IMG/VR virus record: IMGVR_UViG_3300027972_000038
Coordinates: 1 to 32,898 of that record
DNA: 32,898 bases
From: a virus
Strand: one strand, 5' to 3'
The translations under genes were made by a program, and so were the position numbers. Below the pieces are notes generated by a model, which had not been told where the DNA came from, did not search any database, and was given only the letters and a program-made list of their open reading frames with translations. Shown one piece after another: positions 1 through 32,898 of this stretch; the first letter of the stretch is position 1, and each line of letters begins with the position of its first letter.

Positions 1-52
1 CCCTAGTGAGGGGATCTCCTGCACTGCTTCGGCGGAGATCCCCTCACTAGGG
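1..52. repeat. Perfect 19-bp inverted repeat at the window edge
   Basis: Bases 1-19 (CCCTAGTGAGGGGATCTCC) are the exact reverse complement of bases 34-52, with a 14-base loop between them. The repeat begins at base 1 and lies inside the reading frame of the ATPase gene. It may be a fold-back assembly or amplification artefact at a contig end, or a true hairpin. The non-palindromic 14-nt centre argues against a protelomerase site. Confidence 0.9.
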
Positions 53-1404
53 TGCGACACGATCTCGCCTTCCTCAATGACGATGCCCGTCCCTTTCCCG
101 GGCTCCGCTACGATCTCCATCAACACCTGGTACCCGCGGTCGATCGCCCGGCGGACGATCCGCTCGCGCTTCGCCTCGTCGAGCAGCGATCCGACCTTGA
201 TCCGCAGGAGCTTGAGCCGCGGGTTGAGCGCCATCCCGACGTCGACGCTGAGGTCGATGAGCTCACCGTCCGAGCACTGGTCGATTGGGATCCCACGACA
301 GGTCACAATGCCGTCGTCGTTGATCCCCATCCCCTCGACGGGGATCGTCGCCCGGTCGAGCATCTCTCGTCGCTCGCTCCGGAGGGCGTTGAGCCGCTCG
401 TCGAGTGTTCGCCAGGCGTCGCGCTGCTTCTCGAGCTTCTGCGTTGCCTCGGCGTTCCGCTCGCGGATCCGCTGCGCGTTCTCGTAGGCGGCGTTGACCG
501 CGACCGCCGATTCAAGCTTCGCGTCGATCGGTGTCGTGTCGACGTTCACAAGGCCGACGACTTCGCGGTCAAACGCGTCGCGGATCTCGATGTCGTCATC
601 CTGCTCACGACGGAGCGTTCCCAGCTTCGCGGTGAGCCGGGCGATCTCCGTCTCGGTCTCTTGGATGCTCTTCGCTCGGTTCTCCATCAGCCCGCGGAGT
701 CGCTCGAGCGCCGCCCGCCGTTCGTCGTTCGCCTTGTTGATGCGGTTCGCCTGGCGCAGGTCAGCGAGCAGCTGCGACGTGTCGGCTTTCTCCGTCGGCG
801 CATCGGCAGGAACGCTTTCGAGGGCGCCTGCCTGAGCCTCGAGCGCATCGAGAACGACCTTCGTGTCGTGGCGCTCCTTGTAGAGGCTCTTCTCTCGCGA
901 GTCCCACTCCCCAAGGCTGATCGGCAGGTGGACGAGCTTCTCGAAGATCTTCCGCCGTGCGGCATCGGTCATCCGCGCGAACTCGAGCGGGTCGAACGAC
1001 AGGTCGCCTTTGAACGTGTCGAGGAGCGCCTGCGGTGCCTGCTCGTCGGCTGCCTTGTTCGCCGCCCGCACCGAAAGGCGAATCCGATCGCGGCCGAGGA
1101 TCGTCTTCTTGACCTCGTACGCGGTGGATAGGCCCTCTCCTTCGAGCCGCACCCACACCTCGGCGCGGTCCGCGCCCTCGCGCACCGGCATCGAGCCGAT
1201 CGCGCGGTCGCCGGCGAGCGCCCATGGGATGGCGTCGGAGAAGCTTGACTTCCCCGCGCCGTTCGGGCCGCTGATGATGATCAGTCCACCGTGCGGAAGC
1301 TGCGCCTCAGCCTCCTTGATGCCTTTCAGGTTCTTCACCCGCAGCGCTGCGACGTACAGCGCCCCCGTCTCCTCCGTTGCGACAGCCTGAGCCCCTTGAA
1401 CCAT
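1..1404 (-). CDS. SbcC/RecF-like AAA ATPase, 3' end cut by the window
   Basis: 468 codons are visible and the frame stays open to base 1. The start is the ATG at 1404, preceded by GGAGG (1410-1414). An N-terminal strand region leads to a Walker A motif GPNGAGKSS at residues 46-54. A long charged, probably coiled-coil middle follows (about residues 170-330). Near the C-terminus there is an ABC-type signature (CSDGELIDLS) and then a degenerate Walker B/D-loop (LLRIKVGSLLD). This layout is that of the short SbcC/RecN-like ATPases of phages, which usually work with a nuclease in recombination or end processing. The related proteins I know end soon after a motif like GIVIEEGEIV, which is seen here, so probably only a few residues are missing or the natural stop has been displaced. 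It is transcribed from promoter-operator P1 just upstream. Confidence 0.85.
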   Translation of the reverse strand, partial: MVQGAQAVATEETGALYVAALRVKNLKGIKEAEAQLPHGGLIIISGPNGAGKSSFSDAIPWALAGDRAIGSMPVREGADRAEVWVRLEGEGLSTAYEVKKTILGRDRIRLSVRAANKAADEQAPQALLDTFKGDLSFDPLEFARMTDAARRKIFEKLVHLPISLGEWDSREKSLYKERHDTKVVLDALEAQAGALESVPADAPTEKADTSQLLADLRQANRINKANDERRAALERLRGLMENRAKSIQETETEIARLTAKLGTLRREQDDDIEIRDAFDREVVGLVNVDTTPIDAKLESAVAVNAAYENAQRIRERNAEATQKLEKQRDAWRTLDERLNALRSERREMLDRATIPVEGMGINDDGIVTCRGIPIDQCSDGELIDLSVDVGMALNPRLKLLRIKVGSLLDEAKRERIVRRAIDRGYQVLMEIVAEPGKGTGIVIEEGEIVSHPSEGISAEAVQEIPSLG

Positions 1405-1421
1405 TGCCACCTCCACTCACC

Positions 1422-1451
1422 ATCATAACCTCACAAGAGGTTATCCGACAA
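1422..1451 (-). promoter_or_regulatory. Promoter P1 with palindromic operator (1425-1444)
   Basis: On the minus strand there is a weak -35 TTGTCG (1446-1451), an 18-base spacer and a -10 TATGAT (1422-1427). The spacer and part of the -10 are a perfect palindrome with 8-base arms, ATAACCTC-ACAA-GAGGTTAT on the plus strand (1425-1444). It also overlaps the stop codon of the SNF2 gene. The same arrangement recurs at 6473-6501 and 27476-27505, which suggests one regulator acts on all three. Confidence 0.7.
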
Positions 1452-3680
1452 CTCCCCCACCATCGACGACACCAAGCCGCCGAGGATGCTTGTCCCATCT
1501 GCCTCCCCGCCCTCGGTTGCAGCGTCGACGACGGCGCGCTTCTCGTCGATCAGCTTGGCAATCCGCTCGTCGATCGTCCCCTTGCCAACCAGATACCAGC
1601 AGTTCACCGAGTCGGTCTGGCCGATACGGTGAAGTCGATCCTCTGCCTGGTCGTGGTCCGCCGGCGTCCAGCCGAGCTCGCAGAAGGCGACGTTCGACGC
1701 TGCGGTGAGGGTGATCCCCACGCCGGCGGCCTTGAGCGAGCAGACAATGAGTCTGCAGCGGGCGTCGCTCTGGAACCGATCCACGTTACGCTGCCGTGTC
1801 GCCCCGTCGTCCTCACCGAGCACGTGGGCGGCGCCGTCGAACCGCTCGAGGAGCGCCTTCTGCACATCGACGTGATGAGCGAAGAGGACGAGCTTCTCTC
1901 CGGCCTCAAGCATGTTCTCGACCCACTCGACGACGGCAGGGATCTTCCCCTCGGCCGACAGGCGCTTGAGGACCTCGATCTTGACCATCTGCTCGGCCTT
2001 CGTCGCGCGCGCCGCCTTCTCCTCCGACGCGTTGTCGCGCAGCCAGGCGATCACGTCGGCCTCGGCTGCCCGGTACTCAGTGAGGTTCGAGAGTTCGACC
2101 TCGACCATCGATCGTTGCTTCGCGGGCAGCTCGGACAGCACGTCGGCCTTGTTCCGGCGGATGTAGCACGTTTCACGCAGTCTGGTATTCAACTCCTCGA
2201 GGTTCGACGCACCGGAGAGGTCCCACCCGTGCGGCCCCTGGTACGCGTCGCAGTACCGCTTGGCAAACGGCCAGAAGCCGCCGAACTCGTCAAGCCGTCC
2301 GAGCACAGAGAGCTGGCTGATCAGCTCGACCGGGCGGTTGAGCACCGGGGTCCCCGTGAGCGCAAGGCGGATATCGGCGTGCGCGGCGATCGACCGCGCC
2401 GCCTTCGACCGGACCGCACGACCGTTCTTCAAGTAGTGGCCCTCATCGAACACGACAGCCTTCAGACCGGCCTTCGCGAGCGCGTCCTTGTGATTCGAGA
2501 GGATGTCGTAGTTGACCACGAGAACGTCGGCCTCGTAGCTCGCCGCGCGCTTGGTCCCCGCGATCGTCTTGATCGACCGCTCCCGCGGCAGCCACTTGAT
2601 GGCCTCGCGCACCCAGTTCAGCTTGAGCGACGCCGGACACACGACGAGCGCCGGGTACGCGTGCAGATGCTCGAGAAGCGCCAACGCCTGGATCGTCTTC
2701 CCAAGCCCCATTTCATCGGCGATGAAGCAGCGCTTGGTCTTGGCCGCGTACGCCACCCCGGCGCGCTGGAACGGGCGGAGCGTGCCGCCGAGGCCGGCGA
2801 CGGTGAATGGCTCGTCCATCGCCCGCGAGGCCGCCTTGGCCCCCTCGCGCTCGACGAGGGCTGCCGCAATCGCCTCGTGCACCTCCGACGCGATCTGGAA
2901 CTGGTAGGTCTCGGCGATCTCCTGGAGCACCTTCACTGCGCCGGGAATGAGCTTGAACCGCCACGCCCGCACGAGCTTGTCCCACCGCGCCCCGGGGATC
3001 TGCCGGACAGCCCCGACAATCCGCTCGTCGTAGGTGAACCGCATCTCGGCCATGCCGTCGCCGGCAAGGGTCACCTGACGCGGCAGGATGGCCTCTTCTC
3101 CAGGGAACCACGCCTCCGCGGGCTGCACGCGGGCCCGCTCTCGCGCCATCTCCACCCACGCCGCGACCTCCGGCTCGATCGTGAACCCGAACGTGTCGGC
3201 GAACGCCTCAAGGCCGAGAAGCAGTTCGTCCGTCTTCGGGACGATCCACTGCTGCGAGCCCTGGCACCAGTGCCGCCCAGGCATCGTCTTCACCGCAGCG
3301 ACGAGGACCTGGTCGTAAGGGAAGCGCAAGCGAATCGCCTCGCCGGAGTTGTCGATCGAGATCCGCCGCATCGCCTCCGGGTCCGTCGCCCACGGCGTCG
3401 TGCTGTCGGGATACGGAATGCTGAGGATGTCGAGCCCGGCGGCCTCTACCTGACGACGGTACTTCAGAACGATCTTCCAGCCGCGCTCGGCCTGACGCTG
3501 TGTCCACCGCTCCGTGGGCAGGTCGGCAAGCGTCTTCCCGAGGTACACGTCGGCCTTGTTGAACCCAGCGCCGTCCAGCGCCATCGCTCCGTCACACTGG
3601 TCCGCCACGACACGAAGCGCCTGCTGGATCGCCTCGGCGACTGGGTTCGACACGGCGGTGAACAGGTCTTGCGCGGTCAT
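1431..3680 (-). CDS. SNF2-family DNA translocase with two HARP-like repeats
   Basis: 749 aa. The N-terminal part (about 35-80) contains GAGFNKADVYLGKTLADL and a WT-Q...KYRRQ stretch that I associate with SNF2-type proteins of phages and bacteria. Two similar segments follow at about 117-168 and 213-264. Each has the pattern RF-YD...V..IPG-W....W.F/V, resembling the HARP domain of SMARCAL1 annealing helicases. The motor has DEMGLGKT (322-329), the DExH box DEGH (412-415), LTGTP (441-445) and motif VI QAEDRLHRIGQ (678-688). SNF2 proteins translocate on duplex DNA and often lack strand-separating activity; SMARCAL1-type members rewind or regress forks. The ATG start overlaps the previous stop as ATGA. 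A role in phage replication or recombination is inferred from family and from the neighbouring SbcC-like gene. Confidence 0.9.
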   Translation of the reverse strand: MTAQDLFTAVSNPVAEAIQQALRVVADQCDGAMALDGAGFNKADVYLGKTLADLPTERWTQRQAERGWKIVLKYRRQVEAAGLDILSIPYPDSTTPWATDPEAMRRISIDNSGEAIRLRFPYDQVLVAAVKTMPGRHWCQGSQQWIVPKTDELLLGLEAFADTFGFTIEPEVAAWVEMARERARVQPAEAWFPGEEAILPRQVTLAGDGMAEMRFTYDERIVGAVRQIPGARWDKLVRAWRFKLIPGAVKVLQEIAETYQFQIASEVHEAIAAALVEREGAKAASRAMDEPFTVAGLGGTLRPFQRAGVAYAAKTKRCFIADEMGLGKTIQALALLEHLHAYPALVVCPASLKLNWVREAIKWLPRERSIKTIAGTKRAASYEADVLVVNYDILSNHKDALAKAGLKAVVFDEGHYLKNGRAVRSKAARSIAAHADIRLALTGTPVLNRPVELISQLSVLGRLDEFGGFWPFAKRYCDAYQGPHGWDLSGASNLEELNTRLRETCYIRRNKADVLSELPAKQRSMVEVELSNLTEYRAAEADVIAWLRDNASEEKAARATKAEQMVKIEVLKRLSAEGKIPAVVEWVENMLEAGEKLVLFAHHVDVQKALLERFDGAAHVLGEDDGATRQRNVDRFQSDARCRLIVCSLKAAGVGITLTAASNVAFCELGWTPADHDQAEDRLHRIGQTDSVNCWYLVGKGTIDERIAKLIDEKRAVVDAATEGGEADGTSILGGLVSSMVGELSDNLL

Positions 3681-4048
3681 TGCTTCGAAAGGTTCAACCG
3701 AACGTCCATTTCATCGACAACGGCCTGGCCAAACTCGTCGACGATCTGCTTCCGTACCTCGCCCATGGTCCTCGAGCCGTCTCCCTCATCGTAGATTAGG
3801 TAGAGCAGGCGTCGATAGCAGCGGTCGACAGTGTTGTCAGGCAATAGCTTGAATACCGGACACGCGTTGTGATCGCGCATTGCGGCTACGATCTCCGCCT
3901 CTGCGTCCGGTTCATGAAATGAGATCTCCACGTCAAACGTCGTCCCTGCGTGGAGCATGCCCACTGACAGCTCCGCACCGAGTTCCGTGCTGTAGATGCT
4001 CTCGCCCTTCTCATTCTGCCAGTCGACCAGTACAAGTTTGCAGTTCAC
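3677..4048 (-). CDS. Hypothetical protein, 123 aa
   Basis: No family recognised. I chose the GTG start at 4048 because it overlaps the preceding stop as GTGA, the junction style seen throughout this operon; a longer frame exists upstream but would overlap the zinc-ribbon gene. The protein is mixed alpha/beta and acidic, with two cysteines that form no zinc motif. The segment DRCYRRLLYLIYDEGDGSR and a C-terminal amphipathic stretch (VRKQIVDEFGQAVVDEMDV) are its most distinctive parts. It is translationally coupled to the SNF2 gene, so it may be an accessory factor of it, but this is only inferred from position. Confidence 0.7.
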   Translation of the reverse strand: MNCKLVLVDWQNEKGESIYSTELGAELSVGMLHAGTTFDVEISFHEPDAEAEIVAAMRDHNACPVFKLLPDNTVDRCYRRLLYLIYDEGDGSRTMGEVRKQIVDEFGQAVVDEMDVRLNLSKQ

Positions 4049-4293
4049 GCCTTCACCTTCCTCTTCCGCGCCGGCTTCGGCTGCGTCGGCAGTTCCTGCC
4101 AGCGGTACCCGCACCGCCGACATCGCCGCTCGAGAAAGGCCGCCTCGACGCGCATGTGGCTGAAGCTAGATGCCTTCTGGGCTTCGTAGTCGAACACGAC
4201 CGCCGAACCCGCCGCGACGTACCGCGTGCCGACGGAGTCGAACGCGCAGACAGGGCAGACGGCGTCGGAGTTGAAGAAAGCGGCGTCACTCAC
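4045..4293 (-). CDS. Small zinc-ribbon protein, 82 aa
   Basis: The GTG start at 4293 overlaps the DUF5131 stop as GTGA. The protein has a CPVC pair near residue 14 and a CRRCGYRW pair near residue 56, spaced like the two knuckles of a zinc ribbon, followed by a basic tail (KPARKRKVKA) that could contact nucleic acid. Zinc ribbons of this size are common in phage early operons and usually bind DNA, RNA or protein; the actual partner cannot be read from the sequence. It is coupled at both ends to its neighbours. Confidence 0.7.
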   Translation of the reverse strand: MSDAAFFNSDAVCPVCAFDSVGTRYVAAGSAVVFDYEAQKASSFSHMRVEAAFLERRCRRCGYRWQELPTQPKPARKRKVKA

Positions 4294-5177
4294 GCTTTGG
4301 TCTCCGGGAACTCGTTCCACTCGCAGCCGTCGAGCAGCCGTCCCGCGGCCTTCTTGCCGTGTCGAATGCTCGCGGTCCCATCAGGCCAAGCATGGACCTG
4401 CCGTGCGTTCAGTTTGGGGTCTCCGCTTGCCTTCTCCGGCCAGAGGCCATGTGCTTGATCCTCCGATACCCAGTCGCCCCAGCTCTTGAAGAAGAACGGA
4501 ACGCCTGCCACCTGGGACTGATCGCACAGGCTTCGCGCCCAGTCGGGGTGCATCGGTCGCGCACCGGGGCCGGTCTCGCCGCCGGCGATCACCCAGTGAA
4601 GGCATCCGTGGTGTCCGAGTCTGTCACTGAACTGGCCATCAGGCCCGGCTTGAGATGAGCGAGACAGCCAAGGTGCGACGTCGATCGGTCCGAGCAGCGG
4701 CTCGCACGACACGAACCGCTTTGCCGCCGGCGTCTGGAGCAAGAGCGGGATTCGCTCGTCCGCCGCGGCTTGGTTCTCAGCCGTCACGCCGACCAAGACG
4801 TTCGGAAGGGGCCACCATTCCGAAAGGAGCCTCTGCATTCTCTCGGCGCGCTTGGTGAGAACGAGGAACGTGTGCTGTGGGCACCGCGCCATCGTCATCC
4901 ACACGCGCAGGATGTCGTCTCGCTGAACGTCATCGTGGAACAGGTCGCCCATGCTAACGACGAACACACGCTGCGGATTCTTCCAGTGCAGTGGTTCCTC
5001 GAGACGCTCGGGATGCAGCGTCACCCGGAACGGTTCGTCTGCAGGGTATCCGTACCGCCCGCGGAGACGCTTCGCCATCCGCGCTGCGTAGCAGTGGTCA
5101 CACGCCGCGCTGACTGGCGTGCAGCCCGTCACGGGGTTCCAGGAAGCCGTGGCCCACTCTATCTTCGTCGCGCCCAT
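4290..5177 (-). CDS. DUF5131 (phage Gp37/Gp68) family protein
   Basis: 295 aa, close to the family's usual length. It starts with the family hallmark TKIEWATASWNPVTGC, followed by three cysteines at 19, 26 and 29 (CX6CX2C, then a tyrosine). Further family motifs are FVVSMGDLFHDDV, FLVLTKRAERM, VLVGVTAENQ, RFVSCEPLLGPID and WVIAGGETGPGARPMHPDWARSLCDQ. The three-cysteine cluster and TIM-barrel-like strand pattern suggest a radical-SAM-like iron-sulfur protein, but no enzymatic reaction has been established for this family to my knowledge. It is very common in phages and prophages. The ATG at 5177 shares one base with the previous stop (TGATG). Confidence 0.9.
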   Translation of the reverse strand: MGATKIEWATASWNPVTGCTPVSAACDHCYAARMAKRLRGRYGYPADEPFRVTLHPERLEEPLHWKNPQRVFVVSMGDLFHDDVQRDDILRVWMTMARCPQHTFLVLTKRAERMQRLLSEWWPLPNVLVGVTAENQAAADERIPLLLQTPAAKRFVSCEPLLGPIDVAPWLSRSSQAGPDGQFSDRLGHHGCLHWVIAGGETGPGARPMHPDWARSLCDQSQVAGVPFFFKSWGDWVSEDQAHGLWPEKASGDPKLNARQVHAWPDGTASIRHGKKAAGRLLDGCEWNEFPETKA

Positions 5178-5374
5178 CAGGACTCACCGCCTTCCTTCGC
5201 GATCTCCGCAGCGTTTCGCACAGGGCTCTTCCCGGGTTTGAGGATGTGGTCGTACTTCCCCTCGCGGATCCGCTTGGTGATGCAGGGCACGCAGTACCCG
5301 CTGTCGGTCGCTCCGCCCTTGCCGCAGCGCTTGCACTTCCGGTCCAGATCGATGTTGATCGTGAACCCGGCCAT
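5177..5374 (-). CDS. Small zinc-finger protein, 65 aa
   Basis: I prefer the ATG at 5374, which overlaps the upstream stop as TGATG; a GTG at 5383 is possible. Two CxxC knuckles are visible, CKRC near residue 13 and CVPC near residue 27 (after DSGY), about 14 residues apart, with basic residues following (KRIREGK). This is a compact treble-clef or zinc-ribbon-like fold of the kind frequent in phage genomes. Function is unknown. It is coupled downstream to the DUF5131 gene by another TGATG. Confidence 0.75.
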   Translation of the reverse strand: MAGFTINIDLDRKCKRCGKGGATDSGYCVPCITKRIREGKYDHILKPGKSPVRNAAEIAKEGGES

Positions 5375-5676
5375 CAGGACCACCCCAGCGCCTTGCTCGC
5401 TGCCACGTGAGCAGCGTTGCCCACCTCCGCCCGCCTCTCAGCCATCTTCTTGGAGTAGTACTCGCCGACGTCTCGTCGGAAGAACGGGTCTCCGGCCGCC
5501 GCGAACCGCCATTTGCGCAGGAGCTCCTCGTAGCTCGCGTTGTCGATCCAGCGCTTCATCTCCGCAGCTCGCTCGGCGCACTCAGGACACGGCGCTTCCC
5601 CATCGCCGATCACGCCACGCCAGTGGTAGTGTGCAGGGACAACACCGGTACCTTTGCAGGTCTGGCATGTGTCCAT
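5374..5676 (-). CDS. Conserved phage-type zinc protein, 100 aa
   Basis: The N-terminus carries a DnaJ-like knuckle, CQTCKGTG at residues 4-11, paired with CPECAER near residue 30. The remainder (about 42-85) is a helical block with SYEELLRKWRFA, GDPFF and GEYYSKKMAERR, a pattern I recall from small conserved proteins of phages and their hosts; no function is known to me. The ATG shares its first base with the stop of the MazG-like gene (TAATG). Confidence 0.75.
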   Translation of the reverse strand: MDTCQTCKGTGVVPAHYHWRGVIGDGEAPCPECAERAAEMKRWIDNASYEELLRKWRFAAAGDPFFRRDVGEYYSKKMAERRAEVGNAAHVAASKALGWS

Positions 5677-6071
5677 TACCCTTCACCCCGCGAGCCAGCG
5701 ATCTTCCCCTCTACACGTCCCACGTTGTCAGCCAGCATCATCACGAAGTTGGCTACGTCGGCTGCTTCGTGGAGAACACGGCGGGCGAACTCCTGAACTC
5801 TTCGTACATCTGACGCCGGATCGTCCGCAGCCTCTCGGAAGTTAGCCACGGCCGCCGAGAGCTCGCTGAGTTCACCCATCGCCCGCCGGACTAGGTACTC
5901 GTCACTGCATTCTGCCCAGTGGCCCTTGTGCTCGTTCGCGCGGAGTCGCTCCTCCATCTTCTCGGCGAGCACGCGGACCTCTTCTCGGATTCCAGGAACC
6001 AGCTCCAGCTTGCTGCAAGCCTCTAGCCTAGCCAGTAGCTCGTCTCGCGACATCCTTCCCTTCGGTGCCAT
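5676..6071 (-). CDS. MazG-like NTP pyrophosphohydrolase, 131 aa
   Basis: All-alpha MazG-type pattern: EEVRVLAEKMEERL, then RRAMGELSELSAAV (acidic pair E67/E70) and HEAADVANFVMMLADN (E102, D105) near the end. The acidic residues in two helices are those that bind magnesium in this superfamily. Such proteins hydrolyse NTPs or dNTPs to the monophosphate and pyrophosphate. In phages they may clean nucleotide pools or blunt (p)ppGpp-dependent stress signalling. I chose the ATG at 6071 (TGATG with the previous stop) over the GTG at 6074. Substrate is not predictable. Confidence 0.75.
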   Translation of the reverse strand: MAPKGRMSRDELLARLEACSKLELVPGIREEVRVLAEKMEERLRANEHKGHWAECSDEYLVRRAMGELSELSAAVANFREAADDPASDVRRVQEFARRVLHEAADVANFVMMLADNVGRVEGKIAGSRGEG

Positions 6072-6442
6072 CACCCCTCACCCCGCAGACCGGCGATCCG
6101 CTCCTCGACCAGCCGGCGGCCGCGGTTCAGACTCCGCATGCTGGCCGTCTGCTCCATCGACTCGGCAATCTGGATGGCCTCCTCGAGCGCATCGCTCTCG
6201 TCGAACAGCTCGGCGAGCTCGTGGCGCCCACCATTGAACGGAATGAGGGGACGGCCCCGGAGGACCGCCCCCTCTCCCCTCAACGGCGGCTTGAGGCCGC
6301 CCGCACCGGAGGCTCCGTAGCGCTCGAGTGCGTTCAAACCGGATCCAACGCGGACCGGCTCCCCTCTCTCACTGGATGGACTTGGTTCTGTGATGTTCCT
6401 CGATGAAGCAGTGACATCTTGCCATGAATCCCGTGCGACCAT
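6071..6442 (-). CDS. Hypothetical protein, 123 aa, first gene of the P2 operon
   Basis: The ATG at 6442 is preceded by a good ribosome site (GGGAGG), so the longer frame that runs back over the promoter is rejected. The first half is low in recognisable structure and rich in Ser, Gly and Arg. The second half (about 70-123) looks helical and acidic, with ELAELFDESDALEEAIQIAESMEQ and then a basic RGRRLVEERIAGL. No family recognised. As the first gene behind operator P2 it is expected to be expressed first in this operon. Confidence 0.65.
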   Translation of the reverse strand: MVARDSWQDVTASSRNITEPSPSSERGEPVRVGSGLNALERYGASGAGGLKPPLRGEGAVLRGRPLIPFNGGRHELAELFDESDALEEAIQIAESMEQTASMRSLNRGRRLVEERIAGLRGEG

Positions 6443-6472
6443 CTCTGCCTCCCGCCGTTGAGTGTTCGCACC

Positions 6473-6501
6473 ACCATAACCTCTCACGGGGTTATTGTCA
6501 A
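6473..6501 (-). promoter_or_regulatory. Promoter P2 with palindromic operator (6476-6495)
   Basis: Minus strand: perfect -35 TTGACA (6496-6501), 17-base spacer, -10 TATGGT (6473-6478). The spacer is filled by ATAACCTC-TCAC-GGGGTTAT (plus strand, 6476-6495), a palindrome with one arm mismatch. A start near 6466 would give a leader of about 24 bases with a Shine-Dalgarno before the ATG at 6442. A repressor bound here would block RNA polymerase directly. Confidence 0.8.
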
Positions 6502-6890
6502 GAGGCAAACTGTCGCAACAAAAGCGCACTATTGTTGCGACAACGCCACAAGCGCAGGCTAGGATTGCTTCTCAGCGGTGCACCATCTCGGTAAGCGTTG
6601 TGACGCACACGATAATGCAGAGCCGTACGGTGTGGCCATAAGTGGCGTTCATGGCCACTCTATTCCATAGGGCGTTGTAGATCGATCGATTCTAGAGCCC
6701 CGCGGATCGCCTCGGACGCCTCGACGGGGCTCCACCCTGGCCCCGATCGGCCGGTTTTGGGGCCTGCAGTGGACAGGTGTCTCTCCGGAGCGTGACGGCC
6801 GTCCACCGCCCCTCGATCGACCCAAGTCCGGCCGATGTCGGCCACCCGTCATCCCACCTTCCCGCGTTCGCGGGTTACCATCAACCCGTC
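6502..6890. promoter_or_regulatory. Divergent regulatory region, no credible gene
   Basis: About 390 bases separate the leftward P2 promoter from the rightward parA gene. I see no convincing coding frame. Inverted repeats are TGTCGCAACA (6511-6520) with TGTTGCGACA (6533-6542); GTGGCCAT (6632-6639) with ATGGCCAC (6651-6658); CCCGCG-TT-CGCGGG (6861-6874); and CGGGTT (6871-6876) with AACCCG (6883-6888). The last two lie just before parA. They are candidates for a centromere, the parA operator or phage repressor sites. Confidence 0.5.
6511..6542. repeat. Perfect 10-bp inverted repeat upstream of P2
   Basis: TGTCGCAACA and TGTTGCGACA are exact complements separated by 12 bases, centred about 28 bases upstream of the P2 -35 box. 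The position suits an activator or repressor dimer, or a partition site bound by the small protein encoded at 7627. Confidence 0.7.
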
Positions 6891-7634
6891 ATGTCGACGA
6901 TCGCGATCGCGAACCAGAAGGGCGGGGTGGGGAAGACGACCACGACGGTCACGCTGGCCGCTGCGCTGGCCAAGCGGAGGAAGCGCGTGCTCTGCGTCGA
7001 CCTCGATCCGCAAGCCGGCCTGACGCTGTCCTGCGTCGCCCGGGAGGCGCTGCCCGCCGAGACCATCTACTCGGCGTTCGCCCGGCCGTCGGCGCTCGAG
7101 AGCGCGATCGCCCGCGCCGAGGAGGGGTTCGACGTGCTCGTCGGGTCCCAGAACCTCGCGGCCGCCGAACTCGAGCTCGCAACACGCAAGGACCGCTCCG
7201 CGCGTCTTGGCGCGCTCCTGCACGGTCTCAACTACGACTACATCCTAATCGACTGTCCGCCGTCGCTCGGCCTCTTGGCAATCAACGCCCTTGCCGCAGC
7301 GCAGTACGTTCTGATCCCCGTCGCAACCGAGTACCTGGCGTTGCAGGGGCTCGCCCTGCTCGCCGATACCGTGAAGCGCGCCCGCGCGCTCAATCCCAAG
7401 CTCCAGATCCTCGGGATCCTGCCGACGATGATGGATCGCCGCACGCTCCACGCGAAGGAAGTCCTCCACGCACTCCATCGGCAGTTCCCCGGCCAAGTCT
7501 TTCCGCCCGTCTACCGCACGGTGCGGTTCAACGAGGCGCCGCTCTTGCGCCGTTCGATCCTCTCCTACGCCCCGCGCTCCCAGGGCGCGAAGGCGTACGT
7601 TCACCTCGCGAAGGAGGTCATCCGCCATGCCTAA
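6891..7634 (+). CDS. parA: ParA/Soj-type partition ATPase, 247 aa
   Basis: The ATG at 6891 starts directly at MSTIAIANQKGGVGKTTT, the deviant Walker A (KGGVGKTT) of ParA/MinD ATPases. The other motifs are in order: VDLDPQAGLT (motif A'), LIDCPPSLGLLAINAL (Walker B region) and IPVATEYLALQGLALL. Short ParA proteins without an N-terminal HTH (type Ib) cycle on nucleoid DNA and move a centromere complex, so the phage may be kept as a plasmid in lysogens. Type Ib partners are small, as seen next door. No Shine-Dalgarno is visible; an inverted repeat lies 3-20 bases upstream of the start, so autoregulation is likely. It overlaps the next gene by 8 bases. Confidence 0.92.
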   Translation: MSTIAIANQKGGVGKTTTTVTLAAALAKRRKRVLCVDLDPQAGLTLSCVAREALPAETIYSAFARPSALESAIARAEEGFDVLVGSQNLAAAELELATRKDRSARLGALLHGLNYDYILIDCPPSLGLLAINALAAAQYVLIPVATEYLALQGLALLADTVKRARALNPKLQILGILPTMMDRRTLHAKEVLHALHRQFPGQVFPPVYRTVRFNEAPLLRRSILSYAPRSQGAKAYVHLAKEVIRHA

Positions 7635-7923
7635 ACGCGCGTCCTTGTCGGAATCGGGCATCGACTCGATGTTCGAGAAGCCATCCGCCACGACAGCGAC
7701 GGCCGACGTCGGTCTGACTGAGAAAGAGACGCTCTACCTCACCCCGGAGGCCCGCGACTGCCTCGAGGACCTGCACCGCGAGCTGCGGCGCGGCTCCAAG
7801 GACCGCCCCGCGCTCCCCCGCTCGGTCGCGTCGAAGTCGCGCATCGTCGACGCGCTCCTGCTCCTCTACCGCGACTCCGCCGACGATGTGGCCCGGCAGA
7901 TCCTCGGCGCGCCTGAGCCGTAG
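7627..7923 (+). CDS. Small ParA partner, probable centromere-binding protein
   Basis: 98 aa, starting within the last codons of parA (ATGCCTAA overlap). The N-terminus is flexible and basic. The second half has LYLTPEARDCLEDLHRELRRG and SKSRIVDALLLLYRD, a strand-helix-helix pattern reminiscent of ribbon-helix-helix or small ParB-type partners, although the fold is not certain. Its position directly behind a short ParA fits the type Ib arrangement, in which the second gene binds the centromere and represses the operon. Its site may be one of the inverted repeats at 6511-6542, 6632-6658 or 6861-6888. Confidence 0.65.
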   Translation: MPKRASLSESGIDSMFEKPSATTATADVGLTEKETLYLTPEARDCLEDLHRELRRGSKDRPALPRSVASKSRIVDALLLLYRDSADDVARQILGAPEP

Positions 7924-7949
7924 ACACGGGGCGTGTAGATTTGTATACT
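7921..7949 (+). promoter_or_regulatory. Promoter for a probable leaderless mRNA
   Basis: TAGACA (7921-7926), a 17-base spacer and TATACT (7944-7949); each box matches the sigma-70 consensus at five of six positions. The -10 ends 6 bases before the ATG at 7956, so transcription would begin at or next to the start codon. There is no room for a Shine-Dalgarno. The -35 overlaps the stop codon of the previous gene. Confidence 0.65.
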
Positions 7950-7955
7950 CGTCCC

Positions 7956-8291
7956 ATGTCACGGTTCGACTCGTTCGAAGAGATGGAACGTGCTCAGCGG
8001 CGGATGGAAGAGAAACGCGTGGAGAGTCCCGCCGCGAAGGGCGAGAAGAAGGTCGGCTACGGCCTCCTCGGGCTCATCTGTGTGGTTGCCGGCGCCGGGT
8101 TCTCGCAGGTACCGTCACTCGCGGCGAGCGCCCTCTTCTTCTTCAACGTGCTCGGGATCATCCTTGGAAGCATCGGCGTCAGCCGGAACGACACGAAGGG
8201 CTGCGGAATCACCGCCATCGTGATCGGCTCGATCTTCGTCCTGCTCTACCTCTTCATGGGCGGCGCGATCGCTCTCGCCCTCGCTGCCTGA
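7956..8291 (+). CDS. Small three-helix membrane protein, 111 aa
   Basis: A charged N-terminal 35 residues (MSRFDSFEEMERAQRRMEEK...) is followed by three hydrophobic segments at about 40-57, 62-80 and 87-110, so it is a probable inner-membrane protein with a cytoplasmic N-terminus. No family recognised. It has its own promoter and appears to lack a ribosome binding site. Expressed separately beside the partition genes, it could be a lysogeny or superinfection-exclusion protein, but that is only a guess from position. Its last 177 bases overlap the 3' end of the methylase gene on the other strand. Confidence 0.75.
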   Translation: MSRFDSFEEMERAQRRMEEKRVESPAAKGEKKVGYGLLGLICVVAGAGFSQVPSLAASALFFFNVLGIILGSIGVSRNDTKGCGITAIVIGSIFVLLYLFMGGAIALALAA

Positions 8292-9527
8292 CGGTAGCAC
8301 CAGCCGCGGTGTGAGCCCCATCTCGGAGAGGCGCTCGAGCGTTACCGCGACGAAGCGCGGATCGATCTCCATTCCAACGCCAACGCGGCCGATCGCCTCA
8401 GCTGCCGCCAGCGCCGTCCCCGTACCCAGGAACGCATCGGCAACGATCTCGCCAGGCTTGGTGTGGTTGCGGAACGCTCGCAGGTACAGGTCGGCCGGCT
8501 TCTGGGAGACGTGCCCGCCGTCGAACACGTCGAGCTCGTCCTGGCTCCGGGCAGCGGCGCCACGGTTCGCAACCTCCCACACGGTCGTCTGCCGGCGGTC
8601 GCCCTCCCAGGATGCCGTCTCCCCGTCACGCACCGCGTACCAGCACGGCTCGTGCCGCCAGTGGTAGTGGCCACGAGAGAGGACTGGCGCCTGTTTGACC
8701 CAGATGATCTGCGAGCGCAAGGCGTACCCACAGCGAATGAGACCCTCTGCCACGACGTGGGCGTAGATGCCGGCGTGCCAGACATAGAGGATCGGGGCCC
8801 GCCAGAGCGGCCATGCTTCCGACCAGTCGGATCGGTTGTCATTCTGGATGGTTCCCACGGTCTGGGTACCGCCGCCAAGGGCCTCCTCCCGCCATCCGCT
8901 GTCGTACTCCACCCCGTAGGGAGGGTCGGTCATCATGAGCGCGATGTCAGCATTCGCAAGTAACGTCTTCACGTGGCTTTCGTCGCAAGCGTCGCCGCAC
9001 ATCACCCGGTGCGAAACCCCATCCCTCACTTTTGAGGGTGCCTCCCAGACCTGGCCGGGCTCGACCCGCCACTTGGCCTCGAGCTCGGCGGCGCGCTCGG
9101 TCGGTGCCGGCGGGATCCGCTCGGCCGCCGAGTCGATCGTCTCAATCTCATCGATGTCGAAGCCAAGGACTTCGATCTCGAACCCGTCGTCGAGGAGCGC
9201 CTTCAACTGGCCCTGCACGATCGTCTCGTCGAACCACGACAGCTCTCCCGAGCGGTTGTCGGCCAGGGCAAAGGCCATCGCCGTCGCTTCGTCGTCGTCG
9301 GCGTACACCACCTGGATGGTCGGCCACCCCAGGCCCTCGGCCGCCTCGTGCAGGCCGTTGCCCTTCTCGATGAAGCCCGTTCGCTGGTTCACGACGATCG
9401 GAACACGCTGGCCGAACTTCTCGAGTAGGCCCTGGAGAAGATGGATCTGAGCCCGATCATGCACGCGGGCGTTCTGCGGGTCGCGCTTGACGGCGTCGAT
9501 CGCCACGGTGTGAACGGTCAAGTCCAT
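8115..9527 (-). CDS. ParB-like domain fused to a DNA N4/N6 methylase, 470 aa
   Basis: Residues 1-110 form a ParB/Srx-like domain (VHTVAIDAVKRDPQNARVHD, then GFIEKGNGLHEAAEGLGW where ParB proteins have a GxxR-type motif). Residues 170-410 form a class-beta DNA methyltransferase: the catalytic TDPPYG at 200-205 precedes the SAM-binding DAFLGTGTAL at 364-373. These phage fusions methylate adenine or cytosine at exocyclic nitrogen, typically as solitary anti-restriction or regulatory enzymes. I chose the ATG at 9527, 2 bases after the previous stop, although the frame continues upstream. Residues from about 413 to 470 are acidic, unlike a methylase, and are entirely antisense to the plus-strand membrane gene; the functional protein probably ends near residue 412. 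Confidence 0.85.
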   Translation of the reverse strand: MDLTVHTVAIDAVKRDPQNARVHDRAQIHLLQGLLEKFGQRVPIVVNQRTGFIEKGNGLHEAAEGLGWPTIQVVYADDDEATAMAFALADNRSGELSWFDETIVQGQLKALLDDGFEIEVLGFDIDEIETIDSAAERIPPAPTERAAELEAKWRVEPGQVWEAPSKVRDGVSHRVMCGDACDESHVKTLLANADIALMMTDPPYGVEYDSGWREEALGGGTQTVGTIQNDNRSDWSEAWPLWRAPILYVWHAGIYAHVVAEGLIRCGYALRSQIIWVKQAPVLSRGHYHWRHEPCWYAVRDGETASWEGDRRQTTVWEVANRGAAARSQDELDVFDGGHVSQKPADLYLRAFRNHTKPGEIVADAFLGTGTALAAAEAIGRVGVGMEIDPRFVAVTLERLSEMGLTPRLVLPSGSEGESDRAAHEEVEQDEDRADHDGGDSAALRVVPADADASKDDPEHVEEEEGARRE

Positions 9528-9529
9528 GC

Positions 9530-9673
9530 TCACCGTCCAGCAACGAGCACTTCGACCCACACGAACGGCGTCCAGCGGCCGCGCCAGTAGATGCGGCTCG
9601 TGACAGAACTCGACGTGGACAGTGTTCGGAACGATCGCCAATCGATCGAGAGTCTTCGTCTGCGACGTTTCAC
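9530..9673 (-). CDS. Small basic protein, 47 aa
   Basis: GTG start with AAAGGGG about 7 bases upstream; the TGA ends 2 bases before the methylase ATG. The N-terminus is very basic (MKRRRRRLSIDWRSF) and the C-terminus is aromatic and hydrophobic (WTPFVWVEVLVAGR), so it may bind nucleic acid or associate with a membrane. No family is recognised with certainty. Support comes from the ribosome site, tight spacing and lack of any other use for this 200-base gap. Confidence 0.55.
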   Translation of the reverse strand: MKRRRRRLSIDWRSFRTLSTSSSVTSRIYWRGRWTPFVWVEVLVAGR

Positions 9674-9692
9674 GGTAAGCCCCTTTCCCTGC

Positions 9693-9732
9693 TTGCTGTC
9701 TCGCCGGACAGACGGCTTCCCGCTATCCCGTC
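9693..9732 (+). repeat. Degenerate octamer repeat array, site 1
   Basis: Five consecutive 8-base units beginning TTGCTGTC and ending TTCCCGCT-ATCCCGTC keep an 8-base phase related to TTSCCGKC. The array spans the junction after the minor head gene and includes its stop codon region. The central units can also fold (CTGTC...GACAG). Confidence 0.45.
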
Positions 9733-10720
9733 AAGACAGGATCGACACGCGCTGCCGAGTCTGCCGCGGCGCCTTGTACGCGGACAGGACCTCTTCTTCG
9801 ACGACCTCGCGGAAGCAACGGCAGAGGATGGCCTCGCCGGGGTGCCCGCCCTCGGGAGGCTCGTCGACCGAGTACACCTGGCCCTCGCGCTCCCAATGCG
9901 ACGGCCTCGCCCGTGGGTACCGGCCGTTCGGGTTGCCCCGCACGCGCTCGTCGCCCATGTTCCGCCAGATGTAGGTCTTCAGCCCGGCCTGCTTCCACTG
10001 GTCGTCCGACACCGCGGCCATGAACGACCCGCACTGGTCCCGGGCGATGATCCCGGCACGCTTCCACGTGACGGGGTACACCGCCTGGATCCCCGTCTTG
10101 ATGTCCTTCAGCATCGCGCCTTTGCGCATGCCGTTCAGGACCACGCGCTCGATGTCGGTGAAGTAGGTCTGCGGGATGGTCTTGATGAGCGACACCTGCT
10201 GCTTCACGTGGGCCTGGACGATCTCGAGGAGTCGGGCGTTCCGGATGAGCGGATCGATCCCGACAATCGACTTGATCGTCTTTTTCCACTGCCGCTCGGA
10301 GTAGCCGAGGATCTCGCGCGCGTACTCGTACACCTGCTGCTCAATGATGGCCTCGTCGAGCGACGAGGTCATGAGCTCCTTCAGGCGCTCGAGGATGGCG
10401 AGGACGTCGGCAAGGTCGTCGGAGCGCACCTCAACGGCGCCCTCGGCGTCCGTCCGCCGCTCGCGCTCCCAACGTTCGACCGCCGGGTAGAGCTCCGTCT
10501 CGAGCGCGGCCGCGACGAGGGCCTTCTGGTCTTTGATGAGGCCGCGCAGGTAGGTCATGTACTTCGCGGCGTAGGTCGTCGGGAACCGAACGCCCCGCAC
10601 GCGCCGGCGCCGGACTCGCTGCGTCGTAGGCTCGTCAGCGTCGAACACTGCGTCGTAGACGTCGTTGACGGCTTTGACGTCGGCAAGGAGCGTTGTGAGG
10701 AGGGCCATCCTGTCGCTCAT
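9731..10720 (-). CDS. Phage Mu F / SPP1 gp7-like minor head protein
   Basis: 329 aa. The N-terminal two thirds are helical and charged. The C-terminal third carries the head morphogenesis signature: IARDQCGSF (about 225), a W...GLKTYIWRNMGDERVR stretch, HW....G, and a closing GHPGEAILCRCF, the PGE-x-x-x-CRC motif of the family. SPP1 gp7 and Mu gpF-type proteins are a few copies per capsid bound to the portal, acting in assembly or DNA ejection. In most phages this gene directly follows the portal; here they are separated by about 9 kb of sugar-modification genes. Start overlaps the previous stop as ATGA. Confidence 0.85.
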   Translation of the reverse strand: MSDRMALLTTLLADVKAVNDVYDAVFDADEPTTQRVRRRRVRGVRFPTTYAAKYMTYLRGLIKDQKALVAAALETELYPAVERWERERRTDAEGAVEVRSDDLADVLAILERLKELMTSSLDEAIIEQQVYEYAREILGYSERQWKKTIKSIVGIDPLIRNARLLEIVQAHVKQQVSLIKTIPQTYFTDIERVVLNGMRKGAMLKDIKTGIQAVYPVTWKRAGIIARDQCGSFMAAVSDDQWKQAGLKTYIWRNMGDERVRGNPNGRYPRARPSHWEREGQVYSVDEPPEGGHPGEAILCRCFREVVEEEVLSAYKAPRQTRQRVSILS

Positions 10721-11484
10721 GCCCGCGCTCCCGCGAAGAGCTTGGTGCGCGACGTGAACAGCACGCGGTTGCGCTCGATGTTCGAGAAGTGGTCGCGCCC
10801 GCGCGGATGGTAGAGGTGGGTTACCTGGGCAGTCTCACAGTAGAGGACCTCAGCGCCCATCTGGTAGGCACGGACTGCATAGTCGGTCTCTTCCCAGCCA
10901 AAGCCTCCATCGTAGGCCTCGTCGAACGGTCCCACGTCGCGGAATGTGGCTGCGGTGATCATCATGTTCCCGCCGCCGCCGCGCTCGAACAGACACGCCT
11001 CCCGCCGCAAGCTGGGGCCGAATGGCCTCCACCGCATGTGGGAAGAGCGAGGGTCGCGTTCCACCGTGCCGTTTGCCTGTTCGTGGTCTGTTCGCCCGAA
11101 CACGACACCGGGCTCCCACTCGAGGCTGTCACGATAGACGCTCAGCCAGGTCTTCGCCGGCAAGCAGTCGGCATCGAGGAACACGTACGCGTCGCGCCCG
11201 GGCAGTGCCTCGACACCGGCATTGCGCTGCGAGGCGAGGCGCCATCCGCGGCCGACCTCGTCGTCGCGTCGGCAATCAAGGATTCGGCAGCGGACATCGT
11301 CCTTGGTGAACGCCACGACGTGAGTGAGCCACCACTGGTCGTCGGCCGCCGCGAGCACCACGCTGTCCTCGTCCTTGATCTGGCTTGCCACCTCATCCAG
11401 GACGCAGCACAGCGCGTGAAGGCGCACGCGATCCTCCGGCAGGATGTGAACGGGGATCACGATGCCCAACGTCGGACTGCTCAC
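10717..11484 (-). CDS. Family-2 glycosyltransferase, 255 aa
   Basis: I chose the GTG at 11484 because AAAGGAG lies 7 bases upstream, placing the GT-A strand (SPTLGIVIPVHI) at the N-terminus. The DxD metal and nucleotide-sugar motif is DAD at 104-106 within AYVFLDADCLPAKTW. Later motifs FERGGGGNMMITAATFRDVGPFDE and GFGWEETDYAVRAYQMG match the acceptor side of GT2 enzymes, with ED/ET as the likely catalytic-base region. It would transfer a sugar from a nucleotide donor to a glycan, a protein or modified DNA; the acceptor cannot be read. It belongs to the cassette between portal and minor head genes and overlaps the latter. Confidence 0.85.
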   Translation of the reverse strand: MSSPTLGIVIPVHILPEDRVRLHALCCVLDEVASQIKDEDSVVLAAADDQWWLTHVVAFTKDDVRCRILDCRRDDEVGRGWRLASQRNAGVEALPGRDAYVFLDADCLPAKTWLSVYRDSLEWEPGVVFGRTDHEQANGTVERDPRSSHMRWRPFGPSLRREACLFERGGGGNMMITAATFRDVGPFDEAYDGGFGWEETDYAVRAYQMGAEVLYCETAQVTHLYHPRGRDHFSNIERNRVLFTSRTKLFAGARA

Positions 11485-11486
11485 GT

Positions 11487-11906
11487 CTAGGCTCCTTTGC
11501 CGCGCGCCGTGTCGCCCGGTTCCTGGCTCGTCGGCTCTTCGACCGATGGCTCCTGTACGGCGCTCATGAGGAGCGCACCGTACGGGAGATTGATCTCGAT
11601 CTCGTCCTGCGGCATCTGGCCGAACCGAGCGTCCCGGAAGAACCGAAGCACGTGAGACATGCAACAGAACTCGAATTTGACGACCTTCGGCTGCTGCAAC
11701 ACCGGACTGTACGTGACGGTGATGTATACCCGCCCATCGGACGCCGGGTACACGAGCTTCATCTCGGAGGACTCGCCGCGGCCGAAGATGTCGAGCCTCC
11801 CCGGCTGCTCGGTGACGATGAGGCCACCGCAGAAGTCACAGTACACCTGCGACGTGACCACGTGAACGTGGCCGCGATCGCATCGCTCCGTGGTGTCCTG
11901 TCGCAT
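11487..11906 (-). CDS. Putative zinc-binding protein, 139 aa
   Basis: ATG at 11906 with GGAGG 8 bases upstream. Cysteine and histidine pairs are at the start (CDRGH, residues 9-13), YCDFCGG (22-28) and FCCMSH (near 81-86), consistent with one or two bound metals. The middle is beta-rich (RVYITVTYSPV..., KVVKFEFCC) and the C-terminal 25 residues are disordered and rich in Pro, Glu and Ser. No family recognised. It sits in the sugar cassette, two bases before a glycosyltransferase start. Confidence 0.7.
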   Translation of the reverse strand: MRQDTTERCDRGHVHVVTSQVYCDFCGGLIVTEQPGRLDIFGRGESSEMKLVYPASDGRVYITVTYSPVLQQPKVVKFEFCCMSHVLRFFRDARFGQMPQDEIEINLPYGALLMSAVQEPSVEEPTSQEPGDTARGKGA

Positions 11907-11954
11907 GGCTCGGCCTCCATCATGATTGCCCCGCCGATCCTACCGCGCTTGCCG

Positions 11955-12176
11955 CTACGCCGCCAAGGCGGGTTCCCGTGATGCCGTCTTCCTGGCCTCA
12001 CTCTCGGGACCAAGCGTGATCGTCGCCACCTGCTCCAGATCAAGAACGATACGCTCCGCGAGGAACTGCACCTCGAGAGCGTTCTTCGTGTTCACGTACC
12101 CGCCGTAGGCCTTGCAGCTGCGCTGCACCGTCTCCTTCAGGATCTTCCGCCGGTTACGCTTGGCAGCATCGCTCAC
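11955..12176 (-). CDS. Hypothetical small basic protein, 73 aa
   Basis: GTG start with AGGAGG 9 bases upstream, located inside the end of the epimerase gene (23-base overlap). N-terminal residues are basic and helical (MSDAAKRNRRKILKETVQRS), followed by a strand-like stretch (LAERIVLDLEQVATITLG). No family recognised. A short palindrome CCGCC-AA-GGCGG lies at 11960-11971 over its last codons. Confidence 0.6.
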   Translation of the reverse strand: MSDAAKRNRRKILKETVQRSCKAYGGYVNTKNALEVQFLAERIVLDLEQVATITLGPESEARKTASREPALAA

Positions 12177-13098
12177 GGTCGAGTTCCTCCTTCATGCGGG
12201 AAAGGCCTTCCGCTAGGTCGATCTGCGTCCTGAACCCAATCTCGGTCTCGATGAGGTCCGGATTGAGCAGGCTGTCCTGGATGTCCCCTTCGCGCCACGG
12301 CTCGTGCCTCACTTCTAGGCCTGGGTACGCTCGCGCAAACCAGTCCGCAAGCTCGTTGACCGATGTCGGACGGCCACCGGCCACGTTCCATGTGCTCGGT
12401 AGCCTGCTCGCCGGACACACCGCGCATCGGTAGAGGGCCGCAACGATGTCGTCGACGTGGACGAAGTCGCGGGTCTGTCGCCCGGACCCGTAGATGACCA
12501 ACGGAGCGCCCGCCTCTGCCGCCTTGAAGAACGCGGGGATGACGCCGGCCGCATCGTGCGCTCCGTAGACGTTGCCGAAGCGCAGAACTGCCGTGACGCA
12601 GTCCGCGCGCTCTGGGGTGAGAAGGTACTCGTCCCACGACTTCGTCCACCCGTACACTCCGGCCGGACTTCCCCGCTGCGCCACTTCCATGTGCCCGCCC
12701 GCGGAAGGCTCCAGGTTGCCGTACACCGCCGCGGACGAGGAGAAGACGATCCGCTCCACGCTCGGGACGCGCTGCGCCGCTCGAAACACCGCCGCCGTAC
12801 CCATGACGTTCACGGCCACCGCCCGCGCACGCTTCTCCTCGCACGTCTGCACGTCGGAGACCGCCGCCAGGTGGAAAATGACCTCGATGCGGAGAAGCGA
12901 CACCAGCTCCTCCAACGCCGGAGCGTCCGCGACGTCCATGACCGCCGTGTTCACCTGCCGCCCCTCGAGGTCGTCCAGGCGCTCGCTCTTCCCCGTGGAG
13001 AAGTCGTCCACCACTGCGACGAGGTGGCCTTCATCCGCCAGCTTCCGCACCAGCCTCGATCCAATGAACCCCGCGCCGCCTGTCACGAGGATCCTCAC
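12154..13098 (-). CDS. NAD-dependent sugar epimerase/dehydratase, 314 aa
   Basis: Extended short-chain dehydrogenase of the GalE/UDP-glucose 4-epimerase type. The N-terminus has the Rossmann motif TGGAGFIG (6-13). Catalytic residues are serine in VFSSSAAVYG (around 121-123), Y149 and K153 (YGWTK). RFGNVYGAHD and DFVHVDDIVAAL are typical substrate-domain motifs. Such enzymes epimerise or dehydrate nucleotide-linked sugars and would supply an unusual donor to the nearby glycosyltransferases. ATG at 13098 follows a purine-rich leader (GGGGG and GTGAGG). The exact reaction (4-epimerase versus 4,6-dehydratase) cannot be fixed; the TSSS loop and absence of a clear DE pair favour an epimerase. Confidence 0.9.
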   Translation of the reverse strand: MRILVTGGAGFIGSRLVRKLADEGHLVAVVDDFSTGKSERLDDLEGRQVNTAVMDVADAPALEELVSLLRIEVIFHLAAVSDVQTCEEKRARAVAVNVMGTAAVFRAAQRVPSVERIVFSSSAAVYGNLEPSAGGHMEVAQRGSPAGVYGWTKSWDEYLLTPERADCVTAVLRFGNVYGAHDAAGVIPAFFKAAEAGAPLVIYGSGRQTRDFVHVDDIVAALYRCAVCPASRLPSTWNVAGGRPTSVNELADWFARAYPGLEVRHEPWREGDIQDSLLNPDLIETEIGFRTQIDLAEGLSRMKEELDRERCCQA

Positions 13099-13108
13099 AA
13101 TTCCCCCT

Positions 13109-13132
13109 TTGCCGTCTTCCCGGCTTCTCGTC
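13109..13132 (+). repeat. Octamer repeat array, site 2
   Basis: Three consecutive units TTGCCGTC, TTCCCGGC and TTCTCGTC, followed by TTACC, in the leader of the epimerase gene and touching the stop codon of the gene before it. Confidence 0.6.
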
Positions 13133-13792
13133 TTACCAACGCTGGAACGTGCGTTCGTCCAGCCGTTGGGCTAGACCCGCATTCGCTTGGTCCAGCCGTC
13201 CCCACGACGTTCTGCCCTTGTCGAAGATCTCGACGAGATCGTTGGGCAGCGCGCGAAGGCCGCCGAGGAGCGTCGGTTCTCCGTCGTCCTTGGCCATGAT
13301 CGACCAGAAGCGCGGGCACTCGTGCACCCGCACGGCGCCGACGAAGAACGGCCCGTCCGAGAACAGGCGCTCCGCACCGTCGACAACGCACGGACTGCCG
13401 CTCACCAGGATCCCCACGACATTCGACCGCAGCTCATCGAGCTCCGACACATCCGTGAGGTAGGCATACGACGGCACGACAAGCGCATCCTGGTCGCGAA
13501 ACTCCCACAGGAGAGACAGCGCGTGCCGCTCGCCGACCATGTCGTAGTCGATGACGATCTGCGTCGCCCGCGGGAGCCGCCCCTCACGCTGCAGCACGAG
13601 GAGCTTCGGCGCCGCCGTCTCGCTCACCACGATGCACAGGCGCGTGTACCCGGACTTCTCCGCCACGATCCACAGCCGGTCGATCGCCCGCACGCCAGGC
13701 TGAAGCTCGAGCGTGAGGTGGTCCAGCGCATCCGGACCGCCGGCAAGGACGATGACGGTGCGAGCAGGAACGTCACCATGCTCATCCTGCAT
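13133..13792 (-). CDS. Possible sugar nucleotidyltransferase-like protein, 219 aa
   Basis: The N-terminus reads RTVIVLAGGPDALDHLTLEL, recalling the first strand and glycine loop of nucleotidyltransferases. It is followed by RAIDRLWIVAEKSGYTRLCIVVSE and DALVVPSYAYLTDV, which are placed like the helix-strand and product-binding segments of that fold. The canonical GxGxR signature is not complete, so activity is uncertain. The next segments (VVDGAERLFSDGPFFVGAVRVH, LVEIFDKGRTSWG) are also compatible. If correct, it would charge a sugar-1-phosphate for the glycosyltransferases. It overlaps the upstream gene by 11 bases. An alternative is a GT-A-fold glycosyltransferase lacking a clear DxD. Confidence 0.5.
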   Translation of the reverse strand: MQDEHGDVPARTVIVLAGGPDALDHLTLELQPGVRAIDRLWIVAEKSGYTRLCIVVSETAAPKLLVLQREGRLPRATQIVIDYDMVGERHALSLLWEFRDQDALVVPSYAYLTDVSELDELRSNVVGILVSGSPCVVDGAERLFSDGPFFVGAVRVHECPRFWSIMAKDDGEPTLLGGLRALPNDLVEIFDKGRTSWGRLDQANAGLAQRLDERTFQRW

Positions 13793-14447
13793 GGTTCCTC
13801 CTCCCGCCAGTTCTCCCGCCCGTGTAGACGAGATCTCCGATGCGCGCCGCGAAGTCGATCTCCACGGTGAACGGCTTCTCCTTCACGACGGTCATCGGGT
13901 ACCGCCCTGGCGTCACCCCCATCGCCTCGATCAGCCGCTTGCAGCGGACCTGACGCTGGTCGGCGAAGCTCACGATGAAGTCACCAGTCCTATCGCGCAG
14001 CATCTCGACCCGAACTTTCAGTCCGGCGCGGTAGAGCACAACACTGCTGACTCCGCTGAGTCCTCGCCGCTCGACCATCGCAATGGGGAAGCTCACCTGC
14101 CCGGCACGGGTCACGCTCACCGCATCCGGCGTGTTGCGGCACCCCGGCCCGTGCACCTTGGACACGCGTTTCCATGGACCGCCTTCCTGCAGGCTAGACG
14201 GCGCCCTGGCTTGCCGCCTTCCCGTCTTCTCGGCAAGCCGGATGTGCTGCGTTCGCAGGATCGAATCGATCTCTTCGACCGTGATCATCCGAGAGCAGAC
14301 TTCGCCCTCGGACTTCCGCTTGTGGAGCCCGCGCTCCTTCTCACGCCACTCGTCGACCAGGGCCTGTTTCTCCTCCCGGGTCGACGGCAGCGTGTCCATC
14401 GCATCGATCGCGGCGATGAGGGCCGCCTGGCACTTCATCTCAGGCAT
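13782..14447 (-). CDS. Hypothetical protein, 221 aa
   Basis: Starts at the ATG at 14447, overlapping the upstream stop (ATGCCTGA). The N-terminal 65 residues are helical and highly charged (MPEMKCQAALIAAIDAMDTL, REEKQALVDEWREKERG). A basic linker of about 70-95 is encoded across an octamer repeat (14211-14234). The C-terminal half is beta-rich (SSVVLYRAGLKVRVEML, DFIVSFADQRQVRCKRLIEAMG, PFTVEIDFAARIGDLVYTGG). No family recognised; the repeat-encoded linker suggests that this junction is evolutionarily young. Confidence 0.6.
   Translation of the reverse strand: MPEMKCQAALIAAIDAMDTLPSTREEKQALVDEWREKERGLHKRKSEGEVCSRMITVEEIDSILRTQHIRLAEKTGRRQARAPSSLQEGGPWKRVSKVHGPGCRNTPDAVSVTRAGQVSFPIAMVERRGLSGVSSVVLYRAGLKVRVEMLRDRTGDFIVSFADQRQVRCKRLIEAMGVTPGRYPMTVVKEKPFTVEIDFAARIGDLVYTGGRTGGRRNHAG
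14211..14234 (+). repeat. Octamer repeat array, site 3 (inside a gene)
   Basis: Three units TTGCCGCC, TTCCCGTC and TTCTCGGC in phase, inside the 221-aa gene, where they encode part of a basic linker (AEKTGRRQ). Confidence 0.6.
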
Positions 14448-14949
14448 GCCCGAGCCTCCGTCGGCGCCAATAGACGATCCCGACCGCGGCGCCGCCCACG
14501 ATCACCCCAAGCCCGCCGATCCAGGCCAGCGCAACGACGATCGCCGGAACGCGGCGGATCTCGCGGACGGTCTCGGTCAGGTTCGTCGTTGCCTTCTCCG
14601 CGCCGATCTTGCTGTCCTCGAGCACGATCACGCGGTTGTCGATCGCCGCTACGGCCTGTGCCGCTGCTCCCGCCTGGCTGGAGACGACAGCGGCGAGCCT
14701 TGCCTCAGCCGCGAGAGCACGCTCGTCGGCCGCCGCTTCCCGCTCCGCTGCTTCCGCGCGCAACGCCTGAGCCTCGAGAGCCACGGCCACCTGCACCTGG
14801 GCAGCGATCGCCGATTCATCGAGGGGCGCTGCCTCCTTGGTGATCTCATACACCTGCGCCGGCGGTGGAGTCGTAGCGACCGTGATCAACATCAGCGCCG
14901 CGAACGCGGCCGCGGTCCACCCCAATGCGAACATCCACTCCTTGTTCAT
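14440..14949 (-). CDS. Two-helix membrane protein with a coiled-coil domain, 169 aa
   Basis: ATG at 14949, with a GGGGG ribosome site about 11 bases upstream. Membrane segments are at about 6-25 (FALGWTAAAFAALMLITVA) and 136-160, flanking about 100 residues that are rich in Ala and Glu and probably coiled coil (QALRAEAAEREAAADERALA). The protein ends with WRRRRLGHA, a basic cytoplasmic anchor. The layout could be a holin/spanin-like or a scaffold for membrane-associated sugar enzymes; no family is certain. It overlaps the next gene by 8 bases. Confidence 0.7.
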   Translation of the reverse strand: MNKEWMFALGWTAAAFAALMLITVATTPPPAQVYEITKEAAPLDESAIAAQVQVAVALEAQALRAEAAEREAAADERALAAEARLAAVVSSQAGAAAQAVAAIDNRVIVLEDSKIGAEKATTNLTETVREIRRVPAIVVALAWIGGLGVIVGGAAVGIVYWRRRRLGHA

Positions 14950-14972
14950 GTGGTTCGAGCCCCCTTCTTGCT

Positions 14973-14996
14973 TTCCCGTCTTGCCGTCTTCGCGGC
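14973..14996 (+). repeat. Octamer repeat array, site 4
   Basis: TTCCCGTC, TTGCCGTC, TTCGCGGC, then TTAC, directly after the acyltransferase stop codon and before the 169-aa membrane gene. It shares GCCGTCTTC with site 2. Confidence 0.6.
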
Positions 14997-15545
14997 TTAC
15001 GGCCGCGTCCACGTCCTGTAGAAGGCGACGACCGCCTGCACGTCGCCAGCTTCGCACAGCCCTACCGCTGCCTGGTAGTCGTAGGGCGGATCCAGAAGCA
15101 GATACCGCACGTCCTCGATGCTGAGCAGGCTCCAATCCGGATCCCTCATCCCCAACGACACAGGGCAGGGATCTCGGTACTTGAGCACGAACGTGCGCAG
15201 CATCTCGTACGCGTCGCGCCGGCGAATCACGCGCGCCGGGTTGCCCGCAACGATCGAGTACGGCGGCACTCGCCCCGTGACCACGGCCGCAGCTCCTACG
15301 ACACAGCCCTTGCCGATCTCGGCGCCGAGGAGGATCCTGGCCCCGTCCCCGATGTAGCAGAAGTCGCCGATCGTCACGTGGTCGTACTTGAATGGGCGTA
15401 TCGGACAGTGCCGAATGATCCGCGCGCCCTCCCCGAAGACGACGTAGTCGCCGATCGTCACGTCGCCACACGGCGTGGGGTCGATCCAGCCACCGTCCCT
15501 GAAGTGATCGCCGATGGTCACGCTGCCGTGCGGCCGATCGCTCAT
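14997..15545 (-). CDS. Hexapeptide-repeat sugar O-acyltransferase, 182 aa
   Basis: I chose the ATG at 15545 (ATGA with the previous stop). Left-handed beta-helix repeats start at residue 8 (SVTIGDHF) and continue through VTIGDYVVFGEGARI, VTIGDFCYIGDGARILLGAEIGKGCVVGAAAVV, closing with the family hallmark PPYSIVAGNPARVIRRR (94-110). These enzymes act as trimers and transfer an acetyl group from acetyl-CoA to a sugar hydroxyl or amine; the expected catalytic histidine is most likely within IIRHCPIR or the nearby YDH. It would decorate the glycan made by the neighbouring transferases. The last 70 residues form a helical extension. Confidence 0.9.
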   Translation of the reverse strand: MSDRPHGSVTIGDHFRDGGWIDPTPCGDVTIGDYVVFGEGARIIRHCPIRPFKYDHVTIGDFCYIGDGARILLGAEIGKGCVVGAAAVVTGRVPPYSIVAGNPARVIRRRDAYEMLRTFVLKYRDPCPVSLGMRDPDWSLLSIEDVRYLLLDPPYDYQAAVGLCEAGDVQAVVAFYRTWTRP

Positions 15546-15730
15546 TGGTGCTTCACCCCGGCTTTCTGATTCGATCTCCTCTTGAACCTCGGCCGCGTGA
15601 TCTCCCACAGCAGGTTGAAAGTGATGAGGCCGAGAACCGTGAAGACCCAGACCATCCCTGCGTCTCGCGCCTTCATGCCAACTGCGAGTGCGATCCCAAG
15701 CGCTATCGTGGCGGTGACGAGGATCTTCAC
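15542..15730 (-). CDS. Small two-helix membrane protein, 62 aa
   Basis: GTG at 15730 overlaps the pyruvyltransferase stop (GTGA). Two membrane segments, about 3-18 (ILVTATIALGIALAVG) and 26-43 (MVWVFTVLGLITFNLLW), with a short polar turn between them and a basic tail (RPRFKRRSNQK). Size and layout resemble class II holins, but small membrane proteins of sugar cassettes (flippase-associated) look similar. Confidence 0.65.
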   Translation of the reverse strand: MKILVTATIALGIALAVGMKARDAGMVWVFTVLGLITFNLLWEITRPRFKRRSNQKAGVKHQ

Positions 15731-16767
15731 GCCGCACCGCCTTCCCGGGAAGACGTCTTGCCGGCGAGCGAGCGCTCGATGAAGGCGCGCATGCGGCCGG
15801 CGCTGTGCAGCTGCCTCTCTGGCATCGCGAAGTACAAAGCCTCGTAGCGGGGAGCCGCAGCGGCGCAGACAGACTCTCGCGTCATCTCTTCGTAGCCGCC
15901 GGCGTACCCCACGTCGAGGTACTGCGCCATTGCCTCGCACTTCGGCTGACCGAAGAGCACTGCACGTCCACCACCGCCGAGGACCGGGATCGCCATGTGA
16001 AGGCGACTCGTCACGATCAGCTCGACGTTGGCAAGGATCTGCCGCAGGTGCTCGAAGCTCTGAGGCCAGACAAGCTCCAGAGGCACGCGCTGGGCCAGCC
16101 TACGATGCAGGGCATGATCGTTGTCCCAGTCGGTGGTCTCAGACCAGCTGGCCGGAAGAGCAATCCACTCATGGCAGCTCGTACGAACCACATCGGCGAG
16201 CACATCAAGGACCCGCTCCTGAAGCGCCTCCGGCTGTCGATCCAGGTGCCACGAGACAGTGACCGCCCATGTCGTCCGCGGGAAACCGCTGATCGCCTCG
16301 CCAAACATCGGGTCGGGAATGAGCACCGGAGGCGTAGCGTGCTTGCACACGGCACGGAACGCGAATTCGTCTCGTACGGAGATTGCCGACGCAGCCTGGA
16401 CGACCTTCGCGCCATCGGAGTCCGGCGGGATCATGTCCCACGCCCCGGCACCCCAGATGATGAACGGCTTGCCCATCGCCACGAGATCGAGCGTCCGCGG
16501 CATGACGTTCGGGCCGAGCACGGTCCCGGGGCCGTAGATCCAGAGGTCGGCCTTGGCCATTAGGGCCTCGACCTTCGGCCAGTTGTCGCGCGTGGCCCAG
16601 TCGGCGACGTCCTTGTGCTCCTTCTGAATCGCAGCCGCGTCCGAGCCAACGAGGTAGAACTCGGCGTCGGGGTACGTCTGCCGGACGAGCGTCCGCACCG
16701 CAAGGGCACTGCGCTCATCGCCGTAATTGCGGGTGCCAAAGCAGCCGTGCTGGAGGATACGAAGCAT
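15727..16767 (-). CDS. Polysaccharide pyruvyl transferase family protein, 346 aa
   Basis: The N-terminus has ILQHGCFGTRNYGDERSALAV, the G.xN.GDE motif of the CsaB/WcaK family. A GT-B-like layout follows: LWIYGPGTVLGPN, then LVAMGKPFIIWGAGAWDM, AISVRDEFAFRAV, VLIPDPMF, and the C-terminal VELIVTSRLHMAIPVLGGGGRAVLF (R-x-H motif). Members add a ketal-linked pyruvate from phosphoenolpyruvate to a sugar, giving an acidic glycan. I chose the ATG at 16767 (TGATG) instead of the preceding GTG. Its last residues (LAGKTSSREGGAA) are encoded by an octamer repeat, suggesting a repeat-extended C-terminus. Confidence 0.88.
   Translation of the reverse strand: MLRILQHGCFGTRNYGDERSALAVRTLVRQTYPDAEFYLVGSDAAAIQKEHKDVADWATRDNWPKVEALMAKADLWIYGPGTVLGPNVMPRTLDLVAMGKPFIIWGAGAWDMIPPDSDGAKVVQAASAISVRDEFAFRAVCKHATPPVLIPDPMFGEAISGFPRTTWAVTVSWHLDRQPEALQERVLDVLADVVRTSCHEWIALPASWSETTDWDNDHALHRRLAQRVPLELVWPQSFEHLRQILANVELIVTSRLHMAIPVLGGGGRAVLFGQPKCEAMAQYLDVGYAGGYEEMTRESVCAAAAPRYEALYFAMPERQLHSAGRMRAFIERSLAGKTSSREGGAA
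15735..15766 (+). repeat. Octamer repeat array, site 5
   Basis: Units GCACCGCC, TTCCCGGG, AAGACGTC and TTGCCGGC. The second and third units are partly inverted relative to the others, so this copy is more degenerate. It encodes the C-terminal tail of the pyruvyltransferase. Confidence 0.45.
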
Positions 16768-16949
16768 CACACAGCCTCTCGCTTTGTCCCTACGATGACG
16801 GCAACTTCCACCGCGCCAGGGTTTGCCCTGAGGTACTGCGCTGCTGCGGTCAGCTTCGACTGAAGCGTTTCGATGTTCCCAGGTATCGCATCTTCCCGAT
16901 CAACGATCGCAAGGAAGTTCTTCCCGTCCTCGCTGTTCATGAACCTCAT
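16767..16949 (-). CDS. Hypothetical small protein, 60 aa
   Basis: ATG immediately follows the stop of the upstream glycosyltransferase (TAGATG). Predicted mixed alpha/beta: a first strand (NFLAIVDRE), a helix (ETLQSKLTAAAQYLRAN) and a second strand (VEVAVIVGTKRE). No family recognised. Position within the cassette suggests co-expression with the sugar enzymes. Confidence 0.65.
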   Translation of the reverse strand: MRFMNSEDGKNFLAIVDREDAIPGNIETLQSKLTAAAQYLRANPGAVEVAVIVGTKREAV

Positions 16950-17993
16950 CTAGGCCACCACCTTTCGGAAGTCCTCCACCCAGCGGGAGACGGTCGCCGA
17001 CCAGGTGTGGTTCTCCTTCATGAAACGGATCGCACCGTCGCGCATCACGCGCCCCACGGGATCCTTGAGGTAGCTCTCCACGGCGCACACGTAGGCCAGG
17101 TAGTCGTCCCGGGGAACGATCGTCCCCAAACCCGTGGCCTTGATGAGCTCGTCCCCGCCAGTCGCACCGTCGAGGACCACGGGAACGCCGCAGGAGAGGT
17201 AATCCCAGAGCTTGCAGTTGTTGACGAGCCGAGCTGCGCCGGCCGTGCCTGAGTCGAGCGCGACGTCAGCGTAGTACAGGTAGTGCTGGAACGTGCCGTG
17301 GGGCATCCGGCCGAGGAACCGTACGTTGGGGATCTGCGCGAGGTCGTGCTCAATGACCTCGTGCCCGGGTTCGACGTTCGCGATGACCCACACAGTCGCG
17401 TACCGGAACGCATGCGCAACCTCCTGAATCAACTGATAGACCCGGTGGTTCGCCGTCAGGCGGCCGGCGTAGACGATGTTCTTGGTCCCCGGTGCGTACG
17501 GGTTCGGCTGCTCGGGCGGGAACGTCCACCAGTCGGGGAAGCCCCACTCGGCGACCCAGCGGGGCAACAGCCATGATGAAAGGCGAAGCGTCAGCGTGCA
17601 CAGCTCCTTGTTGAACTTCTCCAGCGCTTCCGCCCGCGTGAAGCAGATCCCGCGGTACATCCCAAGGAGTTCGCTCCGCGAGTGTCTCCGCCCCGGCGAG
17701 TCGCTGTGGAGCAAGAGCACGGCCGGCTTCTTCGCGAAGTCCCACAGGCCGTACTCCTCGACGTACTCGGCGAGGTTCCACTCGGACACGAACAGCACGT
17801 CGGCCGTGTCGAACGGCTCGCGATCGCGGAAGCCCTTGAATGGGTACGCGTCGAACCCGTGCTGCGAGAGCGCGGCCGCGATCCCGTAGGTCGACCCGCA
17901 GATCGAATGCGCGTACCACCGCTCCTTTGTCCCCATCCGCTCGCTCGGCGCGCCCTCTGGATGAAGGCCGCCGACCACCACCACACGCTGCAT
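16950..17993 (-). CDS. GT-B glycosyltransferase (family 1/4-like), 347 aa
   Basis: Starts with a Rossmann strand and loop (RVVVVGGLHPEG). The N-terminal domain holds VLLLHSDSPGRRHSRSELL. The C-terminal domain begins near 170 with KNIVYAGRLTANHRVYQLIQEV, continues with VRFLGRMPHGTFQHYLYYADVALDSG, and has LVNNCKLWDYLSCGVPVVLDGATG, the K-x-W-E/D-Y-x-x-x-G-x-P-V-V signature of GT4-like enzymes. It probably transfers a sugar from a nucleotide donor with retention. TAATG junction with the previous gene. Confidence 0.85.
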   Translation of the reverse strand: MQRVVVVGGLHPEGAPSERMGTKERWYAHSICGSTYGIAAALSQHGFDAYPFKGFRDREPFDTADVLFVSEWNLAEYVEEYGLWDFAKKPAVLLLHSDSPGRRHSRSELLGMYRGICFTRAEALEKFNKELCTLTLRLSSWLLPRWVAEWGFPDWWTFPPEQPNPYAPGTKNIVYAGRLTANHRVYQLIQEVAHAFRYATVWVIANVEPGHEVIEHDLAQIPNVRFLGRMPHGTFQHYLYYADVALDSGTAGAARLVNNCKLWDYLSCGVPVVLDGATGGDELIKATGLGTIVPRDDYLAYVCAVESYLKDPVGRVMRDGAIRFMKENHTWSATVSRWVEDFRKVVA

Positions 17994-18739
17994 TACCTAA
18001 ACACCCCCTCGAAGTGGTCGTAGAGCCTCCGGAGCTCGTCTGGCACCACGGCAGCGTTCTTCTCCCCCTCCTCTACGTCGAGCGGCGCCAGAAGCCCTGC
18101 CACGACGCCGAGGCAGGCGTAGAGGTTCGTCTCGTTCGGATCTTCGATGAGCCGTCGCAGGAACGTAGACGCGTACGGCTTGACCCACTCGATCCCCTCG
18201 TCCTTGCGGGCTCGCCGGAACAAGGTCCGGTACCGCTCGAACACCGCCCGCGGCAGCAGCGACGTTCTGTGAATGCCCGCTGGGCCGATCCCTTGGCCGA
18301 TCTTCGCCACCGTCGTGTAGCCATCAGCATGCGCCCGGCGGAACTGATCGGTCTCGCATCCCTGCACGGGGCGAAACGGGTACTTCGCCGCGATCGCATG
18401 ACGCACGATGCGCACCCCGAGGATGTCACGCTCCAGGTGCTCGTCGCGAAGCGAGATGAGGAACTGGTACACGTTTGGCGGCTGGGCAACGATCGACCGG
18501 TACAGGCGCCGAATCGCGTCCGGGTAGAGGATCATGTCGGCGTCGACCTGCACGAAGTACGGCGTCTGACAGCGGTCGAGCATCATCTGGAGCGCTCGAT
18601 CCATCGGGACGACGTTCTCGATCCGCTCGACGCGGACCTTCGTCTCCTGGCGATCAAGCGCGATGAGACACTCAAGCAGCGTCGGCTCTCCGACCGTCAG
18701 GACGAACACCGTCACTTGGTCTCGGAGGTCGTCAGGCAC
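17993..18739 (-). CDS. Family-2-like glycosyltransferase, 248 aa
   Basis: The N-terminal strand QVTVFVLTVGEPTLLECLIAL and the DxD motif DAD at 66-68 (PYFVQVDADMILYPDAIRRL) identify a GT-A fold. The rest is less conserved, with a helical C-terminus (EGEKNAAVVPDELRRLYDHF). The motif 'TPYFVQVDADMILYP' is typical of GT2 enzymes that act in surface glycan synthesis. It overlaps the upstream gene by 8 bases and the downstream one by one, so it is tightly coupled to two GT-B enzymes. Confidence 0.8.
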   Translation of the reverse strand: MPDDLRDQVTVFVLTVGEPTLLECLIALDRQETKVRVERIENVVPMDRALQMMLDRCQTPYFVQVDADMILYPDAIRRLYRSIVAQPPNVYQFLISLRDEHLERDILGVRIVRHAIAAKYPFRPVQGCETDQFRRAHADGYTTVAKIGQGIGPAGIHRTSLLPRAVFERYRTLFRRARKDEGIEWVKPYASTFLRRLIEDPNETNLYACLGVVAGLLAPLDVEEGEKNAAVVPDELRRLYDHFEGVFR

Positions 18740-19820
18740 GGGAACCTCCGTCTAAGCGACGTGCTCCCTCACGCAGGAACTCAAGCCACGCGCCGATTGC
18801 GTTCGGCCACTGGTACGGGCGCGCCTTGACCTCTATGGCTCGCCCCATCTCATCCAGCAGGCCTTCCTGTCCGCCGAGCTGCACGAGCGCGCCTCGCAGG
18901 TCCAATGCCGTCTGATCGATGAGGAAACCTGACTTCCAGTCCTCGACGATCTCCGACGTGATGCCGGTGCGCACCGACACAACGGGCAGCCCGCACAGCG
19001 AGCACTCGACCGCCGGCGTAGGAAGACCCTCGTGGTCGCTCGTGCACACGTAGACATCGATCTCGTTGCGGTAGTAGTCGGCCATCTGGGCACGGGTCCG
19101 CGGAATCGTGTGCCCGACGCCGTACCAGATGATCGGCCGCAACGCCGCGCCCGGGAGACCCGCCATGGCCTCCTGGACGATCTCGTACCGCTTGTAGGGC
19201 TTCTGAGGGTTGCCAATCCATCCGACACGCAGGACTCGGTGTGTGCCTTGCCCATCCCGTACCAGTTCGAGCGCCCTTCCTCTAGCTGCAAGGTCCTTGT
19301 CAACCAACGCTCCTGGCGGATTCCACGGCGGGTAGAACATCGCCGGATCCCCGCCGACGACGACGCGCGTCACGTCGCCGTTGCGCGCGGGCCCCCAGAG
19401 CTTCATGAGTGGTGGGCAGATCGTCGAGAGCGCCGTCGCAGCGAGGCCAGCCTCACGGAAGTTCGGCCAGTAAAGCGAGAACGGCGTCTCCGTGTCGACC
19501 TTCGCCTCGACGGGCGCCATGTGGACGGTGGTGATGTACCGCTTGAAGCCAAGGCCGTAGACCTTGACCGCCTCGTACAGGCAGAACGGCCAGAGGACGT
19601 CGTAGCTCCTGAGCCGCTCGCGCTGCGCGGACGAGGAGAGCGGGCCCATGTCCTCGACCCACGAGATAACGTCGATGTCGAACTCGCAGTCGCCAAACCA
19701 GCGAACGAGGTCGTTTGCGATGTGCTCGAGCGCCCAGCCGCGCACGTCGACGAGAATCGCCACCCGCGTCTTCCCGCCGGCCTTGGTCGTCTCTCCCCTC
19801 ACCATCGGCCCCTCCATCAT
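18732..19820 (-). CDS. GT-B glycosyltransferase (family 1/4-like), 362 aa
   Basis: Start is uncertain: two adjacent ATGs at 19820/19817 or an internal ATG at 19805 after GGAGGGG. The N-terminal domain starts near TRVAILVDVRGWALEHIANDL; the C-terminal domain holds RVLRVGWIGNPQKPYKRYEIVQEAM (donor-binding loop with basic residues) and CTSDHEGLPTPAVECSLCGLPVVSV, the E-x7-E motif and glycine-proline loop of GT4 enzymes, then GITSEIVEDWKSGFLID. It probably acts early in the glycan cassette since it is the first gene after the portal. Confidence 0.87.
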   Translation of the reverse strand: MMEGPMVRGETTKAGGKTRVAILVDVRGWALEHIANDLVRWFGDCEFDIDVISWVEDMGPLSSSAQRERLRSYDVLWPFCLYEAVKVYGLGFKRYITTVHMAPVEAKVDTETPFSLYWPNFREAGLAATALSTICPPLMKLWGPARNGDVTRVVVGGDPAMFYPPWNPPGALVDKDLAARGRALELVRDGQGTHRVLRVGWIGNPQKPYKRYEIVQEAMAGLPGAALRPIIWYGVGHTIPRTRAQMADYYRNEIDVYVCTSDHEGLPTPAVECSLCGLPVVSVRTGITSEIVEDWKSGFLIDQTALDLRGALVQLGGQEGLLDEMGRAIEVKARPYQWPNAIGAWLEFLREGARRLDGGSRA

Positions 19821-19829
19821 TTCTCTCGG

Positions 19830-21224
19830 CTACCCCTCCGTCGGCATCTCGGCGAACAGCTCCTCCATCAACGTCAACTTCGACAGATCGCCATTCAGAA
19901 GCGCCTCGATCGTCTCGGGCTGCACTCCGATGTCGACCATGTTCATAAGCGCCGACGAGATCGACTGGAGCGCCTGTGCGCGTTGCTGTACGGCCAGCGT
20001 GTGCTTGACCTCGAGGTCTTCCTGCTCGAGCCGAGTCAGCGTTTCCGCCGGGTTGAACTTGACGCGGAACTTCAAGTCCGCCTTCCATCCCTTCTCGGCT
20101 TGCAGCGTGTCGGTCGCGAGGACAACCTGCACGAGGTAGCGGATCTGCTGGCGCATGTACGCCTCTTGCCGCGCGGCCACGTAGTCGTAGTACCGCTGCA
20201 GATCGCTCATCGCGCTCGCGAGTTCGCCCGTCTGAGCGCCGAGGATCCGCGCTTTGTTGATGCGCGTCGCCGCGCCAAGGACGTCCCACACCCAGTCGAC
20301 AAACCATCCGAGGTCGCCCGGGGCATTCGAGATCGACGTCATCTCCTCGTCTGTGTCGAGCACGATCACCGACAGGCTGTTGAACTTGGCCTCGATCTCG
20401 TCCATGAAGTTCAGCCTGTCCTGCATGTTGTCCATCAGGAACTTGCTCTTGACCGTGCGGGTCGCCATGTTGAACGCCGTCTGGCCAAGCGACCAGATCG
20501 TGTTCTCGATGAGCTGGGCCACCGTCCAGAAACGGGCGTAGAACGACATCCCGAGGGCCGATCCGATCCGCGGCCGCGTGAGGAAGAAGAGAGCTCTCGT
20601 GGTGTGCAGGTCGACCTCGTCGCCGGACAGACGCTTGATCCGGAACGCCGCCGGTTGGCCGTACGTGTCGGATTCCTCGTCCGTGTCGGGGATGACCTTG
20701 CTGAAGCGCCCGTCGCGCGGCAACCGCTCGATGTACCGCAACTCCTTGATCTGGTCGAGCTTGATCGGCTTCGCCGGGTCAGCCTTGCCGCTGCGCTGGG
20801 AGAATCCCAGGCCGGCCAGGCCGGCGCCGTAGACGACCTCGTCGCACAGCGTCGTCTTCAGGTACTCCTTGCAGCCGCGGTCCTCGAGGTAGAGCTGGAT
20901 CGTCTGCGAGAGCGCCTGCAGATCGGGGCTCTCTGCTTGGCCTTCGAACTCGACCGTGATCCCCGGCTTGACGAGGTCCTCGCTCATCATGTCGGCGACG
21001 TGGCCACAGATGAAGACGCCCTCGTAGAGAGCGGTGAGCGATGCGGGGTCGTGGAGCCACTCGGGAACGCCAAGCGGACGCTGCTTCGACAGAGGGTCGC
21101 GTGTGCCCATCTGCGCGCCGCTCGGCAAGTAGATCCCTGCGTCGGTACGCGCTACACGCCCCTCTCTGCCCAAGCGTCCCACCAGTTCAGCAGCGCCCGG
21201 CCGTCGTCTCGCCTCGTCCGTCAC
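19830..21224 (-). CDS. Portal protein (DUF1073-like), 464 aa
   Basis: GTG at 21224 overlaps the terminase stop (GTGA); the longer frame upstream is rejected. The core has GVFICGHVADMMSEDLVKPG, an ordered beta region with FSKVIPDTDEESDTYGQP and DLHTTRALFFLTRPRIG. The segment NKARILGAQTGELASAMSDLQRYYDYVAARQE is very like the I-L-G-x-x-x-G-L-x-x-(S/T)-D-x-x-x-Y-Y-D-Y motif of DUF1073 portals. Twelve copies would form the dodecameric ring at one vertex through which DNA is pumped by the terminase encoded just upstream. The gene order terminase-portal is normal; the missing head gene directly behind it is not. Confidence 0.9.
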   Translation of the reverse strand: MTDEARRRPGAAELVGRLGREGRVARTDAGIYLPSGAQMGTRDPLSKQRPLGVPEWLHDPASLTALYEGVFICGHVADMMSEDLVKPGITVEFEGQAESPDLQALSQTIQLYLEDRGCKEYLKTTLCDEVVYGAGLAGLGFSQRSGKADPAKPIKLDQIKELRYIERLPRDGRFSKVIPDTDEESDTYGQPAAFRIKRLSGDEVDLHTTRALFFLTRPRIGSALGMSFYARFWTVAQLIENTIWSLGQTAFNMATRTVKSKFLMDNMQDRLNFMDEIEAKFNSLSVIVLDTDEEMTSISNAPGDLGWFVDWVWDVLGAATRINKARILGAQTGELASAMSDLQRYYDYVAARQEAYMRQQIRYLVQVVLATDTLQAEKGWKADLKFRVKFNPAETLTRLEQEDLEVKHTLAVQQRAQALQSISSALMNMVDIGVQPETIEALLNGDLSKLTLMEELFAEMPTEG

Positions 21225-22723
21225 GCTCGCTCCTTCACCAGACCGCGGAAGTAGAGGTCGATCCATCCCCGCGACTGCCCCACGGTCTTCGCTGCGAAGA
21301 CGGCCAGTGCGTTCGACCAGAACGAATCGCCGTGGCCGTACGGCGTCTCCATTGCATCAAGCGCCCCGTCCACCGCGAGGATCTGCTCCAGCTGACGGTC
21401 GTAGCCGTCGTCATTCGCCTCATCCAACAGATGCAGACGGCGATTCGTGACTTCGATGTCGAAGTCCGTTGCCATCTTCCACTCGTTCCGGCTGGAGAGG
21501 ACAATCGGCACCATCTGCCGCGGGAGCTCATTCCGCTCGGCAAGCGCCTCGAGCTCCCCGCGCGTGTTGTCGTACGCGAACGAGCGGATGTGGTACTTGG
21601 CGATCAAGCGTTTCACGAGCTCGAGCTGCTGGCTGTACTCCCAGCCGTCCATCCACACCGACCGCCGCTGCCACAGGTGGCCGTCAGGCAAGCGGCGCAG
21701 GAGCGAGATGTGGGCCGGGTGCCGCTTCTTCCCAAGGTCCCACCCTCCGACGACAAAGCCGCCGAACTCCGGGTAGCGGTCCGTGCGCGGCGTGACGATG
21801 AGGCCGTTGAAGTCGGCACGCTGGAAGAACCCATCGACCGACCGCGCCGGCCGGCAGAGCATTTCCTTCGCAAACGCGATGCGGCCCATCGCCTGCAAGT
21901 CCTCCGACAGCAGCGCCGGCGTGAGCACCTCCGGCCAAAGGAGTCGCCCGTTCTCGTTGACCGCTGGATAGATCCGCCAGTCGCACTTCGGGTTCTTCCG
22001 CATGTCGAACAGCAAGTCCGTCTCGTCCTGCGGCGTCCCCGCGATGTGGATCTGCGACCGCGGCACCCCGTCGGCTGCCACCTTCGCGATCTTCCGGATC
22101 TCCTCCTTGAAGATCTTCGTGATCTTGGCAATCTGGCTGACGTCAAGCGGCTTGCGGGGATCGGAGAGCACGTCGTCGAGGAGAAGCACGTCGCCGCGGA
22201 GACCGCGCTTGAACGCCATCATGCCGACCGGGGCGCATGTAAGACGCTTGCCCGTGCGGCGGTCGACGTACTTCAGCATCGTCTTCCCCGCCCGGAGCGA
22301 CCGGATGCCGCGCATGGCGTAGAGCGGGTTCGCGTCGATGTACTGCTTCGCCTTCTCCGTGTGCTGGCCGGCAAACTTCTGGATGTAGCTGAAGTACAAG
22401 ACCTCGATGTTGCGGCCCCACACCGGGATCTGCCAGACGAGGTAGGCGACGTACGCGCGGAAGAGCGTCGACTTGAGCGAGCCGCGCGGCGCGATCGTCG
22501 TCGTCAGGTTCGAGCCCGGCAGGCGCCGACACCACTCGCGATGGTGGGCGCCCATACCGAACACGCCTTCCTCTTCGTAGTAGCCGATGCTGAAGACGTG
22601 CTCGTAGAACTCCTCGAACGTGAGGTCGTCGCACGCGGCAAGTTCCTCGAGCGCTGCGATCTCGTCGCGGCCTTCGGGGTCGGCGACTGCCGCACGGTCA
22701 ACGACGCCGAGGGCCCTGGCCAT
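21221..22723 (-). CDS. terL: Terminase large subunit, 500 aa
   Basis: ATG at 22723, with GGGAG 5 bases upstream. The ATPase domain has Walker A APRGSLKST (78-86) and Walker B LLLDDV (180-185), with IAGTPQDETDLLF as the coupling motif region. The nuclease domain begins with GGWDLGKKRHPAH (D329), followed by SFAYDNTRGELEAL and ends with GHGDSFWSNALAVFAA, whose aspartates form the metal site of RNase H-like terminase nucleases. It cuts concatemers and powers packaging through the portal. An adenine-recognition Q motif is not evident. Confidence 0.95.
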   Translation of the reverse strand: MARALGVVDRAAVADPEGRDEIAALEELAACDDLTFEEFYEHVFSIGYYEEEGVFGMGAHHREWCRRLPGSNLTTTIAPRGSLKSTLFRAYVAYLVWQIPVWGRNIEVLYFSYIQKFAGQHTEKAKQYIDANPLYAMRGIRSLRAGKTMLKYVDRRTGKRLTCAPVGMMAFKRGLRGDVLLLDDVLSDPRKPLDVSQIAKITKIFKEEIRKIAKVAADGVPRSQIHIAGTPQDETDLLFDMRKNPKCDWRIYPAVNENGRLLWPEVLTPALLSEDLQAMGRIAFAKEMLCRPARSVDGFFQRADFNGLIVTPRTDRYPEFGGFVVGGWDLGKKRHPAHISLLRRLPDGHLWQRRSVWMDGWEYSQQLELVKRLIAKYHIRSFAYDNTRGELEALAERNELPRQMVPIVLSSRNEWKMATDFDIEVTNRRLHLLDEANDDGYDRQLEQILAVDGALDAMETPYGHGDSFWSNALAVFAAKTVGQSRGWIDLYFRGLVKERA

Positions 22724-22808
22724 TACGCTCCCTGTACGGATGCCGCTTCGCCGCGGAGGCGAGAAGGAGGGAAACCGTCAAAACGGCAACCACGGCAGGC
22801 TTCCTCAC
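22698..22808 (-). CDS. Putative small signal-anchor peptide, 36 aa
   Basis: GTG at 22808 overlaps the methyltransferase stop (GTGA), and the frame overlaps the terminase start by 26 bases. It has a short basic start and hydrophobic stretch (RKPAVVAVLTVSLLLASAA) followed by a basic tail. Its sequence is largely encoded by an octamer repeat (22758-22789), so it may be translated repeat DNA and not a selected gene. The GTGA junction is the main support. Confidence 0.35.
   Translation of the reverse strand: MRKPAVVAVLTVSLLLASAAKRHPYRERNGQGPRRR
22758..22789 (-). repeat. Octamer repeat array, site 6 (opposite orientation)
   Basis: On the minus strand, units TTGCCGTT, TTGACGGT, TTCCCTCC and TTCTCGCC follow each other in exact 8-base phase, between the methyltransferase and terminase genes. 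Confidence 0.5.
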
Positions 22809-23320
22809 CACCGCTCCCCACGGACGATTGGCTGCGTGCCCCACTTCCCAACGAAGCGCACGCACGAGAAGCCCGCAGCCTCGAAGAGATGGAGCAGGTC
22901 CGCCCGCGTGTAGGCATTGACCCAGTTGTTCTCGGCACGGACCTCCGGGTGCGCCCGGGCACCCTCCGCTACGGCGTACGACGCGATGACCGTCGACACC
23001 ACGTTCGACAGCGCGTCGAGAAGCCGCGGGACGTCGTAGACGTACTCGAGCACCCCGCTGAACACGGCTACGTCGTGCGAAGGAAACTCCGGCAGCGTCT
23101 CCGCATTGAGGTCGCAGACGATCGTCCTGGGACCGCGGTCGACGATGTCGCACGGCGTGTACCGACAACCGTCCGGCAAGTGCTTGCGGAGCTCCATCGT
23201 CCACGCGCCGAACTCGAGCACCGACGTCGTTCCCTCTGGGATGAACGAGGCAATGAGCCGCGTCCGCTCGTCCCACTCCGGCACCGAATGTGCCTTCCGC
23301 CAACGTCTGGAATCCGTCAC
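22805..23320 (-). CDS. Small SAM-dependent methyltransferase, 171 aa
   Basis: GTG at 23320 with GAGGTGAGAGG just upstream. Class I Rossmann methyltransferase: motif I is SVLEFGAWTMELRKHL (a weakened version of the E-x-G-x-G-x-G loop), then CDIVDRG (acidic end of strand 2), DVAVFSGVLEYVYDV (motif IV-like, resembling MetW/UbiE proteins), and a C-terminal LFEAAGFSCVRFVGKW. The degenerate glycine loop leaves some doubt about activity. The substrate cannot be read; in this setting a sugar or small-molecule acceptor is plausible, since it immediately precedes the structural and glycan genes. Confidence 0.75.
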   Translation of the reverse strand: MTDSRRWRKAHSVPEWDERTRLIASFIPEGTTSVLEFGAWTMELRKHLPDGCRYTPCDIVDRGPRTIVCDLNAETLPEFPSHDVAVFSGVLEYVYDVPRLLDALSNVVSTVIASYAVAEGARAHPEVRAENNWVNAYTRADLLHLFEAAGFSCVRFVGKWGTQPIVRGERW

Positions 23321-23367
23321 CCTCTCACCTCACGCTTACGTACGCATCGTTGGATAGGCCACGTTGG

Positions 23368-23397
23368 TATTCAAACTTCGGCCTTGAAGGTTGAATA
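23368..23397 (-). repeat. 12-bp inverted repeat in the methyltransferase leader
   Basis: TATTCAAACTTC and GAAGGTTGAATA (plus strand) pair at 11 of 12 positions around a GGCCTT loop. There is no T-run, so it is not a good terminator; it may be an operator or an RNA hairpin. Confidence 0.6.
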
Positions 23398-23404
23398 GCG
23401 GCCT

Positions 23405-23488
23405 CTACCACAGCCCGCCTCCCGTGAAGACCCAGACGAGGTACACGACAAGCGCTGCAGCGAAGAGAAGACTGAGGAGTGCGTTCAT
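23405..23488 (-). CDS. 27-residue membrane peptide
   Basis: ATG at 23488 overlaps the cytosine methyltransferase stop as ATGA. The peptide is one hydrophobic helix (ALLSLLFAAALVVYLVWVF) ending in Thr-Gly-Gly-Gly-Leu-Trp. The ATGA coupling, an intact hydrophobic helix and the absence of another gene in this interval support it as a real microprotein, perhaps a membrane-complex subunit or lysis-related peptide. Confidence 0.5.
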   Translation of the reverse strand: MNALLSLLFAAALVVYLVWVFTGGGLW

Positions 23489-24468
23489 GCTGGTCTGCAG
23501 GCCTCCTCGTAGGCCATCACGAACTCCGCCGCGACTGCCGGCACGATCGCATTGCCGTAGCCCCGCAGGAGGCCCACGCGGCCGGGTACCCCATGAGCCA
23601 ACGGCTCAAGCCCGGGTTCAATGCGCCGCGCTTTCCCGTCGGCGCAAGGGATGAGGACGCTATTGCTCCAAGCGTTAGTCCTGCTCCGTTCCCGTTGTAT
23701 CCCCTCTCGCGCAGGCGCTGGATCCTCTCCATGTGCTTCTCGAGATCGCAACCGACGTTCATCGCCTGGGCATCCGGCGTCGACCAGCCCGCCAACGCTG
23801 CCTGATCCTCCAGCCGACTCCCCTTCCCCGTGTGCTCCGGGCACGGAATGCCGCCGTTCGTCGTCACGCGAGGTGTTGCCCATCCGAAGACTGCTTCCTG
23901 CATCCGCGCACCGCGTTTCCCGTCGTACTGGCGGGATCCCGGTGATCTCGAATCCGACGCTGCAACGGTCGGCCACCCAGTAGAGCCGCTGCCGGATGTG
24001 CGGTGCGCCGACGCACGCAGCGCACAGATCGGCGGCCCCACCGCCGTATCCCAATGCTTCCAAGTCAGGACGTACTCCGGCATGGAACCACTCTCGCCCA
24101 AGCTTGCTCGCAACCTGCTCTCCAAAGACGACTGGAGGGCGGCACTCCGCAATGAGGCGTCGGAACTCGGGCCACAGGTGCCGCTTGTCGGACTCGCCCC
24201 GGCCTTTCCCGGCACAAGAGAACGGCTGGCAGGGGCAACTCCCAGTCCACACGGATCGGTCATCGGACCATCCGGCAAGTCGAAGAGCGAGAGACCAGCC
24301 GCCGATCCCCGCGAAGAAGTGGCACTGCGTGTACCCGGCAAGGTCGCTAGGTTGGACGTCTGCGATGCTCCTCTCGTCGACATCGCCATCAGCGATCAGC
24401 CCTTCCTTGATGAGTTCGCGGAGCCACGCACATACCTTCGGATCATTGTCGTTGTAGTAGGCAGGCAT
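23485..24468 (-). CDS. C5-cytosine DNA methyltransferase, phage type, 327 aa
   Basis: I chose the ATG at 24468. The N-terminus (VCAWLRELIKEGLIADG, DERSIADV) is characteristic of phage Dcm proteins. Motif I is FAGIGGWSLAL (52-62), catalytic PCQPFS has C80, motif VI is altered to GEQVASKLG (usual ENV replaced by EQV), motif VIII is QRLYWVA, and the C-terminal motif X is RLLRGYGNAIVPAVAAEFV-like. It transfers methyl to C5 of cytosine, probably protecting phage DNA from host restriction. No cognate nuclease is adjacent, so it is a solitary enzyme. A second long frame is embedded in the same DNA (see 23517-24389). Confidence 0.9.
   Translation of the reverse strand: MPAYYNDNDPKVCAWLRELIKEGLIADGDVDERSIADVQPSDLAGYTQCHFFAGIGGWSLALRLAGWSDDRSVWTGSCPCQPFSCAGKGRGESDKRHLWPEFRRLIAECRPPVVFGEQVASKLGREWFHAGVRPDLEALGYGGGAADLCAACVGAPHIRQRLYWVADRCSVGFEITGIPPVRRETRCADAGSSLRMGNTSRDDERRHSVPGAHGEGESAGGSGSVGGLVDAGCPGDERRLRSREAHGEDPAPAREGIQRERSRTNAWSNSVLIPCADGKARRIEPGLEPLAHGVPGRVGLLRGYGNAIVPAVAAEFVMAYEEACRPA
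23517..24389 (-). CDS. Second coding frame inside the methyltransferase gene (290 aa)
   Basis: This frame runs in the same direction, shifted by one base, and covers most of the methyltransferase. It is not random-looking: SGSMPEYVLTWKHWD (residues 100-114), PPICALRASAHRTSGSG, three motifs GWPTV (138), GWATP (169) and GWSTP (201), and LNPGLSRWLMGYPAAW (257-272). I recall similar GW-x-TP proteins annotated beside or inside phage Dcm genes, but could not check this. The repeated motif corresponds to WVADR, MGNTS and LVDAG-like stretches in the methylase frame. Start ATG 24389; no clear ribosome site. Its protein may be real, or it may be a conserved by-product of the methylase composition. Confidence 0.5.
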   Translation of the reverse strand: MAMSTRGASQTSNLATLPGTRSATSSRGSAAGLSLFDLPDGPMTDPCGLGVAPASRSLVPGKAGASPTSGTCGPSSDASLRSAALQSSLESRLRASLGESGSMPEYVLTWKHWDTAVGPPICALRASAHRTSGSGSTGWPTVAASDSRSPGSRQYDGKRGARMQEAVFGWATPRVTTNGGIPCPEHTGKGSRLEDQAALAGWSTPDAQAMNVGCDLEKHMERIQRLRERGYNGNGAGLTLGAIASSSLAPTGKRGALNPGLSRWLMGYPAAWASCGATAMRSCRQSRRSS

Positions 24469-24478
24469 CGCCGTCCCC

Positions 24479-24868
24479 CTACCTCTTTCCCACGAAGTAC
24501 GCCCACTGGATCTCCTTGAGGCCCTCGCCGCCCGGGTGCGGGTCGTGGACCATCTTCCCTGCCCGCATGACGACCGCATGCTTGAGGCTCCGAGGTCCCG
24601 GGCCGGCGGCGATGAACTCGCTCGGGCAGCCTTCGTCAAGCACGGTCTCGGCCCACGCGTCGTTGTCCAGCCGCTCCAGTTCGTGCGCTGGGACTGCCAC
24701 AAGGCGGAGGCCGCGCTTCGCCGCCCAAGCATTCGCCGAATCGAACCATCGCTCTCCCTTCTCCGCGAAGTTCGGAACGGCGCCGACTCGGAGCTCAAGA
24801 ATCGACGCCAGGCAGGCAGAGAAGCAGTTACCGTCCTTCCCGAACCGCGTCTGCTGTACCGGGATCAC
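24479..24868 (-). CDS. C39-like papain-fold cysteine peptidase, 129 aa
   Basis: GTG at 24868 overlaps the SNF2 stop (GTGA). The motif GKDGNCFSACLASILE has the likely nucleophile C15 in the G-x-C-x-x-A-C pattern. SLKHAVVMRAGKMVHDPHPGGEGL supplies H97 and D109, and together they make a Cys-His-Asp triad. The domain is the size of minimal papain-like or C39 peptidases, which cleave peptide or isopeptide bonds. Similar small proteins are encoded by phages with no known target. Its place between an SNF2 motor and a DNA methyltransferase is unusual. A transglutaminase-like or pseudoenzyme role cannot be excluded. Confidence 0.7.
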   Translation of the reverse strand: MIPVQQTRFGKDGNCFSACLASILELRVGAVPNFAEKGERWFDSANAWAAKRGLRLVAVPAHELERLDNDAWAETVLDEGCPSEFIAAGPGPRSLKHAVVMRAGKMVHDPHPGGEGLKEIQWAYFVGKR

Positions 24869-26622
24869 TCCGTCACCTCCACACCACTCAACTCACCGCG
24901 ACGCGCCAGGTAGTCGGCCGCCAGCCGCTTGATCCCTCCGTCCTTCGTCGTGACCGCCTCCACGAGCGGAGCGTTCGGATCGCGGATCCCCTCGATCTGT
25001 GTCCGCTTGACGCCAAGCACGTCGGCAATGACCGGATCCGACCCTGAGTCCGAGAGGAGGTAGTAGACGGCCACAGGATCCTTCTGCCCGTCGCGGTGCA
25101 CCCGGCCGATGCACTGCTCATGCACGCCCGGCGACCAGTCAAGCTCGCCGAACACCACTGTCCGGCTCTTCTCCTGTAATCCATCGATGCCTTGGCCGGC
25201 GCGCAGACTCATCACGAGCACCTTCGCGGCACCGCCCACGAACGCATCGCGCGCGAGGTCCTTCTGCGTCACCGACTCCGATCCGGTAAACATGACCGGG
25301 GAGAGATCCTTGAGGAGGTCCATCCAGATCGAGTAGACCTCGCGGTGCCACCCGTAGAGGACGACGTGCTCCCCGGACTCGACGAGCAGACGGACGAACG
25401 CCGCGACATAGGGCGCCTTGGCAATCCCGGTCGCCTGCCGCAGCCGCCAGTCGAGCTCACGTGCCGCCTGGCCGCGCTCGGTGAACTCCGACGTCGATCG
25501 CAGAATCACCCGTGCCAGCTCGGCAACGTCCACCGAGACTCGGTTGAGCGCCTCCGTGTCAGCGTCGACATGCTGCGGCATGACCATCACTTCGGGAAGC
25601 TCGCGGGAGACGTCGGCCCGCGTTCTGCGGATCATGAGCCCCGTCTCGCGGACGTACGATCCGAAGGCGACCGGATCCCGAACGGGAGCCTGTGACGTTC
25701 CGTACCTCTCCATGCACCACTCGCGCAGGAACTCGTCGAGCGTTCCAAGCGCGCCCGGGCGGAGGGCTTCCATCACGTGGAAGAACTCCCCGCCGTAGTT
25801 GTAAACCGGCGTCGCCGAGAGGCCGAGGCGATACTGCGCCGCGCGGGCAATGCAGTTCGCTGCTGTGCCTTTCGCGCTCTCTTTGCCCCGGCGAAGCTCC
25901 TGAACCTCATCGAAGATCACCGTGCGCATGGTTCCGGCAAGCGTGCTCGCCCAGCCCGCAAGCTTGTGGTAGTTGGTCACGAGAACGTCGGGAAACCGAT
26001 GCTCGAGGATCTCATCCCTGCCATGCTTCTTCTTGCCGCCTGCGATGTCGTACGGCGTCCCTTTCTTGATCACGTGCACGGTGAGGTCCGGAGCAAAGCG
26101 ATTCAGCTCACGTGCCCACTGGGTCGTGAGGTGCGTCAGAGTGACGACAAGCGCCGGCCGCGTCGACGGCTCGGTGAGCATGGCAATCGCCGAGATCGTC
26201 TTCCCAAGTCCGACGTCGTCCGCGACAAGCAAGCCTCTCGTGCGCAGTGCGGCCTCCGCAGCGATCCGCTGATACTCACGCGGCGGAAGAGCGAGGTCGA
26301 ACGCCCGCGGCGCAATGTCCCCGGAGAGGAGACGCCCCACGTCCACAACGCGCTGCTCGTACGCCGCGGAGCGGAGCTCGAGCTCGGCGCGATCGCTCTC
26401 CTGTATGCGAAGCGGGTACCGCTGCAGAAGCCACAGGATGTCCCGCGAGGTCTCGTCCGTCGCGAGAACCTCGATGTGCCCGGGCGTCCCGTTCTTGGCG
26501 ACGCGGCCGAACAGGCGCTTGACGCGCAATGCTACGTGGGGCTCGGTTTCGATCACCCAGCGAGATGCCGTCTCACCGAGACGAGTCACCTGGGAGAACT
26601 CGACCGTCCCATAGGTGCGCAT
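24865..26622 (-). CDS. SNF2-family DNA helicase/translocase, 585 aa
   Basis: ATG at 26622 (TGATG with the nuclease stop). Residues 1-110 precede the motor and hold no recognisable domain. Motor motifs: DVGLGKT (136-142), VVTLTHLTTQWARE, FDEVQ (237-241; DEVQ in place of DEAH), LGLSATPVYN, LVMSLRAGQGIDGLQEKSRTVVFGELDWSP, and EQCIGRVHRDGQ (motif VI). This is a divergent SNF2/RapA-like protein distinct from the HARP-type one at 1431. It is coupled to a PD-(D/E)XK nuclease immediately upstream, so the pair may act as one translocase-nuclease complex in replication, repair or degradation of rival DNA. Confidence 0.9.
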   Translation of the reverse strand: MRTYGTVEFSQVTRLGETASRWVIETEPHVALRVKRLFGRVAKNGTPGHIEVLATDETSRDILWLLQRYPLRIQESDRAELELRSAAYEQRVVDVGRLLSGDIAPRAFDLALPPREYQRIAAEAALRTRGLLVADDVGLGKTISAIAMLTEPSTRPALVVTLTHLTTQWARELNRFAPDLTVHVIKKGTPYDIAGGKKKHGRDEILEHRFPDVLVTNYHKLAGWASTLAGTMRTVIFDEVQELRRGKESAKGTAANCIARAAQYRLGLSATPVYNYGGEFFHVMEALRPGALGTLDEFLREWCMERYGTSQAPVRDPVAFGSYVRETGLMIRRTRADVSRELPEVMVMPQHVDADTEALNRVSVDVAELARVILRSTSEFTERGQAARELDWRLRQATGIAKAPYVAAFVRLLVESGEHVVLYGWHREVYSIWMDLLKDLSPVMFTGSESVTQKDLARDAFVGGAAKVLVMSLRAGQGIDGLQEKSRTVVFGELDWSPGVHEQCIGRVHRDGQKDPVAVYYLLSDSGSDPVIADVLGVKRTQIEGIRDPNAPLVEAVTTKDGGIKRLAADYLARRGELSGVEVTE

Positions 26623-26978
26623 CAGAGAGCGCCCTCCGACAGCCACAGAATAACGACCTTCTTGCCGCGGAAGAGCGGCGGGACCGCAAGATGCCCCGAG
26701 CGACTGGTCACGATGAGAAGCTCATCGATGCGCTCGTCGTCGAGGTACCCATGGATCTGACGCACGAGCTGCGCCATGCTGCCGCCCACCTTCACCTCGA
26801 TTCCGACACCGCACTCGAGGAGGAAATCGATCCGTCCGCCGGATACCGGGATCTCACGAGCGAACAGCTCCTTGGCTTCGGTCAGCACGGAAGCGATCCC
26901 CGTTTGCAGCTGCAGCTCCGACGAGAAGCGGAAGCGGTGACGAACGAGCAAGTCCCGCACGGCCATGGCGTCAGTCAT
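26622..26978 (-). CDS. PD-(D/E)XK nuclease, 118 aa
   Basis: ATG at 26978 overlaps the upstream stop (ATGACTGA); the longer frame is rejected. The core reads GGRIDFLLECGVGIEVKV: D, then E-x-K about 9 residues later, the D...ExK metal site of the restriction-endonuclease-like fold. A basic strand and helix follow (AQLVRQIHGYLDDERIDELLIVTSR), typical for small nucleases of this superfamily. The N-terminal half (MTDAMAVRDLLVRHRFRFSSELQLQTGIA) is helical. It probably cuts DNA together with the SNF2 motor encoded next. Whether it acts on structured DNA or on specific sites is unknown. Confidence 0.8.
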   Translation of the reverse strand: MTDAMAVRDLLVRHRFRFSSELQLQTGIASVLTEAKELFAREIPVSGGRIDFLLECGVGIEVKVGGSMAQLVRQIHGYLDDERIDELLIVTSRSGHLAVPPLFRGKKVVILWLSEGAL

Positions 26979-27084
26979 CACGCCGCTCCCACCAGCGGCA
27001 CCACAGCGCCGCAAGCTCCATGCCAAGCAGGCCGCCGCCAAGAGCGCAGAGCGACACGCGGGCCGCCAGCCACAGCTCGCTCAT
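26971..27084 (-). CDS. 37-residue membrane protein
   Basis: ATG at 27084 overlaps the zinc-ribbon stop as ATGA, so I reject the longer upstream frame. One membrane helix (about 6-28, LAARVSLCALGGGLLGMELA) ends with aromatic and basic residues (LWCRWWERRDD) that would sit at the cytoplasmic face. Too short to classify. Confidence 0.55.
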   Translation of the reverse strand: MSELWLAARVSLCALGGGLLGMELAALWCRWWERRDD

Positions 27085-27443
27085 CGAAGCCTCCCAGTGC
27101 TCTTGGGGCTCCAGAAGATCTGACTTGGAGGAAGCAGGGTGTTGCCGCGCAGCATCCATGTAGTGGCCTGCGGAGAAGCCTTGAGCGCGAGCATGAGGTA
27201 CCCAACGGCCGAGGTGCGGTGCACCTCACCGCTCCCGCACTCTGGGCAGCGCATCGGCCGCGGCGTCCACCAGACGTGCTTGCACTTGGCGCAGACTGCC
27301 CGATGGATGGAGTGGGGGTAGGTCAGAAGCGGGCGCCCTGTGATGGCATGCACGGCCGGGGTTAGCTCGGCCGCCTCGGGTGGAGCAACAGGGCGCGTCT
27401 GGACATTGGGCCGAGGAAACGGCCCCTCATTCGATTGCGACAT
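27081..27443 (-). CDS. Zinc-ribbon protein, 120 aa, first gene of the P3 operon
   Basis: ATG at 27443 with GGGAGG 5 bases upstream. The zinc ribbon is CAKCKHVWW (near 51-59) paired with CPECGSGE (near 66-73). A proline-rich N-terminus precedes it and a hydrophobic stretch (AVGYLMLALKASPQ) follows. DNA- or RNA-polymerase-binding roles are common for such ribbons in phages, but none can be assigned. It is the first gene transcribed from promoter-operator P3. Confidence 0.7.
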   Translation of the reverse strand: MSQSNEGPFPRPNVQTRPVAPPEAAELTPAVHAITGRPLLTYPHSIHRAVCAKCKHVWWTPRPMRCPECGSGEVHRTSAVGYLMLALKASPQATTWMLRGNTLLPPSQIFWSPKSTGRLR

Positions 27444-27475
27444 CGTGCCTCCCGCCTAGAAGGTTTGAGCCCCTT

Positions 27476-27505
27476 ACTATAACCTCACGCGGGGTTATTT
27501 GTCCA
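27476..27505 (-). promoter_or_regulatory. Promoter P3 with palindromic operator (27479-27498)
   Basis: Minus strand: -35 TGGACA (27500-27505), 18-base spacer, -10 TATAGT (27476-27481; five of six). The operator ATAACCTC-ACGC-GGGGTTAT (plus strand) lies across the spacer and differs in only four central bases and one arm base from P1. It also contains the stop codon of the upstream gene. Confidence 0.75.
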
Positions 27506-27725
27506 CCGGCCCCCGTGTGCACTTCGGCCATTCGGCCCACCCCGCAGCCAGACACGCCGCGACCAAGGCGCGCTCAAGCCGCGACGTGAATCCCATCGGC
27601 TTCACCTCCATGTCGAACACCTTCAACGCTGCGTCTGCTTCCTCGCGCCCCAGCTCTGCAGCCCTCTCCAACTCCGCCGCGAGCGCATTCGAGAACCTGC
27701 CTGCCCAGACAATCTTCTCAGGCAT
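27495..27725 (-). CDS. Hypothetical protein, 76 aa
   Basis: ATG at 27725 with GGGAGG nearby, overlapping the upstream stop by 8 bases. It has an N-terminal strand (EKIVWAGRF), a long helix (SNALAAELERAAELGREEADAALKVFDME) and a C-terminal small helix with cysteine (ALVAACLAAGWAEW). No family recognised. Its stop codon is part of operator P3. Confidence 0.6.
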   Translation of the reverse strand: MPEKIVWAGRFSNALAAELERAAELGREEADAALKVFDMEVKPMGFTSRLERALVAACLAAGWAEWPKCTRGPVDK

Positions 27726-27921
27726 CGTCCCTCCCTTTTCCACTGTGTCCCCGAGTTCCCATCCGCGTCTTGTACACGACACCTACCCGCGGAGGGCGCT
27801 TCTCCATCGTTCCAGCACACCGCGGGCACGGGAGCGTCGGCGGCGCTTTCTCCTCCGGTGCGAACGCCACCGCTCCGTCGAACCCGCATGTCCCCGTGCA
27901 CGCGTACCTCACCCGCTTCAC
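27718..27921 (-). CDS. Small zinc-ribbon protein, 67 aa
   Basis: GTG at 27921 overlaps the HTH gene stop (GTGA). Cysteine pairs CTGTC (8-12) and CPRC (32-35) form a regulatory-protein-type zinc ribbon (FmdB-like size and layout: YACTGTCGFDG, then TMEKRPP). Function unknown; FmdB-like proteins are thought to bind nucleic acids or regulators. Confidence 0.6.
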   Translation of the reverse strand: MKRVRYACTGTCGFDGAVAFAPEEKAPPTLPCPRCAGTMEKRPPRVGVVYKTRMGTRGHSGKGRDDA

Positions 27922-28730
27922 TCCCGCAGCACCTCCTCGAGCGTGTCCCTCCGCTCGGCCATCGTCGAGCCGCCGCCCGACTTCATGACCTCGGACGGCA
28001 GAAGCTCGGGCAGGTTCGCCCGCTCGCTGTAGAGTTCGACCTCGGTGCCTACTGCTTCCCCGGCCGGCTTGCCCATCCGGCCGTGCAGGAACGCGTAGGC
28101 CGACTTCATCATCGCCTCGCGCTTCTCCGGCGAGAGTCCGGCCCCCGGGAGCGCTGGGTTGCCAGGCTGCCCGTCCCGTGACTCTGCCGCACCGAGGAAG
28201 ACGACGCCGATCCGCAAAGCGAGCTCCTCGACCTGGATCTGTTTGTCGAGTGCTGCGATCGCGGCCCGGTAGTCTGGGTCCTCGATCTCAAGCGGCTTCT
28301 GGCCCTTCTTGACGTCGTAGACAACCTTGTCCTTGCCGTCGACCTTCACAACGCGCGGCTCGCGGACCTCGGCGTTCTGCATGATCGTGGTCAGCCGCCG
28401 CATCGCCGACTGCCGAAGCTGGCCGGCCTCCTCGCGCAAGTGCTCGAGCCGTCCGAACGCCTGAGCGAAGTAGTCTTCCAGGTCGATCGGGCTGGCCTGG
28501 ACGATGTCGCCAATCCACTCTCTGCGAGTCGTCCAGTCCTGGTAGATGCTGTTCCGCGTGACACCGAACTGCTCCGAGAGGATGCCGACCGCATCGACGA
28601 GGTTGGTCCCCGAGCCAATAAGGTCGAGAAGGCGCCGCCGCCTCAAGTACGCGATCTCTCGCCGCTTGAGCCCGTCGAGCGCCTTGATGCGACCCGATCC
28701 CGCCGATGGCTTCGATCCACCTGAGCCCAT
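27918..28730 (-). CDS. HTH DNA-binding protein, possible terminase small subunit
   Basis: 270 aa. Residues 15-75 contain a basic helix-turn-helix (RRRRLLDLIGSGTNLVDAVGILSEQFGVTRNSIYQDWTTR, here read as helices VDAVGILSEQFG and RNSIYQDWTT). The remainder is helical with two segments that could oligomerise (DLEDYFAQAFGRLEHLREEAG, AAIAALDKQIQVEELALRI). This architecture, an N-terminal HTH and a C-terminal helical multimerisation domain, is that of small terminase subunits. The distance to the large terminase (5 kb, same strand) is larger than usual, so a transcription-regulator role is also possible. Confidence 0.55.
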   Translation of the reverse strand: MGSGGSKPSAGSGRIKALDGLKRREIAYLRRRRLLDLIGSGTNLVDAVGILSEQFGVTRNSIYQDWTTRREWIGDIVQASPIDLEDYFAQAFGRLEHLREEAGQLRQSAMRRLTTIMQNAEVREPRVVKVDGKDKVVYDVKKGQKPLEIEDPDYRAAIAALDKQIQVEELALRIGVVFLGAAESRDGQPGNPALPGAGLSPEKREAMMKSAYAFLHGRMGKPAGEAVGTEVELYSERANLPELLPSEVMKSGGGSTMAERRDTLEEVLRE

Positions 28731-28778
28731 GGTGTGAACAACGGACGGTCACAAACCCGCCTCGTCGACCGACCGCGC

Positions 28779-29969
28779 TTACCCGTCGCCGTCCGAATCG
28801 TGGCTCACATCGCCGCTCGGCTCGTCGTCTCCCGTGCCGGCGTCGCCGCCTTCCCCGTTGCCTGCTCCCTCGGCCTCCTTCTCCTTCTTGGCCGCTTTCT
28901 TCGTTCCCTTCGTCTTTCCGGCGTCGCCGTCCTTCTTCGCCTCGGCGAGCGCGTGGATCTCTTCCTTGAGTTCGACAGGAAGAAGCTGCTCGGCGACAAC
29001 GACGCCGTTGCGGACGTAGTACCCATCGCCGTCGATCGTGTACTCGCGCGCCAGCTTCTTGCACCGCTCGCGGTCGACCTTCTTCTCCGCGGTCTTCCGC
29101 TCGGCGAACATCGCCACCGTGAACGGATCGAACGCCGTCAGCTGGTGCTGGTCGAGGTACGTGTAGACGTCATCCGGCGTCCATTCGTCGAGCATCGACG
29201 CGACCTTGAGGCCGGCTGCCTCGTACGCTTCCGCCCCGTTCGCTGCCAGGTCCTTGCGTGCGACCGCGCAGACCACCATTCGGACCTTGTCTCGCCCCTT
29301 GAGGAGTTGTGCTGCCTCTTTCCAGAATCCGGCCTCGCCGTCCGCCTGGAACGCGGCGAGCGTCTCCGGGGTGTGGATCGCAAGCGGATCCAACCCGTAG
29401 TACAGCCGGTACTGCTCGAGGTACTCGTCGAGCCCCCCGACGGGCTCCTTGGGAAGCTGGGAGAAGAGCACGAGCGGCTTGAACCGCCCGTGGTAGTAGC
29501 GCATGACCAGGTTCGCCAACACGATGCTGTGCGGCGAGCCCGTGATCTCGATCGCCACCTCCCCCGGCTCCAGCTCCGTCATCGCCTGGCCGAACTCCTG
29601 GTCGAACTGCCGCAGGAGATCCACCCGACGGTCTTCCGACGTGCGCGTGTACGGCACTGCCGCCTCCTTCCTTCCGATCGAATCCACCGACGCTCCGGCA
29701 GCCGCCGCGAGCGCATGCAAGAGACGTGGCCGTTCGCGGAGGATCTTTGGCAGCTCCTCGCGGACGACCCGCTTCACTCCATCCACATCGGCGTAGCCCA
29801 GCCGATCTGCTAGGTGACGCCACAACCCTCTCCCAAGCGACGGCGACGCTGCGATCTCCTCGAAGATCTCCCGTAGGCTGTGGCCGTCGATGGCGACGTC
29901 CTCCCGGGACAGCTCCTCGTCGAGGACCATCTGCGCCACGGCTTGATCGATCTCGAGGAGGCGGTGCAT
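28779..29969 (-). CDS. PAPS-reductase-like protein with a degenerate PP-loop, 396 aa
   Basis: ATG at 29969 (TGATG with the upstream stop). Residues 1-110 are a helical extension. The middle looks like the adenine-nucleotide alpha-hydrolase fold of PAPS reductases: VAIEITGSPHSIVLANLVM, KPLVLFSQLPKEPVGGLDEYLEQYRLYYGLDPLAIHTPE, and DEWTPDDVYTYLDQHQL, the W-x-x-x-D-V-x-x-Y-L-x-x-H motif near 263-276. The nucleotide loop SGGxDS is, however, replaced by TGSPHS (143-148), so ATP or PAPS hydrolysis is unlikely. The C-terminal 55 residues are highly charged and disordered. A binding or regulatory role is inferred. It is a member of the sigma-like operon. Confidence 0.65.
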   Translation of the reverse strand: MHRLLEIDQAVAQMVLDEELSREDVAIDGHSLREIFEEIAASPSLGRGLWRHLADRLGYADVDGVKRVVREELPKILRERPRLLHALAAAAGASVDSIGRKEAAVPYTRTSEDRRVDLLRQFDQEFGQAMTELEPGEVAIEITGSPHSIVLANLVMRYYHGRFKPLVLFSQLPKEPVGGLDEYLEQYRLYYGLDPLAIHTPETLAAFQADGEAGFWKEAAQLLKGRDKVRMVVCAVARKDLAANGAEAYEAAGLKVASMLDEWTPDDVYTYLDQHQLTAFDPFTVAMFAERKTAEKKVDRERCKKLAREYTIDGDGYYVRNGVVVAEQLLPVELKEEIHALAEAKKDGDAGKTKGTKKAAKKEKEAEGAGNGEGGDAGTGDDEPSGDVSHDSDGDG

Positions 29970-30460
29970 CACATCACCGTCCGGCCGTGTGAGGCGGCTT
30001 CTGCAAGGAGGTTCTGGTGCTCGGACCCATCGTCGAAGTCGCCGTCCTCGCCCATCACGGCTTCCATCGATTCGAACGAACGCCCGAACGGAATGTGGCT
30101 CTTGCGCTTCCAGCCGCGGAGCTCGGGCGGGAAGATCCACTCGCGCGCCTGCTCGAGTCCGTAACGGTTGACGTTCCGCGTGTAGTTGCGTGCGAGGTTC
30201 GTCGACCAGCGACGCAGGAGGTCGAGGTTCTCGATCCCCGTCGACCATGCGTCCGGTTCGAACCGTGGCAGCTTGACGAAGATGAGCGTCTGGACGTCCT
30301 GCAGCACCGCGTCGAAGTCCTGCGGCTTGCGCAGGATCTTCCCCACCACGTTTTTCAGGTGCGGCCGCAGGTGCTCGTAAACCGTCACCAACGCAGCCTC
30401 GTCACGGTTACGGGCCTGCTCAATCAGCCCGCGACCATCCCACACCGCTCCGCGCGTCAT
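29969..30460 (-). CDS. Sigma-70 region-2-like protein without region 4, 163 aa
   Basis: I prefer the ATG at 30460, which has GAGGGGG 4 bases upstream, over ATGs at 30472/30475. Residues 11-100 follow the sigma region-2 pattern: GLIEQARNRDEAALVTVYEH, then LRPHLKNVVGKIL, DFDAVLQDVQTLIFVKLPRF (the ..D..QD/EV..F.. core) and RRWSTNLARNYTRNVNRY, the helix that reads promoter -10 DNA. No region-4 HTH follows; the C-terminus is basic (RGWKRKSH), then acidic. It could be a phage sigma-like or an RNA polymerase-binding factor. It stands first in its operon behind a structured leader. Confidence 0.6.
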   Translation of the reverse strand: MTRGAVWDGRGLIEQARNRDEAALVTVYEHLRPHLKNVVGKILRKPQDFDAVLQDVQTLIFVKLPRFEPDAWSTGIENLDLLRRWSTNLARNYTRNVNRYGLEQAREWIFPPELRGWKRKSHIPFGRSFESMEAVMGEDGDFDDGSEHQNLLAEAASHGRTVM

Positions 30461-30496
30461 GAACCCCCTCATCACACGCCGGACCCGGAAAAGCGA

Positions 30497-30542
30497 AACC
30501 CACCCAGGTCAGAGGTTGTTGTCCCTCTTCCCTGAGTGGGTT
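30497..30542 (-). promoter_or_regulatory. Long hairpin with G-A tandem, terminator-like, in the sigma-like leader
   Basis: As minus-strand RNA: a 12-base-pair stem AACCCACTCAGG/CCTGGGTGGGTT (one G-U), a symmetrical GA/GA internal loop, a 5-pair stem AGAGG/CCTCT and an 8-base loop. The bases after the stem are TCGCTTTT, so it may terminate transcription. The middle strand can pair alternatively with 30546-30555. Confidence 0.65.
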
Positions 30543-30555
30543 CTTCCCTACTCAG
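30532..30555 (-). promoter_or_regulatory. Competing upstream hairpin (anti-terminator candidate)
   Basis: As minus-strand RNA: CTGAGTAGGG pairs with CCCACTCAG around the loop AAGAA, with one bulged A. It uses the same segment (30531-30542) that forms the left side of the terminator-like hairpin, so the two structures exclude each other. Confidence 0.6.
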
Positions 30556-30573
30556 TTGTTCGTCTCAGGCGTC

Positions 30574-30603
30574 AGTCTAGTGTCTCACGAGTCCACTTGT
30601 CAA
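30574..30603 (-). promoter_or_regulatory. Promoter P4 before the sigma-like operon
   Basis: Minus strand: perfect -35 TTGACA (30598-30603), 18-base spacer, -10 TAGACT (30574-30579; four of six). Transcription would start near 30567 and run about 105 bases through both hairpins before the ATG at 30460. No ATAACC palindrome is present here. Confidence 0.6.
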
Positions 30604-30618
30604 CTGCGCCTTGCGCGA

Positions 30619-31059
30619 CTACTCCGCGTCCCCCCGATCCACCCGGACCGTTTGCTCGATAACCTCCCACGTCTTGATCGTGCCGCCGACAATGGTCAAC
30701 AGGATCACGCCCCACCCAACCTGCTGGCAGGTCTGTACGAACATCCGCTCGGGCAACGAGAACTTGCTCCACGGCACCGGACTTCCCACGCCGTGCGGCC
30801 GCAGCGGCATGTCCGTGCACGACGCCTTGGTGACGTGGATGAACCGCGGACAGCCCTCCTTGATCTGCACCTCTCCGCCCACGATGCATTCGATCTTCCG
30901 CACGTGAGCCATGAAACACTCGAACTGGCGGACAGCCTCGCGCCCGATCGGGATAGGTTCCCACTCGACGCCGGGCTCACGCACAATGGACTCGCCGGGA
31001 AGCTCGCCCGTCAGGCTCCCCACGACGCTCTGCACGTCACGGCGAACGCTCTCTAGCAT
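30619..31059 (-). CDS. Protein with C-terminal membrane helix, 146 aa
   Basis: ATG at 31059 with AGGAG 6 bases upstream; it overlaps the glycosyltransferase stop by 7 bases. The first 110 residues are soluble with several cysteines (FECFMAHVRKIECIVGGEV, KEGCPRFIHVTKASCTDM), perhaps a metal or disulfide site. A membrane helix is at about 118-138 (VGWGVILLTIVGGTIKTWEVI), followed by a short basic and acidic tail. No family recognised; a tail-anchored membrane protein facing the cytoplasm is the simplest reading. Confidence 0.65.
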   Translation of the reverse strand: MLESVRRDVQSVVGSLTGELPGESIVREPGVEWEPIPIGREAVRQFECFMAHVRKIECIVGGEVQIKEGCPRFIHVTKASCTDMPLRPHGVGSPVPWSKFSLPERMFVQTCQQVGWGVILLTIVGGTIKTWEVIEQTVRVDRGDAE

Positions 31060-32036
31060 CGAGCTCCTTTCGCCGTGCGCCCTTTGGCTCTGGCAAGAGC
31101 GGCGACGCGCAGCCACTCCTCGACGCCTATTCCGTACTCGGACTCGTACGCTGTGAGGTCGGTCTCGGCGAACACCTGCGGCGAGATGTGGGTCCCGAGG
31201 ATTCCGTTCGTGATGCAGACCTGCCAGCCGGCGCGGAGCGCGCCCTCGCAGAGCGGAACGTCTTCGCCCTGATGATGCGCCCCGTAGCTCAGGCCGTCTT
31301 CGAACACCTCGCGGCGCACCATCGCCGCGCCGCCGCCGCCCGTCGTCTCGACTCGCACGATGTACGGCGTCTCGGACTGGTTCCATGCGAGCTGGTAACC
31401 TTCCGGCTCTACATCATGCGAACCAAGAACAAAGACCGTGTGAACTCGCTCCTCGGGGACGGCGCCGCTGCGGTCCGGGTGGTTGTAGATCCCGTCGCCG
31501 ACGGCCACCATGCCGTTGTGGTACTTCCCGCCGCAGCCCGGGTGCTCGACGTCAGCCGCGAGGATGCCGATCTTCGGGAAGCGCTGCATCATCGAAAGGA
31601 GCGACCACGAGTCGTCGGTCAGCGTCTGCCTCGGCATGAGGACGTCCGAGTCCCACATCAGAAGGTAATCGCCGCCCAATGCCAGGAACTGCTCCACGAT
31701 CCTGTTCCGGAGGAAGGCCATCTCGCGCTTGTCGTTCCGCGCGTTGACTCGCTCCTTGACCACGATCCCCGGACACTGGGGGGACGTTGCCTTGTAGTGC
31801 GTGTAGCCGAAATTGTGCACGTACACCGCAAGCATGATCCCAAGCTCGTGCCACTCCTGCGCCGCCCGCCGCAGTAGCTCGTACGTGTCGTCGACGGAAT
31901 CGTTCTCGAGCGCGAGCACCACAACCTCGTGGCCGCACTCCTGCGCCGCGAGCGCCGCGTTGCCGACGCAGTTGAACCAGTGGGGCAGGATCCACTCCCG
32001 GTCGCGGACCGGAACGCCGATCACGATTCGCGACAT
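31053..32036 (-). CDS. Glycosyltransferase, GT2/Anp1-like GT-A fold, 327 aa
   Basis: ATG at 32036 with AAGGGGG just upstream. N-terminal GT-A strand (RIVIGVPVRDREWILPHWFNCV), ALENDSVDDTYELL (typical of the Anp1/GT62 and GT2 'DxSxDxT' loop), and a DxD at D129/D131 (LLMWDSDVLMP). The later stretch (TGGGGAAMVRREVFEDGL, EDVPLCEGALRAGWQVCITN) matches the acceptor side of such enzymes. It lies apart from the main sugar cassette, with nuclease genes upstream. Acceptor unknown. Confidence 0.8.
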   Translation of the reverse strand: MSRIVIGVPVRDREWILPHWFNCVGNAALAAQECGHEVVVLALENDSVDDTYELLRRAAQEWHELGIMLAVYVHNFGYTHYKATSPQCPGIVVKERVNARNDKREMAFLRNRIVEQFLALGGDYLLMWDSDVLMPRQTLTDDSWSLLSMMQRFPKIGILAADVEHPGCGGKYHNGMVAVGDGIYNHPDRSGAVPEERVHTVFVLGSHDVEPEGYQLAWNQSETPYIVRVETTGGGGAAMVRREVFEDGLSYGAHHQGEDVPLCEGALRAGWQVCITNGILGTHISPQVFAETDLTAYESEYGIGVEEWLRVAALARAKGRTAKGARC

Positions 32037-32554
32037 GCAGCCCCCTTCCTCGCCCACGGCCACGCGAACGAGCGGGTCCGCCTCGACTCGTTGGTGTGCT
32101 CGTCGAACTGCTCCGTCAGCGTTGCACCCGCCGCCACCGCAGTCCGCCGTTTCGCCTGCACGGCCTTGTAGAGTGTGAGCAGGTCGATCACGAACTCGGG
32201 CCCACCGTCCACCCCCGGGATGCTCCGTCGCTTCATCTCAATCGTCCGCTCGGCGGTCGTCAGGTTGTGGAGGTCGCTCTCGAGGATCCCGCCACTCGGC
32301 AGGAGAAGGAGCGGCGAACCGATGTACAGCCGCCGGCGCGATCGCACGGCCTTCCCCGCCTCGGACTGGGCGTAACGTAGCGCCAGGTTCAGCTTGAGCC
32401 AGCGAACCGGCGTGCTGCCGCGCCCACTCCCCACACCGATCGAGATCGTCGGATCGAACGAGATGAACCCGCCGGCGTGCTCGGCGATCTCCCGCGGGAG
32501 CTGCACCTCGGCCTTGGTCCCAATGACCATCTTCCAGCTCTCGGGTGCGTTCAC
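32021..32554 (-). CDS. Hypothetical protein, 177 aa
   Basis: GTG at 32554 overlaps the nuclease stop (GTGA) and has GGAGG 6 bases upstream. Predicted features: beta-rich first half (SWKMVIGTKAEVQLPREIAEH, FISFDPTISIGVGSGRGS), a basic helix (LALRYAQSEAGKAVRSRRRLYIGSPLLLL) and a helical C-terminal third ending KGAACRES. No family recognised. It overlaps the glycosyltransferase start by 16 bases. Confidence 0.6.
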   Translation of the reverse strand: MNAPESWKMVIGTKAEVQLPREIAEHAGGFISFDPTISIGVGSGRGSTPVRWLKLNLALRYAQSEAGKAVRSRRRLYIGSPLLLLPSGGILESDLHNLTTAERTIEMKRRSIPGVDGGPEFVIDLLTLYKAVQAKRRTAVAAGATLTEQFDEHTNESRRTRSFAWPWARKGAACRES

Positions 32555-32898
32555 GTTCGACCTCCTTCCCAGTTCGGAATCCCGAGGAGGCCGCCCCATT
32601 GCAGGGTCACCGACAGCGCGCCAACCACCACGCCGGCTTCGCGCAGCCGCTGGCTCAGCTTCGGCGTCCACCGCTCTCGCTCGCCGCGGCGCAGGTCGGC
32701 CAACAGCACAAGCCGCTCCGCCTCCTTCGGGTAGCGCTCGCAGAACCGGGTGAGCTTGGTCTGCGAATCGGGGTCCATCCAGCCCTTGAGCTCCACGTAC
32801 CACTCGCCCGCGCACAGACCGCCGAGCGGCTCGGGCCACTGCATCGCCCGCTTGCTGCGATCGGGCACCTCGATCAGGAAGTCCTGCGAGTAGAAACG
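32551..32898 (-). CDS. PD-(D/E)XK nuclease (DUF1064-like), 5' end cut by the window
   Basis: 115 residues are visible; the frame is open to the window end, so the N-terminus is missing. The visible part starts with RFYSQDFLIE, where D6 lies at the usual place of the first catalytic aspartate, and continues to GEWYVELKGWMDPDSQTKL with E36-x-K38. That pattern (DF-L...YVE-x-KGW-DPxSxxKLxRF) matches DUF1064-type phage nucleases. These are Holliday-junction-resolvase-like or replication-linked endonucleases. The C-terminal helices (ERLVLLADLRRGERERWTPK) are conserved in style. The ATP-independent nuclease role is an inference from family. Confidence 0.75.
   Translation of the reverse strand, partial: RFYSQDFLIEVPDRSKRAMQWPEPLGGLCAGEWYVELKGWMDPDSQTKLTRFCERYPKEAERLVLLADLRRGERERWTPKLSQRLREAGVVVGALSVTLQWGGLLGIPNWEGGRT

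Follow-up and report, generated by a model that had tools for sequence, protein, structure and literature searches.

Two-chain C5-cytosine methyltransferases have been described in which the conserved motifs are divided between polypeptides. M.EcoHK31I (YGGCCR) has motifs I–VIII and X in its large subunit, and motif IX is present solely in a smaller second polypeptide (PMC3404938, citing Lee, Kam and Shaw 1995). The small subunit of M.EcoHK31I is 176 aa long and is read from the +1 frame within the large-subunit gene. M.AquI (CYCGRG) is likewise divided between two chains, and its second chain carries motif IX together with the later part of the variable region (PMC3404938). In known C5 enzymes, motif IX packs the target-recognition region (TRD) against the catalytic domain. 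Another known case of concealed coding is the ShiLan domain, a hidden HNH in a mycobacteriophage methylase (PMC11855218). We found no paper on the present class of overlapping or dual-coding methyltransferase genes in the literature searched.

The viral DNA analysed here (the window; all 32,898 nucleotides of the stretch from IMG/VR record IMGVR_UViG_3300027972_000038) contains a Dcm gene within which the original prediction proposed a second open frame of 290 codons, on the same strand and shifted by one base. This held: the nested frame occupies 24389..23517 on the minus strand and is shifted +1 relative to the Dcm frame, which probably starts with the ATG at 24468 and ends at 23485. We refer to the Dcm-frame product as alpha and to the nested product as beta. 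The likely interpretation, inferred from sequence and without a complex having been shown, is that the locus specifies a two-subunit C5-cytosine methyltransferase from overlapping genes, with a catalytic alpha and a nested beta. The features of the locus are as follows.

23485..24468, minus strand: alpha, the Dcm frame (C5-cytosine methyltransferase, 327 aa), with motifs I–VIII and X and no in-frame motif IX
23517..24389, minus strand: beta, the nested frame (290 aa from ATG 24389), +1 relative to the Dcm frame, with W.TP modules and motif IX
24355..24378, minus strand: beta initiation site inside alpha (codons for DERSIADV), with GAGAGGAG present and the usual ATG reading ACG in the window
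24048..24146, minus strand: dual-coded stretch, in which motifs VI to VIII of alpha face a helix and a beta-hairpin predicted for beta (SAALQSSLESRLRASLG...EYVLTWKHWD)
23624..23978, minus strand: putative beta target-recognition array, with modules starting at GWPTV (23978), GWATP (23885) and GWSTP (23789); here alpha is a neutral, stop-free linker
23574..23621, minus strand: motif IX, LNPGLSRWLMGYPAAW, in the beta frame just before motif X
23539..23568, minus strand: motif X, LRGYGNAIVP, in the alpha frame, from sequence and conserved columns in alignments A2/A4

In the family alignment, Dcm columns 1–36 (the upstream part) precede the second gene. The neighbouring genes include those for a Methyltransf_23 protein (22808–23320), an SNF2-type helicase (24868–26646) and a phage portal protein (19833–21266), all on the minus strand, and a scan of ten neighbouring proteins recognised no restriction enzyme.

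Alpha is a C5-cytosine methyltransferase by its sequence motifs, and includes GSCPCQPFS (the PCQ of motif IV), GEQVAS (an ENV-type motif VI, here GEQV), RQRLYWVA (a QRxR-type motif VIII) and a motif X with GN. All of the motifs quoted in the original prediction were found, and PCQPFS, QRLYWVA and RGYGNAIVP sit in the Dcm frame as it stated. Alpha matches PF00145 at 8e-14 (above the cut-off) and phrog_363 at 2e-75, and Foldseek matches its AlphaFold model to M.HhaI (the M.HhaI fold; 4e-8). In the model the catalytic domain and the helices of motif X are predicted with confidence, and there is no folded TRD; pLDDT is >90 over most of residues 1–170, <50 over 186–248 and 252–261, and ~90 for the last 17 residues. 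The motif IX pattern was not found in the methyltransferase frame of the nested-type genes, and if motif IX and a folded TRD are expected in the same chain, alpha fails (it has no motif IX, residues 186–261 mostly have pLDDT <50, and dN/dS is 1.2 over the TRD).

Beta matches phrog_1008 at 3e-22 over profile positions 11–284 of 329, which is most of the family length, and all 24 members of alignment A1 match the same family. It has no Pfam match, and sequence searches of Pfam, NCBIfam and PDB returned nothing useful. Both phrog_363 and phrog_1008 carry the PHROG label DNA methyltransferase; they are separate catalogue entries, and the labels are silent on the overlap and on any division of labour. 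Similar proteins in phage annotations, which the original prediction had mentioned, do exist, as seen from the phrog_1008 match and from the few phage records that annotate both frames or the second frame alone; most records annotate only the Dcm frame. The AlphaFold model of beta is poor (mean pLDDT 61.6), with a helix and hairpin over residues 78–127 (pLDDT is mostly 70–88 for 81–130) and short helices elsewhere, and Foldseek with this low-confidence model gave no match.

One alternative is that the Dcm frame is the sole gene and the second frame a by-product, owing its openness and conservation to high GC content and a conserved protein. The window on its own gives this some support. When the Dcm gene was shuffled synonymously 20,000 times, 1.1% of the shuffles gave a stop-free run at least as long as the observed 292 codons (mean 148, p ~0.011); the gene is GC-rich (GC3 = 0.68), and homology in one frame pulls similarity into the other. 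The open length is thus merely modestly unusual and a single GC-rich sequence is weak proof, and comparison with relatives was therefore needed. Both frames are present, on the same strand and in the +1 relation, in 150 of 150 related loci (viral contigs and phage records, the window included, from scans with either protein); second-frame similarity is by itself weak evidence, because Dcm homology partly brings it along.

Stop codons were counted in 132 distinct loci. Beyond Dcm codon 45 there are 111 stops in the +1 frame versus 587 expected from synonymous shuffles, and 100 of the 132 loci have none at all (5.7 expected), whereas the +2 control has 1731 stops with 1608 expected. A sub-sample of loci fetched by the Dcm protein only was used to remove selection bias, and over motifs VI–VIII and the TRD these contain no +1 stops, either in 17 closer loci (29.4 expected) or in 22 distant marine loci (106.5 expected), with +2 stops close to expectation. 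In the same Dcm-fetched loci there is no depletion in columns 1–36, upstream of the beta start. Ordinary C5 methyltransferase genes show no comparable +1 depletion (11 versus 9.8, 14 versus 16.5 and 3 versus 4.6 expected), and the nested-type genes in the same bacterial genomes have 0 stops in +1. The shuffle and Fisher tests were not corrected for phylogeny. In the distant marine phages L030–L061 the +1 frame has many stops within the first 50–70 Dcm codons and is open beyond them, a pattern which implies that beta starts later in these phages than in the window group.

Frame-specific selection was estimated from 32 independent pairs, both as dN/dS (an OLGenie-type estimate) and as rates at the three codon positions. 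For the +1 frame dN/dS is 0.82 in columns 1–36, before the second gene, 0.72 in 37–110, 0.27 in 111–172 (motifs VI–VIII), 0.10 (interval 0.08–0.15) over the TRD, and 0.21 over 268–312 (motif IX). Along successive regions the Dcm frame gives 0.06, 0.14, 0.15 (111–172), 1.20 (TRD, 0.83–1.87), 0.47 and 0.17, and the control +2 frame is ~1 or higher in all regions. Rates at codon positions 1, 2 and 3 are normal for Dcm in columns 1–40 (0.074, 0.049 and 0.300); over the TRD they are 0.205, 0.073 and 0.042, so that the highest rate is at Dcm position 1 and the lowest at position 3, which is the pattern of a +1 frame. The Dcm frame nonetheless has only 1 stop across the TRD (580 expected in 162 loci), and is stop-free in 161 of the 162. 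It is thus amino-acid neutral over the TRD but kept open, which makes it probable that translation of alpha continues across this stretch as far as motif X.

Together these observations all but exclude the by-product explanation. The absence of +1 stops with +2 stops at expectation extends to AT-richer marine loci, the fast and slow sites over the TRD are the opposite of those in a Dcm-coding gene, the dN/dS values of 1.2 (Dcm) and 0.10 (+1) in this region point the same way, and ordinary C5 genes have no such pattern. An open frame driven by GC content is likewise rejected by the +2 control, the codon-position rates and the ordinary C5 control genes. Both frames are conserved and selected, and the second frame is very probably a real second gene; double coding is well supported, albeit from sequence alone. 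The original prediction suggested selection on both frames, proposed frame-specific dN/dS as a check and named second-frame stops in close relatives as a refutation. The selection claim is supported by the stop depletion, by dN/dS (0.10 for the second frame over the TRD) and by conserved initiation signals, and the stops that were looked for are depleted in +1, unlike in +2. One refinement is needed, as the division of the load between the frames varies along the gene: in the TRD, constraint acts on the second frame alone, with the Dcm frame neutral yet kept open.

Many relatives carry a start signal for beta within alpha. The Dcm residues D-E-R-S-I-x-D-V are often encoded as GAA AGG AGT ATC NNN GAT GTC, which provides AGGAG, 8 bases and then an ATG in the +1 frame. 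At this site 79 of 174 relatives have both a Shine-Dalgarno sequence and the ATG, 2 have the Shine-Dalgarno without the ATG, 30 have the ATG alone and 63 (~36%) have neither; at the remaining Asp positions of these genes, used as a control, the Shine-Dalgarno is followed by ATG in 32 of 136. The rare Arg codon AGG is used at the initiation-site Arg in 31% of cases versus 8% elsewhere. These tests too lack a phylogeny correction. In the window the Shine-Dalgarno is kept and the family's usual beta ATG is replaced by ACG, and its beta start is therefore uncertain, with ATG 24389 and ATG 24383 as possible candidates. Translation of beta in the window phage is an inference, and there is no protein-level evidence for it (peptides such as SGSMPEYVLTWK).

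A second alternative is a single polypeptide whose translation involves ribosomal frameshifting: the ribosome would enter +1 for the TRD and motif IX and return for motif X. In its favor, the alpha-beta-alpha order is that of a normal single-chain C5 enzyme, and gp24 of Mycobacterium phage prophi91-4 has the TRD, IX and X in one frame. However, two opposite shifts would be required, and a shifted product would need neither the joint constraint on both frames over columns 111–172 and 268–312 nor a neutral Dcm frame that, in 161 of 162 loci, carries no stop within the TRD. The presence of a separate beta start signal in many relatives also argues against it, and we consider frameshifting very unlikely.

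On the preferred two-gene reading, the motifs are divided between the frames, and the segment missing from alpha has a counterpart in beta. LNPGLSRWLMGYPAAW matches motif IX in position and signature, an assignment resting on sequence alone. Its columns are invariant or nearly so in 139 relatives, and it aligns with RLAARFSEWMQGWPLGW of prophi91-4 gp24, which lies immediately before the gp24 motif X. In two ordinary C5 enzymes from the same genomes, motif IX is inside the methyltransferase frame (e.g. LTPRECARLQGFPEEY).

Upstream of motif IX is the array of W.TP units. The original prediction of three GW-x-TP motifs held in part, as GWPTV (beta residues 138–142), GWATP (169–173) and GWSTP (201–205) are present and just the last two are strict GW.TP; its spacing of about 30 residues held, at a measured 31 and 32. 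Its suggestion of a duplicated DNA module is not supported, and the idea that the units arose by tandem duplication of DNA was rejected, since there are no direct repeats of ≥14 bases in 23560–24000. Across 188 loci there are 585 units, mostly two to five per locus, in 30 clusters of three or more. One type can occur in different slots beside different neighbours, i.e. it has been shuffled between phages, and modules 2 and 3 of the window have related modules elsewhere among the phages. The units are therefore protein modules that recur in other slots of other phages and not a local DNA repeat. Pairs of the same type in different slots have rates of 0.283, 0.214 and 0.501 at the three positions of the +1 frame, highest at the third, with the caveat that the clusters had been built on that frame. 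A role for the units in DNA recognition is inferred from their position and variability only.

A third alternative is that beta is translated but has a function unrelated to target recognition, such as regulating or inhibiting alpha, or anti-restriction. That beta has no Pfam match and its model no structural match is consistent with this. However, beta has a motif IX signature that alpha lacks, alpha has no foldable TRD, and the variable modular part sits where a TRD belongs, and this alternative too seems very unlikely.

Relatives are widespread, with 218 on genome contigs listed from Proteobacteria, Verrucomicrobia, Planctomycetes and others. Beta is present in 7 of 274 sampled genomes of one class, and a search of 5,426 E. 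coli genomes with one phage gene as query gave two partial matches. The nested form also occurs in cyanophages and an Acinetobacter phage. A separate non-overlapping family of beta-like proteins had been expected and was rejected: the best matches checked, from Microcystis, Synechococcus and Acinetobacter phages, also lie in +1 over a Dcm frame.

Several relatives depart from the window arrangement. In prophi91-4, gp24 is a single ORF with the alpha profile at 67–236, the beta profile including motif IX at 321–490, and an alpha motif X at 492–510. Its own +1 frame also bears beta-like sequence, and gp24 is therefore probably a fusion of two overlapping genes. In Streptomyces phage Samy and in mycobacteriophages the two halves are overlapping genes, and such actinophages have motif X in the second gene. 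In Mycobacterium phage GigiOuiOui (L151, 1632–2547) the catalytic part of alpha is divided over two frames, which suggests either that alpha is broken or that the record contains a frameshift. Komagataeibacter phage phiKX1 (L067, ~2420–2930) has an HNH-like element between motifs IX and X of the nested methyltransferase; it reads in the beta (+1) frame with the Dcm frame open for 543 codons, and resembles the hidden HNH of ShiLan (PMC11855218). Finally, L253 (G006) has a 494-codon C5 methyltransferase frame with a weaker +1 beta match (1e-18) and a motif X of GNGVV, and may be a further branch of the nested type.

We propose that alpha would provide the AdoMet-binding and catalytic domain (motifs I–VIII) and the motif X helices, its middle being an unconstrained linker kept stop-free so that motif X is reached. 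Beta would start within alpha, be read in +1, and contribute the helix-hairpin, the variable W.TP array and motif IX. The two would assemble on DNA, with target choice resting on beta and with alpha flipping the cytosine and methylating it, and phages could alter their specificity by exchanging W.TP modules. The two-subunit reading is supported because AlphaFold gives alpha no folded TRD and because gp24 runs alpha-beta-alpha. The complex remains an inference, as does the role of the enzyme, whether restriction protection or other modification. A bolder reading is that this is a large and widespread phage and prophage C5 class with its specificity in a hidden +1 array of W.TP cassettes and a catalytic frame that there serves as a neutral stop-free linker; we see as much reason to doubt this as to accept it. 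Its further part, that each module adds or alters a DNA target, is no more than a possibility.

If the two-subunit interpretation is correct, Dcm genes of the nested class are half annotated and their specificity determinant has been read in the wrong frame; on the bolder reading, every member of the class would be misannotated and have its targets mispredicted if only the Dcm frame were used. Claims of overlapping genes are frequent for bacteria and phages and demonstrations are rare, and here there is a strong frame-specific signal across many unrelated phages with a clear functional logic. The family also offers an easy test of how DNA evolves with one frame constrained and the other merely open, and the W.TP modules may be a naturally occurring set of target-recognition parts that can be swapped.

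Of the known kinds, M.EcoHK31I is the nearest, by analogy of working arrangement. As in that enzyme, motifs I–VIII and X are in one frame and motif IX is in a second (as reading frames, the chains not having been shown), and the second chain would be nested in an alternative frame, the +1 overlap being present here in 150 of 150 loci. The differences are that M.EcoHK31I has a predicted TRD in the large subunit, which counts against placing the TRD in the window beta, whereas the TRD constraint in the window family is in the +1 frame only and the alpha TRD region evolves neutrally; that beta is larger, at about 280–290 aa; and that the system is phage-borne, with no restriction enzyme recognised among the scanned neighbours. 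M.AquI differs in having motif X also in the small subunit, whereas the window family has a nested beta and keeps motif X in alpha, although the actinophage relatives GigiOuiOui, ByChance and Samy seem to be of the AquI type, with motif X in the second gene. The ShiLan case is similar in that a second protein is out of frame within a phage methylase gene, but it is a homing endonuclease insertion, whereas beta appears to be a conserved part of the methyltransferase. New in the present family are the putative TRD array in beta, the shuffling of its modules, the start signals and the wide distribution among phages.
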